A stretch of DNA of 64,000 nt from Nocardiopsis trehalosi NBRC 14201. GTDB lineage: Bacteria > Actinomycetota > Actinomycetes > Streptosporangiales > Streptosporangiaceae. Of the stretch, positions 1-64,000 are shown in pieces; position 1 is the stretch's first letter, and every line of letters starts with the position of its first letter. The notes under the pieces were generated by a model. It made no database searches and was not told where the DNA came from. It saw nothing but the letters and a program-made list of their open reading frames with translations. A program made the translations under genes and the position numbers. The stretch covers positions 1 through 64,000 of the forward strand of contig NZ_BCRK01000005.1 in the NCBI RefSeq assembly GCF_001552555.1. The letters are read 5' to 3'.

Positions 1-60
1 CCCCCGCCGCGCGGAGCGGCGGGGGCGGCACGCCGCCCCTCCGTGGGGGACGCGGAGGGG
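1..60 (-). terminator. Two G+C-rich hairpins downstream of the chitinase gene
   Basis: A 10-bp perfect stem (1-10 with 16-25, 5-nt loop) and an 8-bp perfect stem (36-43 with 53-60) lie just beyond the 3' end of the minus-strand chitinase gene. Neither has a T-tract, as is common for actinomycete terminators. The role is inferred from position. Confidence 0.5.
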
Positions 61-119
61 AGGGGCGGAGGGGGTCGGCGGTCAGCGGGTCGGCGGCCCG
101 GGGCCGGAGGGTCAGCGGG

Positions 120-1340
120 TCAGCAGGGGCCGATCTCGCGCCAGGGGCCCCAGGCGCTGTGGACGGGGGTGTCGCCCTGCGTCCAGTGCCGGGCCTCGTA
201 GACGGCGCCGTTGTAGGAGACCCGGGCCCCGCCGGTGTAGACGGCCGTGGCGCTCCACGCCGGGTCGGTGCAGTCGCCCGGGTTGCCCGGGTCGGGGTCG
301 CCGGGGTCGGGGTCGCCCGGGTCGGGGCTGCCGGTCGCCAGGCGGGCGCCGATGTCGGCGGCGAACCGGTAGCCGTTGGTGGCGTCCCAGTTGATGGACC
401 AGGTCATCACGCCGCCGATGGGCCCGTAGGGCTCGGCGGGCCGGAACGCCCCGCAGTTCACCCCGGACTCCAGGCAGTCCAGCGCCCGGATGACGTTGGC
501 GGTCGACTGGTGCCCGCCGCCGGCGGCCGAGGGCACCGCCGGCAGGCCGAGCCCCACCTGGTCGGGGCGGAGGTTCAGCTCCAGCTGGATGCACGCCTGG
601 GCGGTCAGGAAGTCCACCGTGCCCTGGCTGTAGACCTGCTGGTCGCAGCCCATCATCGACCCGGAGTTGTAGTACTGCATGTTGACGATGGTGAGGATGT
701 CGGCGATGCCGCGGGCGAGCTGGTGGTAGGCGTAGGTGGGCGCCTGGAAGTCGATGGTCTGCGGGGCCATCGTGATGATGAGGTCCGCCCCGGCCTGGGA
801 GCGCAGCGAGCGCAGGGCCTGCTCCATGTACTGGGCGTTCATGCCGTGTTCGAGGTCGATGTCGACCCCGTCGAACCCGTACTCCCGCATGAGCGCGTAG
901 GTGGTGTTCGCGAAGTTCGCGGCCTCGGTGGCGTTGGTGACGTTGACGTGGCCGCGCTCGCCGCCGACCGAGATGACGACCTTGCGCCCCTGGGCCTGCG
1001 CGGCGGCGATGTCGTCCTTGAACTCCTGCTCGGTGTAGCCGCCGAGTTCGGCGCCGGCCAGGTTGAAGGTGATGCCGCCCGGCGTGCCGGCGAGGTTGTC
1101 GGCGAAGGCGACGGCGATGAGGTTGTAGGCGGTCGGGACCTCGCTGATGGGCAGCGTGGTCGACCCGTTGTCGAAGTTGTGCCAGTAGCCGGTGAGCCAC
1201 TGGTCGCCGGGGGCGGCAGCGGCGGGGGCGTCGGCCCGGGGTTCGGCGGCGGCGGGGGCCGCGGCGGCCAGCAGCCCGGCCGCGAGCAGCAGGAGGGCGG
1301 CCAGCGCGTGCGGGAGTCTGCGTCGGGCGGGAGCGTGCAC
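120..1340 (-). CDS. Secreted GH18 chitinase with C-terminal chitin-binding module
   Basis: Extracellular endochitinase of glycoside hydrolase family 18. Residues 1-32 form a signal peptide (RRR, long Ala/Leu core, AAA-type cleavage region). The catalytic barrel follows; the GH18 signature DxxDxDxE is present as D157, D160, D162 and E164, so the acid/base glutamate and substrate-assisting aspartates are intact. A short Asp-Pro-Gly repeat linker leads to a C-terminal domain of about 50 residues with the Trp/Tyr pattern of a CBM5/12 chitin-binding module (WSATAVYTGGARVSYNG and a terminal WGPW). The GTG start at 1340 is chosen because AGGAG lies 8 nt upstream. The gene is monocistronic with its own promoter at 1452-1480 and a DasR-like operator at 1417-1432, linking it to the GlcNAc locus at 53-62 kb. 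The product would release chitooligosaccharides for that system. Confidence 0.93.
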   Translation of the reverse strand: MHAPARRRLPHALAALLLLAAGLLAAAAPAAAEPRADAPAAAAPGDQWLTGYWHNFDNGSTTLPISEVPTAYNLIAVAFADNLAGTPGGITFNLAGAELGGYTEQEFKDDIAAAQAQGRKVVISVGGERGHVNVTNATEAANFANTTYALMREYGFDGVDIDLEHGMNAQYMEQALRSLRSQAGADLIITMAPQTIDFQAPTYAYHQLARGIADILTIVNMQYYNSGSMMGCDQQVYSQGTVDFLTAQACIQLELNLRPDQVGLGLPAVPSAAGGGHQSTANVIRALDCLESGVNCGAFRPAEPYGPIGGVMTWSINWDATNGYRFAADIGARLATGSPDPGDPDPGDPDPGNPGDCTDPAWSATAVYTGGARVSYNGAVYEARHWTQGDTPVHSAWGPWREIGPC

Positions 1341-1416
1341 GGGGGGTGCTCCTAGGGTCCGGGGTTCCGTCGGGGGAGTACGGGGCGGACGCCCGGCCGC
1401 GCGCTGCCGGTGTCCT

Positions 1417-1432
1417 TGTGGTCCGGATCAGG
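1417..1432. promoter_or_regulatory. Candidate DasR operator (dre) in the chitinase leader
   Basis: The 16-mer TGTGGTCCGGATCAGG matches the Streptomyces dre consensus ACTGGTCTAGACCAGT at 10 of 16 positions and is itself nearly palindromic around TGGTCCGGATCA. It sits about 13-28 nt downstream of the predicted start of transcription, where a bound repressor could block elongation. A dasR orthologue is in the same window. Confidence 0.45.
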
Positions 1433-1451
1433 CCGTCTCGAATTGTTAAGA

Positions 1452-1480
1452 AACCTAAAAGAACGTCGGCGTGGCGTCAA
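1452..1480 (-). promoter_or_regulatory. Vegetative-type promoter of the chitinase gene
   Basis: On the minus strand TTGACG (1475-1480) is followed after exactly 17 nt by TAGGTT (1452-1457), a good match to actinomycete housekeeping promoters. The -10 overlaps an A/T-rich imperfect palindrome (GTTAAGAAACCTAA on the plus strand), unusual in this G+C-rich region and a possible second operator. Confidence 0.6.
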
Positions 1481-1560
1481 TGGAACGGGAAGGAAAGTTT
1501 GCAGTAGACGCGCCGCAGCGGGGTGGTCGCGCGCCGTCGACGACCGGGCCCGGAACGCCG

Positions 1561-1593
1561 CCGGCCCGGCCCCCGCAGCGGGGACCGGGCCGG
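1561..1593 (-). terminator. Terminator hairpin after tctA
   Basis: Arms 1561-1576 and 78-93 of the same line (1578-1593) are complementary over 16 positions with one C-A mismatch, giving a very stable stem just past the tctA stop. It separates the tct operon from the chitinase gene on the same strand. Confidence 0.6.
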
Positions 1594-1614
1594 CGGCGGC
1601 GTCCGCCCGGGGGA

Positions 1615-3165
1615 TCAGCCGGTGACCGCCGTCGCGCGCTCGGCGGCCTTGGCCGCGCGCCGGGACCGCACCCGGCCGATGGCGACCACGGCGCCGATGA
1701 CCAGCAGGAGGGCGTAGATGCCGACCGTGATCCCGCTGTCCACCAGCACGGTCACGTCGCCCTGCCCGACCTGGAGTGCGCGCCGCAGCTCCGCCTCGGC
1801 CACCGGGCCCAGGATGACCGCGATCAGCACCGGTGCCAGGGGGATGTCGTAGCGGCGCATCATCAGCCCCGCCAGCGCCAGCAGCAGCATCAGCCACAGG
1901 TCGGTGATGGAGGAGCTGGCCGCGTACACGCCCAGCGACGAGAACACCGTGATGCCCGCGTACAGGTACGGCTTGGGGATCAGCAGCAGCTTCGCCCACA
2001 GCGGCGCGAACGGCAGGTTGAGGATGAGCAGCATGACGCTGCCGATGAACAGGCTGGCCAGCAGCGCCCACACCAGGTCGCCGTTGCGCTCGAACAGCAG
2101 CGGACCCGGCTGCATGCCGTACTGCTGGAACGCCGCCAGCATGATCGCCGCCGTCGCCGACGTCGGCAGGCCCAGCCCCAGCAGGGCGCCCATCGCGGTG
2201 CCCGCGGTGGCGCTGCCCGCCGCCTCGGGGGCCGCCACGCCCTCGATCGCGCCCTCGCCGAACTCGTCGGGGCGGCCGCCCTTGCGGGCCCGCCGCGCCG
2301 CCAGCTTGCGCTCGGCGCCGTAGGCGAGGAAGGTCGGGATCTCCGATCCGCCCGAGGGGATGACGCCGAACGGCACGCCGAACACGGTGCCGCGCAGCCA
2401 CGCCGGGACCGTCCGGCGCAGGTCGGCGCCCTTCAGCCACGGGGTGCCGGTGCGCCGCGGCGGCGACGCGGGGGCGTTGTCGGTGTGCACCCGGCCGGCC
2501 ACGTGCAGCACCTCGCCGACCGCCAGCAGGGCGACGGTCACCGTGATGATGCTGAAGCCCTCGAACAGCTGCGGCACGCCGAGCGTGAACCGCTCCGCCC
2601 CGCTGAGGGTGTCGATGCCGACGAGCGAGATCGTCAGGCCGATGCCCAGCGCCACCAGGCCGCGTACCAGGGAGTGCGACACCACCGCGGAGGTGGCGAT
2701 GAACGCGAACACGGCCAGCGCGAAGTACTCGGCCGGGCCGAACCGCAGCGCCAGGGCGATGATCCACGGCGAGAAGAACGCCACCAGCGCCGTCGACAGG
2801 ATCGCGCCGACGAACGCGCCGATCGCGGACGTGGCCAGCGCCTGCGGGGCGCGCCCGCGCAGCGCCATCTTGTGGCCCTCGAACGTGGTGGCGATCGCCG
2901 AGCTCTGCCCCGGCGTGTTCATCAGGATCGCGGCGGTGGAGTCGCCGAACAGGCCGCCGTAGTAGACGCCCGCGAACATGATGAACGCGCCCGTCGGGTC
3001 GAGCTGGAAGGTGACCGGCAGCAGCAGGGCCACGGCCATCGACGAACCCAGGCCGGGCAGCACGCCCACGGCCGTGCCGAGCACGACGCCGAGCAGCGCC
3101 CACAGCAGGTTCTCGGGGGTCAGCGCGTGGCCGAACCCCGTCATGAGGTGATCGAGCGCGTCCAT
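1615..3165 (-). CDS. tctA: Tripartite tricarboxylate transporter, large permease subunit TctA
   Basis: Large membrane subunit (516 aa, about 11-12 TM segments) of a TctABC-type secondary carrier that moves tri- or dicarboxylates across the membrane using a periplasmic/extracytoplasmic receptor. Family landmarks are visible: the N-terminal [28 protein letters not shown] in the middle, and the second-half repeat [14 protein letters not shown]. The length is usual for the family. The ATG abuts the TAA stop of tctB with no gap, so translation is coupled. It is the last gene of tctC-tctB-tctA. The CoA-transferase and citrate-synthase-fold lyase divergently encoded nearby suggest citrate or a related tricarboxylate as substrate; that is inference. 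Confidence 0.93.
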
Positions 3166-3786
3166 TTAGAGGATGCCTCCGAGGATGCCGGCCGGCAGGT
3201 TCAGCCCGAGGCCGGCGACGAAAGCGAGCTGGATGAAGGAGGAGAACACCAGGGAGACCGCCGCGTCGAACACGTAGCGCCGGTTGCCCATGGCGTAGGA
3301 GACCCCGAAGAACAGCAGGGCCGCCGAGATGATCCAGCCCGCGGGCTGGAGCAGCAGGGCGAACGCGACCAGGGACGCCAGCACGATGCCGATGGTCCGC
3401 CAGTCGAGCCGCTCGCCGGTGCGGTCGTCGCCCGCGGCTGCGGCGAGCCCGGCCTCGGCGGCCGCCTCGGCGCCCGCCGGGGGGTCGGCCGGGGCGGTCC
3501 CGGCGGGGGCGCCGGTATTGGCGGCCGGGCGCGCGGGCTTCCGCACGACCTCCACGACCAGGGCCAGGCCCGTGCCGAACATGAAGATCGTGACGAGCGC
3601 GGGGAAGAACCGCGGTCCGGGCGACTCGGTGCCGGGCGGCACCGGCATGGTGGCGGTCTGCACCGCGAGGAACGCGGCGATGGCGAGCACCAGGGCGGCG
3701 ACCAGCAGTTCGCTGCGCCCCCGCCACCAGGAGGGGCGCGCATCGGGGGAGGCCGGCGGTGCGCCGGGGGTGGTGTCGGTGCTCAT
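3166..3786 (-). CDS. tctB: Tripartite tricarboxylate transporter, small subunit TctB
   Basis: Small membrane subunit (206 aa) of the tricarboxylate transporter. Four hydrophobic segments are visible, around residues 25-47, 62-82, 130-150 and 180-200. The loop between the second and third is an Ala/Pro-rich, probably disordered stretch of about 50 residues. The N-terminus is hydrophilic (MSTDTTPGAPP). The ATG at 3786 overlaps the tctC stop by ATGA, and its own TAA abuts the tctA start, so all three subunits are translationally coupled. TctB proteins are poorly conserved; assignment rests on size, topology and position between tctC and tctA. Confidence 0.87.
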   Translation of the reverse strand: MSTDTTPGAPPASPDARPSWWRGRSELLVAALVLAIAAFLAVQTATMPVPPGTESPGPRFFPALVTIFMFGTGLALVVEVVRKPARPAANTGAPAGTAPADPPAGAEAAAEAGLAAAAGDDRTGERLDWRTIGIVLASLVAFALLLQPAGWIISAALLFFGVSYAMGNRRYVFDAAVSLVFSSFIQLAFVAGLGLNLPAGILGGIL

Positions 3787-4772
3787 GAGAGTCCCAGTTC
3801 TTCGGTGACGGCGGTGATCCGCTCGATCTCGGAGGTGAGGAAGGTGTCGAACTCCTCGCCCGTCTGGAAGGTGTCGTCCCAGCGGTTGCGCTCCAGGGTG
3901 TCCGCCCACTCCGGGGTGTCGTGCATCTCGGTCACGATCTCGGTGAGGTGGGCGCGCTCCTCCTCGGTGATGCCGGGGGGCGCCATGACGCCGCGCCAGT
4001 TGGGCAGCACCGCGTCGATGTCCTGCTCGGCCAGCGTGGGCACGTCGATGCCGGGCACGCGCTCCTCGGCGGAGACCGCCAGCGCCCGCACGTTGCCCGC
4101 GGCGATCTGGTCGCTGAACTCGTTGTAGCCGCTGATGCCCACGTCCACGCTGCCGGACAGCAGGGAGGTCAGGGCCTCGCCGCCGCCCGCGAACGGGATG
4201 TAGTTGACGTCCTGGGGGTCGGAGCCGATGTCGCGGGCGATCATGCCGGCGAGCAGGTGGTCGGTGCCGCCGAGCGAACCGCCGCCGATGGCCAGGGCGC
4301 CGGGGTCCTCCCGCCACGCCTCGGTGAGGTCGCCCATGTCCTGGTAGGGGGAGTCGGCGGGGACGACGACCACCTCGTAGTCGTCGGCCAGCCGGGCGAT
4401 CGGGGTGACGTCCTCCAGCGAGTGCGAGGAGTTGTTGACGACGATGCCGCCGATCATCACGGTGCCCGTCACCATCAGGGTGTTCGCGCTGCCCTCCAGC
4501 CGCACCGTCTGCGCCAGGCCGATCGTGCCGCCCGCTCCGGGGACGTTGACCACCTGCGTGTTGGCGACGATGTCGCCCTCGCGGTAGGCGTTCTGCGACT
4601 CGCGGGCCACCAGGTCCCAGCCGCCGCCCGGCGCGGCGGGCACGATAACGGTCAGGCGGTTGCGGGCCTCGGAGGTGTCCTCGCCGGTCTGCGCGGCGTT
4701 GACCACCGCCGCGCCGACGACGACGGCCGCGGCCGCCGCGCCCACGGCGCGCAGAATCCGCTGCTTGCTCAT
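3783..4772 (-). CDS. tctC: Tripartite tricarboxylate transporter, substrate-binding protein TctC
   Basis: Extracytoplasmic receptor (329 aa) of the Bug/TctC family that captures carboxylates for the TctAB permease. A signal sequence spans about residues 1-28 (KQR followed by an Ala/Val core); no lipobox cysteine is seen, so anchoring may be by the uncleaved helix. The mature part shows TctC hallmarks: VIVPAAPGGGWD near the start, VVNVPGAGGTIGLA, and the C-terminal NWRGVMAPPGI block. The ATG at 4772 was chosen over longer in-frame starts because it opens directly into the signal sequence and follows GGGAAAGAG. First gene of the operon, divergent from the IclR-family regulator. Confidence 0.9.
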   Translation of the reverse strand: MSKQRILRAVGAAAAAVVVGAAVVNAAQTGEDTSEARNRLTVIVPAAPGGGWDLVARESQNAYREGDIVANTQVVNVPGAGGTIGLAQTVRLEGSANTLMVTGTVMIGGIVVNNSSHSLEDVTPIARLADDYEVVVVPADSPYQDMGDLTEAWREDPGALAIGGGSLGGTDHLLAGMIARDIGSDPQDVNYIPFAGGGEALTSLLSGSVDVGISGYNEFSDQIAAGNVRALAVSAEERVPGIDVPTLAEQDIDAVLPNWRGVMAPPGITEEERAHLTEIVTEMHDTPEWADTLERNRWDDTFQTGEEFDTFLTSEIERITAVTEELGLS

Positions 4773-5103
4773 CAGGTCGCTCTTTCCCTCATCGCGGTCC
4801 ACTGTGCGGACCCTGCGGTCCGCCGGTCGATCGGCCGACCGAGCGCGGGTGTGCGGGCCGCCGCACCCCCCAGTGACGCAGGTCGCATCCGCCCAGATTT
4901 CGTGAGCATGACGCATACGTTGCCCTGACGTAAATGTTTTGGTCCTTTTGATCATGATGAACCTTTCGTTCGTCGATCACCGCATCCACCCCCGGACCTC
5001 GGCGTCGACCGCCGGACGGCCCTCGGGCGGCGGTGGAGCGCTTCCGATCCGGTCCACCAGGTGGTAGGAAAGGTCTGCACAACGGACCTGAGGAGGTGGA
5101 CCG
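4773..5103. promoter_or_regulatory. Divergent control region between tctC and the IclR-type regulator
   Basis: This 331-bp gap holds no gene. An A/T-rich core (4931-4972) must contain the tct promoter. Within it GAAC-CTTTC-GTTC (4959-4971) is a perfect 4+4 palindrome and a candidate IclR operator. Toward iclR, GGTCCACC (5051-5058) and GGTGGACC (5095-5102) form an inverted repeat that would fold over the regulator's AGGAGG ribosome-binding site (5091-5096), with AGGTC/GACCT (5071-5075, 5085-5089) nested inside. A weak TTCCGA-17-TAGGAA promoter may start at 5042. Confidence 0.5.
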
Positions 5104-5886
5104 GTGGTCACCGACGGCGACGCCGACACCGGGGTGCGCAGCGTGGTGCGCGCCCTCGACGTGCTGGCCCAGTTCGACGAACGGCACCAGCGCCGCACCA
5201 TCCGCGAACTCACCGACGGCAGCGGGCTGGCCAAGACCACGGTGCTCCGCCTCGTCGGCACCCTGGAGCGGCGCGGCCTGCTGTGGACCTGCCCCGACGG
5301 GCGGATCGGCGTCGGCCCCGGCCTGCTGCGCTGGGCCGCCCTCGCCCGCGCCGCCTGGGAGGTGCCCGAGGCGGTCCGCCAGGTCATGCGCGAACTCGTC
5401 GCCGAGACCGCCGAGACCGCCAACCTCTACGTGCGCACCGACGCCTCCCGCGTCTGCGTCGCCCAGGAGGAGGGGCCGCACGCCCTGCGGCACATCATCA
5501 CGGTCGGCGCCGAGCTGCCGCTGTGGGCCGGCGCCGCCGCCCGGGTGCTGCTCGTCGGCGCCGACGACGCCCTGCTCCGCCGGGTCGCCGCCGCCTCGCC
5601 GGACGGCGCCCGCCGTGCCGAGGGGCTGCGCGAGGCCGTGGCCCGCGCCGCCCGCGACGGCCACGCCGTCAGCCACGGCGAGCGGGAGGTCGGCGCGTCG
5701 GGTGTCGCCGCGCCCGTGCTCGACCCCGACGGCCGGGTGCAGGCCGCCATCGCCCTGGGCGGCCCCACCGCCCGCTTCACCCCCGAGGCCGTCACCGAGT
5801 TCACCGCCGCCGCCGTCCGCGCGGGCCGGCGCATCACCGACATCGGCCTCACCCCGGCCTTCGGCCCGGCGGGGGACCCCCGATGA
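5104..5886 (+). CDS. IclR-family transcriptional regulator
   Basis: DNA-binding regulator (260 aa). The N-terminal winged helix-turn-helix covers about residues 10-70 (SVVRALDVLAQF, then TIRELTDGSGLAKTTVLRLVGTLERRGLL), typical of IclR proteins. Residues about 80-250 form the effector-binding domain, ending with the family-style block VAAPVLDPDGRVQAAIALGGPTARF. The GTG at 5104 follows AGGAGG by 7 nt. Its position, divergent from tctCBA and upstream of the CoA-transferase and lyase genes, suggests it controls both arms in response to their carboxylate substrate or a CoA thioester. The stop overlaps a possible small ORF by ATGA. Confidence 0.88.
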   Translation: MVTDGDADTGVRSVVRALDVLAQFDERHQRRTIRELTDGSGLAKTTVLRLVGTLERRGLLWTCPDGRIGVGPGLLRWAALARAAWEVPEAVRQVMRELVAETAETANLYVRTDASRVCVAQEEGPHALRHIITVGAELPLWAGAAARVLLVGADDALLRRVAAASPDGARRAEGLREAVARAARDGHAVSHGEREVGASGVAAPVLDPDGRVQAAIALGGPTARFTPEAVTEFTAAAVRAGRRITDIGLTPAFGPAGDPR

Positions 5887-6059
5887 CCGCCCCGCCCGCC
5901 CGCCGCGCGGGCCGTCCGCGCCGCACCGGCGCCACCGGCGCCTTCCGGCCCGGCGGCCGCAGCGGGACTCCCACCGCGCCCGCCGCCCCCGGGTCCGCGC
6001 CGCCCGCTGCGGGGGCGGCGCGCACCGCGACCACCCCGCCCGAGGAAGGGAACCGATGA
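5883..6059 (+). CDS. Possible small coupled ORF, 58 aa, function unknown
   Basis: An ATG at 5883 overlaps the iclR stop (ATGA) and the frame ends in TGA at 6057-6059, which overlaps the ATG of the CoA-transferase gene in the same way. The product would be Pro/Ala/Gly/Arg-rich with no recognisable domain. ATGA junctions on both sides are what one expects of translational coupling, but the codon content is also typical of random high-GC frames and the downstream gene has its own GGAAGGGAA site. Treat as tentative. Confidence 0.2.
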   Translation: MTAPPARRAGRPRRTGATGAFRPGGRSGTPTAPAAPGSAPPAAGAARTATTPPEEGNR

Positions 6060-7309
6060 CCGCGTCCACCGACCCGGAGCCGCCCGCCGCCCCCGGCCCG
6101 GCCGGGCCCGCCGGGCTGCTCGACGGCGTCCGCGTGCTCGACCTCACCAACGTGCTCGCCGGGCCGTTCGCCGGCTACCAGCTCGCGCTGATGGGGGCCG
6201 ACGTCGTCAAGGTCGAGATGCCGGGCTCCGGCGACCTCGCCCGCCGCCTGGGCGCCGACCCCGGCCTCAACGCCGACCTGCTCGGCGCCAGCTTCCTCGC
6301 CCAGAACGCCGCCAAGCGCTCCCTCACCCTCGATCTCAAGGCCGAGCGGGGCCGCGAGGTCCTGGCCCGGCTCGTCTCCGGCGCCGACGTGCTGCTGGAG
6401 AACTTCCGGCCCGGCGTCCTGGCCCGGCTCGGCTTCGGCCCCGACCGGCTGCGCGAACTGAACCCGCGCCTGGTCTACTGCGCGGTCTCCGGGTTCGGCC
6501 AGACCGGTCCGCTGCGCGATCGGCCCGCCTACGACCAGATCATCCAGGGCCTGTCCGGCATGATGGCCACCACCGGCACCCCCGAGACCGCCCCGCTGCG
6601 CGCCGGGTACCCGATCGCCGACACGCTCGGCGGCCTGGCCGCCGCGTTCGCCGTCTGCGCCGCGCTGGTCCGCCGCGAGCGCACCGGCGAGGGCGGCCAG
6701 GTGGACGTGTCCATGCTGGAGACCGCGGTCACCGCCATGGGGTGGGCGGTCTCCAACCACCTCATCGCCGGGACCGCCCCGACGCCCATGGGCAACGAGA
6801 ACGCCACCGCCGCCCCCTCGGGCACGTTCAGCACCGGGGCGGGGGACCTCAACATCGCGGCGAACAAGCAGGAGCAGTTCGCCGTGCTGTGCCGCGAGGT
6901 CGGCCGCCCCGAACTGGTCGACGACCCCCGCTTCGCCGACCGCGAGGACCGCAAGGCGCACCGGGCGGCGCTGCGCGCGGAGCTGGAGGCCGGACTGGCC
7001 GCCCGCTCCGCCCTGGAGTGGGAGGAGCGCCTGTCGGCCGCCGGGGTCCCGGCGGCGCGGGTGCTCGGCGTCCCCGACGTGCTGGAGCTGGACCAGATCG
7101 CGGAGCGCGGACTGGTGCACGACCTCGGCTTCCCCGGCGGCCGCGACCGGCCGCTGCGCGTGCTCGGCAGCGGCGTCCGGGTCGACGGCCGCGCCGCCGG
7201 CCCCGGCACGCCCCCGCCGCTGCTGGGCGAGCACACCCGCGAGATCCTCGCGGAACTCGGCTTCACCGGCGACGACATCGACTCCCTGCACGAGGACGGA
7301 GTGGTATGA
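6056..7309 (+). CDS. Class III (CaiB/BaiF) CoA-transferase
   Basis: Cytoplasmic family III CoA-transferase (417 aa) that moves CoA from an acyl-CoA donor to a carboxylic acid. The CaiB signature opens the protein (DGVRVLDLTNVLAGPFAGYQ, residues 23-42, then GADVVKVEMP). The catalytic aspartate that forms the anhydride in formyl-CoA transferase corresponds to D160 in RPAYDQIIQ. The central GGLAAAF and GQVDVSM blocks and the C-terminal LGEHTREIL are also family features. The start at 6056 has GGAAGGGAA just upstream. The stop overlaps the next gene by ATGA, so it is coupled to the citrate-synthase-like lyase. In context it probably activates the acid imported by TctABC; the true acid and CoA donor cannot be read from sequence. 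Confidence 0.88.
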   Translation: MTASTDPEPPAAPGPAGPAGLLDGVRVLDLTNVLAGPFAGYQLALMGADVVKVEMPGSGDLARRLGADPGLNADLLGASFLAQNAAKRSLTLDLKAERGREVLARLVSGADVLLENFRPGVLARLGFGPDRLRELNPRLVYCAVSGFGQTGPLRDRPAYDQIIQGLSGMMATTGTPETAPLRAGYPIADTLGGLAAAFAVCAALVRRERTGEGGQVDVSMLETAVTAMGWAVSNHLIAGTAPTPMGNENATAAPSGTFSTGAGDLNIAANKQEQFAVLCREVGRPELVDDPRFADREDRKAHRAALRAELEAGLAARSALEWEERLSAAGVPAARVLGVPDVLELDQIAERGLVHDLGFPGGRDRPLRVLGSGVRVDGRAAGPGTPPPLLGEHTREILAELGFTGDDIDSLHEDGVV

Positions 7310-8211
7310 GCGGACACGGCATCCCCGGCGGGTCCAACCCGGCGGACGCGGCGAGCACCGACCCGGCCGGGCCGCGCACCGGCGCCCCGCAGGGGCCGGC
7401 GATCCCCGTCGCCGACGTCGAGGGCTGGTGGCGGACCGGCATCACCCGCATCGCGCCGGGCGAGATCGACCTGCGCGGCTACGCGGTCGCGGACCTCATC
7501 GGCGAGGCGTCCTTCGTGGACACCGTGTGGCTGATGCTGCGCGGCGAGGTGCCCGGCCCCGAGGAGTCGGCGCTGCTGGAGGCGGCGCTGGTGGCGTCGG
7601 TCGACCACGGCCCGCAGGCGCCGTCGATCGCCGCCGCCCGCATGGCCGCCACCTGCGGGACCGGGCTGAACAACGCGGTCGCCACCGGCGTCAACCTGCT
7701 GGGCGACGTCCACGGGGGCGCGGGCCAGCAGTGCATGGAGGTCCTGGCCGACCTGGTGCGGCGCGCCGCCGAGAGGGAGGACCCGGCCGAGGCGGCGCGC
7801 TACATCGTCGCCCGGTACCGGGCCGAGAAGCGGTACGTGCCGGGCTTCGGCCACCGGTTCCACCCGCGCGACCCGCGCCGCGACCCGCTGCTCGGGCTCG
7901 TGGAGCGGGCCGCAGCGGCGGGCGCGGTGCCCGGCGCCCACCTGGCGGCGGGCCTCGCTCTGGAGGCGGCGCTCGCGGAGGGCCGGGAGCGCCCGGTGCC
8001 CATGAACATCGACGGCGCGACCGCCGTGGTCTACGGCGAACTGGGCTTCGCCCCCGAGCTGGGCCGGGGCCTGTTCGTGTTGTCGCGCTCGGTCGGCATC
8101 CTCGCCCACGCCTGGGAGGAGCGCCAGAGCGGCGCCCGCATCAAGGGCCCGATCCCCCGCCCCCTCCGCGCCACCTACACCGGCCCCGCCCCCCGCCCCT
8201 ACCCCTCCTGA
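7306..8211 (+). CDS. Citrate synthase-fold lyase (citryl-CoA lyase-like)
   Basis: Short member (301 aa) of the citrate synthase superfamily. The three catalytic residues of citrate synthase are conserved: H136 in GDVHGGAG, H183 in GFGHRFH and D236 in MNIDGAT. At about 300 residues it is much shorter than true citrate synthases (about 370-430) and has the size of citryl-CoA lyase-type proteins, which cleave citryl-CoA to acetyl-CoA and oxaloacetate. The first 33 residues are a low-complexity extension. It is coupled by ATGA to the CoA-transferase, which could supply the CoA ester. Alternative substrates such as methylcitryl- or citramalyl-type CoA esters are equally possible. The gene ends before a strong hairpin at 8230-8285. 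Confidence 0.78.
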   Translation: MSGHGIPGGSNPADAASTDPAGPRTGAPQGPAIPVADVEGWWRTGITRIAPGEIDLRGYAVADLIGEASFVDTVWLMLRGEVPGPEESALLEAALVASVDHGPQAPSIAAARMAATCGTGLNNAVATGVNLLGDVHGGAGQQCMEVLADLVRRAAEREDPAEAARYIVARYRAEKRYVPGFGHRFHPRDPRRDPLLGLVERAAAAGAVPGAHLAAGLALEAALAEGRERPVPMNIDGATAVVYGELGFAPELGRGLFVLSRSVGILAHAWEERQSGARIKGPIPRPLRATYTGPAPRPYPS

Positions 8212-8229
8212 CCCGACCCTTCCCCCGTC

Positions 8230-8285
8230 GATCTCGACGTCATCGGGGTCGGGGACCGCTCCCATCGCCCGATGACGTCGAGATC
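8230..8285. terminator. Perfect 18-bp stem between convergent genes
   Basis: GATCTCGACGTCATCGGG (8230-8247) is repeated as its exact reverse complement at 8268-8285 around a 20-nt spacer. It lies between the plus-strand lyase gene and the minus-strand DUF1266 gene and can serve both as terminator. The lower G+C content of the arms is unlike ordinary local terminators, so it could also be a dispersed repeat. Confidence 0.65.
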
Positions 8286-8345
8286 ATCGAAGCGGGCGTC
8301 AGGGCCGGGGTGCGGGCCGGGCGGATGTGATCCCTTTGGGGCGGG

Positions 8346-9101
8346 TCAGATGTGGAAGGGCATGTTGAGCCACGGGCTCTGGGGGTGGGTGGTCATCACG
8401 CGGTGGACGGCCAGGGCGTCGGTGTAGCGCCAGCCGAACTCGCCCTGGTCGAAGTGGAGGCAGCGGCCGAGGATGTAGCCCGCCGAGAAGTCCGTCCACG
8501 ACGCGTGGTTGCGGCGGGCCACCTCGCTCGCGCGGACCGCGTACCACTGCGACGTCGGCAGGTCGGTGTACCGGCAGTGCACCCCCCACCGCGCCATGTT
8601 GGCGCCGCGCCCGGAGTCCCACGCGTTGATGCTCGTCACGAACGTGCCGGGCGGCAGCAGGCCGTCGGCGATGAAGCGCTTCTCGTAGTCGAGGATCATC
8701 CCGGCCTCGCCGAGCAGCCGCTGGTAGACCGCGACGTCGTGTCCGGCCTGCGCGCTCCACGCCTTGATGGCCTCGCGCCACGTGCGGGCGTCGACCGCCC
8801 GGCCGTACTGCCGGGCGAGCCCCGTCCGCAGGCTCAGCAGCATGGCCGCCACCCCGTTGCTGCCGTCCTCGTCCAGCAGGGCCTCCTGCTGCTTGCGCCA
8901 GTCGTCGCTCGACGCGATCCCCCAGTCCTCCTGGAGGGTCTTCCGCTTCCGCTTCGCGTCGCAGCACGCGCAGCCGCGGTCCACCGCGTTCCACGGGGCT
9001 CCGCTGTCGACCGCGATGTGCACGGCGCAGGCGAAGGCGTGGGCCAGCGGCCCGTGGAACGGGCCGTAGGGGTCCGCGATGAGCTCCGGGAGGTCGGCCA
9101 T
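8346..9101 (-). CDS. DUF1266 domain protein
   Basis: Soluble protein of 251 aa without signal peptide or membrane segment. The C-terminal half has the DUF1266 pattern: a WDSGRGANMARWGVHCRY block (about residues 160-178) followed by ARRNHASWTDFSAGYILGRC and a short tail. The N-terminal half has two close cysteines (GCACCDAKRKRK) that could bind a metal. The biochemical role of DUF1266 is unknown. It is monocistronic; its upstream region carries a 9-bp inverted repeat (9155-9186) overlapping the likely promoter. The ATG at 9101 opens MADLPELIADPYGPF. Confidence 0.75.
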   Translation of the reverse strand: MADLPELIADPYGPFHGPLAHAFACAVHIAVDSGAPWNAVDRGCACCDAKRKRKTLQEDWGIASSDDWRKQQEALLDEDGSNGVAAMLLSLRTGLARQYGRAVDARTWREAIKAWSAQAGHDVAVYQRLLGEAGMILDYEKRFIADGLLPPGTFVTSINAWDSGRGANMARWGVHCRYTDLPTSQWYAVRASEVARRNHASWTDFSAGYILGRCLHFDQGEFGWRYTDALAVHRVMTTHPQSPWLNMPFHI

Positions 9102-9154
9102 GGTGTCCCCGTGGAAGACGCGCCCCCGGCGCGGCGGCCGCCCGGCGGCGGAAA

Positions 9155-9186
9155 TGGTCAGATGCGGGACGAAATCTATCTGACCA
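9155..9186. promoter_or_regulatory. Inverted repeat over the DUF1266 gene promoter
   Basis: TGGTCAGAT (9155-9163) and its exact complement ATCTGACCA (9178-9186) flank a 14-nt spacer. On the minus strand a TTCGTC-17-ATAGAT promoter-like pair overlaps the right arm. The arrangement is that of an operator; the cognate regulator is unknown. Confidence 0.4.
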
Positions 9187-9216
9187 GTCCAATGCTGACG
9201 AACGGCGTAATCGCCG

Positions 9217-10803
9217 TCACGGCTGCGGCCGGTGCGGCTCCCGGACGTCGAGTTCGCGCTGGAGCGCCTGGAACACCTCGTGGCCGATGTCGCCGTTGCG
9301 GTACATCCGGTTCAGCGCCTCCCGCTGCGCCCGGGAGATCTCGTGGCGCAGGAAGGCCGCCCCGCGCACCCGCCGCCGCGCCGCCGGGCGCTGCTCCGGC
9401 TCGCTCTCCAGCAGCGCCCGCGACTGCCGGACCCGCAGCTTGTGCATCTGCCGGTAGGTCTCGGCGGTCTGCTCGTCCACCAGCCCGTCCGACAGCAGCT
9501 CGTCGATCCGGGTCAGCGCGGACCGCCCCATGGCGACCTCCGCCGAGGCGACCTCCGCCCGGTGCCCCTCCTCCTTGGGCACGCCCAGTCGGCGCAGCAC
9601 CAGCGGCAGCGTGGTGCCCTGCCCCACCAGGGTGGCCAGCACGACCGCCGCGGCCAGGAAGAGGAGCACGCTGCGGTCGGTGAACTCCTCCTCGCCGATG
9701 GACAGCGGCAGCGACAGCGCGATGGCCAGCGAGATCGCCCCGCGCATCCCGCTCCACCCGATGATGACCCGGTCGCGCACCGACCCCGGGTCCATGCCCA
9801 GGCGCCCCGGCAGGTAGCGCATCACCGGGGTCACCCAGATCTGCCACACCAGCCGCACCAGCACCGCCGTCGCGATCACCGCCACCGCGCCGAACACCAG
9901 GTGCCCGGTCGGCACCCCGGCCACGCCCTCGAACACCTCGTGCAGCTGCAGCCCGAGCAGCACGAACAGCACCGACTCCAGCAGCATCACCAGCCCCTGC
10001 CACACCGTGCGCCCGGTGACCCGCACCCGGGGCGGCAGGATGCCCTCACCCCGCGTCCCCAGGTAGAACCCGGCGACGACCGCGGCCAGCACCCCGGAGA
10101 ACCCGAGCATCTCCGCGGGGATGTAGGCGACGAACGGGGTCACCAGCGACACCACGAGCTGGGTGTTGCCGTCGCGCAGCCGCCGCCGCGACCAGGTGAT
10201 GGCCAGCGCCACCACCGCCCCGTAGGCGATGCCCCCCGCGACGACCTTCACCAGCTCCAGCGCCCCGGCCGCCGGGGTCAGCGGCGTGACCATCGCCGTG
10301 ACGGCCAGGCTGAACAGGGTCAACGCGACCCCGTCGTTGATCAGGCTCTCGCCCTCCAGGACGGTGAGTACCCGGCGCGGCGCCCCCACCCGCTTGAGCA
10401 CCGCCGACGCCGCCACCGCGTCCGTGGGCGCCACCGCCGCCCCCAGCGCGATCGCCGCCGGCCACGCCGTGTCGGGCAGGATCACGTAGGTGACCGCGGC
10501 GATGGCGAACGCGCTGACCAGCGTCATCCCCACGGCGAGCGCGATGATGGGCCGCGCCTCGGCGCGCATGTCCCGGGGCGAGGAGAAGAACGCCGCGTTG
10601 TAGATGAGCGGCGGCAGGAACACCAGCAGCACCACGTGCGGAGACACGTGGATCTCCCGCATCCCCGGCAGGAAGCTGACCGCGAACCCCAGCGCGACCA
10701 GCACGACCGCGTCCGGGACGCGCAGCCGCCCCGCGAGCGTCCGGCCCGCCAGCACCACCAGCACGATCAGCAGCCCCGCGAGGATGTACTCGTCGTCCGA
10801 CAT
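9217..10803 (-). CDS. Na+/H+ antiporter, CPA1 (NhaP-type) family
   Basis: Inner-membrane cation/proton exchanger of 528 aa with about 12 transmembrane helices in residues 1-410 and a charged cytosolic C-terminal tail of about 110 residues. CPA1 landmarks are clear: FLPPLIYNAAFFSSPRDMR (63-80), the unwound-helix region APTDAVAASAVLKRVG with T127-D128, and the ion-binding N156-D157 pair in EGESLINDG. These residues mark an electroneutral Na+(K+)/H+ exchanger for pH or salt homeostasis. The ATG at 10803 follows GAGGGGGG. It lies 59 bp past fbiB on the same strand, but a functional link to F420 is not evident. Confidence 0.92.
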   Translation of the reverse strand: MSDDEYILAGLLIVLVVLAGRTLAGRLRVPDAVVLVALGFAVSFLPGMREIHVSPHVVLLVFLPPLIYNAAFFSSPRDMRAEARPIIALAVGMTLVSAFAIAAVTYVILPDTAWPAAIALGAAVAPTDAVAASAVLKRVGAPRRVLTVLEGESLINDGVALTLFSLAVTAMVTPLTPAAGALELVKVVAGGIAYGAVVALAITWSRRRLRDGNTQLVVSLVTPFVAYIPAEMLGFSGVLAAVVAGFYLGTRGEGILPPRVRVTGRTVWQGLVMLLESVLFVLLGLQLHEVFEGVAGVPTGHLVFGAVAVIATAVLVRLVWQIWVTPVMRYLPGRLGMDPGSVRDRVIIGWSGMRGAISLAIALSLPLSIGEEEFTDRSVLLFLAAAVVLATLVGQGTTLPLVLRRLGVPKEEGHRAEVASAEVAMGRSALTRIDELLSDGLVDEQTAETYRQMHKLRVRQSRALLESEPEQRPAARRRVRGAAFLRHEISRAQREALNRMYRNGDIGHEVFQALQRELDVREPHRPQP

Positions 10804-10862
10804 CGGCCCCCCTCAGCACCGTCGGACGCGCCCGGCCCGGACCGGCCGGACCGGGCGCGCGG

Positions 10863-12152
10863 TCAGCGCACCTCGATGAACGCCTCGGCCGGGCGCGGCG
10901 GCCGGTCGCGCGGCGGCGCCGCGGCGTGCCCCACCGCCACCGACCCCATGGGCCGCCAGTCGTCCGGCAGCTTCAGGACGCGGCGCACCACATCGGGGCA
11001 GAACATGGTGGACGACACCCACGCCGACCCCAGGCCCTCCATGGCCAGCCCGACCAGCAGGTTCTGCACCCCGGCGCCCATGGCGACGAGGAACATGGAG
11101 CGCTCGGCGTCGGCCCGCCGCTCGTCCGGGTAGGGGTGCGCGCCGTCGGCCACCAGGCACGGCACGACCAGGTACGGGGCGTTGCGCAGCACGTCGCCGC
11201 GGCGGACCCGCTTGGCGATGGAGGACTCGGAGAAGCCGTCGCGGCGCAGGTCGGCCACCCACGCGTCGCGCATGGCGTCGAGCAGCTCGGTGCGGACGTC
11301 GGCGGACTCCACCAGGACGAACCGCCACGGCGTGGTGTGGTGCGGGGCGGGCGCGGTGACCGCCACCGCGACCGCGCGGCGCACCGCCTCGGGGTCGACC
11401 GGGTCGGCGGTGAACTCGCGCACGGTCCGCCGGGCCGGGACGACGTCGCGCGAACCGTAGCGGAACAGGTCCTGGTCGGCGGGGCGCACCAGCGCGGCCG
11501 CCCCGGGCCCGTCGCCGTCGGTGACCAGGCGCCCCAGGCCGCGGACCACCGCCACCGGCACGCCCGACGCCTTGCCCTTGACCAGCTCGCCCGCCGACGC
11601 GATCTCGTCGGCCACCGCGGCCACGGTCACGTCGAGCACGTTGCCGTGGGTGTCGGTGGTGCCGCGCAGGTCGTGCAGCGGGTCGAGGCCCGCGGCGCCG
11701 ATGGCGACGTCCACCTGCCCCGTGCGCCAGGGGCGGCCGAACGTGTCGCTCACCACGACCGCCACCCGCACGCCCGTGCGCTCCCGCAGCGCCGCGCGCA
11801 GCCGGCGCGCCGACGCGTCGGGGTCCTCGGGCAGCAGCAGCACCCGGCCGGGCTCGACGTTGGAGGAGTCGACCCCGGCCGCCGCCATGACCAGCCCGCT
11901 GCGGGTCTGCACGATGCGGGTGCTGCCCCGGCGGGCCACCACCCGGGCGGTCTCGGCGTCGACGGCGGCCTCGCGGTCGCCGACGACGATCCGCCCCTCG
12001 GCCTTGCTGACGATCTTGGACGTGACCACGAGCACGTCGCCGTCGGCGAGGCGGGCGGCGCCGGCGATCAGCGCGGCGAGGTCGTCGCCCGGCCGCACCT
12101 CCGGCAGGCCGGTCACCCCGCGCACGGTCAGTTCCGCCGGTTCCGCGGTCAT
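10863..12152 (-). CDS. fbiB: Coenzyme F420 ligase and dehydro-F420 reductase FbiB
   Basis: Two-domain enzyme (429 aa) of coenzyme F420 biosynthesis. Residues about 1-245 form the CofE-type gamma-glutamyl ligase that adds glutamates to F420-0 ([48 protein letters not shown]). Residues about 250-429 form an FMN-binding nitroreductase-like domain ([53 protein letters not shown]) that in actinobacteria reduces the dehydro-F420-0 made by FbiA. The full two-domain length matches mycobacterial FbiB. The ATG overlaps the fbiA stop by ATGA. This is the last gene of the F420 operon. Confidence 0.94.
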
Positions 12153-13123
12153 CCGCGCCGTCCCTTCAGCTCCAGTGCCAGATCCAGGGCCGCGCGGGCG
12201 AGCGCCGCCGTGGCCTCCGGGTCGCTCATGTACAGGGGTCGGGAGCGCACCTCGACGCCCGCGACCTCGGTGCCGGCGTCGGCGTCGTCGACCAGCCACC
12301 CGTCGAGCAGGTCGGGCCCGTAGTGCTCGGCGACCGCCCGCGCGGTGGTCTCGACCCCGATGGCGGCCAGGCAGGCGTCGGCCATGCCGCGCACCGGCGC
12401 CCCGCCGATGATGGGGGAGACCCCGACCACGGTCGCCGCGGTCAGCGCGTCGCGGATGCCGGGCACGTTGAGGATGGACCCGACGCTGACCACCGGGTTG
12501 GACGGCGGCAGCAGCACGACGTCGGCCGCCGCGATCGCGTCGAGCACACCGGGCGCCGGGGCGGCGTCCTCGGCGCCCACGCCCACGATGGCGCGGGCGG
12601 GCAGCGCGGCGCGGTGCCGCACCCACCACTCCTGGAAGTGGATGGCGCGGGTACCGCCCGCGTCGTCGTCCACCACCACGTGGGTCTCGACCCGGTCGTC
12701 GGTCATGGGCAGCAGCCGGACGCCGGGGCGCCACCGCTCGCACAGCGCCTCGGTGACCGCCGACAGGGGGTAGCCGGCGGCCATCATCTGGGCGCGCACG
12801 ATGTGCGTCGCGACGTCGCGGTCGCCCAGCCCGAACCAGGTGGGGCGCATGCCGTAGGCGGCCAGCTCCTCCTTGACGGTGAAGGTCTCGTCGGCCCGGC
12901 CCCACCCCTGGTCCTCGTTGATCCCGCCGCCCAGCGTGTACATGACGGTGTCCAGATCCGGACAGATCCGCAGGCCGAACAGGGTGATGTCGTCACCGGT
13001 GTTGCCGATGACCGTTATGGTCGGTTCGTTCTCCTGGTGGTCCGCTCCGCTTCCGAGCGCCGCCTGGAGGCCGCGCAGGAAACGGGCGCCACCGATACCG
13101 CCCGCCGGTACGACTATCCGCAT
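12149..13123 (-). CDS. fbiA: Phosphoenolpyruvyl/phospholactyl transferase FbiA (CofD)
   Basis: Transferase (324 aa) that joins the activated three-carbon guanylyl donor to the deazaflavin Fo, giving dehydro-F420-0 in actinobacteria (F420-0 in archaea). CofD motifs are obvious: the N-terminal [14 protein letters not shown], the Fo-binding [31 protein letters not shown], and the phosphate-binding [15 protein letters not shown]. The ATG at 13123 begins MRIVVPAGG as in orthologues. A TATACG -10 hexamer at 13149-13154 on the minus strand would place transcription about 20 nt upstream. It heads the fbiA-fbiB operon and is divergent from the QGY-rich membrane protein gene. Confidence 0.95.
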
Positions 13124-13396
13124 GGGCTCAAGTCTGGCAGGCTGTCCGCGTATATGTGCCGCGCGCCCCGCGCATCCGCGGGGCGGCGGAGCGGTCGTCC
13201 GGCCGGCGGTACCGGCGGCGCCCGCCCGGATCCCGCACGGCACACCGCGCCCGCAGCGGCGGCGCCCCACCGGGCGACCCCTACCGCCCGGCTCCCCCCG
13301 GCCGCGCCGCGCGGCCCGCGCGCGATTCACCCGACCGACCGACGATATGCCAAGCTTCCACCGACGCGACGGCGAAGCAGCGGAGGGGAACCTCTC
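13124..13396. promoter_or_regulatory. Divergent region between fbiA and the QGY-rich membrane protein gene
   Basis: The 273 bp hold no gene. On the minus strand TATACG (13149-13154) is the likely fbiA -10. On the plus strand the strongest signal is GGAGGGGA (13382-13389), the ribosome-binding site that selects the TTG start at 13397. No clear plus-strand promoter is recognised; GATATG near 13344 is the only A/T-rich candidate. Confidence 0.4.
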
Positions 13397-14713
13397 TTGA
13401 ACAACGAAGCACTTGACCGCTTGCGGGTACCCGCCGCCTGGGCGCTGCTCGGCGCCGTTGGCGCGCACATGCTCGGCGGCCTCATCAACGTGTTCGGCAC
13501 CGGCGGTGTCGGCGGCTCCGTCGCCGGCAACTTCTACAGCGACGGGTCGGAGCACTTCTTCAGCCCGGTCATCATCGGGCTGATCCTGGCCGCGGTCGCC
13601 CTGGTCGTCACCGCGCCGCGCAAGTCGTCGGTCAACCTGCAGATCGTGATCATCGCGATGGTGCTGACCGGCCTCGCGGCGCTGCTCGCCGTCGTGACCC
13701 TCATCATGGGCTTCGTCTGGTCCGGCGAGCTGGGCGAGATGGCCACCGGCTTCAGCAACCTGTTCGTCGTGGCCGGGCAGCTGGCCGTCGTCGTCTTCGC
13801 GGGGCTGTTCCTGCTGCGCGTCCTCAACGACCCCGTGCGCGTCCCGCGCTCCGCCCCGCAGTTCGGCCAGCAGGGCTTCGCCCCGCAGACCGGCGCCCAG
13901 CAGTCCTTCGCCCCGCAGACCGGGGCGCAGCAGTCCTTCGCGCCGCAGGCGCAGCAGGGCTACGCCCCCACCGGCGGGCAGCCGGCCTACCCGCAGCAGG
14001 ACTGGTCGGCCCAGCAGGCGCAGGCCGGCTACACCGACCCGGCGCAGCAGGGCCAGGCGGGCTACACCGACCCCGGCCAGCAGGCGCAGCAGGGCTACGC
14101 CGCCGACCAGACCCAGCAGGGCTACCCGGCCGACCAGTCCCAGCAGGGCTACACCCAGCAGCAGGGCTGGCCGCAGGGCCAGGAGGGCTACGCCGCCGGC
14201 ACCGGCCAGGAGGGCTACCAGCAGGGCTACACCGCCACCGGCGGGCAGCAGGGCTACGACTGGCAGCAGCAGGCGCAGCAGCCCCAGCAGGACCAGCAGC
14301 AGTACGACTGGCAGCAGGGCCAGCAGGGCCAGGCCGGCTACACCGACCCGGGCCGGCAGGCGCAGCAGCAGGGCTGGGACCCCTACGCCCAGCAGCAGGG
14401 CCAGCAGCACGGCTACACCACCACCGGCGGGCAGCCGTCGTACGGCCGGCAGTACGACCCGTCGGCCTACGGGACCCCGGCCGGCACCGAGGGCGAGCAG
14501 GGCGGCGACCACCGCCAGGACACGCCCGGCGGGTCCTACTACTCCGACGACCAGCGCGCCGCCGACCCCAACCGGCCGCAGACCGGCCCGCAGTACGGCG
14601 GTCAGTACGGCTCCGGCTACGGCGAGTCCTACGGCTCTGACCAGGGCGGACAGGCCGGAACCGACCCGTCGGCGGGCCAGCAGGGCTGGTACGGCAACGA
14701 CGACCGCCGCTGA
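13397..14713 (+). CDS. Four-TM membrane protein with long Gln/Gly/Tyr-rich repeat tail
   Basis: A 438-aa protein of unknown function. Residues about 10-148 contain four hydrophobic helices (AAWALLGAVGAHML; VIIGLILAAVALVV; IVIIAMVLTGLAAL; FVVAGQLAVVVFAG). From about residue 152 to the end runs a 290-residue low-complexity tail of imperfect QQGYxxx, QAGYTDP and FAPQTGAQ units, extremely rich in Gln, Gly and Tyr and almost free of hydrophobic residues. It is surely disordered and resembles prion-like condensate-forming tails. The TTG start at 13397 is set by GGAGGGGA 7 nt upstream and gives a natural start just before TM1. It lies between fbiA (divergent) and whiB. Homologues near whiB in related actinomycetes would be expected, but the role is unknown. 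Confidence 0.75.
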   Translation: MNNEALDRLRVPAAWALLGAVGAHMLGGLINVFGTGGVGGSVAGNFYSDGSEHFFSPVIIGLILAAVALVVTAPRKSSVNLQIVIIAMVLTGLAALLAVVTLIMGFVWSGELGEMATGFSNLFVVAGQLAVVVFAGLFLLRVLNDPVRVPRSAPQFGQQGFAPQTGAQQSFAPQTGAQQSFAPQAQQGYAPTGGQPAYPQQDWSAQQAQAGYTDPAQQGQAGYTDPGQQAQQGYAADQTQQGYPADQSQQGYTQQQGWPQGQEGYAAGTGQEGYQQGYTATGGQQGYDWQQQAQQPQQDQQQYDWQQGQQGQAGYTDPGRQAQQQGWDPYAQQQGQQHGYTTTGGQPSYGRQYDPSAYGTPAGTEGEQGGDHRQDTPGGSYYSDDQRAADPNRPQTGPQYGGQYGSGYGESYGSDQGGQAGTDPSAGQQGWYGNDDRR

Positions 14714-14754
14714 CCCCGGGAGCCCCCCGGCGCCCTTTGGATACTCCGGATAAA

Positions 14755-14833
14755 TGCGTGGTAATCCCCTGAACGACCTCAGGTGGACGGCCGTTGGCCG
14801 TTTGTTACATGATATTCAGGGGATTACCACGCA
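14755..14833. repeat. Perfect 19-bp inverted repeat upstream of the whiB promoter
   Basis: TGCGTGGTAATCCCCTGAA (14755-14773) recurs as its exact reverse complement at 14815-14833, separated by 41 nt that include a small ACGGCC/GGCCGT hairpin and an A/T-rich TTGTTACATGATAT. The right arm ends 6 nt before the whiB -35. It could terminate the upstream transcript, but its modest G+C content and distance from the upstream stop (42 nt) also fit a two-site operator for whiB. Confidence 0.7.
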
Positions 14834-14839
14834 GCGCGC

Positions 14840-14869
14840 TTGACGTATCGCGAGCCGCGCGCGTGTAAT
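14840..14869 (+). promoter_or_regulatory. whiB promoter
   Basis: TTGACG (14840-14845) and TGTAAT (14864-14869) are separated by 18 nt, giving a leader of about 65 nt before the whiB ATG. It directly abuts the 19-bp inverted repeat. Confidence 0.6.
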
Positions 14870-14940
14870 TTCACTGGTGAGATTCCACCTCCCCGGGGGT
14901 CGAATGGGGAGGTCATCTAGGGGGGCAATAGGAGGTGCGC

Positions 14941-15228
14941 ATGAGCGAGGTCATCCCGCTGGCGCACGGCGCAGACGAAGATCTGGGCTGGCAGGAGCGT
15001 GCCCTGTGTGCGCAGACCGATCCCGAGGCGTTCTTCCCCGAGAAGGGCGGCTCCACACGGGAGGCGAAGAAGGTCTGCCTGTCATGCGAGGTACGGGCGG
15101 AGTGCCTGGAATACGCGCTGGAGCACGATGAACGCTTCGGCATCTGGGGGGGACTCTCCGAGCGCGAGCGCCGCCGGCTGAAGAAGGCCGTCGGCCAGGA
15201 TTTCGATTTCCTGACCGACATGCTGTAG
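14941..15228 (+). CDS. whiB: Developmental iron-sulfur regulator WhiB
   Basis: Wbl-family protein (95 aa) that binds a [4Fe-4S] cluster and acts with the principal sigma factor. The four cluster cysteines are C23, C46, C49 and C55 (CxnCxxCx5C), followed by the G(V/I)WGG turn as GIWGG (67-71) and the basic ERERRRLKK helix. The region GWQERALCAQTDPEAFFPEKGG is nearly identical to Streptomyces WhiB and mycobacterial WhiB2, regulators of sporulation septation or cell division. The ATG at 14941 is preferred over an in-frame GTG at 14935 because that GTG lies inside the AGGAGGT ribosome-binding site (14930-14936). Neighbourhood with fbiAB and the giant glycosyltransferase is conserved in actinobacteria. 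Confidence 0.96.
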   Translation: MSEVIPLAHGADEDLGWQERALCAQTDPEAFFPEKGGSTREAKKVCLSCEVRAECLEYALEHDERFGIWGGLSERERRRLKKAVGQDFDFLTDML

Positions 15229-15248
15229 CCGGGCGTACGACACACCAC

Positions 15249-15284
15249 GTGCGCGCCCCCGGGTCCACACCCGGGGGCGCGCAC
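15249..15284 (+). terminator. whiB terminator
   Basis: A perfect 16-bp stem (15249-15264 with 15269-15284) around a CCAC tetraloop lies 20 nt after the whiB stop. Confidence 0.8.
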
Positions 15285-15425
15285 GCGTGTCCGGCCCCGT
15301 CCGCCCCGGCGGCTCCCAGCGCACCGCCCCCGCCGGGTGGCGTAGGGTGATCTGCCGATGGCGGCCGACCCCCCACTCCGGCCGCCTGGGCCCACACCCC
15401 GAACCCCCGAGAGCGAACCCCAGCC

Positions 15426-18400
15426 GTGCTACCCCTGGACCCCGCTCGCCACATCGTCACGGCGGTGATCGTCACCCACGACGGTGCCCGATGGCTGCCC
15501 GAGACGCTGGAGGCGGTCCGCGAGCAGTCGCGCCCGGTGCAGCGCGTGGTCGGCGTCGACACCGGCAGCCGCGACCGCAGCGGGCGCATCCTCGGCGAGT
15601 TCATCGCGCCCGACGCGATCGCCTCGCTGCCCCGCCGCACCGGCTACGGCGACGCCGTGCGCGCCGCGCTCGACCTGCCCCGCGCCCGCGCGCCGTTCCC
15701 CGGCGCCGCCCCCGACGCCACCGAGTGGATCTGGCTGGTCCACGACGACTGCACCCCCGACCGCGACGCCCTCCAGCACCTCCTCCTCGCCGCCAACGAC
15801 GACCCGCGCGCCGCCGTCCTCGGCCCCAAGCTGCGCGACTGGTTCGACCGGCGGCTGCTCATCGAGGTCGGCGTCACCATCGACGGCGCCGGCCGCCGCG
15901 AGACCGGGCTCGAACCCCGCGAGTTCGACCACGGCCAGCACGACGGCACCCGCCAGGTCCTCGCCGTCTCCAGCGCCGGGATGCTCGTCCGCCGCGACGT
16001 GTGGGACCGGCTCGGCGGCTTCGACCCGCTGCTGCCGATCTTCCGCGACGACATCGACTTCTGCTGGCGGGTGGGCGGAGCGGGCCACCGCGTCCTCGTC
16101 GTCACCGACGCCGTCGCCTACCACGCCGAGGCCGCGGCCCGGCGGCGGCGCCGCATCGCGGCCGCCGCCGACCACCCGCGCCGGCTCGACCGCCGCAACG
16201 CCATGTTCGTGCTGCTGGCCAACCTGCCGTTCGGCGGTATGGCCGCCGCGTTCGCGCGCAACTCGATCGCCTCGCTGCTGCGCGTGCTGATGTACGTCGT
16301 GGCCAAGCAGCCCGCCAACGCGCTGGACGAGGCCGTCGCCATCACCTCCGTCTACGTGATGCCGCTGCGGCTGATCCGCGCCCGGTTCCGGCGCCGCCGC
16401 AACCGGCGGCGCACCTACAGCGCCATCCGGCCGTTCCTGGCGCGCGGCGTCGCCCTGCGCCAGTTCACCGACATGACCGCCAACGTGCTGACCGGCTCCA
16501 CGCGCGTCCTCGACACCCCCGGCCGCCACCAGGCGGTCCTCGCGCCGCCGCGTGCCGAGGACGACGACCCGCTGCGCGACGACCAGACCCTGCTGCGCCG
16601 CGCCCTCACCCACCCCGGGGTGCTGCTCGTCGCCGCGCTGACCGCGGTCACCGTGGTGGCCGAGCGCTCCCTGCTGTTCGGCGAGGGGCTGGGCGGCGGC
16701 GCCCTCGCCCCGGTGTGGGGCGGCGCGGCGGACCTGTGGGACCTCTACCTGTCGGGCCGGCCCCCCGTGGGCGCCGGCGCCGCCTCGCCCGCGCCGCCCT
16801 ACGTCGGCCTGCTCGCGCTGCTGTCGACCCTGGCGTTCGGCAAGCCGTGGCTGGCGGTCACCGTCATCCTCCTCGGCTGCGTCCCCCTCGCCGGGTTCAC
16901 CGCCTACCTGCTGGCCCGCCGGGTGCTGCACGCCAAGGCCGCCCAGGTGTGGATGGCCGGCTCCTACGCGCTGCTGCCCATGGCCACCGGCGCCGTCGCC
17001 CAGGGCCGCCTCGGCACCGCCCTGGTGCACGCGCTGCTGCCCGTCCTGGGCATCCTCGCCACCAGGATCATCACGCTGCCGCCGCGCGGGTCGCGCCGCG
17101 CCGCCTGGGCGCTGGCCCTCTTCCTCGCCATCGGCACCGCGTTCGTCCCCCTGGTGTGGCCGCTGGCCCTGGTCACCGGGCTGCTCGTGGTGGTGGCGTT
17201 CGGCCACGTGGGGCGGCGCCTGCACATCAGCGTCGCCATCGCCCTGGGCGTCCCGCTGCTCCTGCTGCTGCCGTGGTCGCTGGACCTGCTGCGGCACCCC
17301 TCGATGTGGCTGCTGGAGGCCGGGCTGCACCGGCCCGAGCTGTCGGCCCCCGCCCCGGCGGCGTACGAACTGCTGATGCTCTCGCCCGGCGGCCCCGGCG
17401 GGCCCCCGGTCTGGGTGACCGGCGGGTTCCTCCTCGCCGCCCTGGGCGCGCTGCTCCTGCTGCGCCGCCGCATGCTCGTCGCCGTGGGCTGGTGCATCGC
17501 CCTGTTCGGCATCCTCGTCGCGATCGTCGTCAGCCGGATCGTGGTCGAGCCCTACTACGGCGGGCCGCCCGCCCCCGCCTGGCCCGGCGTGGCGCTCGCC
17601 TTCGCCGCCACCGCCATGCTGCTGTCGGCGGCCACCACCGCCCAGTCCTTCGGGCAGATGTGGCGGCTCGGCGGGGCCCGCCGCTGGTCCGCGGCCGGCG
17701 CGGCCGCCCTGGCGCTCACCACCCCGCTGTCGGCGGCGGCCGTGTGGATGTGGAACGGCGTCGACGGCCCGCTGTCGGGCGACGCCGGATCCACGGTCCC
17801 GGGGTTCCTGGAGGCCGTCGGCGACGACGGCACCGGCGCCCGCACCCTGGTGGTGACGCCCGCCGACGGCGCCGTCCGCTACAGCGTGCTGCGCGGCGCC
17901 GAACCCCGCATCGGCGAGGAGCAGGTGCCCGCGGGCGGCCCGGTCGCCGACGACCTCGACCGGCTGGTCGCCGGGCTCGCGGGCGGCCGCGGCGGCGACG
18001 AGGCCGGCGACCTCGCCGCCCGGGGCATCGGCTACGTGCTGCTGCCGCGCCCCGAGGTCGGCACCGACGCCGACGTCACCATGGTCGACACCTTCGACGG
18101 GGTCCCCGGCCTGTCCCGGGTGCTGCTCACCGACGCGTTCGCGCTGTGGCGGACCGACGAGGCCACCGGGCGGCTGCGGGTGGTCGGCGACGGCCCCGCC
18201 GCCGTCCTCACCACCGGCCCCGGCGGCACCGCCGCCGAGGTGCCCGCCGGGGCCGAGGGCCGCACCCTCGTCCTCGCCGAGCCCGCCGACGCCGGCTGGA
18301 CCGCCACCCTGGACGGCACCGAGCTGGCCGCCGAACCCACCGCGGCGGGCCTGCAGGGCTTCGCCCTGCCCGCCTCCGGCGGCCGGGTCGAGCTGGCCCG

Positions 18401-18650
18401 CGCCGACACCGCCCACCGGGCGTGGCTGACCGCCCAGGCGCTGCTGCTCGCGGTCACCGTCGTCATGGCGCTGCCCGGGGTGCGCACCGAGGAGGAGATC
18501 CGCGAGCAGGAGTCCCGGCCCGCGCCGCGCCCCCGCTCGCTGCGCTCCCGGCTGCGCTCCACCGGCGAGCGCGCGGTCCGCACCGGCCCGCGCGGCGTCC
18601 GCCGGGGCCGCCGCGGCCGCGGCTCCCGCAGGAAGGGGAACACGTCGTGA
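15426..18650 (+). CDS. Giant membrane-anchored family 2 glycosyltransferase
   Basis: A 1074-aa fusion of a cytoplasmic GT2 domain (about residues 8-270) and a large membrane part. The GT2 domain shows VTAVIVTHDGARWLPETL, VDTGSRDRSG, the metal/nucleotide-binding aspartates in LVHDDCTPD (H106-D107-D108) and the acceptor-site motif IFRDDIDFCWR. About 12 hydrophobic helices follow between residues 400 and 790, then an extracytoplasmic domain of about 200 residues, another helix near 1000 and a basic C-terminal tail. Such proteins build extracellular polysaccharide or arabinogalactan-like linker structures. The GTG at 15426 has only a weak upstream site. The stop overlaps the DUF5719 gene (GTGA), so the two are co-translated and probably act together. 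Confidence 0.85.
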   Translation: MLPLDPARHIVTAVIVTHDGARWLPETLEAVREQSRPVQRVVGVDTGSRDRSGRILGEFIAPDAIASLPRRTGYGDAVRAALDLPRARAPFPGAAPDATEWIWLVHDDCTPDRDALQHLLLAANDDPRAAVLGPKLRDWFDRRLLIEVGVTIDGAGRRETGLEPREFDHGQHDGTRQVLAVSSAGMLVRRDVWDRLGGFDPLLPIFRDDIDFCWRVGGAGHRVLVVTDAVAYHAEAAARRRRRIAAAADHPRRLDRRNAMFVLLANLPFGGMAAAFARNSIASLLRVLMYVVAKQPANALDEAVAITSVYVMPLRLIRARFRRRRNRRRTYSAIRPFLARGVALRQFTDMTANVLTGSTRVLDTPGRHQAVLAPPRAEDDDPLRDDQTLLRRALTHPGVLLVAALTAVTVVAERSLLFGEGLGGGALAPVWGGAADLWDLYLSGRPPVGAGAASPAPPYVGLLALLSTLAFGKPWLAVTVILLGCVPLAGFTAYLLARRVLHAKAAQVWMAGSYALLPMATGAVAQGRLGTALVHALLPVLGILATRIITLPPRGSRRAAWALALFLAIGTAFVPLVWPLALVTGLLVVVAFGHVGRRLHISVAIALGVPLLLLLPWSLDLLRHPSMWLLEAGLHRPELSAPAPAAYELLMLSPGGPGGPPVWVTGGFLLAALGALLLLRRRMLVAVGWCIALFGILVAIVVSRIVVEPYYGGPPAPAWPGVALAFAATAMLLSAATTAQSFGQMWRLGGARRWSAAGAAALALTTPLSAAAVWMWNGVDGPLSGDAGSTVPGFLEAVGDDGTGARTLVVTPADGAVRYSVLRGAEPRIGEEQVPAGGPVADDLDRLVAGLAGGRGGDEAGDLAARGIGYVLLPRPEVGTDADVTMVDTFDGVPGLSRVLLTDAFALWRTDEATGRLRVVGDGPAAVLTTGPGGTAAEVPAGAEGRTLVLAEPADAGWTATLDGTELAAEPTAAGLQGFALPASGGRVELARADTAHRAWLTAQALLLAVTVVMALPGVRTEEEIREQESRPAPRPRSLRSRLRSTGERAVRTGPRGVRRGRRGRGSRRKGNTS

Positions 18651-20086
18651 GGCTCATCGTCGAGAACCGGTTCGCCCTGCTGGGCCTGGTCCTCGTGGCG
18701 CTCACCGCGCTGTTCGGGGTCGCCCACGTCACCCGCGGCGTCGGCACCGACCCCGGCGCCGACACCACCCCGCCCGAGGCGGCCCCGGTGGAGTCCGCGC
18801 TGCGCGTGTGCCCCCCGCCCCAGGGCGGCGACCGCGACTCGACGCTGGCCGGGTTCACCCCCGCCGGGTCCGCGTCCGAGGGCGCGCTCACCGTCACCGA
18901 GAACACCGCCGGTGCGACCGAGCTGGGCACCGCCGAGCAGACCGGGCGGCAGTGGACCCTCGACACCGGCGACGCCGAGCGGCACACCGTGGTGCGCGCC
19001 GAGGGCGCCCTGGCGTCCGGCCTGGAGGCCGCGCAGACCACCGTCGGCGACGACGGCCCGCACACCACCGCCGTCCGCTGCGCCGAACCCGGCATCAGCA
19101 CCTGGTTCACCGTGCCCGGCGGCGACGAGCTGGAGGGCCTGCGGCTGCTGATCGCCAACGTCGACGCCACCCCCGCGACCGTCAACGTCGACCTGTACGC
19201 CACCGACGGCCCCGCGTCCTCCGCCGACACCCGCGGCGTCGCGGTCGACCCCCACGGCGAGGCCGAGATCGACCTGGGCGCCCTGGTGGACGGCACCGGC
19301 TCGGTCGCCGTGCACGTGCGCACCAACGCCGGCCGGGTGGCGTCCTCGCTGTTCGCCGAGCGCACGGACGAGGGGGCCGACTGGGTGCCGCCCACGGCCG
19401 CCCCCGCCGAACGCCACGTCATCCCGGCCGTCCCGGACGGCGGCGGCACCCGCCGGCTCATCGTCGCCGCCCCCGGCGACGACCCCGTCACCGCGTCGCT
19501 GCGGGTGATCACCCCCGAGGGGGAGGCCGAGCACGAGGACCTGTCCGACCTGAGCGTGCCCCCCGCCGCGGCGAGCAGCCGCGGCATCACCGCCGCCCTC
19601 GGCGAGGAGCCCGGCACCGTGGTGGTCGAGGCCGACCGGCCGGTGGTGGCCGGGGTCGTCATGGAGCGCGCCGACGGCGACGACACCGCGTACGCGAGCG
19701 CGGTGCCCCCGCTGGCCGGCCCGCTCGACACCCGCGCCGTCCTGCCCGGCGTACCCGACGGCGCCGGCGCCCAGCTGGCCCTCACCGCGCTCGACGGCCC
19801 CGCGTCGGCGGTGGTCACCCCGGTCGGCGCCGAGGGCGCGGCGGGGGAGCCGGTGGTGGTGGAGGTCGAACCCGGACGGGTGGTCGTGCCCGAGGTCGAC
19901 GCCCCGGACAGCGGGTACACGCTGGTGGTCGAGACCGACCCCGGGTCGTCGCCGCTCTACGCCGGGCAGGTGCTCACCCGGGGCTCCGGCGGCGACCGCG
20001 GCACCGCCGCCCGGCCGGCGCCGCCCGCCCCGGCCGAGGTGCTGCTGCCGCACGCCGACGACAGCCTGACGGCCGTGGTGCCCTGA
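18647..20086 (+). CDS. DUF5719 family membrane-anchored exported protein
   Basis: A 479-aa protein with one N-terminal helix (about residues 7-27, RFALLGLVLVALTALFGVAHV) and a long extracytoplasmic part rich in Asp/Thr/Val built of beta-rich repeats, e.g. WFTVPGGDELEGLRLLIANVDATPATVNVDLY and later LIVAAPGDDPVTASLRVIT. This matches the DUF5719 family that accompanies the whiB-linked giant glycosyltransferase in actinobacteria. No catalytic motif is seen; a scaffold or polysaccharide-binding partner is plausible. The GTG at 18647 follows GGAAGGGGAA and overlaps the preceding stop. It ends 117 bp before a convergent gene. Confidence 0.8.
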   Translation: MRLIVENRFALLGLVLVALTALFGVAHVTRGVGTDPGADTTPPEAAPVESALRVCPPPQGGDRDSTLAGFTPAGSASEGALTVTENTAGATELGTAEQTGRQWTLDTGDAERHTVVRAEGALASGLEAAQTTVGDDGPHTTAVRCAEPGISTWFTVPGGDELEGLRLLIANVDATPATVNVDLYATDGPASSADTRGVAVDPHGEAEIDLGALVDGTGSVAVHVRTNAGRVASSLFAERTDEGADWVPPTAAPAERHVIPAVPDGGGTRRLIVAAPGDDPVTASLRVITPEGEAEHEDLSDLSVPPAAASSRGITAALGEEPGTVVVEADRPVVAGVVMERADGDDTAYASAVPPLAGPLDTRAVLPGVPDGAGAQLALTALDGPASAVVTPVGAEGAAGEPVVVEVEPGRVVVPEVDAPDSGYTLVVETDPGSSPLYAGQVLTRGSGGDRGTAARPAPPAPAEVLLPHADDSLTAVVP

Positions 20087-20203
20087 GGGACCACGGGAGC
20101 GGTGCGGAAGAGGAGGGAAAGGGCGATCCGGGCGCGGCGGACACGCCCCCGGCCGCGCGCACGCGGCGCCGGCCGGGCGGCCCGGACGGGGCGCCCGCCG
20201 GGA

Positions 20204-20644
20204 TCAGGTCTCGGGGTCGACGGTCTCGGGTTCCAACCCCAGCAGGTTGGCGACCTCCTCGACCACGGTGTCGTAGACCAGGAGGGCCATCTCCTCGGGG
20301 TCCTTGGTGCGGATCTCGACCGGACGGCGGTAGACGATGATGCGCGCCTGCCCGGCCCGCGCGGACTCCAGGCGCGAGAACGGGATGCCGTCGTCGGCGG
20401 TGACACCCGGGGGGACCTGCGGGACGTCCTCGACCAGGAACTCCACGTTGGCGAGTTCGCGTGCCCACACGCGTTCGAGGCGTTCGACGGCGTCGAGGAC
20501 GAGGTCGTCGAAGACCTGCGCCCTGGTGCGGGCGATCGGGATCTCGGGCGGCGCCAAGGGGCCGCGGAGCCCGCGGCCCCGGCGGTCTCGGCGTCGTACT
20601 CGTTGGCGTTCGGCTTGAGCCCGGTGAAGGTGCACTCGTCGCAC
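20204..20644 (-). CDS. Metallopeptidase-family protein lacking the HExxH motif (Rv3259-like)
   Basis: A 146-aa cytosolic protein matching the small conserved protein encoded next to whiB2/DUF3499 in mycobacteria (RGPLAPPEIP near the N-terminus, then VFDDLVLDAVERLE, VEFLVEDVP, ARIIVYRRPVEIRTKDPEE). The family is named for minimal zincins, but where those have HEIAHH this protein has VEEVANLLGL, so the zinc ligands are absent and peptidase activity is unlikely. The GTG at 20644 gives an N-terminal extension; the conserved part starts about residue 18. The minus-strand CATAGT 7 nt upstream would fit a leaderless transcript. Divergent from DUF3499. Confidence 0.7.
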   Translation of the reverse strand: MRRVHLHRAQAERQRVRRRDRRGRGLRGPLAPPEIPIARTRAQVFDDLVLDAVERLERVWARELANVEFLVEDVPQVPPGVTADDGIPFSRLESARAGQARIIVYRRPVEIRTKDPEEMALLVYDTVVEEVANLLGLEPETVDPET

Positions 20645-20776
20645 GGTTCGAGACTATGCCATCCGCGGGTTTCGTGCAGCCCCGGCACGGGTGCGGGATC
20701 GCCCGGGTGCCGCCGCGTCCGGTGACACGCGTCCGGACACATCGGGTCGATGCTGGCGCCGGGCCGGGGAAGGGCC

Positions 20777-20782
20777 TAAAGT
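20777..20782 (+). promoter_or_regulatory. -10 element for a leaderless DUF3499 transcript
   Basis: TAAAGT (20777-20782) lies 8 nt before GTG 20791, so transcription should begin at or next to that codon. No Shine-Dalgarno sequence precedes it. Confidence 0.5.
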
Positions 20783-20790
20783 CAATGCCC

Positions 20791-21192
20791 GTGAGCGTTG
20801 TCCGACGCTGCTCGCGTACCGCGTGCAGGCAGCCAGCAGTCTTCACGCTCACCTATGTCTACGCCGACTCCACGGCGGTGCTCGGTCCGCTCGCCGCCTA
20901 CGTCGAGCCCCACTGCTACGACCTCTGCGCCATGCACGCCGAGCGCCTCACCGCGCCCCGCGGCTGGGAGGTCGTCCGGCTGCCCGCCGACAACACCACG
21001 GGCGGGCCCGGCAGCGACGACCTGGAGGCGCTGGCCAACGCGGTCCGCGAGGCCGCCCGGCCGCCCGCCGCCAAGCACCACCCCGTCGGCCAGGGCGTCG
21101 AGACCCACCGCCGCGGCCACCTGCGCGTCGTCAAGTCCGAGCCGCAGCGCCCCGACACCCAGCCGCCCGCGCGCCCGTCGCGCGACGCCTGA
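20791..21192 (+). CDS. DUF3499 protein
   Basis: A 133-aa protein of unknown function conserved across actinobacteria beside manB. It begins MSVVRRCSRTACRQPAVFTLTYVYADSTAVLGPLA, which is the family's canonical start, so GTG 20791 is chosen over the in-frame ATG at 20785. Four conserved cysteines (C7, C12 and the HCYDLC pair around residues 42-48) with nearby histidines suggest a small zinc-ribbon-like fold. ERLTAPRGWEVVRL is also typical. The C-terminal 40 residues are variable and basic. A -10 hexamer places it on a leaderless mRNA. Confidence 0.85.
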   Translation: MSVVRRCSRTACRQPAVFTLTYVYADSTAVLGPLAAYVEPHCYDLCAMHAERLTAPRGWEVVRLPADNTTGGPGSDDLEALANAVREAARPPAAKHHPVGQGVETHRRGHLRVVKSEPQRPDTQPPARPSRDA

Positions 21193-21322
21193 CCCGCGGC
21201 CCACCTCGCCCGTCTTGTAGTTTGGTACTTCGCGGGCGCCGTGGCGGTGCCGACCGCGCTCGGGCGCGGCGGACGCGCCGGAGCCGCCCGGGAACCGTCG
21301 ACGAATCGAACCGGAGCAGCTC

Positions 21323-22699
21323 GTGGGTGACCTCGGTCAGATCTTCAAGGCGTACGACGTCCGGGGCGTCGTCCCGGACACCCTCGACGCCGGCACCGCC
21401 CGGGCCATCGGCGCCGGGTTCGCCCGCGTCGTCGGCGGCGCGGACGGCGCACGGCGGATCGTCGTCGCCTACGACATGCGGCCCTCCTCGCCGGAGCTGG
21501 CCGCCGCGTTCGCCGAAGGCGCCACCGGGCAGGGCCTGGACGTCGTCCTGGCCGGGCTCGGCTCCACCGACATGCTCTACTTCGCCTCGGGCCTGCTCGA
21601 CGTGCCCGGCGCCATGTTCACCGCCAGCCACAACCCGGCCCAGTACAACGGCATCAAGATGTGCCGGGCCGGCGCCGCGCCCATCAGCGCCGAGACCGGC
21701 CTGGCCGACGTCCGGCGGTACGCCGAGGAGGGTGTGCCCGCCCACGACGGCCCGGCCGGCACCATCACCGAGCGCGACCTGCTGACCGAGTACGCCGCGC
21801 ACCTGCGCTCGCTGGTCGACCTGTCCGGGAGCCGCCCGCTGACCGTGGTGGTCGACGCCGGCAACGGCATGGGCGGCTACACCGTCCCGGCCGTCCTCGG
21901 CGACCAGCACCTCGACCCGCTGCCGCTGCGCATCGACCCGCTCTACTTCGAGCTGGACGGCACCTTCCCCAACCACCCGGCCAACCCGCTCGACCCCGAC
22001 AACATCGTCGACCTCCAGGCGCGGGTGCGCGAGATCGGCGCCGACATCGGCCTGGCGTTCGACGGCGACGCCGACCGCTGCTTCGTCGTGGACGAGAACG
22101 GCGACCCCGTCCCGCCGTCGGCCATCACCGCGCTGGTGGCGGTGCAGGAGCTCGCCAAGGAGCCCGGCGCCACCGTCATCCACAACCTCATCACCTCGCT
22201 GGCGGTGCCCGACATCGTCCGCGAGCACGGCGGCAACCCCGTGCGCACCCGGGTGGGCCACTCCTTCATCAAGGCCACCATGGCCGAGACCGGCGCCATC
22301 TTCGGCGGCGAGCACTCGGCGCACTACTACTTCCGCGACTTCTGGCGGGCCGACACCGGCATGCTCGCGGCCATGCACGTGCTGCGCGTCCTGGGCGCCG
22401 ACTCCCGCCCGCTGTCCGAGATCACCGCCGAGTACAGCCGCTACGCGGCCTCGGGCGAGATCAACTCCGAGGTCGCCGACCAGGCCGGGCGCACCGCCGC
22501 CGTCGAGGCCGCCTTCGCCGACCGCGAGGGCGTCACCACCGACCACCTCGACGGGCTGACCGTCACGCTCCCCGGCGGCGCCTGGTTCAACCTGCGCGCC
22601 TCCAACACCGAGCCGCTGCTGCGGCTCAACGTCGAGGCGCCCGACCAGGACGCCATGGCCCGGCTGCGCGACGAGGTCCTCGCGATCGTCCGCGCCTGA
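21323..22699 (+). CDS. manB: Phosphomannomutase / phosphoglucomutase ManB
   Basis: Cytosolic alpha-D-phosphohexomutase (458 aa) that interconverts mannose-6-phosphate and mannose-1-phosphate for GDP-mannose. The active-site serine is S102 in [11 protein letters not shown]; the Mg2+ loop is DGDADR in the middle; sugar-specificity loop GEHSAHYYF and phosphate-binding [10 protein letters not shown] follow, the complete set. The GTG at 21323 follows GGAGCAGC. It is first of manB-Trm112-SIS isomerase, a group conserved next to DUF3499, supplying mannose for lipoglycans and protein mannosylation. Confidence 0.94.
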
Positions 22700-22742
22700 C
22701 CACCCCGCCCGTACCCGACCACCCCGAACGCGAGAGGCCGAC

Positions 22743-22919
22743 ATGAACCCGAAGATCGACGACTGGCTGCTGGAGATCCTGGCCTGCCCGCAGAGCAAGG
22801 CCCCCCTGCGTCTCGACGCCGAGGCCCAGGAACTCGTCTGCGACGAGAGCGGCCTGGCCTACCCCATCCGCGACGGCATCCCCGTCCTCCTCGTCGACGA
22901 GGCCCGCAAGGTCGGCTGA
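22743..22919 (+). CDS. Trm112-like small zinc-ribbon protein
   Basis: A 58-aa protein beginning [22 protein letters not shown] and ending [14 protein letters not shown]. This is the Trm112/YcaR fold: an N-terminal helix, ACPQSK, a strand with [20 protein letters not shown]. Two cysteines (ACP, VCD) remain of the usual four zinc ligands. Eukaryotic Trm112 activates methyltransferases; in actinobacteria its partner is not established. GAGAGG lies 8 nt before the ATG. It sits 43 bp after manB and 32 bp before the isomerase, certainly in the same operon. Confidence 0.9.
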
Positions 22920-22951
22920 CACCCGGCCCCGGCCGCGGGAGGGAGCACCCC

Positions 22952-24028
22952 ATGGCGCCGCTGTTCGACGAGCGCAGGCTGGACGACCCGGCGGCGGGCG
23001 GCGGCCTCGTGCGCGGCCGCGCCTCGGCCGCCGCGCGGCTGCGCACCGGGCGGTCGCTGGCCGCCGAGTCCGGTGTGCGGCACATGGCCGACGACGGCCG
23101 GCCCCGCTCCCTCGTGGTCGTCGGCACCGGCACCGCCGCCCACGCCGGCGACATGGCCGCCGCGGTCCTCGGCTCCGGATGCCCGGTACCGGTCGTCACG
23201 GTGCGCGACTACCGGCTGCCCGGCTGGGTCGCCGGGCACGATCTGGTGGTCGCCGTCGCGTCCACATCCGGCCAGGCGGCCGAACGCACCGCCCGCGTCG
23301 CCGCCGACGCGGTGCGGCGCGGCTGCCGGTTCCTCGCCATCGGCCCGGTCGGCGGCCCGCTGGCGCCGCTCGCCGAGCAGGCGCGCGCCCCGCACATCGG
23401 GCTGCCCGAACCGGCCGACCCCGCCGACCTCCCGTGGGGCCCGGCGGCCGCCCTGCTCACCGCGGCGTCGGCGGTCGGCCTGGGCGACCTCGCCGACGAC
23501 GGCCACGAGGCCGCCGCCGCCCGGCTGGAGGCGGTCGCCGCGGCGTGCCGCCCCGACGCCGAGACCTGGGAGAACCCCGCGAAGTCGCTGGCCGTCGACC
23601 TCGCCGGGACGCTGCCCGTCATCTGGGGCGCCACCCCGGTCGCCGCCGCGGCGGCGCGCTACTTCGCCTCCCAGGCCATGGCGGTGGCCCGTTATCCTGC
23701 CGTGTGCGGACGGCCGCCGGACGCGCTGTTCGACCAACTCGCCGCCACCGACGGACCGTTCGGCGGCGCCGGGCCCCGCTCGATCTTCGACGACCCCGAC
23801 GAGGACGGCGGGACGCGGCTGCGCCTGGTCCTCCTGCGCGACCCCGCGGAACCCCCCGAGGCCGCCGCCGACCTGGCCGACGCGGCCGCCGCCGCGCGCG
23901 CCCGCGGCGTGGATGTGAGCGAGCCCGCGGCACCGGACGGCCACGCGTGGGAACGCCTGGCCGGTTTGATCGCTCTAACCGATTACGCCACTGTGTACCT
24001 TGCCGTGGCGTATGGCGCGATCCGCTGA
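22952..24028 (+). CDS. SIS-domain sugar isomerase (mannose-6-phosphate isomerase-like)
   Basis: A 358-aa protein with two SIS (sugar isomerase) subdomains: residues about 50-140 (SLVVVGTGTAAHAGDMAAAVL; DLVVAVASTSGQAAERT) and about 195-350 (LPVIWGATPVAAAAARYFASQAMAVARYPAV). This arrangement is that of the bifunctional phosphoglucose/phosphomannose isomerase family, here with an Ala-rich, divergent sequence. Its place after manB suggests it makes mannose-6-phosphate from fructose-6-phosphate. The usual glutamate base is not confidently located, so activity is inferred from context. ATG 22952 follows GGGAGGGAG. Confidence 0.78.
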   Translation: MAPLFDERRLDDPAAGGGLVRGRASAAARLRTGRSLAAESGVRHMADDGRPRSLVVVGTGTAAHAGDMAAAVLGSGCPVPVVTVRDYRLPGWVAGHDLVVAVASTSGQAAERTARVAADAVRRGCRFLAIGPVGGPLAPLAEQARAPHIGLPEPADPADLPWGPAAALLTAASAVGLGDLADDGHEAAAARLEAVAAACRPDAETWENPAKSLAVDLAGTLPVIWGATPVAAAAARYFASQAMAVARYPAVCGRPPDALFDQLAATDGPFGGAGPRSIFDDPDEDGGTRLRLVLLRDPAEPPEAAADLADAAAAARARGVDVSEPAAPDGHAWERLAGLIALTDYATVYLAVAYGAIR

Positions 24029-24093
24029 TGACCCGCTAACCCCTACCCTTGGTCGTGCGCTGACGCCAACCACGACCGCTCTGGAGGAGACTG

Positions 24094-25389
24094 ATGCCCG
24101 GTCCCGAGTCGCTGTCGCCGAGCGATCCCACCGCTTTCGGCGACTACAGCGTGGTCGGACGCCTGGGGAAGGGCGGACAGGGGGTGGTGTACCTCGCCCG
24201 CGACGGCGAGGGCGAGGAGTACGCGATCAAGGTCCTCAACGACCAGTGGTCGCAGGACGACGACCTGCGCAAGCGCTTCGAGAAGGAGGTGCGGGCGGCG
24301 CAGAAGGTCGCGTCGTTCTGCACGTCGGCCATCCACGAGGCCAACCTCGACGACGACCCGCCCTACGTCGTCAGCGAGTACGTGCCGGGCCCCTCCCTCC
24401 AGGAGGCCGTCGCCACCAACGGCCCGCACAAGGGCGCGGCGCTCCAGCGGCTCGCCGTCTCCACCGCGACGGCGCTCGTGGCCATCCACCAGGCGGGCAT
24501 CGTCCACCGCGACTTCAAGCCGGGCAACGTCCTCCTCGGCCCCGACGGCCCGCGGGTGATCGACTTCGGCATCGCGCGCGTGGTCGACGGCACCGCCACC
24601 ATGACCAACTCGATCGTCGGCACGCCCTCCTACATGGCGCCGGAGCAGATCGAGGGCCAGAACATCACCGACAAGGTCGACATCTTCGCCTGGGGCTGCG
24701 TCATGGCGTTCGCCTCCACCGGCAACGCCCCGTTCGGCACCGACAGCGTGCCCGCCGTGGTGCACCGCGTGGTCAGCGCGCCGCCGTCGCTCGACGGCGT
24801 CCCCGACAGCCTGCGCCCGGTGGTCGAGACCTGCCTGGACAAGGACCCCGCCCGCCGGCCCAACGCCCAGACGCTGCTGATGCGGCTGCTCGGCCACGAC
24901 ACCTCCGCCACCTCGCCGTCCACCGACGAGGTGGTGCGCCAGGGCGAGCGCGCCGCCGAGGTCCGCCCGCCGAGCGGCCCGCAGACCCCGCCCCCGGCGC
25001 GTGCCCCGATGACCCCCAGCGGCCCGCAGACCCCGTTCCCCTACGGGCCCGGCTCGGGTGCGCAGCGCCCGGTCACCGGCCCGCAGCAGGGCGGGTACCG
25101 GCCGCCGCCCCCGCACATGGGCCCGCAGATGCCCGGCCACAACCTCACCGGCGGGCACCCCGGCATGCACGGCCGCCGGCCGCCGGTCACCGGCCCGGCC
25201 ACCATGGGCCCCAACTCGATGTACCAGGGGCGCGGCGTGCCCGCCCCGCAGCAGCGCCCGGCGCCGCCCGCGCCGCAGGCCCCCGCTCCGCCGTCCGACC
25301 CGCTGCTGTCGCAGGGCTGGGTCGTGCCCGCGGTGCTCATCGTCATCATCATCCTGGTGCTCGTCCTGGTGCTGGTCTCCCTGGGCTGA
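24094..25389 (+). CDS. Membrane-anchored Ser/Thr protein kinase without extracellular sensor
   Basis: Hanks-type kinase of 431 aa. The catalytic domain covers about residues 17-270 with the P-loop GRLGKGGQGVVY, the ATP lysine K46, the catalytic HRDFKPGN (D140), DFG at D157 and the GTPSYMAPEQ activation segment, so it should be active. A Pro/Gln/Gly-rich juxtamembrane linker (about 290-400) leads to one C-terminal helix (406-428) that ends only three residues before the stop. There are no PASTA or other outside domains, so input must come from inside or from partners. GGAGGAGA precedes the ATG. It follows the manB-isomerase operon by 65 bp. Confidence 0.93.
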   Translation: MPGPESLSPSDPTAFGDYSVVGRLGKGGQGVVYLARDGEGEEYAIKVLNDQWSQDDDLRKRFEKEVRAAQKVASFCTSAIHEANLDDDPPYVVSEYVPGPSLQEAVATNGPHKGAALQRLAVSTATALVAIHQAGIVHRDFKPGNVLLGPDGPRVIDFGIARVVDGTATMTNSIVGTPSYMAPEQIEGQNITDKVDIFAWGCVMAFASTGNAPFGTDSVPAVVHRVVSAPPSLDGVPDSLRPVVETCLDKDPARRPNAQTLLMRLLGHDTSATSPSTDEVVRQGERAAEVRPPSGPQTPPPARAPMTPSGPQTPFPYGPGSGAQRPVTGPQQGGYRPPPPHMGPQMPGHNLTGGHPGMHGRRPPVTGPATMGPNSMYQGRGVPAPQQRPAPPAPQAPAPPSDPLLSQGWVVPAVLIVIIILVLVLVLVSLG

Positions 25390-25411
25390 CCCGCCGACGG
25401 GCACCGGGCGG

Positions 25412-26611
25412 TCAGCGCAGCGCCGCCGTGAGGTGCCCGACGGCGCGGGCCACGGCGTCGTCGGCGAACGCCTCGACCTGGGGCCAGCGCTCGCCCGCGC
25501 AGTCGGTGGGCAGCAGCGTGACGCAGTCGGTGCACGCCGGGTCGAGTACGTCGGCCGCGCCGTCGTCGGTGGTCAGCCAGGCGTCGGCGGTCACCGCGAG
25601 GACCCCCGACGGCGGGGCGCCCACGTCGTGGACGGACACCAGCAGCCGCAGCATGCCGCCGTCGAGGTCGACGTCGATCGACGCCCACCAGCAGCCGGGT
25701 CCGGGCGTTACCAGGACCCGCTGCGCCGCGGCGTCGCACTGCTCGCGGGTGGCGGCGGAGTCGGCGGTGCCCGCGGCGACCGCGATGCGCGCCTCGGGTT
25801 CGATCTCGCGGAACACCATCCGCAGCGAGTCCGACCGGTCGCGGAGGTGGTCGAGCAGCCGCCGGTGCAGCGCCACCGCCAGCGACGTCGGGCGCGGCGG
25901 CGCGGGCCCGGTGGACTTGGCCGGCCGGCTCAGCCCGGCGCGCATGGCCGCGGCGGCCATGTCGGTGATCAGGCCCACCGCGCGGACGAACGGGTCGGCG
26001 GCGGGCCCGGTGCGCTGCGGGCCGGCCAGCCGGTGGTCGAGGGCGAGCGGCGGGTAGCCCGACCGCATCAGCGACAGGGTGGCCAGTGCCCACGGCAGCG
26101 GGCGCAGGAGCGGTTCGGGGCCCGCCGGGCGGTCGGCGGCGGGGGCGGCGCGCTCGGCGCGGCGCAGCTCCTCGGCGCCGGTGAGCAGCAGGTGGGCCGC
26201 GCGCACCACGGGATGGGCCTCGACGGCGGCGGCCGCCGCCAGCACCGCGCCCGTGTCCGGCGCCCCGGGCACCGGCGGGTCGAGGTCGGGCAGGGAGCGG
26301 GCCAGGCCCCCCAGGTAGTCGGCGGTGAGCCGCTCGCCGGCCCGCCACACGGCGGCGGTCGCGATGAGGGCGTCCGCCTCGGCGCGCTCGCGGGCGGGGT
26401 CGGCGGGGGCCGCCGCGGCGGCGCGCAGCTCCCGGACGTGCCGCCGCAGCAGGGCGTCGCGGCCCTCGGCGACGGTATCGCCCGGCTGGTGCCGGCGGCG
26501 GGCCGACCACACCTCGTGCAGCCGGTCGAGGTCGGCGAGCCGCCGTCGCACGGGGGCGGGCAGGTGGTCGGTGGCGAGGGCGCGTCCGTGTCGGATCTCC
26601 ACGTCTAGCAC
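25412..26611 (-). CDS. Uncharacterised protein with a possible Fic-like remnant
   Basis: A 399-aa soluble Ala/Arg-rich protein that I do not recognise as a whole. Residues about 100-225 resemble the Fic fold backbone: an AAVEAHPVVRAAHLLL helix and, later, PWALATLSLMRSGYPPLALDHR followed by DPFVRAVGLITDMAAAAM, which mirror the LLLNLVLLRAGYPP and DPFV... parts of Fic enzymes. The catalytic HPFxDGNGR signature between them is missing, replaced by about 35 residues of linker. The C-terminal third (WWASIDVDLDGGMLRLLVSVHD; CTDCVTLLPTDC) looks like a separate alpha/beta domain. GTG 26611 has no clear ribosome-binding site. Confidence 0.5.
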   Translation of the reverse strand: MLDVEIRHGRALATDHLPAPVRRRLADLDRLHEVWSARRRHQPGDTVAEGRDALLRRHVRELRAAAAAPADPARERAEADALIATAAVWRAGERLTADYLGGLARSLPDLDPPVPGAPDTGAVLAAAAAVEAHPVVRAAHLLLTGAEELRRAERAAPAADRPAGPEPLLRPLPWALATLSLMRSGYPPLALDHRLAGPQRTGPAADPFVRAVGLITDMAAAAMRAGLSRPAKSTGPAPPRPTSLAVALHRRLLDHLRDRSDSLRMVFREIEPEARIAVAAGTADSAATREQCDAAAQRVLVTPGPGCWWASIDVDLDGGMLRLLVSVHDVGAPPSGVLAVTADAWLTTDDGAADVLDPACTDCVTLLPTDCAGERWPQVEAFADDAVARAVGHLTAALR

Positions 26612-26950
26612 CGTAGCCAGCCGGAGGGCGGATAAAACCCTGAACGCCGCGTTCCATCGCGGAACGCCGGAAAGCGGGCGGGCGGCCGGGCCGTGGCCCG
26701 GGGTTCAACTGCGGTATCCCCGCCCGTAACACCGGTACGGCAGCATGGCCCGGCGGCGACCGCGCCCGCCGCCACCGGCCGGGCGGCACGGCCCCCGGGC
26801 GGCCCGCACGCCGGCCCGCGCAGCGGACGCCGCCCCCTGCCCGACATCCCCGCCGTCCCGGTGGTCCCGCGGCGGACCCCGGTGTTCACCCCCGCCGCCG
26901 CCCAGGCGCGGCGCGGAACGGACGGCGCGCACTAGTGAGGTGGCCGCACC
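26612..26950. promoter_or_regulatory. Divergent region with a GCGTTCC inverted repeat
   Basis: The 339-bp gap carries no convincing gene. GCGTTCC (26649-26655) and GGAACGC (26661-26667) form a perfect 7-bp inverted repeat with a 5-nt spacer, 38 bp upstream of the minus-strand gene and a candidate operator. A TATCCG hexamer lies near 26627 on the minus strand. GAGGTGG (about 26937-26943) is the ribosome-binding site of the plus-strand acyltransferase gene. Confidence 0.35.
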
Positions 26951-29020
26951 GTGCAGTCCTCCCCCGCCGGAACCCGCCCGGCCCCGCCCGACGGCGCCCC
27001 CGCGCCGGCCCGCCGGCCCACGCCGCGCCGCCCCGAGATCCAGGGGCTGCGGGCGGTCGCCGTGCTGCTCGTGGCCGTCTACCACATCTGGCTGGGCCGG
27101 GTCTCCGGCGGCGTCGACGTGTTCCTGATGCTGACCGGCTTCCTCATCACCGGGTCGCTGGTGCGCGCGGTCGAGCGGACCGGCCGGGTGGACGCAGCCG
27201 CGTTCCTCACCCGGCTGGCGCGCCGGCTGCTGCCTGCGGCGTCGGTGGTGCTGGCCGGGGTGCTCGTCGCCGCGTACCTGTTCCTGCCGGAGGACCGCTG
27301 GCGGAACACCATCGGCGAGGTGGTCGCGGCCGCGCTCTACGCGGAGAACTGGCGGCTGGCCCTGGACTCCGTCGACTACCTGGCCCAGCACACCGCCGCC
27401 AGCCCGGTCCAGCACTTCTGGTCGCTGTCGATCCAGGGCCAGTTCTACCTGCTGTGGGCGGTGCTGATGGCGGCCGTCGCGTGGACGGCGAAGCGGCGCG
27501 GGTGGCCGGTGCGGCGGGTGGCGCTGGGCGCGCTGGGCTCGGTTTTCGCGGTCTCCCTGGCCTACTCGGTGGTGACGACCGCCACCCGCCAGCAGTGGGC
27601 GTACTTCGACACCGGGGCGCGGCTGTGGGAGCTGGCACTGGGCGGCGCGCTCGCGCTCCTGCTCCCGCACCTGCGCCTGCCCCGGCGGCTGCGGGTGGTG
27701 CTCGGCTGGGCCGGGCTGGCGGCGCTGGTGTCGTGCGGGCTGCTGCTCCAGGTGTCGACGCTGTTCCCCGGCTACGTGGCGCTGTGGCCCACCCTCGCCG
27801 CCGCGCTGGTGATCGTGGCGGGCACCACGGACTCGCGGGTGGGCGCCGACCGGCTGCTGTCCTGGCGCCCGCTGCACTACATCGGGGACATCTCCTACGC
27901 GCTCTACCTGTGGCACTGGCCGATCCTCGTGTGCTACCTGTCGGTCACCGACCGGACCGTGCCGAGCCTCACCGGCGGGTGCGCCGTCCTGGGCCTGTCC
28001 CTGGTGCTGGCGGCGGCCACGACCCGGCTGACCGACGCGGGGGTCGACCGGTTCACCCGCGAGCGCGCCACGCGCACCTGGTCGCTCGCCGCGGGGCTGG
28101 TGTTCCTGCTGCCGGTGCTGGGGGGCGCGACGGCGTGGTCGGTCTACCTGGCCGAGCAGCAGCGCGAGCGGGAGGCGTTCGTGTCCGACCCGGGGAACTA
28201 CCCGGGCGCGGCCGTGCTCGCCGACGGCGGGAGCGGGCGCGCGCCGCGCGAGCTGCCGGTGTACCCGGCGCCGGCCGACGCCGCGCAGGACGTGCCGGAG
28301 ACCTACGCCAACGGCTGCAACCAGGGGATCACCGACTCCACCGTGCTGACCTGCGCGTTCGGGTCGGACACCCCCGAGCGCACCATCGCGCTGGTGGGCG
28401 GGTCGCACGCGGCGCACTGGCAGCCCGCGCTGGCGCGCATCGCCGAGGAGAACGACTGGCGGCTCGTCAACATCATCAAGGGCGCCTGCCTGTTCACCGA
28501 CCTGCCGCAGACCTACAAGGGCGCCCCCTACACCGCGTGCGCGGACTGGAACGAGGGGGTCCTCGCCGAGCTGGCCGAGCTGCGGCCGGACGCGGTGGTC
28601 ACCACCGCGACCAGCACCAGCATCGACGACGTCGCCGGCTTCGGCGGCGAGGTGGTCGTCGACGGCTACCTGGAGCGGTGGCGGGAGCTGGACGCCATGG
28701 GCATCGACGTGGTGGCGATCCGCGACACCCCGCGCCTCGGCTTCGACACCGCCGAATGCGTGGCGGAGCGGGGGGCGGCCGCGTGCTCGGGCCCGCGGGC
28801 GGAGTCCCTGGCCGAGCACTCCCCGCTGGCGGACCTCACCGGGGTGCCGCCCAACGTGGGGTTCGTCGACCTCACCGACCTGGTCTGCCCGGAGGCCCAG
28901 TGCCCGGCGGTCGTCGGCAACGTCCTCGTCTACTGGGACGGCAGCCACTTCACCACCACCTACATGAACACCCTCGCCCCGGCCCTGGAGGACCGCATGC
29001 GCGCCGCCGCCGGCTGGTGA
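26951..29020 (+). CDS. Membrane acyltransferase (OafA/YrhL type) with extracellular SGNH domain
   Basis: A 689-aa protein of the acyltransferase-3 plus SGNH architecture that O-acetylates extracellular glycans or peptidoglycan. Residues about 28-400 form roughly ten TM helices starting with EIQGLRAVAVLLVAVYHIWLGR, where the His of VYHIW is the conserved catalytic residue, followed by GVDVFLMLTGFLITG. Residues about 470-689 form an SGNH hydrolase-like domain: block I is ALVGGSHAAHW (Ser in GGSH, where GDSH is usual) and block V is WDGSHFT. GTG 26951 follows GAGGTGG. It is monocistronic. The target polymer is unknown. Confidence 0.88.
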   Translation: MQSSPAGTRPAPPDGAPAPARRPTPRRPEIQGLRAVAVLLVAVYHIWLGRVSGGVDVFLMLTGFLITGSLVRAVERTGRVDAAAFLTRLARRLLPAASVVLAGVLVAAYLFLPEDRWRNTIGEVVAAALYAENWRLALDSVDYLAQHTAASPVQHFWSLSIQGQFYLLWAVLMAAVAWTAKRRGWPVRRVALGALGSVFAVSLAYSVVTTATRQQWAYFDTGARLWELALGGALALLLPHLRLPRRLRVVLGWAGLAALVSCGLLLQVSTLFPGYVALWPTLAAALVIVAGTTDSRVGADRLLSWRPLHYIGDISYALYLWHWPILVCYLSVTDRTVPSLTGGCAVLGLSLVLAAATTRLTDAGVDRFTRERATRTWSLAAGLVFLLPVLGGATAWSVYLAEQQREREAFVSDPGNYPGAAVLADGGSGRAPRELPVYPAPADAAQDVPETYANGCNQGITDSTVLTCAFGSDTPERTIALVGGSHAAHWQPALARIAEENDWRLVNIIKGACLFTDLPQTYKGAPYTACADWNEGVLAELAELRPDAVVTTATSTSIDDVAGFGGEVVVDGYLERWRELDAMGIDVVAIRDTPRLGFDTAECVAERGAAACSGPRAESLAEHSPLADLTGVPPNVGFVDLTDLVCPEAQCPAVVGNVLVYWDGSHFTTTYMNTLAPALEDRMRAAAGW

Positions 29021-29096
29021 GGGCGGCCTGTGCCGTCCGAGAGGAGCCGGTGGCGGGTGCCCGGCCGGTCCGGGAGGGGGCGGCCGGGCTCCGCCG

Positions 29097-29600
29097 TCAG
29101 CCGGTGAGGCGCTTCTCGAACCAGTGCTCGGCGTAGGGGCCCGCGTTGTAGGGCGCGATCTCGGCGTACCCCTCGCGCGCGTACAGGGCGCGGGCCTCCA
29201 CCAGGTCGTGGCGGGTGTCCAGGCGCACGGCGCGCGCCCCCAGGCCGCGCGCGGCCGCCTCGGCGCCGGCCAGCAGCCGCGCCCCGCCGCCCGCGCCGCG
29301 CGCGCCGGGGTGCACGAACAGCCGCTTGACCTCGGCGGTCGCGGCGTCGAGCCGGCGCACCCCCACGCAGCCCGCCACCCGGCCCCCGGAGCGGGCGAGC
29401 AGGAACACGCCGTGCGGCGGCACCAGGTCGTCGCTCGGGTCCTCGGCGAGGGCGGCGTCGACCTCGGCGGCGGTGGCGGGCCGGCCGTAGTAGCGGTCGG
29501 CCATCTCGGTGGTGTAGGCGCGCAGCACCGCCGCGGCTTCGGCGGAGTCGACGGCGGCGGGGGCGATGTCCCAGGAGAGGGCGGAGGGCGCGGTGGTCAC
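29097..29600 (-). CDS. GNAT-family N-acetyltransferase
   Basis: A 167-aa acetyl-CoA-dependent acyltransferase. The central strand-helix AEVKRLFVHPGARGAGGGARLLAGAEAAAR (about 95-125) is the GNAT acetyl-CoA binding motif A (R/QxxGxG/A), followed by AVRLDTRHDLVEARALYAREGYAEI, the motif B. The end, YNAGPYAEHWFEKRL, is common in a group of small metabolite GNATs. The substrate is unknown. The GTG at 29600 is preceded by GGGCGG. It is followed by nothing in its operon; a MerR gene lies 34 bp upstream on the same strand and may regulate it. Confidence 0.85.
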   Translation of the reverse strand: MTTAPSALSWDIAPAAVDSAEAAAVLRAYTTEMADRYYGRPATAAEVDAALAEDPSDDLVPPHGVFLLARSGGRVAGCVGVRRLDAATAEVKRLFVHPGARGAGGGARLLAGAEAAARGLGARAVRLDTRHDLVEARALYAREGYAEIAPYNAGPYAEHWFEKRLTG

Positions 29601-29634
29601 CCGCCCATTGTGGCCCCGCGGCCCGCCGCCCGGG

Positions 29635-30069
29635 TCAGCGGGCGTCGCGGGAGCGCTGCTGGAGGAGGCGCAGCGCCTTCTGCTTCTCGAAATCCATCGC
29701 GCGGGCGGGCGGCGGGGCCAGCCGGCCGAGGCGCTCGCCGTAGGCGCGCACCCGCGCCAGCGTCGCGGGTTCGGCGAGCATCCGCAGCGCGAACGCCAGC
29801 GCGCCCGGCGCGATGTCGTAGGCGCGCTCCAGCTCCAGGCCCGCGGCGACGGTGCGCAGGTCCGCCTCGGAGAACCGCCGGTGCCGGTGGCCGCGCCCGG
29901 TGGGCCGCTCCTTGGTGGCCGGCAGCAGCCCCAGGCTCTCGCGGTAGCGCAGCATCCGCGGGCTGGTGCCCAGCCGCTCGGCGGCGGCCGAGATCGGCAG
30001 CCGCGCGCCCGCGCCGGACGCGGACGGGTCGGCGGGGGCGGGGGAGGCGGGGTCAGCGGCATCGGCCAT
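29635..30069 (-). CDS. MerR-family regulator
   Basis: A 144-aa regulator with a MerR winged HTH at about residues 22-90 (LPISAAAERLGTSPRMLRYRESLGLLPATKERPTGRGHRHRRFSEADLRTV) followed by a helix for dimerisation and a short tail; no metal-binding cysteines are present, so it is a drug-type or stress-type MerR. ATG 30069 is preferred to longer frames because TAGGGT lies exactly 7 nt upstream (30077-30082), making a leaderless transcript. The adjacent GNAT is the likely partner or target. Confidence 0.82.
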   Translation of the reverse strand: MADAADPASPAPADPSASGAGARLPISAAAERLGTSPRMLRYRESLGLLPATKERPTGRGHRHRRFSEADLRTVAAGLELERAYDIAPGALAFALRMLAEPATLARVRAYGERLGRLAPPPARAMDFEKQKALRLLQQRSRDAR

Positions 30070-30076
30070 GCACGCG

Positions 30077-30082
30077 ACCCTA
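30077..30082 (-). promoter_or_regulatory. -10 element for leaderless merR-type gene
   Basis: TAGGGT on the minus strand, 7 nt before ATG 30069, with no Shine-Dalgarno in between. Confidence 0.45.
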
Positions 30083-30206
30083 ACCCAGCCGGAGCGCCGA
30101 TCGCCCGAATCTGACACGCGGATGTCAATCTCGCCTCATCGGCGGTGCCCCCGCGCCGCACCCGGCCGTAGACTCGGTCCGGTCCCACCACGAGGAGAAA
30201 TCGCGC

Positions 30207-31643
<1,437 letters not shown>

Positions 31644-31665
31644 GCCCGGGGGAGACCCCCTCCGC

Positions 31666-32925
31666 ATGCCCGTACCCGAGCACGACGTCGCGGACCTCGG
31701 CCTCGCCCCGGCCGGGGTCCGCCGCGTGGCGTGGGCCGAGCACGCCATGCCCGCGCTGCGCGCGGTCCGCTCCCGGTTCGCCGCCGAGCGCCCGCTCGAC
31801 GGCCTGCGGGTGGCAGCGTGCATGCACGTCACCGCCGAGACCGCGAACATCCTGCGCACCCTGCGCGCGGGCGGCGCCGAGGTGGCCCTGGCCGCCTCCA
31901 ACCCGGTGTCCACCCAGGACGACACCGCGGCGGCCCTGGTCGCCGAGGACGGGGTGGCGGTGTTCGCCCGCGCGGGCATGGACCCCGACACCTACGACCG
32001 CAACCTCGTCACGGTGCTGTCCACCCGGCCGCACCTCCTCCTCGACGACGGCTGCGACCTGGTGAACATCGCCCACGACCGCCCCGACCTGCTCGCCGAC
32101 GCCTTCGGCGGCTGCGAGCAGACCACCACCGGGGTCATCCGGCTGCGCCGCATGGCCGCCGAGGGCGCCCTGCGGCTGCCCATGGTCGCGGTCAACGACA
32201 CCGCCACCAAGCGGATGTTCGACAACCGGTACGGCACCGGCCAGTCCACGATCGACGGCATCCTGCGCGCCACCAACACCATGCTGGCCGGGCGCACCCT
32301 CGTCGTCGCCGGGTTCGGCTACTGCGGGCGCGGCCTGGCCGAGCGGGCGCGCGGCATGGGCGCCCGCGTCGTGGTCACCGAGGTCGACCCGGTCAAGGCG
32401 CTCGACGCGGTCATGCAGGGCTACACCGTGCTGCCCATGGACGAGGCCGCCCCGGCGGGCGACGTCCTGGTCACCGTCACCGGCAACCGCGACGTCGTCC
32501 GCGCCGAGCACATCGCCTCGCTCAAGGACGGCGCCGTGCTGGCCAACTCCGGCCACTTCGACGTCGAGATCGACCTGCCCGCCCTGGAGGCGCTGGCCGT
32601 GGAGGTCCGGCGCGACGTGCGGCCCAACGCCGACGAGTACGTGCTCGCCGACGGCCGGCGCGTCGTGCTGCTCGCCGAGGGGCGGCTGGTCAACCTCGGC
32701 GCGGCCGAGGGCCACCCCGCAGCGGTGATGGACATGTCGTTCGCCGTGCAGGCGCTCACCGTCGCGTGGCTGGCCGAGCACCGGGACGCGCTCGCCCCCG
32801 GCGTGCTGGACGTCCCCGAGGCCATCGACACCGAGGTCGCCCGGCTGGAGCTGGGCGCGCTCGGGGTGGCCATCGACCGGCTCACCCCGGGCCAGGAGGA
32901 GTACCTGTCGTCCTGGCGGGCCTGA
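31666..32925 (+). CDS. Second S-adenosylhomocysteine hydrolase-like enzyme, archaeal/thermophile subtype
   Basis: A 419-aa paralogue of ahcY in the same operon. It keeps the fold and catalytic residues (ACMHVTAETA, LLDDGCDLVN, CEQTTTGV, AVNDTATKRMFDNRYG) and NAD motif GFGYCGRGLA, but lacks the bacterial insertion and the KPDHYRY tail, ending in QEEYLSSWRA as archaeal and Thermotoga-type enzymes do. It is about 60 residues shorter than its neighbour. Enzymes of that subtype can prefer S-inosylhomocysteine or other nucleosides, so this could be a route for a modified substrate. Start 31666 follows GGGGGAG. Confidence 0.85.
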   Translation: MPVPEHDVADLGLAPAGVRRVAWAEHAMPALRAVRSRFAAERPLDGLRVAACMHVTAETANILRTLRAGGAEVALAASNPVSTQDDTAAALVAEDGVAVFARAGMDPDTYDRNLVTVLSTRPHLLLDDGCDLVNIAHDRPDLLADAFGGCEQTTTGVIRLRRMAAEGALRLPMVAVNDTATKRMFDNRYGTGQSTIDGILRATNTMLAGRTLVVAGFGYCGRGLAERARGMGARVVVTEVDPVKALDAVMQGYTVLPMDEAAPAGDVLVTVTGNRDVVRAEHIASLKDGAVLANSGHFDVEIDLPALEALAVEVRRDVRPNADEYVLADGRRVVLLAEGRLVNLGAAEGHPAAVMDMSFAVQALTVAWLAEHRDALAPGVLDVPEAIDTEVARLELGALGVAIDRLTPGQEEYLSSWRA

Positions 32926-32940
32926 CCCGGCCGCGCGGGG

Positions 32941-33738
32941 TCAGCGGGTGGGCGCCCCGCCGTGCCGCCGCGCCATCCGCTCCTCCTCGCGGCGCCGCCG
33001 CTCGGCGAGGACCGCCGCCAGGTACTCCGGCGGCGCCACCCCCGGGGGCGGCGGCGGGGCGATGGACCGGGCGACGAGGTCGGCGACCCGCACCCCCATC
33101 TCGTAGCGGGCCTGGTCGGTGAGCTCGTCGCGGCGCAGCAGGTACCGCCGCGCCATGGCGGCGGTCTCGGGGGACAGCCCGGACAGCTCGGTGCCGCGCG
33201 CCCACTCCGCGAGGCGGGGCGGCATCTCGATCACCTCGTCGCGCCGGCCCCCGGCGCGCTCCTGCACCACCAGGGTGCCGGCGACGAAGTCGCCCACCCG
33301 GCGGCCGTCGCGGTCGACCAGCGCGGTGACCAGCGCCACGACCGGCATCGCCCAGATCTCCACGGCGCCCGTGAGCGCCCGCGCGAGCGCCTGCCGGAAC
33401 CGCTCCGGCGAGCCGTCGACGCCCACCACCCGCAGCCCCAGCGCCAGCTTGCCCAGCGACCGGCCGCGCGACAGGGTCTCGAACGCGGTGGGGTAGCCCA
33501 CCATGATCAGCACGTACAGGCCGAGGGCGGCCGCCGCTGTGGCGGCCGGGTCGAGCCCGGTGCCGATCACCGCCGCCGCGACCACCATGGCCAGCACGGC
33601 CGCGCCCTGCACGAGCATGTCGATCGCCAGGGCGGCCATGCGCGTGGCGAAGCCCGCCGGGCGCAGGTCGAGCACCACGGCGTCACCCGTCACGAGCGAG
33701 GACTGCCCGAACGCCTCCACACCACCCGGGTACGCCAC
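32941..33738 (-). CDS. RDD family membrane protein
   Basis: A 265-aa membrane protein. The RDD domain (about residues 20-150) has four hydrophobic helices, with RMAALAIDMLVQG where the family has its RDD arginine-aspartate pattern, TLSRGRSLGKLALGLRVV and DRDGRRVGDFVAGT. The C-terminal 110 residues are charged and cytosolic. GTG 33738 has GAGGAGG 6-8 nt upstream, so it is preferred to a longer in-frame start at 33777. It is divergent from spoIIM, and this RDD-SpoIIM pair is usually next to MoxR/DUF58 genes, as here a few kb away. Confidence 0.88.
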   Translation of the reverse strand: MAYPGGVEAFGQSSLVTGDAVVLDLRPAGFATRMAALAIDMLVQGAAVLAMVVAAAVIGTGLDPAATAAAALGLYVLIMVGYPTAFETLSRGRSLGKLALGLRVVGVDGSPERFRQALARALTGAVEIWAMPVVALVTALVDRDGRRVGDFVAGTLVVQERAGGRRDEVIEMPPRLAEWARGTELSGLSPETAAMARRYLLRRDELTDQARYEMGVRVADLVARSIAPPPPPGVAPPEYLAAVLAERRRREEERMARRHGGAPTR

Positions 33739-33839
33739 GGCCCCGCCTCCTCGATCCGGTCGCATCCGCCTGCCCACCAGTCTGTCAGCATCGGGAGGGC
33801 GTGCGCACCGGCGGCCGAGCGCGGTCGGCGCCGGGTCGG

Positions 33840-33845
33840 TAGAGT
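33840..33845 (+). promoter_or_regulatory. -10 element for leaderless spoIIM-type gene
   Basis: TAGAGT at 33840-33845, 6 nt before GTG 33852. No ribosome-binding site intervenes. Confidence 0.4.
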
Positions 33846-33851
33846 CCAGGC

Positions 33852-34847
33852 GTGGAACTCGACGTGTACGCCGCAGCGCACCGCCCCGACTGGGAGCGCC
33901 TGGAGGTGCTGGTGCGCCGGCGCCGCCGGCTCACCGGCCCCGAGACCGACGAACTCGTCGACCTGTACCAGCGGGTGTCCACCCAACTGTCGGTGGTGCG
34001 CTCCAGCGGCCAGGACCCCGCTCTGGTGGGTCGGCTGTCCGGGCTGGTGGCGCGGGCCCGTGCGGCCGTCACCGGGGCGCACGAGCCCGCCTGGCGCGAC
34101 GTGCTGACCTTCTTCACCCGCACCTTCCCCGCCGTGGTCTACCGGCTGCGCTGGTGGTGGATCGGCGCCACCGCGGGCACGGTCGCGCTGTCGACGGCGC
34201 TGGGCTGGTGGATCGCCGTCGACCCCGCCGTGCAGGCCGCCCTGGGCACCCCCGACGAGATCCGCGCCTACGTCGAGAACGACTTCGCCAACTACTACGT
34301 CGAGCACCCCGGCGCGTCCTTCGCGGCGCAGGTGTGGACGAACAACGCGTGGGCGGCGGCGCAGGCGCTGATCTTCGGCGTGTTCCTCTGCCTGCCAACG
34401 GTCTACGTGCTGGTGCTCAACGGCGCCAACCTCGGGGCGGCCGGCGGCATGATGTTCGCCCACGGCAAGGGCGACGTGTTCTTCGGGCTGATCCTGCCGC
34501 ACGGGCTGCTGGAGCTGACCGCCGTCTTCGTGGCCGCCGGGGTGGGGCTCAAGCTCGGCTGGACGCTGATCGCCCCGGGCCCCCGGCCCCGGGCGCGCGC
34601 CCTCGGCGAGGAGGCCCGCCCCGCCATCGCGGTGGCGCTGGGGCTGGTCCTCGTGCTCTTCATATCCGGGCTCATCGAGGGCTTCGTGACGGGGTGGGTG
34701 CACACCACCTGGCTGCGCATCGGCATCGGCGTCGTCGCCGAGGCCCTGTTCCTCGGCTACGTGTGGACGCTGGGCCGCCGGGCCGTCCTCGACGGCGAGA
34801 CCGGCGACATCGCCGCCCGCCCGCAGACGGCGCCCGTCGCGGGCTGA
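33852..34847 (+). CDS. Stage II sporulation protein M-like (SpoIIM/DUF95) membrane protein
   Basis: A 331-aa membrane protein with a charged N-terminal cytosolic segment (about 1-90) and about five to six helices. FFTRTFPAVVYRLRWWWIGATAG, NNAWAAAQALIFGVFLCLPTVYVLVLNGANLGAAGG and ILPHGLLELTAVFVAAGVGLKLGW match the SpoIIM/DUF95 family. In Bacillus SpoIIM works in engulfment; in actinomycetes the role is unknown. GTG 33852 follows a TAGAGT hexamer by 6 nt, suggesting leaderless translation. Divergent from the RDD gene; convergent with the small membrane gene at 34879. Confidence 0.88.
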   Translation: MELDVYAAAHRPDWERLEVLVRRRRRLTGPETDELVDLYQRVSTQLSVVRSSGQDPALVGRLSGLVARARAAVTGAHEPAWRDVLTFFTRTFPAVVYRLRWWWIGATAGTVALSTALGWWIAVDPAVQAALGTPDEIRAYVENDFANYYVEHPGASFAAQVWTNNAWAAAQALIFGVFLCLPTVYVLVLNGANLGAAGGMMFAHGKGDVFFGLILPHGLLELTAVFVAAGVGLKLGWTLIAPGPRPRARALGEEARPAIAVALGLVLVLFISGLIEGFVTGWVHTTWLRIGIGVVAEALFLGYVWTLGRRAVLDGETGDIAARPQTAPVAG

Positions 34848-34878
34848 CCGGTGCTCGGCGCCGGACGCCGCGGGCCGC

Positions 34879-35280
34879 TCAGCCGCGCCGGCGGGCCGCC
34901 CACAGGCCCGCAACGGTGCCGGCGACCGCCGCCCCGGCGTGCGCGGCGGCGATCCCCGCCCCGCCCCCGCTCGGCCCCAGGAACAGCGCCAGCACGCCCG
35001 CGACCGCCGCCAGCGGGCCGACGGCGCCCGCCGCCGCCGACGCGGCCGGGCCCAGCCCGCCCCGGACGCGGGCGACCACCGCCCCCAGCCCCACCGCGGC
35101 GGCCACCAGGACCAGCCCCGCCAGCACGTTGAGCACCTGGTCGACGCCGACCCCGGCCGGCCGGGTCAGCGCGGGGTCGGGCGCCGTCGCCGCGGTCGCC
35201 ATGCCGACGAGCGCGTACCCGGCCAGGACCGCGGCGCACCCGCCCGCGGCCACCGCGACCGCCCACGCCGCGCGCCTCAC
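34879..35280 (-). CDS. Small membrane protein of unknown function
   Basis: A 133-aa Ala/Gly/Val-rich protein with four predicted helices (about 6-28, 50-70, 80-100, 108-128) and an RRRG C-terminus. No family is recognised. GTG 35280 lies 41 bp after the stop of the pilin-like gene on the same strand and may be cotranscribed with it. It could be a membrane partner for export or anchoring of that protein, which is inference from position only. Confidence 0.5.
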   Translation of the reverse strand: MRRAAWAVAVAAGGCAAVLAGYALVGMATAATAPDPALTRPAGVGVDQVLNVLAGLVLVAAAVGLGAVVARVRGGLGPAASAAAGAVGPLAAVAGVLALFLGPSGGGAGIAAAHAGAAVAGTVAGLWAARRRG

Positions 35281-35320
35281 GGCCGGCCCCCGGCCGCCGC
35301 GCCACCCGGTACCGGGCGGG

Positions 35321-36763
35321 TCACTCCCTGGTCGACACGCACTGCGGGAACTCCTCGAAGGTCCGGGTGCCGCCGGGCTCCGGCGCGCCGAGGTACTCCG
35401 CCTCGACGGTGTCGGCCTCCGACGACTCGGTGTGCAGCTTCATGCCCAGGCCGAGGCCCAGGGCGACGCGGCCGCCGAACGCGTCGCTGTCGGTGGTGCG
35501 CTCCTGGGTGGTGGTGGCGACCGTCGCCTGCTCGTAGAGCAGCCGCTCGAACGCCCCCGCGCCCGGCGGCGGCGCGGCGAGCACGGCGGAGCCGTCGTCG
35601 AACACCTGGCTGAAGGCGAGCGCGGGCAGCCCGGTGGTGCCCACCTCGCGCAGGTACGCGTCGGCGATCGCCCGCTCCTCGGGGGTGTCCAGCACCAGGG
35701 TCGTGCGGGTCTCCTGGAGGGTGCTGCCGCCGTCCTTCTGCTTGACCCCGCCCTTGCCGGCCGCCCCGCGGCCGCCCAGGCGGTCCTTGCTGACCAGCGC
35801 CTCCTCGACGGCGGTGGAGTACATGATCTCCACCGGTTCGCCCTTCGCGTCGCGCATCACGCGCATCGCGCCGGTCCAGGTGCCCTGCGCCTCGGCGCCG
35901 CCGCCCAGGGCCTGGCCGCCGCCGGCGAGGGTGCCGTCGAACTGGTAGGTGGTGCCGGTGAGGGGGTTGTCGGGGTCGCGGCGGTCCTCGCGGTGGGCCA
36001 CTTGGGCGCCGACCCGGAACCGGCCGGTGAACCCGGTGCCGATGTCCAGGTACCGCTCGCTGTCCGAGGTCTTCACCCCGGCGCCCGCCTCGGCGGTCGC
36101 CCCGGCCTCCAGCCGCAGCGTGGCGGTGGTGATCACCGGGTCCGGGATCTCCGGCGGCGGGTTCAGCCAGTAGTACAGCCCGGCGCCGGGGTTGCGGCCC
36201 ATGCTCTCCAGGGCCTGCTGGTTCTCGATGATGGCGTCCTTGAACCCGGCGGCCTGCTCCCGGTCGCCGAACACCCAGGTGTCGCCGACCCCGGCGCGCA
36301 GGTAGGCGCCGATCTTGGCCTCGGCGCCCAGTTGCACGTGGTCGCCGCCCTCGCCGCGGATCTCGAACAGCTTGCCCTCGACGCCCAGTTCGGCGTTGTG
36401 CGGCAGCAGCGTCAGCCGGTAGGTGCCGTCGGCCATCTGCTGCTCCATGAACGCGTACTCGTCGCCGAACTTGAAGATGCCGACGTAGAGCGAGTACCCG
36501 GCGCGGTCCTGCGTCTGGAAGACCTCGCACCGGGGCGGCAGAAAGTCCTCGTCGCGGGGGGCGTCGGCCTGCGGGCCGGGGGCCGGGCAGTCGCCGCCGA
36601 GCACCCGGCACAGCGCGTACTCGATGAAGCCGGAGACCCGCGCGGGGACGGCGGCCGACACCAGCAGCGCACCGGCGACGGAGGCGACGAGCAGGACCAC
36701 CGCCGCGTACTCCGTGACCGATGCGCCGTCGTCGCCGTGGCGCGCACGCCTGCCGCAGAACAC
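35321..36763 (-). CDS. Large secreted protein with Flp/TadE pilin-like N-terminus
   Basis: A 480-aa protein. The first 37 residues, MFCGRRARHGDDGASVTEYAAVVLLVASVAGALLVSA (positions 1-37), have the class III prepilin signature: basic/Gly leader, conserved Glu-Tyr (TEY) and a long hydrophobic helix, as in Flp and TadE pilins. The following 440 residues are hydrophilic, with beta-rich repeats and a DTPEERAIADAYLREVGTTGLPAL block; no enzyme motif is seen. Pilins are normally under 200 residues, so this is a giant. GTG 36763 is set by GGGAG 6 nt upstream. It interrupts the usual RDD-SpoIIM to DUF58-MoxR neighbourhood. Function unknown. Confidence 0.6.
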   Translation of the reverse strand: MFCGRRARHGDDGASVTEYAAVVLLVASVAGALLVSAAVPARVSGFIEYALCRVLGGDCPAPGPQADAPRDEDFLPPRCEVFQTQDRAGYSLYVGIFKFGDEYAFMEQQMADGTYRLTLLPHNAELGVEGKLFEIRGEGGDHVQLGAEAKIGAYLRAGVGDTWVFGDREQAAGFKDAIIENQQALESMGRNPGAGLYYWLNPPPEIPDPVITTATLRLEAGATAEAGAGVKTSDSERYLDIGTGFTGRFRVGAQVAHREDRRDPDNPLTGTTYQFDGTLAGGGQALGGGAEAQGTWTGAMRVMRDAKGEPVEIMYSTAVEEALVSKDRLGGRGAAGKGGVKQKDGGSTLQETRTTLVLDTPEERAIADAYLREVGTTGLPALAFSQVFDDGSAVLAAPPPGAGAFERLLYEQATVATTTQERTTDSDAFGGRVALGLGLGMKLHTESSEADTVEAEYLGAPEPGGTRTFEEFPQCVSTRE

Positions 36764-37200
36764 CGCTACTCCCGGGGCACGGGGCCCGTCGCAGGGACCG
36801 AGTCGGTTCCGAGGTTAAGGCGCCGGTCAGCGGGGGTCCGGGGCCGTGCGGCCGGTCCGGCGGCGGGCGGGGGACCGGCCGGGTCGCGGGGGAGCGGCGC
36901 CGTGCGGGCGGCGGCCGTGCCGGTGAAAGGCCAGGTCGGGGCGGTGGCGGGCGTGGAATCGGGGCGGCGGGCGGGTGGCGGCGGCCCGCGGCCGGTTCAC
37001 CGGCGGGAAACGCGGCGGCAACCGGCCGGGCCGCCGGCCGTTCCCGCGGGCTCGGCGGATGCTCGCCGAGAGTTCAACCGGGCGCGGCCGCCGGACGGTC
37101 GCCGGACCCGTTGATCAGCGCCGCGCGATCCCCTCAGTGCCCCCGGCGCCCCCCGGCGTCGCCCGGTTCCCCCAGTGTCCTCAGTGCCCCTTGGCGCCCC
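36764..37200. other. Non-coding gap between DUF58 and the pilin-like gene
   Basis: 437 bp of very G+C-rich sequence without a convincing gene. It must hold the pilin-like gene's promoter on the minus strand (a TTAACC hexamer lies near 36818) and the end of the DUF58 operon. A short direct repeat, CCTCAGTGCCCC at 37132-37143 and 37179-37190, each followed within 2 to 5 nt by GGCGCCCC, is the only structure seen. Confidence 0.5.
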
Positions 37201-38505
37201 TTAGAGGCGGCCCTGCGCCTTGAGGGCGATGTAGGCGTCGGCGAGCGCGGGCGCGATGTGCTCCGGCCCGGCGTCCACCACCTCGACCCCGTGGCGGCGC
37301 AGCTCCGCGGTCACCCGCCGCCGGCCGGCGAGGGTGCGCTCGGCCGCAGCGGCGGCGTAGACGGCGCGGGCGGTGCCGCGCCCCGCCGCCATCTCGGCCA
37401 CCCGGGGGTCGCCGACGGCGGCGACCAGCAGCAGGTGGCGGGACGTCAGCGCGGGCAGCACCGGCAGCAGGCCCTCCTCCAGCGCGGCGGGGTCGAGGTC
37501 GGTGAGCAGAACCACGAGCCGCCGGGTGCGGCCGCCCCGCTCGCCCAGGATCGCGGCGACGAGCCCGGCCGGGTCGGACTCCACCAGTTCGGCCTCCAGC
37601 GGCGCCATGGCCTGGACGAACGCGGGCACCCGGCTGCCCCGGCCGTGGCCGCGCACCTGGGCGCGCACCCGCCGGTCGTAGGCGAGCAGGTCGACCCGGT
37701 CGCCCGCCTTGGCGGCGAGCGCGGCGAGCAGCAGCGCCGCGTCCATGGCGTGGTCCAGGCGCGGCACGTCGCCCACCCGGCCCGCCGACGTGCGGCCGGT
37801 GTCGAGGACGATCAGGATGCGCCGGTCGCGCTCGGGCCGCCAGGTGCGCACCACCACGTTCTCCCGGCGCGCGGTGGCCCGCCAGTCGATGGAGCGCACG
37901 TCGTCGCCCGGCACGTACTCGCGCAGCGAGTCGAACTCACTGCCCTGCCCGCGTACCAGCGCGCTGTGCCGGCCGTCCAGCTCGCGCAGCCGCGACAGCT
38001 TGCCGGGCAGGTGGCGGCGGCTGTGGAACGGCGGCAGCGCCCGCACCGCCCACGGCACGGTGTGCGTGCACTGGCGGGCGGCCAGCCCCAGCGGGCCGGT
38101 GCTGCGCACGGTCACCCCCGCCGCGACGTGGTCGCCCCGGCGCTGCGGGGTCAGCTCGGTGCCGATCCGCCGCCGCTCACCGGGCGGGACGCGCAGGTCG
38201 CGGACGCGCGGCCGGGCGCCCGCGCTCGGCGGCCACGCGTCGCGCACCCGGGCGCGCAGCACGCGCCGCGCCGGGTTGGCCACCACCAGCTCCACCGTCG
38301 CGGTCTCACCCAGGCGGATCGAGGTGTCCCCGGAGCGCTCGAACGCCACCGCGCGGGCGCTGGGCGCCAGCGCCAGGTCGACCGCGATCAGCACCACCAG
38401 CGCGGCGATCAGCGCCGCGACCGGCCACGGCCCGGCCGCACCGACCACGACCACCACCGGCACCAGCGCGAACGCCGCCAGCACCGCGCGCCCGGTCACC
38501 GCCAT
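37201..38505 (-). CDS. DUF58 protein (von Willebrand-like)
   Basis: A 434-aa protein with two N-terminal helices and a DUF58 domain whose core is LREYVPGDDVRSIDWRATARRENVVVRTW, followed by a vWA-like fold starting ILIVLDTGRTS where the metal-site DxSxS is degenerate. DUF58 proteins pair with MoxR AAA+ ATPases as chaperone or maturation partners, exactly as here. ATG 38505 (MAVTGRAVLAAFALVP) is preferred to an upstream GTG at 38553 because it opens directly into the first helix, though neither has a strong ribosome-binding site. Confidence 0.85.
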   Translation of the reverse strand: MAVTGRAVLAAFALVPVVVVVGAAGPWPVAALIAALVVLIAVDLALAPSARAVAFERSGDTSIRLGETATVELVVANPARRVLRARVRDAWPPSAGARPRVRDLRVPPGERRRIGTELTPQRRGDHVAAGVTVRSTGPLGLAARQCTHTVPWAVRALPPFHSRRHLPGKLSRLRELDGRHSALVRGQGSEFDSLREYVPGDDVRSIDWRATARRENVVVRTWRPERDRRILIVLDTGRTSAGRVGDVPRLDHAMDAALLLAALAAKAGDRVDLLAYDRRVRAQVRGHGRGSRVPAFVQAMAPLEAELVESDPAGLVAAILGERGGRTRRLVVLLTDLDPAALEEGLLPVLPALTSRHLLLVAAVGDPRVAEMAAGRGTARAVYAAAAAERTLAGRRRVTAELRRHGVEVVDAGPEHIAPALADAYIALKAQGRL

Positions 38506-38587
38506 GAGTCGCCACCCGTCTCTCCACTCGGCCCCGCTGTACGGGGGTCCCACCCGGCCGCACCCCCCGGGGCCGGCCGCCCGCGCG

Positions 38588-39571
38588 TTAGCGCGGCACC
38601 GGAACGGACGCCAGCACCCCGTCGAGGACGCCGTCGGACGTGGCGCCCTCCAGCTCCGCCTCGGGGCGCAGCGCGACGCGGTGCCGCAGGGTCGCCTTGG
38701 CCAGCGCCTTCACGTCGTCGGGCGCGACGTAGTCGCGGCCCGACAGCCACGCCCACGCCCGGCTGGTGCGCAGCAGCGCCGTCGCGCCGCGCGGCGACGC
38801 CCCCAGCAGCAGCGACGGGGACTGCCGGGTCGCCCGGCACAGGTCCACGATGTAGGCCAGCACCTCGGGCGCCACCCGGGTCGCGCCGACGGCGGCGCGG
38901 GCCGCGCGCAGGTCGTCCGGGCCGGCCACCGGCCGCACCCCGGCGGCCGCGAGGTCGCCCGGGTCGAACCCGGCGGCGTGCCGGGCGAGCATGCCCACCT
39001 CGTCCTCGCGCCCCGGCAGCGGCACCACGAGCTTGAGCAGGAACCGGTCGAGCTGCGCCTCGGGCAGCGGGTAGGTGCCCTCGTACTCGACCGGGTTCTG
39101 GGTGGCGGCCACCACGAACGGGTCGGGCAGCGCCATCGGCCGGCCGTCGACGGTCACCTGCCGCTCCTCCATGGCCTCCAGCAGCGCGGCCTGGGTCTTC
39201 GGAGGGGTCCGGTTGATCTCGTCGGCGAGCAGCAGCTGGGTGAACACCGGCCCCTCGCGGAACTCGAACCGCGCCGTCCGCGCGTCGTAGACCTGGGAGC
39301 CGGTGACGTCGCCCGGCATCAGGTCGGGGGTGAACTGCACCCGCCGGGAGTCGAGTTCGAGGGCCGCGGCGACCGACCGCACGAGCAGCGTCTTGGCCAC
39401 GCCGGGCACGCCCTCCATCAGGACGTGGCCGCGGCACAGCAGCGCCACCACCAGCCCGGTGACGGTCTCGTGCTGGCCCACGACGGCCTTGGCGACCTCG
39501 TCGCGCAGCGCGGTCAGGGCGGCGCGGGCCTGCTCGGCCCGCTGCGGGCCCGGGTCGGGGATGGCGGTCAC
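38588..39571 (-). CDS. MoxR-family AAA+ ATPase
   Basis: A 327-aa cytosolic AAA+ ATPase, probably a chaperone inserting cofactors or maturing vWA proteins. Walker A is EGVPGVAKT (53-61), Walker B LLLADEINR, sensor I VVAATQNPVEYEGTYPLPEAQLDRF, and the arginine-finger region ASPRGATALLR. All are intact. GTG 39571 follows AGAGAGGT. It sits between DUF4350 and DUF58 genes on the same strand, the standard actinobacterial arrangement. Confidence 0.95.
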   Translation of the reverse strand: MTAIPDPGPQRAEQARAALTALRDEVAKAVVGQHETVTGLVVALLCRGHVLMEGVPGVAKTLLVRSVAAALELDSRRVQFTPDLMPGDVTGSQVYDARTARFEFREGPVFTQLLLADEINRTPPKTQAALLEAMEERQVTVDGRPMALPDPFVVAATQNPVEYEGTYPLPEAQLDRFLLKLVVPLPGREDEVGMLARHAAGFDPGDLAAAGVRPVAGPDDLRAARAAVGATRVAPEVLAYIVDLCRATRQSPSLLLGASPRGATALLRTSRAWAWLSGRDYVAPDDVKALAKATLRHRVALRPEAELEGATSDGVLDGVLASVPVPR

Positions 39572-39641
39572 GTCGGCGGTACCTCTCTTCGGGTTCTGCG
39601 GTGGACGGGGACGGACGGGAGGGGGAGGTGCGTGCGGCGCG

Positions 39642-40817
39642 TCACCGCAGGAGCCCGTCGAGGCGGTCGAGGTCGTCGGCGAGCCGCACCAGGCCCGCGT
39701 CGTCGGCCGTGGCCGGGTCGGGGCCGTCCGGCGGGCCGGACAGCAGCGCCCGCACCCGCGCCGGGTCGGCCCCGGTGCGGTCGGCCACCGCCGCCGCGAC
39801 GGTGTCGGGCGGGGCGTCGGGGCCCAGGCCCAGCGCGGGCCGCACCCGGGCCGAGAACCCCTCGCGCAGGGCCGCGGCGGCGCGGTCGCGGGCGCGGCGG
39901 GCGGCGTACAGCGCGGCCCGCCCCTCGGTGGTCTCGGCGGCGCGCACGACCACCGGCAGCCGCTCGGTGACCAGCGGGCCCAGGCGGCGGCCCTGCCAGA
40001 ACGCGAGCAGCAGCAGCGCGGCGGCCAGCGGGGCCGGGGCGGCGCGCAGCCCGGCGGGCAGCAGTTCCCAGATCGTGGCCCGGCCGCCCTCGGCGGGCAC
40101 GTCGGGCAGCAGCCACACCACGTCGCCGGTGCCGACCAGGTTCAGCGCCAGCGCCGCGTTGCCGGGCGCCGCCAGCCCGGTGTTGGTCAGAGGGTCCCGG
40201 GTGCCGAGGACGGTGGCGGTGGCGCCGCCGCCGACCGGCACGCGCACGAGCGCGGCGCCGCCGTCGGCGGGGTAGCAGGCGGTCGTGCCGTCCGGCCCGG
40301 TGTACAGCTCACCGCCGGTGGCGGCGGTGCCCGCCGCCGCGGCCTCGGGCAGGTCGCAGCGGGGGTCGAGGGCGCCGTCGTCGACGCGGCCGGTCATGCG
40401 CACGCCGGGGGCCAGCGCCTCCAGAGCGGGGCCGGTGGGCCGCACCAGCAGCCGGTCGCCGGGGGCCTCGGCGAGCCGGTCGAGTTCGGCGCGCGTGAGG
40501 CGGTGCGGCAGCGCGACCACCAGGACGGCGTCGCCGGTGAGGGCGTCGGCGGCGGTGGCGGCGTCGCGGGCCACGGTGACGTCGGCGCCCCGGTCCTCGG
40601 CGATCGCGACCAGCGCGCGGGCGCCCTCGGGGTTGGGGCCCTCGGGTTCGAGGACGCCCTCGGGCGGCCGCTCGGTGCCGATCGACACCACGACGGCGAG
40701 CGCGGTCAGGGCCAGCACCAGTGCGACCGGTCCGCGGGCACGGCGCCACAGGGCGCGCGGGCCGGGCGAGGAGGGGGCGGACGCGGCGGACGCCGGCGCC
40801 GCAGCGGGGGCGGTCAC
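39642..40817 (-). CDS. DUF4350 membrane protein
   Basis: A 391-aa protein with a TM helix near residues 25-50, an extracytoplasmic domain (PPEGVLEPEGPNPEGARALVAIAEDRGADVTVA is the DUF4350 opening motif) and a second helix near 245-265 followed by a cytoplasmic tail. GTG 40817 overlaps the DUF4129 stop (GTGA). DUF4350 members always accompany MoxR/DUF58/DUF4129 genes; the molecular role is not known. Confidence 0.87.
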   Translation of the reverse strand: MTAPAAAPASAASAPSSPGPRALWRRARGPVALVLALTALAVVVSIGTERPPEGVLEPEGPNPEGARALVAIAEDRGADVTVARDAATAADALTGDAVLVVALPHRLTRAELDRLAEAPGDRLLVRPTGPALEALAPGVRMTGRVDDGALDPRCDLPEAAAAGTAATGGELYTGPDGTTACYPADGGAALVRVPVGGGATATVLGTRDPLTNTGLAAPGNAALALNLVGTGDVVWLLPDVPAEGGRATIWELLPAGLRAAPAPLAAALLLLAFWQGRRLGPLVTERLPVVVRAAETTEGRAALYAARRARDRAAAALREGFSARVRPALGLGPDAPPDTVAAAVADRTGADPARVRALLSGPPDGPDPATADDAGLVRLADDLDRLDGLLR

Positions 40818-41458
40818 GGGGCGGGCACCGCCGTCCGGGCGGCGGCCAGCCGCGCGTCGACGCCGCGCAGCAGCAGGTCGTCGTCCGCGGTGGCCGGGCG
40901 CTCGCCGTAGGCGATGTCGTTGAAGACGCGGGCCGCCCGGCCGAGGTCGTCGCGCCGCTCGGGCAGCGCCGCGCCGGCCTCGGCGGCGAGTTCGGTGGCG
41001 GTGCGCCCGGGGCGGGGCGGGATCACGGCGCGGTCCTCCAGGTCGCGGCTGACGGCGCGGAGCCGCTCGCGGACGGCCGCCGCGAACTCCCCGGCCGCGG
41101 CGTGCCGGTCGGCGGCGGCGCGGTGGTCGGCCGCCGTCAGCGGCGCGCCGGAGTCGACGGCCGCGTGCCGCAGGGCCGTGTGCCGCGACGGCCGCAGCCG
41201 GACGACGAGGGCCACCGCGAGGGCGGCCAGCACCGCGAGCAGGGGGCCGAGCACCCACCAGCCGCCGGGGACGGCCCCCGCGGCCGCGTCGGCGAGGTCG
41301 GCGATGAACTCCATGACGCGCTGGTAGACGACGTCCAGCAGGTCGGGCTGCGCGCCGCGGTAGACCGGGTCGGACAGCTCCTCCAGGGCCAGGCGCGCGC
41401 CCTCGTCGGCGTCCAGGAGTCCGGCGAGCGGGGGTACGGCCGCTGCGGCGCGGCTCAC
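40814..41458 (-). CDS. DUF4129 membrane protein
   Basis: A 214-aa protein with one central TM helix (WWVLGPLLAVLAALAVALVVRL) and a cytosolic C-terminal DUF4129 domain: HAAAGEFAAAVRERLRAVSRDLEDRAVIPPRPGRTATELA and FNDIAYGERPAT. Both ends overlap their neighbours by GTGA, so DUF4350, DUF4129 and the upstream membrane gene are one translational unit. Role unknown. Confidence 0.88.
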   Translation of the reverse strand: MSRAAAAVPPLAGLLDADEGARLALEELSDPVYRGAQPDLLDVVYQRVMEFIADLADAAAGAVPGGWWVLGPLLAVLAALAVALVVRLRPSRHTALRHAAVDSGAPLTAADHRAAADRHAAAGEFAAAVRERLRAVSRDLEDRAVIPPRPGRTATELAAEAGAALPERRDDLGRAARVFNDIAYGERPATADDDLLLRGVDARLAAARTAVPAP

Positions 41459-42810
41459 CCGGCCGTCCCGTACGGACCGGTGGGCGCGGCCGGGCCGACG
41501 GGCTCGGGCAGGTAGATCTCGGGGCCCGGGTCGGAGCCGGACTGCGCGGCGGCGCCGAGCCGCAGGTCCAGGCCCTCGCGGCGCATCCGCAGGTCGACGT
41601 AGAGCAGCGTGGTGACGCCGGTGACGAACGGTGTGGTGACCAGGCCGCCGACGACCGAGCCGAGGAAGACCGCGGCGCCGTAGACCGTGGCCGCCACCGC
41701 GGCGTTGTCGATGAGCAGCTCGGAGAAGCCGCCGAGCAGCGAGAACGGGCCGGACAGCATGCTCGACACCACCCCGCCCAGCACCGAGGCGAGCAGCAGG
41801 ATGCCGAACACCCGCCACCAGCTGCCGCGGGTGAGCCGCCAGGACCGGGCCAGGGCCGCGCCGGCGCCGATGCGCTCCAGGACGGTCACCGGCATGGCCA
41901 TGCTCAGCCGGACGTACACCCAGACGCTGCCCGCGGCCCAGGCGATGCCGCCCGCGAACCCGGTGAGGACGGCGAGCCCCACGGAGCCCGCGGTGCCGAT
42001 CACCGCGACGAGCACGATCACCAGGCCGAGTATCGAGAAGGAGCCGACGCCGGCGAGCAGCAGCAGCGCGGCGACGCCGAACACGGCGCCCAGCCGGGGG
42101 ACGACCGCGCGCCACGCCTCGCCGATGGACACCTTGCGCCCGAGCACGGCCAGGCCGACGACCGTGGCGAGCAGGCCGGTCAGGACGGCCGAGCCGACGA
42201 AGCCGACGAGCATGCCGCCGAACTGGGCGGCGAGGGTGGCCGGGGAGAGCGGGAAGTCGGCGACGGCCTCGGGGTCGGCGAGCAGCCGCTCCTCCCACGA
42301 GGTGAGGTCGCCGATCATGGTCCCGGCGCTCAGGGCGGGCAGCAGGCTGACCACGGCGGTGATGATCGCGGTCAGCCCGAGCGCGGCCTTGGGGTTGCCG
42401 CGGACGTAGCCGAACGCCCCGTTGAAGATGTCGCCGAGGGTGAGCGGGCGCAGCGCGACGATGCCCGGCCGGGGCGCGCCCCACGGGGCACCGGGGCGGT
42501 GGCCGTGCGGCGGGGGGCCGCCGTACGGGCCGTGCGGGCCGCCGGGCGGCGGGTACCCCCCGGGCGCGTGGCCGGGGTGCGCGTACCCGCCCTGCGGACC
42601 GCCGGGCGGGTTTCCGCCGGGCGGGGGCGGCGGGTACCCTCCGCCGTGGCCGGGCGCGGACGGCGTGCCGCCGCCCGGGGCCGCCCAGTCGGCCGCCGGT
42701 CCGCCGGGGGCGCCGCCGGGCGCGGCCCAGGGCGCGGGGGCCGGCGACGCGGAACCGGGGCCGGGCGGGGTCTCCGGGCGGCCGCGGGCTCCGTCGTCGT
42801 CCTGCGTCAT
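41455..42810 (-). CDS. Multi-TM membrane protein with long Pro/Gly-rich N-terminal tail
   Basis: A 451-aa protein. Residues 1-115 are a Pro/Gly/Ala/His low-complexity, disordered tail. Residues about 116-420 carry six TM helices; LRPLTLGDIFNGAFGYVRGNPKAALGLTAI and ALARSWRLTRGSWWRVFGILLLASVLGGVV match the membrane domain resembling the GlpQ-associated/DUF7847-type family. GGAGGACCG directly precedes ATG 42810. It heads the five-gene DUF4129-DUF4350-MoxR-DUF58 operon. Confidence 0.78.
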   Translation of the reverse strand: MTQDDDGARGRPETPPGPGSASPAPAPWAAPGGAPGGPAADWAAPGGGTPSAPGHGGGYPPPPPGGNPPGGPQGGYAHPGHAPGGYPPPGGPHGPYGGPPPHGHRPGAPWGAPRPGIVALRPLTLGDIFNGAFGYVRGNPKAALGLTAIITAVVSLLPALSAGTMIGDLTSWEERLLADPEAVADFPLSPATLAAQFGGMLVGFVGSAVLTGLLATVVGLAVLGRKVSIGEAWRAVVPRLGAVFGVAALLLLAGVGSFSILGLVIVLVAVIGTAGSVGLAVLTGFAGGIAWAAGSVWVYVRLSMAMPVTVLERIGAGAALARSWRLTRGSWWRVFGILLLASVLGGVVSSMLSGPFSLLGGFSELLIDNAAVAATVYGAAVFLGSVVGGLVTTPFVTGVTTLLYVDLRMRREGLDLRLGAAAQSGSDPGPEIYLPEPVGPAAPTGPYGTAG

Positions 42811-43264
42811 CGGTCCTCCGTCCGGGGGGGCTGGGCCGTCTCCGTACCCATGCTGCTCCAGATCAACCTACTGGCAGGCGATCCCGTCTCGCGCCTCATT
42901 TGGCCATCTATCAGGCAACCAGTAGCGTTCATTCCTTTTGTATGCTTTCGGTTATCCGCGGTTCGGGGGCGTGCGCGCGAGGAGGGCGGCCGGTCCTGGA
43001 CGGGACGGCGGACCGGGGGCCGAGGCTCCCGGGTCCGGCCCTACCGAAGCGGTCCCGCCCCGTGCGGGGCCGGGTGGGACGCCCCTCGGGGCGGCCGGGC
43101 GAACGAGGAACCCCCCGAGCCGAAAGATGGCAAGGTAAGGGGAGGGGCGGCCCCGCTCTCGGGGCCCCGGCAGCAGAGTCCGTAGTTTCGCCGCTTGAGT
43201 GTCCGGAAAGGAGCAGGCGCGGCGCCGCAGCCCGTACGGGATGCGCGCGGCGCCGGATACACCC
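42811..43264. promoter_or_regulatory. Divergent region between the MoxR-type operon and mtrA
   Basis: 454 bp without a gene. An A/T-rich island (42895-42960) holds a plausible plus-strand promoter, TTGGCC (42900-42905) with 17 nt to TAGCGT (42923-42928), and further TATGCT and TTATCC hexamers downstream. If used, the mtrA leader would be about 330 nt. A second candidate, TAGTTT at 43183-43188, would allow a short leader. An AAAGGAG sequence at 43206-43212 precedes no good start. Confidence 0.4.
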
Positions 43265-43942
43265 ATGAAGGGACGCGTACTGGTCGTCGACGACGACCTC
43301 GCTCTCGCCGAGATGTTGGGCATCGTCCTGCGGGGCGAGGGCTTCGAGCCCTCGTTCGTCCACGACGGTGACAAAGCCCTCGAGGCGTTCCGCGAGACCA
43401 AACCCGACCTCGTCCTGCTGGACCTCATGCTGCCCGGAGCCGACGGCATCGACGTCTGCCGGCAGATCCGCGCGGAGTCCGGGGTGCCGATCGTCATGCT
43501 CACCGCCAAGAGCGACACCGTCGACGTCGTCCTCGGCCTGGAGTCCGGCGCCGACGACTACATCGTCAAGCCGTTCAAGCCCAAGGAGCTGGTGGCCCGC
43601 GTCCGCGTGCGGCTGCGCCGCACCGAGGAGCCCGCCCCCGAGGTGCTGCAGATCGGCGACATCACCATCGACGTCGCCGGGCACTCCGTGCGCCGCGACG
43701 GCGAGCCCATCAGCCTGACCCCGCTGGAGTTCGACCTGCTGGTCGCCCTGGCCCGCAAGCCGCGCCAGGTCTTCACCCGCGAGGTGCTGCTGGAGCAGGT
43801 CTGGGGCTACCGGCACGCCGCCGACACCCGCCTGGTCAACGTGCACGTGCAGCGGCTCCGGGCCAAGATCGAGAAGGACCCCGAGCACCCCGAGGTCGTC
43901 GTGACCGTGCGGGGTGTCGGGTACAAGGCCGGCACCGCCTGA
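43265..43942 (+). CDS. mtrA: Response regulator MtrA
   Basis: OmpR-type response regulator (225 aa) controlling cell-division, envelope and development genes in actinobacteria. Receiver: acidic pair at D10-D11, phospho-acceptor D53 in VLLDLMLPG, and LTAKSD with the conserved Thr/Lys. C-terminal winged helix: LTPLEFDLLVALARKPRQVFTREVLLEQVWGYRHAADTRLVNVHVQRLRAKIE. Nearly identical to Streptomyces MtrA. ATG 43265 (MKGRVLVVDDD) fits orthologues; an in-frame GTG at 43199 would add 22 residues without similarity. No good ribosome-binding site precedes 43265. First gene of mtrA-mtrB-lpqB. Confidence 0.96.
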   Translation: MKGRVLVVDDDLALAEMLGIVLRGEGFEPSFVHDGDKALEAFRETKPDLVLLDLMLPGADGIDVCRQIRAESGVPIVMLTAKSDTVDVVLGLESGADDYIVKPFKPKELVARVRVRLRRTEEPAPEVLQIGDITIDVAGHSVRRDGEPISLTPLEFDLLVALARKPRQVFTREVLLEQVWGYRHAADTRLVNVHVQRLRAKIEKDPEHPEVVVTVRGVGYKAGTA

Positions 43943-43958
43943 TCGCGCGGAGGCGGCG

Positions 43959-45695
43959 GTGACCGGAGTCGGCACGGCGGCGCAGGCGGCGCACCCTCCC
44001 GAGGGCGAGGGCGCCGCCTCGACGCGTTGGCAGCGGGCGGTCGGCCTGCTGCTGGCCGGCTACCTCGCGGCCCAGCGCGCCGCCCGCGGCCTGGTGCGCG
44101 GCGTCCACACGCGCTGGCGCCGGTCGCTCCAGCTGCGCGTGGTCGCCTCCACCCTGCTCATCTCCGCGCTCGTCACCACCGTGCTCGGGTTCTTCCTGGT
44201 CCAGCAGGTCCTCACCGGTCTGCTGGAGGCCAAGCGCACCGCCGCGCTCAACGACCACAAGGCCGGCCTGACCGCCGCGATCAACGCCCTCCAGGACAGC
44301 GAGCAGTCGACCGACCCCGACGCCCGCCTCGCCCAGATCACCGAGGAGCTGAGCAACAGCAGCGGCACCACCGGCCTCTACGAGGTGGTCATCCTGCCCG
44401 ACGTCGGCGGGCTCAGCGGCTACGCCACCGTCGACGAGGCCAGCGTGCCCCGGCGGCTCCGCGACGACGTGGGGCAGAGCCTGGAGCTGGAGCAGCAGTA
44501 CGTCACCTACACCGAGATCATCCGCGGCGACACCCGCGAACCCGGGCTGGCGGTGGGCGCCCGCATGTCGCACGCCTACGAGCTGTACTACCTGTTCCCC
44601 CTGGACCACGAGCAGCAGATGCTCGACCTGGTGCAGAACACGGTCTTCTTCGTCGGGTCCGCGCTGATCCTGCTGCTGGCCGGCACCGCCTACGTCGTCA
44701 CCCGCCAGGTCGTCAACCCCGTCCGGCTCGCCGCCGGGTCGGCGGAGCGGCTGGCGGCCGGCGACCTCACCGAGCGGATGAAGGTGCGCGGCGAGGACGA
44801 CCTCGCCCGGCTCGCCATGTCCTTCAACGACATGGCCGGCAACCTCCAGGAGAAGATCCACGAACTGGAGGAGCTGTCCAAGGTGCAGCGCCAGTTCGTC
44901 TCCGACGTCTCCCACGAGCTGCGCACCCCGCTCACCACCATCCGCATGGCCGGCGACCTGCTCTACGAGGACCGCGACGAGCTGGACCCCACCATGGGCC
45001 GGTCGGTGGAGCTGCTGCAGAGCCAGCTGGAGCGGTTCGAGGAGCTGCTCGCCGACCTGCTGGAGATCAGCCGGCACGACGCCGGCGCCGCCACCCTCGC
45101 GCTGGAGTCCGGCGACATCCGCGACGCCGTCATGCGGGCGGTCGGCGACGCCGAGCAGATCGCCGAGCGGCGCGGCATCAAGGTGGTGCTCCGGCTGCCC
45201 GCCGACCCCTGCCTGGCCGAGTTCGACGCCCGCCGCATCAACCGCATCCTGCGCAACCTCGTCGTCAACGCCATCGAGCACAGCGAGGGCAAGGACGTCA
45301 TCGTCACCGCGGCGGGCGACCGCGACGCGGTCGCCGTCGCCGTCCGCGACTTCGGCGTCGGCCTCAAGGAGGGCGAGGAGCACCTCTGCTTCGACCGGTT
45401 CTGGCGGGCCGACCCCGCCCGGGCCCGCACCACCGGCGGCACCGGCCTGGGCCTGTCCATCGCCAAGGAGGACGCGCTGCTGCACGGCGGCTGGCTCCAG
45501 GCGTGGGGGATGCCCGGCAAGGGCTCCCAGTTCCGGCTGTCGCTGCCCCGCTCGGCGGGCCGGGAGCTGCGCGGGTCGCCGCTGCCGCTCGCCCCGCCGG
45601 AGATGGCCATCGGGCGGCCCCGGCCCGGGTTCGCCGCCGTGCTCGACCCCGCCCGCAGCGGCGGCACCGCGACCACTACCGGGGAGGCACCGTGA
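43959..45695 (+). CDS. mtrB: Sensor histidine kinase MtrB
   Basis: Membrane sensor kinase (578 aa) that phosphorylates MtrA. Topology: TM1 about 60-85, extracellular sensor domain to about 225, TM2 about 228-250, HAMP (LAAGDLTERMKVRGEDDLARLAMSFNDM), DHp helix with H319 in DVSHELRTPLTTIR, and HATPase motifs N (RILRNLVVNAIEH), G1 (VRDFGVGL) and G2 (GGTGLGLSIAKE). The GTG at 43959 follows GGAGG by 5 nt. The stop overlaps lpqB by GTGA, the usual coupling of kinase and lipoprotein. Confidence 0.96.
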   Translation: MTGVGTAAQAAHPPEGEGAASTRWQRAVGLLLAGYLAAQRAARGLVRGVHTRWRRSLQLRVVASTLLISALVTTVLGFFLVQQVLTGLLEAKRTAALNDHKAGLTAAINALQDSEQSTDPDARLAQITEELSNSSGTTGLYEVVILPDVGGLSGYATVDEASVPRRLRDDVGQSLELEQQYVTYTEIIRGDTREPGLAVGARMSHAYELYYLFPLDHEQQMLDLVQNTVFFVGSALILLLAGTAYVVTRQVVNPVRLAAGSAERLAAGDLTERMKVRGEDDLARLAMSFNDMAGNLQEKIHELEELSKVQRQFVSDVSHELRTPLTTIRMAGDLLYEDRDELDPTMGRSVELLQSQLERFEELLADLLEISRHDAGAATLALESGDIRDAVMRAVGDAEQIAERRGIKVVLRLPADPCLAEFDARRINRILRNLVVNAIEHSEGKDVIVTAAGDRDAVAVAVRDFGVGLKEGEEHLCFDRFWRADPARARTTGGTGLGLSIAKEDALLHGGWLQAWGMPGKGSQFRLSLPRSAGRELRGSPLPLAPPEMAIGRPRPGFAAVLDPARSGGTATTTGEAP

Positions 45696-47602
45696 CCGGG
45701 GGACGCACCGGGGACCGCACGCGCCGGACGCGGGCCCGCGCGGCCGCGCCCGTCGCCGCGCTGCTCGCCGCGACGCTGTCGGCGTGCGCGACCGTGCCCA
45801 GCGGCGGCGCCGTCACACAGGGGTCGGGCAGCGGCGACACCGGCGACCCCAACGGCAGCTACGTGCGCATGCTGCCCGCCGGGCCGCAGCCCGGTGTGGG
45901 CGAGGAGGGCCTGGTCCGCGGCTTCCTCAAGGGCATGGGCAGCTTCGAGGACGACCACGGCACCGCCCGCGAGTACCTGGTGCCGGACCGGCAGGCCGAC
46001 TGGGAGCCCGACGGGCGCGTCCTGGTCTACGAGAACCTCGACGCGGTCGCCGTCGACGCCGAACCCGGCGACGACGGCACCACCGCCACCGTGCGCATGC
46101 GCAGCACCCGGGTGGCCACCATCGACGCCGACGGCCAGTACCTGCCGTCCGACCCCGGCGAGATGATCGACATCTCTTTCGAGCTGGTGCGCGCCGCCGA
46201 CGGCGAGTGGCGCATCAGCGAGCTGCCCGACCAGCTCATCCTCAGCCGCCGCGACGTCGACCTCGCCTACCGGCCGCTCAACCTGTACTTCTTCAACCGC
46301 GACCGCGGCAGCCTGGTCCCCGACCCGGTCTTCCTGCCCGTGTCGGGCGACGACCTCGCCGACCGGCTCGTCACCATGCTCACCTCCGGGCCGACCGACT
46401 GGCTGGCCCCGGCCGTCGACACCGCCTTCGGCGCCGACGCGCGCGCCGACGTCGCGGTCGAGTCCGGGCGGGTCACCGTCGACCTCAGCGGGGTGCCCGG
46501 CGGGGCCGAGGCGCGCTACGGCATGTCCGCCCAGCTGGTGTGGACGCTGCGGCAGCTCCCCGAGGTCGAGGAGCTGGTCCTGCTCATCGACGGCGAGGAG
46601 GTCGACGCGCCCGGCGGCGGCGAGGACCTGCTGACCGCGGGCGGCTGGGACGCCGTCAACCCCTCCGGCGCCGCAGGCGACCTGAGCGCCTACTTCGTCC
46701 GCGACTCCCAGGTGTGGTCGCTCGACCCCGGCCGGCAGGACAGCCGGCCGCAGGAGACCCGGGTCGAGGGCGCGCCCGGGGTGGGCGACACCCCGCTGGA
46801 GGCGCACGCCGTCTCGCTCGACGAGGAGCGGGTCGCCGGAATCCGCGCGGGCGGCGGCGAGGTCGTCGTGGCCCGCGCCGAGGACGGCAGCGCCTACACC
46901 GCCGTGCTCAGCGGGGGCGACTACGCGGCGCTGTCCTGGGACGCCTACGGCAACCTGTGGGTGGCCGAGGACGTCGGCGCGGACGCCCCCGCCGCCGAGG
47001 AGGCCGAGGACGCCGAGTCCGCCGACGACGACACCGAGCGCGGCAGCGACCCGGAGCCCGGCGGTGACCGGGAGGACGCCGAGCGCGTCGGGACCCGCCT
47101 GTGGCTGGTCCGCAACGGGGCCGAACCCGTCGAGGTGGCGGCCCCCGAACTGGCCGAGCGCCGGGTCGCCGGGCTGCGCATGTCGCGCGACGGCACGCGC
47201 CTGGCCGCGGTGGTCGAGGACCCCGAGCAGGAGGAGGACGCCGACGGCCGGCTGTACGTCGGCCGGGTCGTGTTCTCCGACGGCGGCGTGTCCGCCTCGG
47301 GGCTGCTGCCGCTGGCCCGCGAGCTGAGCGACGTCTCCGACGTCGCGTGGCGCGGCGGCGACCAGCTCGTCGTCCTGGGCCGCAAGGAGGGCGGCGCCGA
47401 CCAGGGCTTCCTGGTGTCGCTGGACGGCAGCACCGAGACCAGCAGTGCGGGCGCCCCGTCGGGGGCCGACATGGTCGGCGTCAGCGCCGCCCCCGGCCGC
47501 CCGCTGCTCTCCTCCTCCGAGGACGACCAGATCTGGATGACCAACGACCGCATCAGCTGGCAGCGGGCCGGCGACGGCACCAACCCCGTCTACCCGGGCT
47601 GA
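45692..47602 (+). CDS. lpqB: Lipoprotein LpqB, accessory to MtrAB
   Basis: A 636-aa exported lipoprotein that modulates MtrB. Signal peptide with lipobox LSAC, acylated at C32. The GerMN domain spans about 170-300 (VDLSGVPGGAEARYGMSAQLVWTLRQLPEVEELVLLIDGEEV), then a C-terminal beta-propeller-like region containing an acidic insertion (about 430-455, Asp/Glu-rich). GTG 45692 overlaps the mtrB stop. Last gene of the conserved three-gene unit. Confidence 0.95.
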   Translation: MTGGRTGDRTRRTRARAAAPVAALLAATLSACATVPSGGAVTQGSGSGDTGDPNGSYVRMLPAGPQPGVGEEGLVRGFLKGMGSFEDDHGTAREYLVPDRQADWEPDGRVLVYENLDAVAVDAEPGDDGTTATVRMRSTRVATIDADGQYLPSDPGEMIDISFELVRAADGEWRISELPDQLILSRRDVDLAYRPLNLYFFNRDRGSLVPDPVFLPVSGDDLADRLVTMLTSGPTDWLAPAVDTAFGADARADVAVESGRVTVDLSGVPGGAEARYGMSAQLVWTLRQLPEVEELVLLIDGEEVDAPGGGEDLLTAGGWDAVNPSGAAGDLSAYFVRDSQVWSLDPGRQDSRPQETRVEGAPGVGDTPLEAHAVSLDEERVAGIRAGGGEVVVARAEDGSAYTAVLSGGDYAALSWDAYGNLWVAEDVGADAPAAEEAEDAESADDDTERGSDPEPGGDREDAERVGTRLWLVRNGAEPVEVAAPELAERRVAGLRMSRDGTRLAAVVEDPEQEEDADGRLYVGRVVFSDGGVSASGLLPLARELSDVSDVAWRGGDQLVVLGRKEGGADQGFLVSLDGSTETSSAGAPSGADMVGVSAAPGRPLLSSSEDDQIWMTNDRISWQRAGDGTNPVYPG

Positions 47603-47832
47603 CCCGCCGCCGGGCCGCCGTCCACAGGCGCGCGGTTCCCGTGGCGCGACCGCCCCTCGCGCGGGTTGCCTGGAAGTAGGGGTTCCCCCCGGCACCACGG
47701 CCCCGTCCGCCACCGCCGCGGGGCGCGCCTCCGCACGCCCGGAACCGCCCCGCGTCGATGGCCGGGCGGAGGTTCTCCACAGGTGCGGGATCGCGGTGGC
47801 GGGGCGGCGGGGCCGCGGGCCAGGCTGGCGGG

Positions 47833-48498
47833 GTGTCCGCGACGACCGTGTCCACCGCCCTGTCCGCCCTCACCGGTCTGCTCCTGGGCGAGCGCTGCGC
47901 CGGCTGCGCCCGCCCCGGGCCCCTGCTCTGCCCGCCGTGCGCGGCCGCGCTGCGGTCGCCCCCGCGCCGGTGCCGGGGCCGGCCGGGGTGCCCGCCGGTG
48001 TGGGCGGCCGGGCCCTACGCCGACCCTCACCGGGCGGTGCTCCTGGAGTTCAAGGAGCGCCGGGCGCGGGCCCTCGCCGCCCCGCTCGGGGCCCGGCTGG
48101 CGCGGGCGGTCGCCGCCGCCCACGGCGGGCGCGGCGCCCCCGTGCTGGTCCCCGTCCCGGCGCGCCCCGGGGCGCGCCGGCGGCGCGGCTACGACCCCGT
48201 GCTGCTGCTCGCCCGCGCCGCGGCCCGCCACCACGGCGGCCGCCGCCCGGCACGCGTGGCCCCGGTGCTGCGGCACCGGCGCCACGTCGCCGACCAGGTC
48301 GGGCTCGACCGGCCCGGGCGCCGGGCCAACCTCGCCGGGGCGCTGGAGGCGCGGCCGGACCCGCCGCCGCGGGCGGGCCCGGTGGTGGTCGTCGACGACG
48401 TCGTGACTAGCGGCGCCACGCTCGCCGAGGCCGCCCGGGCGCTGCGCGCGGCCGGGTGGCCGGTGGCCGGCGCCGCCGTGGTGGCCGATCGCGGGTAA
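47833..48498 (+). CDS. ComF-family phosphoribosyltransferase-like protein
   Basis: A 221-aa protein. The N-terminal CAGCARPGPLLCPPC (about 24-38) is a zinc-ribbon; RRRGYDPVLLLARAAA and the PRPP-binding loop VVVVDDVVTSGATLAEAAR near the C-terminus mark the PRTase fold of ComF/GntX proteins. ComF takes part in DNA uptake in competent bacteria; in actinomycetes the role is unproven. GTG 47833 gives the usual family start VSATTVSTALSALTGLLLGERC; a longer in-frame ATG at 47758 adds Gly/Arg-rich low-complexity sequence. It ends 35 bp before a strong terminator. Confidence 0.87.
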   Translation: MSATTVSTALSALTGLLLGERCAGCARPGPLLCPPCAAALRSPPRRCRGRPGCPPVWAAGPYADPHRAVLLEFKERRARALAAPLGARLARAVAAAHGGRGAPVLVPVPARPGARRRRGYDPVLLLARAAARHHGGRRPARVAPVLRHRRHVADQVGLDRPGRRANLAGALEARPDPPPRAGPVVVVDDVVTSGATLAEAARALRAAGWPVAGAAVVADRG

Positions 48499-48533
48499 CC
48501 TCGATCCCAGGCCGGGGGTGCCCCCGATGGCGG

Positions 48534-48580
48534 CCGGACCGTCAAGAAGTCTTTACCACACGGTCCGGTTTCTTCCTCCT
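48534..48580 (+). terminator. Rho-independent terminator after comF
   Basis: CCGGACCGT (48534-48542) pairs perfectly with ACGGTCCGG (48560-48568) across a 17-nt loop, followed at once by TTTCTTCCTCCTT, one of the few pyrimidine/T-rich tails in the window. It closes off comF before the raiA-type RNA. Confidence 0.8.
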
Positions 48581-48637
48581 TCGGCGATTTATGGGGGCGA
48601 CCGAGCGCTTTTCCCGCGATGCCGGCCGATGCCCCAC

Positions 48638-48666
48638 CTGACATCGGCGGCATCTCGGGTTAGCGT
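48638..48666 (+). promoter_or_regulatory. Promoter of the raiA-type RNA
   Basis: CTGACA (48638-48643) and TAGCGT (48661-48666) with exactly 17 nt between them; transcription would start about 48672, at the base of the RNA's closing helix. Confidence 0.65.
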
Positions 48667-48669
48667 TCA

Positions 48670-48951
48670 GGACATGGCACCCGTCCGGGTCCGTGGTTGC
48701 GCCGGAGGCGGCGCCCCCCTCGCGGGGGCGCGAGTCCGGCAAGCCGATGCCAGCCGCAGGCGAAACGGCCCACGTAAGGCGACTTTTCGTCGACCGATCA
48801 CGGTGCGGCTTAGAGGTAAGTCCTGCCCCGCAGAGGGTCCGGATGTCCCTCGGTCACGGGAGAAGGGCAGTAGTCGCACCAAAGCGCGGCGAGACCCTCA
48901 GCAGGCGGATGTGGGGACGAAGACCAGGTCGGCCGGGCGGGTGACATGTCC
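48670..48951 (+). ncRNA. Structured RNA, probable raiA RNA upstream of hpf (raiA)
   Basis: About 282 nt with 5' and 3' ends closed by a long helix: GGACATG (48670-48676) pairs with CATGTCC (48945-48951) and CACCCG (48678-48683) with CGGGTG (48938-48943), one G-A mismatch between. Inside are GCCGGA/TCCGGC (48701-48706, 48735-48740) enclosing an 8-bp GCGCCCCC/GGGGGCGC hairpin (48711-48731), and a branched domain: GGTGCG/CGCACC (48802-48807, 48875-48880), CTTA-GAGG-TAAG (48809-48820), CTGCCC/GGGCAG (48823-48828, 48865-48870) and GAGGG/CCCTC (48833-48851). A promoter ends 4 nt upstream and a hairpin terminator follows. The raiA RNA class was described by comparative genomics in Firmicutes and Actinobacteria directly upstream of raiA/hpf genes, which is this location. 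Alignment to the class was not possible here, so class assignment is inference; RNA character is strongly supported. Confidence 0.75.
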
Positions 48952-48960
48952 ACGGCGAGC

Positions 48961-48989
48961 CGGCCGGAGCGCGCAGTGCGCCCCGGCCG
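48961..48989 (+). terminator. Hairpin terminator of the raiA-type RNA
   Basis: CGGCCGG-A-GCGC (48961-48972) pairs with GCGC-C-CCGGCCG (48978-48989) around GCAGT, 10 nt after the RNA's closing helix. No T-tract. Confidence 0.6.
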
Positions 48990-49054
48990 CGCCCCGTCCC
49001 CTCCGCGCGCGCCCCGTCCCGCGCCGCCGTCCGCCGCGCCGTCCCGCGCCGCAG

Positions 49055-49079
49055 GGGTGAGCCAAGATCTCGTGGGTAT
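49055..49079 (+). promoter_or_regulatory. Stress-type (SigB/SigF-like) promoter candidate for hpf
   Basis: GGGTG (49055-49059), 14 nt, then GGGTAT (49074-49079) match the GNNTN-N14-16-GGGTA(T/C) pattern of actinomycete stress sigma factors. It would give hpf its own transcript of about 130 nt leader, separate from the upstream RNA. Confidence 0.45.
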
Positions 49080-49214
49080 ACGCACTGCCAAACCGCACCG
49101 CCGCTCCCGGCGGTGGAAGGGAGGCACGGTCCGAACCCAACCCGCGCACCAGCCAATTCACGGCAGCGATACAGCCGGCCGCCGCCCCGGCGGCCACGCG
49201 TTGAAGGGGGTCTT

Positions 49215-49901
49215 GTGGACATCATCGTCAAGGGTCGACGCACGGGGGTCAGCGACAAGTTCCGGCAGCACGTCGAGAACAAGCTGACCAAGCTCGCCAA
49301 GTGGGAGAAGAAGGGCATGAGCGTCGATGTGGAGGTGTCCCGGGAACGCAACCCGCGGCTCGCGGACGTGTGCGAGCGCGTCGAGCTGACCATCCACTCC
49401 AGCGGGCCCGTGGTCCGCTCCGAGGCGTCCGCCGACGACCGCTACGCCGCCCTCGACCTCGCCCTCGTCCGCATCGAGGCGCGGCTGCGCAAGGCCGCCG
49501 ACCGGCGCAAGGTCCACAAGGGCACCCGCGCCCCCGTGTCGGTGGCCGCCGCCACCGCCGACCTCGCGGTCGACGGCGCGGGCACCGGCCTGGGCGCGGT
49601 GGCGCCGCCCCCCGCTCCGCCCGGCGACACGGCCGCGGCCCCGGCCGAGGAGTTCGACGGCGCCGCCGTCGACGACCAGTTCGCCGACGGCGTGGTCGAA
49701 CTCGCCACCCAGGGCGAGGCCCCGCTGATCGTCCGCGAGAAGTTCCACTCCGCCAAGCCCATGACCATCGACCAGGCGCTCATGGAGATGGAGCTGGTCG
49801 GACACGACTTCTACCTGTTCCACGACGAGGAGCGCGACGCCCCCAGCGTGGTCTACCGCCGCAAGGCCTTCGACTACGGTGTGCTCCGCCTGGTCGACTG
49901 A
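49215..49901 (+). CDS. hpf: Long-form ribosome hibernation promoting factor (HPF/RaiA)
   Basis: A 228-aa protein that binds the 30S subunit and promotes inactive ribosome dimers during stress. The N-terminal RaiA/YfiA domain is residues 1-100 (MDIIVKGRRTGVSDKFRQHVENKL; SVDVEVSRERNPRLAD; YAALDLALVRIEARLRK). A flexible Ala/Pro linker (about 105-165) leads to the C-terminal dimerisation domain (about 170-228: IVREKFHSAKPMTIDQALMEMELVGHDFYLFHDEE...VVYRRKAFDYGVLRL), which identifies the long form that forms 100S ribosomes alone. GTG 49215 follows AAGGGGG. A raiA-type RNA and a stress-type promoter lie upstream. Confidence 0.96.
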   Translation: MDIIVKGRRTGVSDKFRQHVENKLTKLAKWEKKGMSVDVEVSRERNPRLADVCERVELTIHSSGPVVRSEASADDRYAALDLALVRIEARLRKAADRRKVHKGTRAPVSVAAATADLAVDGAGTGLGAVAPPPAPPGDTAAAPAEEFDGAAVDDQFADGVVELATQGEAPLIVREKFHSAKPMTIDQALMEMELVGHDFYLFHDEERDAPSVVYRRKAFDYGVLRLVD

Positions 49902-49904
49902 CCG

Positions 49905-49961
49905 GGCCGCACATGACGGGTGCCGCGACCGATCCGGTCGCGGCACCCGTCATGTGCGGCC
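49905..49961. terminator. Perfect 27-bp stem between hpf and the convergent gene
   Basis: Arms 49905-49931 and 49935-49961 are exact complements around an ATC loop, an unusually long perfect stem starting 4 nt past the hpf stop. It can terminate hpf and the minus-strand gene that ends at 49977. Confidence 0.85.
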
Positions 49962-49976
49962 GGGCTCGCCCGGCGG

Positions 49977-50357
49977 TCACGCCGTGCGGCGCTGCCCGCC
50001 GTCGCGGTTCTTGATGCGGTGCAGCGGGGTGTCGTGCCGCTCCTCCTGGCCGTGGTGCGGGTCGTCCAGGACCACGTCGCTGAAGATGTCGGTGGTGAAG
50101 CACAGGACGGCGCCGATCGCCATGAGCACCACGCCCGCCCCGAGCACCCACCACGACGGGCCGAGCACCAGCGACAGCCCGCCCAGCGCGAACCCCACCA
50201 CCAGGAACGCCACGGCCACCCAGGACGCCGCGCGCCCGCGGTGGCTGTTGGTGGGCGCCCACCGGCCGCCCTCGCCCTGGTAGCCGCGGATGTACTCGTC
50301 GCGGTCCTCGTTGCTGTTGTCCGCGCGCTCGGTGGCGCCGCGTTCCTTCTCGGCCAT
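49977..50357 (-). CDS. Two-TM membrane protein (HGxxxAAW-type)
   Basis: A 126-aa protein with a charged N-terminal 45 residues (MAEKERGATERADNSNEDRDEY), two TM helices (about 47-68 VAVAFLVVGFALGGLSLVLG and 72-92 WVLGAGVVLMAIGAVLCF) and a hydrophilic tail rich in His, Asp and Glu. The NSHRGRAASW preceding TM1 resembles the NHGxxPAAW motif of a short two-TM family (DUF6704-type) common in actinomycetes. Function unknown. ATG 50357 is set by GGGGGAG 8 nt upstream. Confidence 0.6.
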   Translation of the reverse strand: MAEKERGATERADNSNEDRDEYIRGYQGEGGRWAPTNSHRGRAASWVAVAFLVVGFALGGLSLVLGPSWWVLGAGVVLMAIGAVLCFTTDIFSDVVLDDPHHGQEERHDTPLHRIKNRDGGQRRTA

Positions 50358-50490
50358 GGTCGGCTCCCCCTGTGTCAGGTGGTCTGTCAGGTGGTCGATT
50401 TCCTGCCTCTCCTCCCGGATTACCCGAGGGCATCGGCTTGAATCAGCGCGCGCCGCCGTCCACAGGCCGGTCGCGGGGGAGGCGCGGCGG

Positions 50491-50519
50491 GTCACCGAGG
50501 CAATAGGCTCGCCTAGGAT
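50491..50519 (+). promoter_or_regulatory. secA promoter
   Basis: GTCACC (50491-50496), 17 nt, TAGGAT (50514-50519); leader about 67 nt. Confidence 0.5.
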
Positions 50520-50592
50520 GGAACGCTGGGGGTCAAGGATCATCCGTCCCGCCTCCGGACGCGGGCCCAGTACTGCGAGGAGCGCATAGGAA

Positions 50593-53436
<2,844 letters not shown>

Positions 53437-53456
53437 CCACCGGCGCACCGCTCCGG

Positions 53457-53489
53457 CGGCCGCGGTCCCGCTCCGGCGGGCCGCGGCCG
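53457..53489 (+). terminator. secA terminator
   Basis: CGGCCGCGG (53457-53465) pairs with CCGCGGCCG (53481-53489) and CCCGC with GCGGG inside, loop TCCG; 20 nt past the secA stop. Confidence 0.75.
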
Positions 53490-53609
53490 TCCGCGTCTCC
53501 GGCCCCTCCGGGGCACACCCCCTCGGCCGACCGGGCGTGCCCGCGCCCCGGGTGCGCCGCCGTCCGCACGGCGGCGCGGTCCCCGCGCGCCGGTGTCCGC
53601 CCATAGGGA

Positions 53610-53634
53610 GCGCCGACCGGGCCCCGGTCGGCGC
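53610..53634. terminator. Second hairpin between secA and the PTS gene
   Basis: An 11-bp perfect stem (53610-53620 with 53624-53634) around GCC, midway in the convergent gap. Confidence 0.5.
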
Positions 53635-53672
53635 GCGGCCCCGCTGCGGCCGGCCGCCCCGTACACGCGGAC

Positions 53673-53704
53673 GGCCCCGCCCCCGACGGTTCGGGGGCGG
53701 GGCC
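53673..53704 (-). terminator. Terminator of the GlcNAc PTS IIC gene
   Basis: A 14-bp perfect stem (53673-53686 with 53691-53704) around CGGT, 16 nt past the minus-strand IIC stop. Confidence 0.75.
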
Positions 53705-53720
53705 GCGGCGCGCCGGACGG

Positions 53721-55169
53721 TCAGGAGGCCGGCGGCGGGGTGCCCTTGCCGGGGGAGTCGGGGCGGTCGGCGGCGGGCGCCGTGCCCCCACCAGTGCCGG
53801 TCGCCGGGTCGGCCGCGGCGTCGGCCGCCGCGTCGGCGTCGACGGCCACCGACGCCTTCTCCTCGACCGGTTCGCGGCCGGGCGTGGGCAGGTTGAGCTT
53901 CTTGATGAGGAACGTGAAGATCGCGTAGTACAGGACGAAGTAGACGAGCCCCAGGCCGATGATGAGCGGCAGCCCGGTCGTGTTCGACTTGAACGCGTTG
54001 ATCAGCAGGTCGATGAGCCCGGCGGAGAACCCGAAGCCGAGGTGCGCGTCGAACGCGTTGAGCAGCGCGTGCGAGACGCCGGTCAGCACCACATGTACCG
54101 CGAACAGCACCGGCGCGATGAAGATGAACGCGAACTCGATCGGCTCGGTGATGCCGGTGACGAACGCCGTCAGCGCCGCCGAGATCATGATGCCGCCGAC
54201 CGCCGCCCGCTGGCTGGGGTGCGCGGCGCGCCACATGGCGAGGGCGGCGCCGGGCAGGCCGAACATCAGCACCGGGAAGAACCCGGACAGGAAGCCGCCC
54301 GCCGTCGGGTCGCCCGCCAGGTAGCGGCTGATCTCACCGTTGAACACGTCGCCGGTGGCCGGGTCGGTGTAGCTGCCGAACACGAACCAGACGACCGAGT
54401 TGACGACGTGGTGCAGGCCGAACGGCAGCAGCAGCCGGTTGACCACGCCGTACACGCCGGCGCCGACCGCGCCGGAGCCGACGATCCAGTCGCCGAGCCC
54501 GTTGATCCAGCCGCCCACAGTAGGCCACACGAACCCGAACACCACCGCCAGCACCAGCCCGGCGAGGGCGGTGACGATCGGCACGAACCTGCGGCCGCCG
54601 AAGAAGCCGAGCCAGGTCGGCAGCTTGATCCGGTAGTAGCGCTGCCACAGCAGCGCGGCCACGATGCCGATGATGATGCCGCCGAGCACGTCCACGGGGT
54701 TCTTCGCGCCCCAGTTGACGACCTCCTCGCCCGCGGCGTTGTACGTGGTCACGGCCGTGCCGAGTTCGCCGCCGCGGTCGAAGAACAGGTACTTGGTGAC
54801 GCGGTCGAACACGGCGTAGCCGACGACCGCGGCCAGCGCCGTGGAGCCGTCGGCCTTGCGGGCGAACCCGATGGCGACGCCGACCGCGAACAGCAGCGGG
54901 AGCATCTGGAACAGCGCGTCGCCCGCCGTGCCGATGACGCCGGCGACGGGCACCATCCAGCCCAGGCCCGCGACGTCGGCCAGACCGCCGGGTTCGGCCC
55001 CGTTGGAGCCGAGCATGTCGCCCTGGCCGAGCCGGAGCAGGATCGCCGCCGCGGGCAGGACCGCGATGGGCATCATCAGGCTGCGCCCGATGCGCTGCAG
55101 GACGGCGAGGACGCCGGACATGGCGCCCGATCCGGATCTCTTGCCGGTGGACGTGGACGAGGTGGTCAC
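53721..55169 (-). CDS. PTS permease IIC subunit, N-acetylglucosamine type
   Basis: Membrane channel (482 aa) of the phosphotransferase system. About ten TM helices follow a cytosolic N-terminus; LQRIGRSLMMPIAVLPAAAILLRLGQ, the substrate region LLPFGLHHVVNSVVWFVFGSYTDPATGDVFNGEISRYLAG, GGFLSGFFPVLMFGLPGAALAM and the conserved GITEPIEFAFIFIAPVLF are those of glucose/GlcNAc IIC proteins, closest to GlcNAc permeases. It is a single-domain IIC without fused IIB; the IIB and IIA are separate genes nearby. The tail of about 50 residues is Ala/Asp/Pro-rich. GTG 55169 follows GGGAGG. It lies 72 bp after dasR on the same strand. Confidence 0.92.
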   Translation of the reverse strand: MTTSSTSTGKRSGSGAMSGVLAVLQRIGRSLMMPIAVLPAAAILLRLGQGDMLGSNGAEPGGLADVAGLGWMVPVAGVIGTAGDALFQMLPLLFAVGVAIGFARKADGSTALAAVVGYAVFDRVTKYLFFDRGGELGTAVTTYNAAGEEVVNWGAKNPVDVLGGIIIGIVAALLWQRYYRIKLPTWLGFFGGRRFVPIVTALAGLVLAVVFGFVWPTVGGWINGLGDWIVGSGAVGAGVYGVVNRLLLPFGLHHVVNSVVWFVFGSYTDPATGDVFNGEISRYLAGDPTAGGFLSGFFPVLMFGLPGAALAMWRAAHPSQRAAVGGIMISAALTAFVTGITEPIEFAFIFIAPVLFAVHVVLTGVSHALLNAFDAHLGFGFSAGLIDLLINAFKSNTTGLPLIIGLGLVYFVLYYAIFTFLIKKLNLPTPGREPVEEKASVAVDADAAADAAADPATGTGGGTAPAADRPDSPGKGTPPPAS

Positions 55170-55241
55170 CGCGGGCCTCCCAGGTGGTGCGGTTGCGGGG
55201 GATGGTGGTGCGGGCCGGCGCCCCTGGGACGCACGGGGCGG

Positions 55242-55982
55242 TCAGGAGCCGGCCGTGCGGCGCGGGTCAAGGCGCGAGTGGAGCTGGTAGCGGTCGGCGC
55301 GGTAGAGCGAGCGCGCCAGTTCGACGCATCTGCCCTTGGCGAAGCTGCGGCGCTGCATCGACAGCACCGGGCTGCCCAGCGGCAGACCGAGGAGCTTGGC
55401 GTCGGCGGGGTCGCAGACGCCGGCCTCGATGGTCTGCTCCCCGGAGTCGAGGATGATCCCGAACTCCTCCTCCAGGATCGAGTACAGGGAGCGTCCGGAC
55501 AAGGAGAAGGTGTCGAGGTGCGGCGCGATCGAGACCGGGATGCTGGACCGCTCGACCGCCATGGGCTCGCCGTCGGCGGTGCGCAGCCGCTCGATCTGGT
55601 GCACCGGGGTGCCCTGCGGGATGCCCATCATCCGCGCGGTGCCGCCGCTGGCCGGGCCGATGCGCCGGGACAGGTCGCGGGAGCCGGGCGTGAAGCCCCG
55701 GGCGCGCATGTCCTCGGTGAACGAGGCGAGGGCCAGCGCCATCTCGATCTTGGGGCGGGCGACGAAGGTGCCCTTGCCGGGGACGCGGTAGAGCTTGCCC
55801 TCGGCCACGAGGAGGTCGATGGTCTGCCGGACGGTCATCCGGGAGAGGCCGTAGCGGACGCCCAGTTCGCGTTCGGAGGGCACGAGGGCGTCCACGGACA
55901 GCCCGGCCTCGACGATCCAGTCGAGCAGGAGGTCCCGGAGCTGCGCGTACTTCGGGACGGGGCTCGTCGGGTCGATCGCCAT
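55242..55982 (-). CDS. dasR: GntR-family amino-sugar regulator DasR
   Basis: A 246-aa HutC-subfamily repressor. GntR winged HTH at about residues 8-75 (PKYAQLRDLLLDWIVEAGLS; ELGVRYGLSRMTVRQTIDLLVAEGKLYRVPGKGTFVARP) and a UTRA effector domain (about 90-240) that binds glucosamine-6-phosphate or GlcNAc-6-phosphate. The HTH is nearly identical to Streptomyces DasR, which represses chitin/GlcNAc genes and influences development and antibiotics. Tandem dre-like sites upstream (56023-56048) suggest autoregulation and control of the divergent SIS gene. First gene of dasR-IIC. ATG 55982. Confidence 0.93.
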   Translation of the reverse strand: MAIDPTSPVPKYAQLRDLLLDWIVEAGLSVDALVPSERELGVRYGLSRMTVRQTIDLLVAEGKLYRVPGKGTFVARPKIEMALALASFTEDMRARGFTPGSRDLSRRIGPASGGTARMMGIPQGTPVHQIERLRTADGEPMAVERSSIPVSIAPHLDTFSLSGRSLYSILEEEFGIILDSGEQTIEAGVCDPADAKLLGLPLGSPVLSMQRRSFAKGRCVELARSLYRADRYQLHSRLDPRRTAGS

Positions 55983-56022
55983 GTCGGTGCGCGCCTGTTC
56001 GGTCGTCGGACATTCTGATATG

Positions 56023-56048
56023 ACTGGTATAGGCCGGACTAGACCACA
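56023..56048. promoter_or_regulatory. Two overlapping dre-like DasR operators
   Basis: ACTGGTATAGGCCGGA (56023-56038) matches the dre consensus ACTGGTCTAGACCAGT at 12 of 16 positions and GCCGGACTAGACCACA (56033-56048) at 11 of 16; they share six bases. A plus-strand GTCGGA-17-TATAGG promoter overlaps the first site, so DasR bound here would block both dasR and the SIS gene. Confidence 0.7.
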
Positions 56049-56168
56049 GGACGCCGCGGCGTGTCAACACACCGGGCGCCCGACCGCGTGGATCACCCCG
56101 TTCGTGCTTGTCCGTGCAGTTCAGGGCCTTCGCGCGAGGCGACCAGACCGAGGGGAAGAGACCACCAC

Positions 56169-57209
56169 ATGACCACCACGAGTGTGATGCGCGCGGAGAT
56201 CGCGGAGCAGCCGGCCGCCCTGCGCGCCACCCTGGACGCGCTCCTGCCGCTCACCGACGACATCGCCGCCCTCGGCCGGGAGACCCGCCAGGTGCTCTTC
56301 ATCGCCCGCGGCTCCTCCGACAACGCCGCGGTCTACGGCGGCTACCTGCTCCAGGCGCACAGCGGGCGCCTGGCCACCCTGGCGTCCCCCTCCATCGCCA
56401 CCACCTACGGCGCCCGGATCGACCTGTCCGACGTGCTCGCGGTCGCCATCTCCCAGTCCGGGAAGACCGAGGAGATCGTGGACACCATGCGGTGGGCCGC
56501 CGACTGCGGCGCCCGCACCGTCGCCGTCACCAACGGCGAGGGCTCCCCGCTGGCCGAGTCCGCCGACGTCGCCCTCGTCACCCGGGCCGGCACCGAACTC
56601 GCCGTCCCCGCCACCAAGACCTACACCACCCAGCTCGCCGCCCTCGCCGTGCTCGCCCTCGGCCTCGGCGCCGGCCTCGACCGCGGCGAGCTGCTGGGCG
56701 CGCCCGACGCCATCGAGGCGGCTCTGGCCCAGTCCGACGACCGGCTCGACGCCATCGTGGACCGCCTCGTGGGCGTCCAGGGCGCGGTGGTGTCCGGGCG
56801 CGGCATGGCGTTCTCCACCGCCCTGGAGGCCGCCCTCAAGCTCAAGGAGGCGTGCTACCTGCACGCCATGGGCCTGTCCTACGCCGACCTGCTGCACGGC
56901 CCCATCGCCGTGGTCGACTCCGGGACCCCCGCCATCCTCGTCGCCGCCAACAACGGGCCGACCCTGCCCGGCACGGTCGCGCTCGCCGAGCGCGTCGCCG
57001 CCGCCGGCGCCCCCGTCTACGCCATCGGCGGCGGCGACGCCCTGGCCGACGCCTGCGACCTGTCGGTCCCGGCGCCCGACGTGCCCGAGTGGCTGGCCCC
57101 GATCAACCTCATCGTGCCGGCCCAGATCCTCACCGAGAAGCTCGCCCGGCGCCTGGGCTACGACCCCGACGCGCCCCGCGGCCTGGGCAAGGTCACCCAG
57201 ACGTCCTAA
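56169..57209 (+). CDS. SIS-family glucosamine-6-phosphate deaminase/isomerase (NagB-II-like)
   Basis: A 346-aa protein of two SIS domains (about 30-165 and 185-340) homologous to the isomerase half of GlmS but lacking the glutaminase. Motifs: ARGSSDNAAVYGGYLLQ, ISQSGKTEEIVDTM, TKTYTTQLAALA, and GRGMAFSTALEAALKLKEACYLHAMGLSYADLLHGPIAVVD. NagB-II enzymes of this kind convert glucosamine-6-phosphate to fructose-6-phosphate and ammonia, which is what a GlcNAc PTS locus needs. It is divergent from dasR with the dre sites between. ATG 56169 follows GGGGAAGAG at a slightly long distance. Confidence 0.88.
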   Translation: MTTTSVMRAEIAEQPAALRATLDALLPLTDDIAALGRETRQVLFIARGSSDNAAVYGGYLLQAHSGRLATLASPSIATTYGARIDLSDVLAVAISQSGKTEEIVDTMRWAADCGARTVAVTNGEGSPLAESADVALVTRAGTELAVPATKTYTTQLAALAVLALGLGAGLDRGELLGAPDAIEAALAQSDDRLDAIVDRLVGVQGAVVSGRGMAFSTALEAALKLKEACYLHAMGLSYADLLHGPIAVVDSGTPAILVAANNGPTLPGTVALAERVAAAGAPVYAIGGGDALADACDLSVPAPDVPEWLAPINLIVPAQILTEKLARRLGYDPDAPRGLGKVTQTS

Positions 57210-57210
57210 C

Positions 57211-57230
57211 GGTGTCGCCTCCAGGACACC
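57211..57230 (+). other. Small hairpin between the deaminase and IIB genes
   Basis: GGTGTC (57211-57216) and GACACC (57225-57230) form a 6-bp stem right after the deaminase stop, followed by TAAGCTCTCCTT. It may be a weak terminator or processing site, reducing readthrough to the IIB gene. Confidence 0.3.
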
Positions 57231-57332
57231 TAAGCTCTCCTTGACACCCACGTTCGCATTCCCCGGGCGCGGCCGCCCGGTCGGCCACCGCGCGGGCCGC
57301 CCGGCCGCCGCGCCCGATACCTGGAGGCAGAC

Positions 57333-57575
57333 ATGGCCGACAAGGCAGCCGCGATCGTCGCCGGACTCGGCGGCGCCGGCAACATCGAGGACATCGAGGC
57401 GTGCATCACCCGGCTGCGCACCGAGGTCGGCGACCCCGGCAAGGTGGACGAGGCCGCGCTGAAGGCCGCGGGCGCCCACGGCGTCCTGGTCTCCGGATCG
57501 ATCGTGCAGGTCGTCGTCGGCCCCGAGGCCGACGCGCTGACCGACGACATCAACGACCTGCTCGACCGCGACTGA
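57333..57575 (+). CDS. PTS IIB component, GlcNAc/glucose type
   Basis: An 80-aa single-domain IIB that passes phosphate from IIA to the sugar at IIC. The phosphorylated cysteine is C24 in IEACITRLR, and GVLVSGSIVQVVVGPEADALTDDI is typical. GGAGGCAGAC lies just before the ATG. It is followed 58 bp later by IIA. Separate IIB, IIA and IIC polypeptides are usual for actinomycete GlcNAc systems. Confidence 0.93.
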   Translation: MADKAAAIVAGLGGAGNIEDIEACITRLRTEVGDPGKVDEAALKAAGAHGVLVSGSIVQVVVGPEADALTDDINDLLDRD

Positions 57576-57633
57576 CCACCGACCACGGGCGCGGCCCCCG
57601 CCGGGCCGCGCCCACCCAGGAAGGATGTGCCGC

Positions 57634-58080
57634 GTGCTCCCCGTGCTCTCGCCCGTCCCCGGCACCGCCGTGGCCATGACCGGGGTCCCCGACCCCGTGT
57701 TCGCCCAGGGCATGGTCGGGCCCGGGGCCGCCGTCGAGCCCGACCGCGCCCCGCAGGACGCCCTGGCGCCCATCACCGGGCGCATCCTCAAACTGCACCC
57801 GCACGCGTTCGTCGTCGTCTCGACCGAGGGCCGCGGCGTCCTCGTCCACCTCGGCATCGACACCGTCACGCTCGGCGGCGCCGGGTTCGACCTGCTCGCC
57901 GCCGAGGGCGACCAGGTCGAGGCCGGCACCCCCGTCATCCGGTGGAACCCGGCCGACGTCGCCGCCGGCGGCCGCGCCCCGATCGTGCCCGTCGTCGCCC
58001 TCGACGCCGCCCCCGACGCGGTCGCCGATCCCGCCGCCGGGGAAGTCGCGGCGGGTGACCGGTTGTTCTCCTGGGCGTGA
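57634..58080 (+). CDS. crr: PTS IIA component, glucose (Crr) type
   Basis: A 148-aa phosphocarrier between HPr and IIB. The two active-site histidines are H57 and H72 (15 apart, as in enterobacterial IIA-Glc), the latter in VLVHLGIDTV as the phosphorylated residue. GTG 57634 follows AGGAAGG by 9 nt; an in-frame ATG at 57625 touches that site and is rejected. The stop overlaps the HAD gene by GTGA. Confidence 0.92.
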   Translation: MLPVLSPVPGTAVAMTGVPDPVFAQGMVGPGAAVEPDRAPQDALAPITGRILKLHPHAFVVVSTEGRGVLVHLGIDTVTLGGAGFDLLAAEGDQVEAGTPVIRWNPADVAAGGRAPIVPVVALDAAPDAVADPAAGEVAAGDRLFSWA

Positions 58081-58754
58081 CAGAGACCGACATGAACGAC
58101 GCGACCCCGCCCCGTGCCGCCCTGTTCGACCTCGACGGGACCCTGATCAACAGCGAGCCCCGCTCCCTGGCCACCTGGGCCCGGCTGCTCGACGCCCACA
58201 ACGTGCCCTACGACGAGGCGACCCTGCACCGGTTCATGGGCCGGCGCGGCGCCGACGTCCTCTCCGAGGACCCGGCGCTGTTCCCCGGCGTGACCTGGGA
58301 CGTGCTGCTGGCCGAACTCCAGCAGATCGGTTCGAGCCCCGACCTGCCCCCCGTCCGCGACCTGCCCGAGTCCGTGGCGTTCGTCCGCCGCCTGCACGCC
58401 GAGGGGGTGCCGTTCGCCCTGGTCACCTCGGCCGGGCGCGACTGGGCCGAACTCGCGCTGGAGCGCCTCGGCGTGGCCGAGCTGTTCAAGGGCCTGGTGA
58501 CGGCCGCCGACGTCGCCGTCGGCAAGCCCGACCCGCGCGGCTACCTCATGGGCGCCGACATCCTCGGCTACGCGCCCGAGCACATCGCGGTCTTCGAGGA
58601 CACCCCCGCCGGCATCCAGGCGGGAAAGACAGCCGGGATGCGTGTCGTCGGTATCACCACCACCCACGACCGCACCAAGCTGGGCGAGGCCGACCTGGTG
58701 GTGGACCACCTGACCGAGGTCGACTGGCCCCGCCTTACCGTCCGAACAAGCTGA
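58077..58754 (+). CDS. HAD-family sugar-phosphatase-like hydrolase in the PTS operon
   Basis: A 225-aa HAD hydrolase of the beta-phosphoglucomutase/phosphatase group. Motif I is LFDLDGTLI (D18, D20 from the GTG), motif II in LVTSAGRDW, motif III K in VGKPDPRGY, motif IV FEDTPAGIQAG. The cap domain is alpha-helical. The GTG at 58077 overlaps the IIA stop; ATG 58092 is an alternative start. It may remove phosphate from toxic or excess sugar phosphates formed by the PTS, which is inference from its place between IIA and HPr genes. Confidence 0.8.
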   Translation: MTETDMNDATPPRAALFDLDGTLINSEPRSLATWARLLDAHNVPYDEATLHRFMGRRGADVLSEDPALFPGVTWDVLLAELQQIGSSPDLPPVRDLPESVAFVRRLHAEGVPFALVTSAGRDWAELALERLGVAELFKGLVTAADVAVGKPDPRGYLMGADILGYAPEHIAVFEDTPAGIQAGKTAGMRVVGITTTHDRTKLGEADLVVDHLTEVDWPRLTVRTS

Positions 58755-58783
58755 CCCCCCAACCAGAGGAAGAGGAGCCACCA

Positions 58784-59041
58784 GTGGCAGAACGCCGCGT
58801 CACAGTGGAATCCGAGGTGGGCCTGCACGCCCGCCCGGCCGCGCTGTTCGTGGAGGCCGCGTCGAAGGCGGCCGGCACGGTGACCGTCGCCAAGGGCGAC
58901 GGCACCCCGGTCCCGGCCAAGAGCATCCTGGCCGTCATGGGCCTGGACGTGCGCAACGGCGACGAGATCGTCATCAACGTCGACGGGGACGACGCCGAGG
59001 CGGTCCTCGACCGGCTGGCCGAGATCGCGAACGCCGGATAG
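58784..59041 (+). CDS. ptsH: PTS phosphocarrier HPr
   Basis: An 85-aa general PTS carrier. The phosphorylated histidine is H15 in SEVGLHARPAALFV, and the regulatory-serine region AKSILAVMGLDV is present. GTG 58784 has AGAGGAG 7 nt upstream. It is followed directly by ptsI, 14 bp away, so the general PTS enzymes lie with the GlcNAc-specific ones. Confidence 0.95.
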   Translation: MAERRVTVESEVGLHARPAALFVEAASKAAGTVTVAKGDGTPVPAKSILAVMGLDVRNGDEIVINVDGDDAEAVLDRLAEIANAG

Positions 59042-59055
59042 TGGGGGACAGCAGC

Positions 59056-60738
59056 ATGGTGGACAAGCTCAGCGGCGTCGGCGTCAGCTCCGGGGTCGGT
59101 TACGGCCCCGCACTCCGGCTCACCCGCGACGTGCCCGCACCGCCCGCCGACGACCGGCACGGCGGCGACGCCGAGGCCGAGTACCGGCGGGCCGCGGCGG
59201 CCATGGAGGACACCGCCCAGGACCTCACCGCACGCGGCGAGCGCGCCGGCGGGCAGGCCCAGGAGGTCCTCGCCGCCCAGGCGCTCATGGCCCGCGACCC
59301 GGCCCTGGCCGACGACATCCGCAAGCGCGTCGGCGAGGGCGCCTCGGCGGCCCGCGCCGTGTCCGAGGCCATGGCGGTCTACCGGCAGATGCTGGCCGGC
59401 GCCGGCGACTACCTCGCCGCCCGGGTCGCCGACCTCGACGACGTCCGCGACCGCATCGTCGCCCGGCTCCTCGGCGTCCCGGTGCCCGGCATCCCCGAGT
59501 CGGCCGAGCCCTACGTGCTCGTCGCCGCCGACCTCGCGCCCGCCGACACCGCGGTGCTCGACCCCGACCTGGTCGTCGCGTTCATCACCCGCGAGGGCGG
59601 CCCCACCAGCCACACCGCCATCCTCGCCCGCTCCCTGGGCCTGCCCGCCGTGGTCGCCTGCGCCGACGCCGACACCATCACCGACGGCACCCCGCTGCTG
59701 GTCGACGGCGCCACCGGCCGGGTGCTGCGCGACCCCGACCCCGACACGGTCGCCACCGCGCGCGCCACCGCCGACGCCCGCGCGGCCGCCGCGGCCGGCA
59801 CCAGCGGCCCCGGCCGCACCGCCGACGGCCACCCGGTGCCGCTGCTCGCCAACATCGGCGGCCCCGCCGACCTGCCCGCGGCGCTGGCCAACGGCGCCGA
59901 GGGCGTGGGGCTGTACCGCACCGAGTTCCTGTTCCTGGACCGGGCCGACGCGCCCACCCACGAGGAGCAGGTCGCCGCCTACCGCGAGGTCCTGGCGGCG
60001 TTCCCCGGCGGCAAGGTCGTCGTCCGCACCCTCGACTCCGGGGCCGACAAGCCCCTCGCGTTCCTGCCCCCGCCCGCCCCCGAGCCCAACCCGGCCCTGG
60101 GCGAGCGCGGGCTGCGGATGATGCGCCGGTTCCCCGCCACCCTGGAGGCCCAGCTCACCGCGCTCGCCGAGGCCGCCGCCGGCACCGAGGCCGACCTCCA
60201 GGTCATGGCGCCCATGGTCACCGACGTCGAGGACGTCGAGTGGTTCGCCGCCGCAGCGGGCAAGGCCGGCATCGAGAACGCGGGCATCATGATCGAGGTC
60301 CCGGCGGCCGCGCTGCGCGCCCGCCACCTCGCCGAGTCGGCCGACTTCTTCAGCATCGGCACCAACGACCTCACCCAGTACACCTGCGCGGCCGACCGCG
60401 AGATCGGCGGCCTGGGCCGCTTCCAGGACCCCTGGCAGCCCGGTGTCCTGGAGCTGGTGGCCGCGACCGCCACCGCCGCCGAGGCCGCCGGCCGGCCGTG
60501 CGGGGTGTGCGGCGAGGCCGCCGCCGACCCCGTCCTGGCCTGCGTCCTCACCGGCCTGGGCGTGACCAGCCTGTCCATGGGGGCCGCGGCGCTGCCGCTG
60601 GTGCGCGCCGCGCTGGCGCGCAGCACGCGGGAGCAGTGCCGGCAGGCCGCCGCGGCGGCCCTCGCCGCCCGCGGTACCGACGAGGCCAAGCGGCTCGCCC
60701 GCGAACGCCTCGACGGCCTGGCCGACCTGGGGCTCTGA
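59056..60738 (+). CDS. ptsI: PTS enzyme I
   Basis: A 560-aa phosphoenolpyruvate-protein phosphotransferase that feeds phosphate to HPr. The phosphorylated histidine is H186 in GGPTSHTAILARSLGLPAVV, and the PEP-binding C-domain has GLYRTEFLFLDR, GIMIEVPAAALRA, FSIGTNDLTQYT and CGEAAADP. ATG 59056 is chosen over the in-frame GTG 59041 because GGGGGA precedes it and it gives the conserved MVDKLSGVGVSSGVGYG. Ends 18 bp before a strong palindromic terminator. Confidence 0.95.
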   Translation: MVDKLSGVGVSSGVGYGPALRLTRDVPAPPADDRHGGDAEAEYRRAAAAMEDTAQDLTARGERAGGQAQEVLAAQALMARDPALADDIRKRVGEGASAARAVSEAMAVYRQMLAGAGDYLAARVADLDDVRDRIVARLLGVPVPGIPESAEPYVLVAADLAPADTAVLDPDLVVAFITREGGPTSHTAILARSLGLPAVVACADADTITDGTPLLVDGATGRVLRDPDPDTVATARATADARAAAAAGTSGPGRTADGHPVPLLANIGGPADLPAALANGAEGVGLYRTEFLFLDRADAPTHEEQVAAYREVLAAFPGGKVVVRTLDSGADKPLAFLPPPAPEPNPALGERGLRMMRRFPATLEAQLTALAEAAAGTEADLQVMAPMVTDVEDVEWFAAAAGKAGIENAGIMIEVPAAALRARHLAESADFFSIGTNDLTQYTCAADREIGGLGRFQDPWQPGVLELVAATATAAEAAGRPCGVCGEAAADPVLACVLTGLGVTSLSMGAAALPLVRAALARSTREQCRQAAAAALAARGTDEAKRLARERLDGLADLGL

Positions 60739-60756
60739 CCCCGCACCGCCCCGACC

Positions 60757-60786
60757 GGGGGCGCACCGCCGCGGCGGTGCGCCCCC
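60757..60786 (+). terminator. ptsI terminator, perfect 30-nt palindrome
   Basis: A perfect 15+15 palindrome (60757-60771 with 60772-60786) starting 19 nt after the ptsI stop; separates ptsHI from the NagZ-like gene, which has its own TATCGT -10 at 60802-60807. Confidence 0.75.
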
Positions 60787-60875
60787 GCTCGCGTCCGCCG
60801 CTATCGTGGGCGGCGCGCGGGCCCCGCACCGCCCGCCCGCACCCGCCACCACCACCGCCGTCGTTCGGAACCTCC

Positions 60876-62534
60876 ATGCGCCTCCGCCGCCTCACCGCCC
60901 TCCTCGCGACCGGCCTGCTCCTGGCCGGGACCGCCTGCACCAGTGGGGGAGGGGAGCCGGCGGCGACGCCCTCCCCCGAGCCGAGCCCGTCCGCCGAGCC
61001 GGACCGCACGGCCGAGGCCGAGGAGCTGATGGCGGACATGAGCACCGAGGAGAAGGTGGGGCAGCTCTTCGTCCTCCAGGCCGACGGCACCACCGCCGCC
61101 GAGAACGCCGCCACCATCGCCGACCTGCACCCCGGCGGGTTCATCTACTTCCCGCAGAACCTCACCGGCGCCGAGCAGATCGCCGACCTGTCCAACGGGC
61201 TCCAGGACCTCGCCGCCGACAGCGGCGCCGGAATCCCCCTGTTCCTCGGCATCGACCAGGAGCACGGCATGGTCGCCCGGCTCCCCGTCGGCGCCCGGTT
61301 CCCCGACGCCATGGCCGTCGGCGCCACCGGCGACACCGAGATGGCCGCCACCCTCGCCCGCACCACCGCCGCCGACCTCACCGCGCTCGGCGTCAACCTC
61401 GACTACGCGCCCGACGCCGACGTCAACGCCGACCCCGCCAACCCGGTCATCGGCATCCGCTCGTTCGGCTCCGACCCCGAACTGGTCGGCGACCTCGCCC
61501 TGGCCGAGGCCGCCGCGTTCGCCGAGGGCGGCGTGGTGCCCGCCGTCAAGCACTTCCCCGGGCACGGCGACACCGCCACCGACAGCCACACCGGCCTGCC
61601 CGTGGTCGACAAGACCCGCGCGGAGTGGGAGCGGGAGGACCTGCCGCCGTTCCGGCGGGCGATCGCGGCCGACGTCGACATGATCATGACCGGGCACCTG
61701 CTGTTCCCCGCCCTGGACGACTCCGGCGAGCCCGCCACCCTCTCGCCGGCCGTGGTCGACGGGGTCCTGCGCGGCGAACTCGGCTACGACGGCGTGGTCA
61801 CCACCGACGCCCTCAACATGGAGGGCGTCCGCCAGACGCACGGCGACGGCGAGGTCGCCGTCCGGGCGGTCCTCGCCGGGATCGACCAGCTCCTCATGCC
61901 GCCCGACGGCGCCGCGGCGGTGCGGGCGGTCCGCGACGCGGTGGCCGACGGCACCATCAGCGAGGAGCGGCTCGACGACTCGGTCCGCCGGGTGCTGGAG
62001 CTCAAGCTGCGCCGGGGCCTGTTCGACGCCGACCCGGTCGACGCCGGCGCCGCCGCGGCGGCGGTCGGCTCCGACGAGCACCAGGCCGCCGCCCAGCGGG
62101 TCGCCGACGCGTCCGTGACCCTGCTGCGCGACGAGGGCGGCGTGCTGCCCCTGGACGGCGGCGCGACCGTGCACGTCGCCGGCGAGGGCGCCGACACCAT
62201 CGCGGCCGAGCTGGAGCGCCTGGGCCACCCGGTGGCCGGCGCCGCCGCCGAGGCCGACGTCGCCGTGGTGGGCACCGACGGCGGCGGCGACACCGCGGGC
62301 GCGGTGGCCGCCGCCCGCTCGGCGGGCGTCCCGGTGGTCGTGGTCGGCCAGGGCACGCCCTACGAGGTCGCCGACCTCGGCGCGGCGGACGCCTACCTCG
62401 CGGTGTACTCGGCCATGGAGGTCTCGCGCACGGCCGCGGCCCGCGCCATCGCGGGCGAGACGCCCCCGACCGGCCGCCTCCCGGTCGCCATCCCCGCCGC
62501 CGACCTGCCCGCCGGCGCCGGCCTGGAGTACTGA
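60876..62534 (+). CDS. GH3 beta-N-acetylhexosaminidase lipoprotein (NagZ-like)
   Basis: A 552-aa exported glycosidase. Signal peptide with lipobox LAGTAC, so membrane-anchored outside. The GH3 N-domain has IDQEHGMVARLP, the NagZ signature VKHFPGHGDTATDSHTGLP, and the nucleophile region TTDALNMEG. The DSH loop carries the histidine-aspartate dyad typical of N-acetylglucosaminidases. A smaller C-terminal GH3 domain follows. It would trim GlcNAc from chitooligosaccharides or muropeptides for the PTS next door. ATG 60876 has only a weak GGAA upstream. Confidence 0.9.
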   Translation: MRLRRLTALLATGLLLAGTACTSGGGEPAATPSPEPSPSAEPDRTAEAEELMADMSTEEKVGQLFVLQADGTTAAENAATIADLHPGGFIYFPQNLTGAEQIADLSNGLQDLAADSGAGIPLFLGIDQEHGMVARLPVGARFPDAMAVGATGDTEMAATLARTTAADLTALGVNLDYAPDADVNADPANPVIGIRSFGSDPELVGDLALAEAAAFAEGGVVPAVKHFPGHGDTATDSHTGLPVVDKTRAEWEREDLPPFRRAIAADVDMIMTGHLLFPALDDSGEPATLSPAVVDGVLRGELGYDGVVTTDALNMEGVRQTHGDGEVAVRAVLAGIDQLLMPPDGAAAVRAVRDAVADGTISEERLDDSVRRVLELKLRRGLFDADPVDAGAAAAAVGSDEHQAAAQRVADASVTLLRDEGGVLPLDGGATVHVAGEGADTIAAELERLGHPVAGAAAEADVAVVGTDGGGDTAGAVAAARSAGVPVVVVGQGTPYEVADLGAADAYLAVYSAMEVSRTAAARAIAGETPPTGRLPVAIPAADLPAGAGLEY

Positions 62535-62561
62535 GGCCGAGCCCGCCCCGCCGCGCCGGGA

Positions 62562-63206
62562 TCAGCCCTCGGCGACCGCCCCCGTACCGGCGGCCGGGTC
62601 GGCCCCGCCGCCGATGGCGGCCTTCCACGGACCGTCGGCGACCAGCCACTCGGGGACCAGCCGCACCGGGAACGACTCCTCGGTCTCCAGGACGTCCGTG
62701 CCGTAGACCTGGCCGGCCTCGCGGTAGGCGCCACCGTCGAGGCGGAGGACGGAGACCGCCGGCTTCTCCAGCGACGGGTTGACGATCCAGTACGACGCGA
62801 TGCCGAACCGGGCGTACTCGTCCCGCTTCCGCTGCATGTCGCGGAAGATGCTCTCGGGCGAGAGGACCTCGACCACCAGCACGGGCGGCCGGGTCTGGTA
62901 CGGCAAGGTGAACTCCGCGGTGCGGATGACGGCGAGATCGGGCACCCGGTGCGAGGTCCGGGCGTCGTTCAGGGTGACGCCGGGACCGGCGTGCACCTCG
63001 AAGACCTCGTCGGGGGCCGCGTTGGTGAGCAGCCAGCCGAGACGGTGCTCGGCGCGCGTGTGGAGCCCGGTCGGCGCCGCGGACACCTCAAGCCTCCCAT
63101 CGGCCAGCTCGTACCTCCGGCCGTCGTCGGGTGTGCGCGCCAGGTCGTCCACGGTCAGTCGCGGGGCCAGGGGCGGTTCGCAGTCGCGTGACACCATAAC
63201 GAGCAT
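62562..63206 (-). CDS. Uma2-family (DUF820) nuclease-fold protein
   Basis: A 214-aa protein of the PD-(D/E)XK-type Uma2 family. Typical blocks: DGRRYELADGRLEVSAAPTGLHTRAEHRLGWLL, HRVPDLAVIRTAEF and VLVVEVLSPESIFRDMQRKRDEYARFGIASYWIVNP, with the acidic residues (PDLAV, VEVLS) that form the nuclease site. Activity and biological role are unproven. ATG 63206 follows GAGGAGG by 4-5 nt. Confidence 0.88.
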   Translation of the reverse strand: MLVMVSRDCEPPLAPRLTVDDLARTPDDGRRYELADGRLEVSAAPTGLHTRAEHRLGWLLTNAAPDEVFEVHAGPGVTLNDARTSHRVPDLAVIRTAEFTLPYQTRPPVLVVEVLSPESIFRDMQRKRDEYARFGIASYWIVNPSLEKPAVSVLRLDGGAYREAGQVYGTDVLETEESFPVRLVPEWLVADGPWKAAIGGGADPAAGTGAVAEG

Positions 63207-63401
63207 TCTGCCTCCTCAGGGTCATGGCGGCCAGCCTGGCGTGACCCTCCGTCACTTCGAACGCGCTTTCGGTGAAGCGCGGAGGGTCCGTGGTCGCGGC
63301 TCCCTCGCGTCGCAGGTCGGAGGGGGTGCCGGGGACGAAAGCCGCGGGGGGACCTGGAATACCAGATCGCCCCGCGGCGCCCTCGGGTCGGTCGTGGGCG
63401 G

Positions 63402-64000
63402 TCAGGTGTGGCGGGCGATCTCGCGGCGGGCGATGGAGCGCAGGTGGACCTCGTCGGGGCCGTCGAAGATGCGCATGGCGCGGGCGTGCGCGTACATCCG
63501 GGCGAGGGGGACGTCGCCGCTGACGCCGGCGCCGCCGTGCACCTGGATGGCGCGGTCGATGACCTCCACCGCCGCGCGCGGGGCGGCCACCTTGATGGCG
63601 GCGATCTCGGTGCGGGCCTCGCGGGTGCCGTGGTTGTCGATCAGCCACGCCGTCTTCAGCACCAGCAGCCGGGCCTGCTCGATGGCCAGGCGGGACTCGG
63701 CGATCTGCTGGCGCACCACCCCCTGGTCGGAGAGCGGGCGGCCGAACGCCACCCGGGAGGCGGCGCGGCGCACCATCAGCTCCAGCGCCCGCTCGGCCAC
63801 GCCCAGGACGCGCATGCAGTGGTGCACCCGGCCGGGGCCGAGCCGGGCCTGCGCGATGCGGAACCCGTCGCCCTCGCCCGCGATGAGGTTGGCGGCGGGC
63901 ACCCGGACGTCGGTGAACGTGATCTCGCAGTGGCCCTCCTGGTCCTGGTAGCCGAACACCGGGAGGGAGCGCAGGACCTCCACCCCCGGGGTGTCGCGCG
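63402..64000 (-). CDS. Acyl-CoA dehydrogenase, C-terminal part (gene runs off the window)
   Basis: The last 199 codons of a FAD-dependent acyl-CoA dehydrogenase; the start lies beyond 64000. Visible are the middle beta-domain end ([49 protein letters not shown]) and the C-terminal four-helix domain ([72 protein letters not shown]). The QVHGGAG block with its terminal IFDGPDEVH is normal for the long-chain/ACAD10-11-like group. The gene is on the minus strand. Confidence 0.93.

Follow-up and report, generated by a model that had tools for sequence, protein, structure and literature searches.

A membrane protein with a long Gln/Gly/Tyr-rich tail encoded between cofD and whiB in Nocardiopsis trehalosi and its relatives

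In the window, that is, the whole analysed stretch of 64,000 nucleotides (positions 1 to 64,000 of contig NZ_BCRK01000005.1 of Nocardiopsis trehalosi NBRC 14201), an open reading frame between an F420 synthesis gene and a whiB gene reads as a small membrane domain followed by a long tail rich in glutamine, glycine and tyrosine. This raises the questions of whether such a tail is really made, how it is kept among relatives, and what a membrane protein could use it for. In the open-licence PMC papers searched we found no paper on the tailed membrane protein, which, as far as these searches tell, is apparently undescribed. The features of the locus are collected in Table 1.

Table 1. Features of the locus, with positions in the window and the basis of each call.
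Feature	Position	Strand	Basis
cofD/fbiA, 2-phospho-L-lactate transferase (F420 synthesis), divergent neighbour	12149..13123	-	TIGR01819 E 1e-117; ends by eye
Tailed membrane protein, coding sequence	13397..14713	+	intact ORF, 438 aa, TTG start
Head (residues 1-152), four-helix anchor in the membrane, N-in/C-in by prediction	13397..13852	+	AF2, K+R bias, profile
Tail, residues 153-438, Q/G/A/Y/P-rich, without Cys, disordered, predicted cytosolic	13853..14710	+	composition, pLDDT
C-terminal peptide WYGNDDRR plus stop	14687..14713	+	WY statistics, DNA pattern
whiB upstream element	14755..14869	+	conserved in the ten loci compared; coordinates by eye
whiB, WhiB-like regulator, downstream	14941..15228	+	PF02467 E 1.3e-27; start by eye

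Reading frame and distribution of the tailed gene

A Shine-Dalgarno-like GGAGGGG, located by eye at 13382-13388, precedes the TTG start of the coding sequence, and the same start codon was found in all 9 close orthologues read (L002-L009 and L017, the last being from Thermobifida cellulosilytica, which carries a relative). The two alternative frames of the tail read as R/P/A/T/S-rich or R/A/G/P-rich sequence. A frame artefact was checked for and excluded, because the Q/G/Y reading is kept among orthologues and the ratio of nonsynonymous to synonymous substitution (dN/dS) of the tail is below 1. The genome of N. trehalosi itself contains 1 match to the head and 1 to the tail. The QGY-tailed protein and its flanking genes, which the initial annotation had described as F420 genes and whiB, are thus confirmed as real.

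From the GTDB family of N. trehalosi, 250 genomes were sampled, and a profile of the head matched 214 of them (206 of the 219 good-quality family genomes; 55 of the 68 genera). All rows listed show a single match per genome, apart from G018, which has two. The protein is therefore near-universal and mostly single-copy in a large actinomycete family. In a class-wide sample, the head was matched in 32 of 296 genomes, 28 of them within the family. Outside it, homologues adjoin cofD in two genomes of family f39 (G434 and G343), where whiB lies approximately 6.5 kb from cofD, and distant homologues of family f3 (L012 and L013) occupy other loci, on contigs that show neither cofD nor whiB, and have tails of only 61 and 52 aa. 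Two further weak matches in the class-wide sample (G475 and G409) were rejected as homologues and are probably due to chance, since they have neither cofD nor whiB in their vicinity and carry no QGY tail.

To describe the site, 50 loci were examined in detail, namely that of the window, L069-L111, L116-L120 and L017. cofD lies divergently upstream in all of them, and whiB follows downstream in 49, the remaining locus (L117) ending with its contig. For the comparison outside the family, 27 of the 30 cofD loci returned were examined; 2 proved to be family members, and among the 25 left we found neither the head nor a QGY stretch, while whiB was the divergent neighbour of cofD, within the sequence examined and with the tailed gene absent, in 17. 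Within the family, 14 of the 36 head-negative genomes were checked together with G038, from the same order, and in 15 of 15 cofD and whiB are separated by 182 to 547 bp with no tailed gene between them. Because all 15 lack the whole gene, it was inserted into, or lost from, the cofD/whiB pair with its tail included, and its absence indicates that it is dispensable in at least 14 family genomes. A search for tailless orthologues at this site returned none: the tail is long at all cofD/whiB-site loci that were followed to their end, and what the 15 head-negative genomes checked lack is the entire gene, so that a tailless form there was rejected. Head and tail have been gained and lost together. 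With this clean presence/absence history at one site, the gene-absent genomes provide natural controls.

Membrane head, disordered tail and end peptide

The head of the window protein contains 4 hydrophobic stretches, and its AF2 model is a four-helix bundle of high confidence (pLDDT 94.6), in agreement with the four transmembrane helices named in the initial annotation. The helices of this head contain no charged residue, and the best-conserved stretch of the family, RLR.PAAW, lies close to the N-terminus. Lys and Arg are more frequent on the predicted cytosolic sides than outside in 54 of 54 aligned heads, and the tail is therefore predicted to face the cytosol. Of the two sites first suggested for the tail, cytosol or cell surface, this bias upholds the former and speaks against the latter.

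The tail of the window protein begins at approximately residue 153 and measures 286 aa (27% Q, 19% G, 11% A, 9% Y and 8% P), close to the approximately 290 QGY-rich residues originally claimed. In the AF2 model, the mean pLDDT of ten-residue blocks is 63 at residues 151-160 and between 33 and 50 in every block beyond, with no secondary structure, which bears out a disordered, prion-like tail. We collected 57 loci and based the statistics of tail ends on 52, leaving out L114 and L115 (chance matches), L016 and L117 (truncated where the stretch or contig ends) and L093 (interrupted by an N-run). Composition, aromatic spacing and motifs were counted in 50 tails, with the short tails of L012 and L013 (below 100 aa) also omitted; L016 and L078 represent one genome. 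L093 was considered as a case of tail loss and rejected, since its frame shifts across the N-run, after which the Q/G/Y reading runs on to a QYRDDDRR end. The 50 tails of at least 100 aa have no Cys, 0.2% Lys and a mean of 8.8% Tyr, and the net charge of 49 is negative; several family tails are P-rich, with Q at only 8-15%. At the cofD/whiB site the tail length varies from 132 to 698 aa with the composition broadly kept (truncated and N-bearing rows aside), and the repeat part has little conserved sequence. Aromatic residues are less clustered than in shuffled sequences in all 50 tails (mean z -2.45, with 32 tails under -2), and such evenly spaced aromatics are typical of sticker-and-spacer sequences, so that the resemblance in composition to condensate-forming domains was also borne out. 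The DNA encoding the window tail contains tandem units of 9-39 bp, and the even spacing may come from duplication of short repeats rather than from selection for stickers.

The extreme C-terminus, overlooked in the initial annotation, carries an end peptide with the consensus W-Y-[RG]-x-[DE]-x-R, represented by WYRDDDRR and WYGSDRRE in other members of the family. WY occurs within the last 20 residues of 38 of the 52 tails, whereas shuffled sequences give 0.93 on average and 5 at most. The other 14 rows fail this strict test, and some of them end in QYRD or IDPTAIYTP instead, while L077, L102, L112, L113, L012 and L013 have none of these ends. In L070, L075, L086 and L111 the terminus is IDPTAIYTP[GN][DE]PR, a motif that is internal in their sisters. 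A DNA pattern comprising the end peptide and the stop codon matched exactly once, with no second copy, in each of the 6 genomes scanned, at the tailed gene in the genome of N. trehalosi and at matching positions in the five others, and its reversed control gave 0 matches in the six genomes.

A proposed cytosol-facing tether and the alternatives to it

We tentatively favour, at somewhat less than an even chance, the idea that the tailed protein is a membrane-anchored, cytosol-facing sticky tether or scaffold. The four-helix head, as modelled, would anchor the protein in the cell membrane, and the disordered tail, with evenly spaced Tyr, some Trp and Phe and a Q/G/A/P spacer, would, as predicted from the head, extend into the cytosol. 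The end peptide would dock one cytosolic partner, the tail aromatics would cluster the anchors through weak attraction between tails, and in many lineages acid-flanked Thr motifs with a hydrophobic residue at +3 could act as sites for Ser/Thr kinases and FHA domains. With the end peptide as bait, the partner should be within reach of a pull-down and, if membrane clustering is true, the family would offer a bacterial system of simple genetics in which to study prion-like scaffolds tethered to a membrane.

One version of the tether or scaffold, contained within it and in our estimation unlikely, is a membrane-bound bacterial condensate scaffold of the FET type, nucleated by the Tyr-containing tail, binding one client through W-Y-x-x-[DE]-x-R and switched by Thr phosphorylation in many genera; such a protein would be specific to Streptosporangiales-type actinomycetes. 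The low-complexity domains of the FET family (FUS, EWSR1 and TAF15) are rich in Q, G, S and Y, with spaced aromatics, few charges and almost no Lys. The tail is like them in composition, without a claim of homology, being Q/G/Y-rich, aromatic-patterned, Lys-poor and disordered, but Ala and Pro partly replace Ser, which makes up only approximately 4-5%. Unlike FET proteins, the tailed protein is bacterial and membrane-tethered and has no RNA-binding domain.

FtsZ combines a conserved folded tubulin-type GTPase core, a disordered linker of variable length and a conserved C-terminal docking peptide. The tailed protein shares this order of a conserved folded part, a variable disordered linker and a conserved C-terminal peptide, as a matter of architecture only: it has a 152-aa four-helix membrane head and no tubulin-type GTPase core, its end peptide is unrelated, and its linker is Tyr/Gln-rich and nearly Lys-free. 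As in the FtsZ linker, the tail could nevertheless be a passive tether, an entropic spacer that lets the end peptide search the cytosol with no self-association. The approximately five-fold range of tail lengths over which the end peptide is kept, and the low conservation of the repeat part, are consistent with this. An inert spacer, however, needs neither the high Tyr content nor aromatics that are less clustered than shuffles in 50 of 50 tails, and we consider a purely passive tail somewhat unlikely.

Short motifs are found in the last 140-150 or so residues of many tails, namely a helix-like stretch (QLAQAYQQA/QAAQDAIQYGW), TPLxxFF, GHPQ, DPTAIY and [DE]xT[LM]R[FV]. Of the 50 tails, 23 have the acid-Thr-x-hydrophobic motif, compared with 2.5 in shuffles (maximum 7). 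The comparisons with shuffles overstate significance because the motifs were defined after the tails had been seen and the rows are related, so that the motifs are to be taken as leads. When Thr was replaced by S, Q or A, 4, 11 and 12 tails matched against 4.5, 11.5 and 8.4 shuffled, which is no enrichment, and the reversed Thr motif matched 7 tails against 2.4 (maximum 8). Judged from their sequence, the Thr motifs could be sites of the Ser/Thr-kinase or FHA kind. The window protein has no Thr motif and, by eye, lacks the helix-like motif of its sisters and has a degenerate TPLxxFF motif; since it has no Thr motif, such motifs are not needed for the basic function of the family. In one clade (L071, L078, L088, L091, L104 and L108), DPRxQQLAQAYQQAxSYQQ-like and GHPQ-like motifs, TLRFDPxxY and IDPTAIYxP follow each other in a common order and are conserved far better than the repeat part; they are possible binding sites for separate partners. 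The P-rich tails of L112 and L113 (family f39) have DPTQAIP and [DE]RTQ[RP]F near the end, which resemble Thr motifs seen in the main family.

These motifs also bear on the proposal that the head works as a transporter, a channel or a regulator and the tail as its regulatory arm, possibly under Ser/Thr-kinase control. The available text of PMC9312465 describes such a precedent in Rv1747 of M. tuberculosis, an ABC transporter whose FHA domains are connected through a disordered linker that undergoes phosphorylation-dependent condensation. Like Rv1747 as described there, the tailed protein is an actinobacterial membrane protein with a disordered cytosolic segment and clustering as the proposed output, but we found no FHA, nucleotide-binding or transporter domain in it, and it has a low-complexity prion-like tail instead. 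A head larger than a single anchor helix and the Thr motifs of 23 tails would suit a regulated transporter, whereas the absence of that motif from the window protein, the uncharged helices of its head and the database searches do not. Pfam found 0 families in the window protein and, at E 0.1, none matching more than 2 of the 54 heads, and NCBIfam gave weak matches only (10.9 bits, the cut-off being 529). Among solved structures, a sequence search returned no relative (best E 0.075) and Foldseek with the head had 0 matches at E <=0.001, while the best VIA-align match, a designed protein (Z 12.4, rmsd 2.7, 115 aligned), falls within the noise that the tool states for helical bundles. Altogether, we regard a transporter or regulator as distinctly unlikely.

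The tandem DNA units and the fast change in length would also be expected if the tail were a functionless repeat expansion tolerated on a small membrane protein. In addition, a chance scan of 864 kb from three genomes found 5 other Q/G/Y/P-rich ORF stretches, of 83-179 aa against 284 for the window. The tailed protein is thus an unusually long, conserved case of a broad actinobacterial habit. The ORFs L178, L189 and L206 are likewise probable membrane proteins, with a hydrophobic segment and a low-complexity extension, but these stretches are shorter and more P-rich than the window tail. Against drift, the dN/dS of the tail (Nei-Gojobori) ranges from 0.04 to 0.86 and stays under 1 in all 46 within-genus pairs (pairs with a head identity <0.60 were skipped, and rows L024, L036, L046 and L047 are incomplete). 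It is comparable with that of the head and indicates that the tail is under in-frame purifying selection. The long tails of all completely read cofD/whiB-site loci, the conserved end peptide and the joint loss of head and tail argue in the same direction, making drift very unlikely.

The whiB leader and the cofD/whiB site

Upstream of whiB, the window contains perfect inverted arms of 19 bp, TGCGTGGTAATCCCCTGAA (14755-14773) and TTCAGGGGATTACCACGCA (14815-14833), which are 41 bp apart and are followed by TTGACG (14840)-N18-TGTAAT (14864). In the ten loci compared, the inverted arms are present in most and the whiB leader is near-identical, with a hairpin of the CCCTCCC/GGGAGGG type. To judge by its sequence, the whole block looks like a paired operator and a conserved 5' leader of whiB. 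Rfam gave no match in this block and, across the region, one match below threshold. Because the promoter-like block is conserved, whiB probably has its own promoter. The available text of PMC4255298 describes whiB/SCO3034 and, as far as it extends, does not mention SCO3035.

The initial annotation had linked the protein to growth or differentiation through its position next to whiB. The adjacency is real, and the constancy of whiB (49 of 50 loci) and cofD (50 of 50) would suit a protein that works together with whiB or with F420 synthesis, for instance one that holds WhiB at the membrane. As the cofD/whiB pair also exists without the tailed gene and whiB has its own conserved leader, however, adjacency is weak evidence of shared function and hence of a developmental role. 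The distance of whiB from cofD in family f39 and the absence of both genes from the homologue contigs of family f3 likewise oppose such a partnership, which we hold to be highly improbable. A surface or wall-facing assembly or adhesion protein, the other site proposed at first, would draw on the fact that Q/G/Y-rich sequences can be adhesive, but we give it next to no credence since the Lys and Arg bias puts the two ends on the inner side in all 54 heads.

In three genomes of family f20 (L121, L123 and L124; 7.9-9.7 Mb), the gap between cofD and whiB measures approximately 1.2-1.35 kb and holds a minus-strand ORF containing NSDSDLQIAGDILEVPHLL. This ORF, which we take to be cysteine-dioxygenase-like, appears to be a further insertion into this site that is specific to a lineage.

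Follow-up and report, generated by a model that had tools for sequence, protein, structure and literature searches.

The window, that is, the whole stretch of 64,000 nt analysed, belongs to the genome of Nocardiopsis trehalosi NBRC 14201. It carries, one after the other on the + strand, a comF-like gene (47758-48498; TIGR00201, 53.7 of 233.6 bits, below cut-off), an RNA gene (48670-48951) and hpf (49215-49901), which encodes a long-form ribosome hibernation-promoting factor of 228 aa with a GTG start (NCBIfam TIGR00741, 79.9 bits against a cut-off of 40.9). The comF-like gene and hpf flank the RNA here and also in most relatives, with the comF-like gene on the same strand as the RNA.

Searching the whole window against Rfam with cmscan gave one match over threshold, that of the raiA model RF03072 to 48680-48941 (+), with 136.7 bits against a gathering cut-off of 101.3 and an E value of 1.4e-33. 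The match is full-length (model positions 1-209 of 209) and the RNA is present as a single copy in the genome. A preliminary description of this DNA had named the RNA raiA from its context and had suggested a covariance-model scan and a search for covarying pairs in relatives as checks. The scan gave this clear match, the pair count over 85 actinobacterial copies (see below) was clearly positive, and the two results bear the name out. The RNA encoded here belongs to the raiA (ModT) family of structured RNAs, a known and widespread class to which the window copy adds a member.

With the raiA/ModT RNAs of C. acetobutylicum and C. difficile (RF03072) the window RNA shares the full-length model match, P1, P3, the pseudoknots pk-1 and pk-2, the conserved UUAGA-GUAAG and GGGG-CCAGG stretches, and the position between comF upstream and hpf downstream. 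However, it is longer and GC-rich, with a 40-nt optional P2 insert, its pk-2 pair is the actinobacterial C-G and not U-A, and a hairpin and a promoter of the stress type lie between it and hpf.

Fold and pair conservation

The 282-nt segment 48670-48951 folds at -148.4 kcal/mol, a value that none of 200 shuffles equalled (z = -3.4). Its ends form the closing helix that had been described, of 7 bp plus 6 bp with one G-A mismatch: 48670-48676 pair with 48945-48951, G48677 faces A48944, and pairing resumes from 48678 with 48943 and continues inward to Rfam P1. Although these ends do pair, the limits proposed for the RNA need adjustment, as the Rfam family spans 48680-48941 and a transcript beginning 6-8 nt past the -10 element would start near 48672-48674, so that the outermost 2-4 pairs may be untranscribed. 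Within the extension of P1 (48670-48679 with 48942-48951), the inner pairs are 97-100% paired in 85 sequences, with compensatory changes, and the outer six (48670-48675 with 48946-48951) are poorly conserved in the family (29-72% paired).

Pairs were counted over 85 aligned actinobacterial copies, using a structure made up of the Rfam helices and those of the cryo-EM structure (PMC11751092), including P1 with its extension, P3a, P3b, pk-1 and pk-2, among others. In this structure 87.5% of cells were paired. Double-sided changes occurred in 25 pairs, compared with 14.9 (sd 1.8) in shuffles, none of 500 reaching 25, and the covariation score was 0.125 versus 0.081. Shifting the pair partners by 1-3 columns made the covariation signal collapse.

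P2 (48702-48741, +) is a GC-rich optional hairpin, an insertion relative to the Rfam consensus whose length varies among relatives; it is missing from one of them (L013) and of very different lengths elsewhere. The hairpin formed by P3a (4 bp) and P3b (3 bp) occupies 48743-48769 (+), and its loop (48752-48758) is one half of pk-1. Pairing in P3a and P3b reached 100% over the 85 sequences, P3a having varied on both of its sides, and the geometry agrees with the cryo-EM structure (PMC11751092); judged by base pairing, this would be the same hairpin. In pk-1 (48752-48810, +), 48752-48758 (AGCCGCA) and 48804-48810 (UGCGGCU) form 7 of 7 pairs, again with 100% pairing in the 85 sequences and with double changes, the pair 48754-48808 being CG, GC or UG. 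The second pseudoknot, pk-2 (48801-48919, +), joins the pk-loop to J4-1c through C48801-G48919 and G48802-C48918. Among 119 named loci, drawn from Clostridia, Actinobacteria and other groups, its two pairs read UG/CA in 56, CG/CG in 45 and UA/UA in 2, with few mismatches, and therefore pk-2 covaries between phyla. The outer pair is C-G in 85/85 actinobacterial sequences and the window carries the actinobacterial CG/CG form. The window retains in full the two pseudoknots seen by cryo-EM, and what had been read as a branched domain at 48802-48880 is actually made up of portions of pk-2 and pk-1 together with part of the 3' domain. Some Rfam pairs of the middle region, for example 48773-48799 (helix 6, 55% paired), were unsupported in the 85 copies. 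The nested structure that Rfam gives for RF03072 has neither pk-2 nor P3, at odds with cryo-EM and with the pair counts presented here.

Transcription signals and the raiA-hpf gap

The raiA promoter lies at 48638-48666 (+), with a -35 element CTGACA (48638-48643), a spacer of 17 and a -10 element TAGCGT (48661-48666), exactly as first described. Because a scan for E. coli-type promoters found no match in the window locus, as expected for a high-GC actinomycete, and a standard terminator scan found none after raiA, where the hairpin is without a U run, both signals were judged by conservation. The family sample comprised 51 genomes, 18 from the clade of the window and 33 from the rest of the family. 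The pattern CTGACA-N16/18-TA(G/C)(C/G)(G/T)T closely precedes raiA in all 18 genomes of the window clade and in 30 of the 33 others of the family, leaving a footprint in 48/51 amid variable flanking sequence. Outside the family, the exact pattern was found in 0/40, and a TAGCGT-like -10 still in 25/40.

Ten nucleotides past the closing helix, a hairpin of 6 + 4 bp with one mismatch (48962-48988, +; z = -2.9 over 60 nt) is a probable U-less terminator. Most of the 18 genomes of the window clade have a strong hairpin at the equivalent position, though of differing sequence, and in three (L188, L024 and L023) it is weak. Comparative footprints support the RNA's own promoter and terminator of the preliminary description.

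The separate stress-type promoter that had been assigned to hpf was found throughout the clade. It has the form GTGAGCC...GGGTAT (49057-49079, +) with a -10 of the stress-sigma type (GGGTAT, 49074-49079). In 18/18 window-clade genomes there is a TGGGTATACGC-like motif 137-162 nt 5' of hpf and the promoter takes the form GTGATGACC-type/GGGTATACGC, and no raiA-hpf gap sampled outside the clade held a GGGTAT-type hpf promoter. The gap measures 273-501 nt in the window clade (273 nt in the window) and holds the 3' hairpin and the hpf promoter; this split of hpf from raiA is specific to the clade. In 25/33 other family members hpf starts 34-54 nt past the RNA, with little beyond a ribosome-binding site between. 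With gaps this short, raiA and hpf would commonly share a transcript, and a role in cis is conceivable in those genomes.

The invariance of the hpf promoter suggests that hpf in the window clade has become independent of the unit before it. It also weighs against an arrangement, in itself unlikely in our estimation, where the RNA is free-standing in the clade and yet read-through supplies part of the hpf mRNA during growth, the stress promoter adding more. The preserved adjacency of the two genes would agree with such a supply, and a terminator hairpin without a U run, weak in three genomes of the clade, may permit read-through into hpf.

The hpf leader of the window clade holds a conserved GC-rich hairpin, GGCCGCCG...CGGCGGCC (49170-49215 in the window), some 20 nt 5' of the start codon, for which Rfam gave no match. 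Streptomyces-like genomes that have no raiA RNA carry the raiA-hairpin RNA (RF03059) immediately 5' of hpf; we found it there in two of these (L224 and L228, about 1846-1894, minus strand). It is a single hairpin of 48 nt, structurally unrelated to raiA RNA, and it was rejected as an identity for the window leader, because its model found no match in 48930-49260 at E up to 5. Directly 3' of hpf, two perfectly matched 27-bp arms enclose a 3-nt loop (49905-49961); this inverted repeat probably serves as a terminator, perhaps in both directions.

Distribution and role of the RNA

The overall comparison covered about 90 relatives. The raiA RNA was present in 44/60 relatives and in 72/296 genomes spread over the class, and in both sets it was, where present, always one copy, full-length and over the cut-off. 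Many families keep comF, raiA and hpf in this order on a single strand; an exception to this synteny is the locus L017 (G004), where comF is inverted relative to raiA-hpf.

Three genomes carry raiA and show no Ribosomal_S30AE domain genome-wide: G044 and G060 (93% and 100% complete), which form one small-genome family, and G327 (96% complete), of another family. In all three, raiA is kept at its old place between comF and secA (loci L002, L160 and L208 respectively). In the first two secA follows raiA directly, and in G327 a LuxR-type response regulator, so labelled from its translation, stands between raiA and secA where hpf would be. The reverse is also found. The genomes tested of families f5, f6, f16, f19, f20, f21, f24 and f26 keep hpf and gave no raiA match, Streptomyces-like genomes retain hpf and are missing raiA, and in 12 hpf loci of raiA-lacking families no degenerate copy of raiA was detected at E up to 1.

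The preliminary description had seen in this locus a link between raiA and ribosome hibernation. That claim drew on adjacency alone and does not hold up well against hpf being lost with raiA kept, and the reverse; the comparative evidence speaks against a close dependence, the claimed link is weak, and the tie becomes a question with comparative evidence against it. The locus is informative as a natural experiment in which the RNA and hpf are separable, the two being set apart in the clade by an end signal and a stress promoter. Because raiA persists where hpf has been uncoupled from it or has disappeared, it is improbable that the RNA serves only to switch hpf. In Clostridia, the genes downstream of raiA vary (PMC11706538, PMC11477304). 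Deleting raiA in Clostridium acetobutylicum or C. difficile impairs sporulation and the growth transition, and these defects can be complemented in trans (PMC11706538, PMC11477304); the C. acetobutylicum work is cited as reported in PMC11751092 and PMC11477304. The separability, the varied downstream genes and the trans complementation together make regulation of hpf unlikely as the conserved function of raiA, and the adjacency of the two may reflect shared timing. The statement that raiA has no settled function is, given the published deletion phenotypes in Clostridia (PMC11706538, PMC11477304), partly outdated; as to the molecular mechanism, a protein-bound RNA or a catalytic RNA has been suggested (PMC11706538, PMC11751092, PMC11477304). 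The RNA is also reported to be abundant (PMC11706538, PMC11751092).

The best explanation of the whole, to which we give a probability of roughly 0.8, is that raiA/ModT is here a gene of its own, free-standing and trans-acting, with hpf a separate unit. The vegetative-type promoter at 48638-48666 would drive a transcript of roughly 270-320 nt that would fold compactly, held by pk-1 and pk-2, and end at the U-less hairpin, and hpf would be transcribed as a separate unit from its stress-type promoter. By analogy with Clostridia, the RNA would be abundant and act in trans, not as a riboswitch, aiding the departure from exponential growth into stationary phase or development, including sporulation, and probably acting through a protein partner or a catalytic activity.

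That the RNA instead acts in cis, as a leader or riboswitch for hpf, is what the Rfam type label 'Cis-reg; riboswitch' would imply. The same-strand position of hpf after the RNA, seen in nearly all relatives, and the gaps of just 34-54 nt in 25/33 other family members agree with this. We nevertheless consider it quite improbable, since a hairpin and a clade-specific promoter part raiA from hpf in the window clade, two lineages without hpf retain raiA, and deletions in two Clostridia are complemented in trans. A riboswitch would have an expression platform coupled to the downstream gene, and here hpf has its own conserved promoter beyond the hairpin. The Rfam label for RF03072 is itself at odds with the published genetics. 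To read the segment as a fortuitous fold of high-GC DNA or a piece of a coding frame has a negligible probability: at high GC, folds and open frames arise easily, and frames of 83-180 aa do overlap the segment (one of 83 aa at 48693-48944), but this reading is ruled out by covariation well above shuffles and slid controls, and the E value of the model match and insert lengths that do not vary in steps of three among relatives also stand against it.

BldD boxes upstream of raiA

SsgA was present in 64/72 raiA-positive versus 94/224 raiA-negative class genomes, in a tally of our own that is confounded by kinship. SsgA-type sporulation proteins were discarded as a correlate of raiA, because the large SsgA-bearing families f19, f20 and f21 are without it. 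Consequently, raiA is neither required for development nor restricted to it.

A possible connection to development is suggested by the DNA upstream of raiA. The consensus box of BldD is TNAC-N5-GTNA (PMC4151990), and outside the window clade 24/33 family genomes have a perfect copy at -74 to -76 from the Rfam raiA start, upstream of the -35 element (the loci include L004, L010, L018, L162, L166, L167, L174, L176, L177, L179 and L180). In 21/33 it reads TCAC-N5-GTGA, the arms being invariant and the spacer variable, and the local background of TNAC-N5-GTNA is about 0.015 per 250 nt. In the window clade the box was found in 0/18 genomes upstream of raiA and in none of the raiA-hpf gaps. The pattern suggests BldD-(c-di-GMP) control of raiA in the sister genera and a rewiring in the window lineage. 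Perhaps raiA is a direct target of BldD in the sporulating actinomycetes of the family, within the c-di-GMP/sporulation circuit, and the window clade later lost the box and placed hpf apart under a stress-type promoter; from the boxes, we would put this a little short of an even chance. ModT also acts in a c-di-GMP/sporulation circuit in Clostridia, and no paper on BldD and hibernation that we found deals, by title or abstract, with BldD control of raiA. As a lead linking raiA to c-di-GMP and actinomycete development, the box pattern may outweigh the main finding.

As a positive control, TNAC-N5-GTNA was present upstream of 14/14 bldD genes examined, that of the window genome included, and the DNA-binding domains of BldD are near-identical among 14 genomes, one of them Streptomyces-like (64-70 of 70 residues). 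Many of the genomes with the box at -74 to -76 have a second TNAC-N5-GTNA box at about -238, just preceded by an almost invariant GCGACACGCC block that contains GACAC, box and block together lying some 236-265 nt upstream of raiA.
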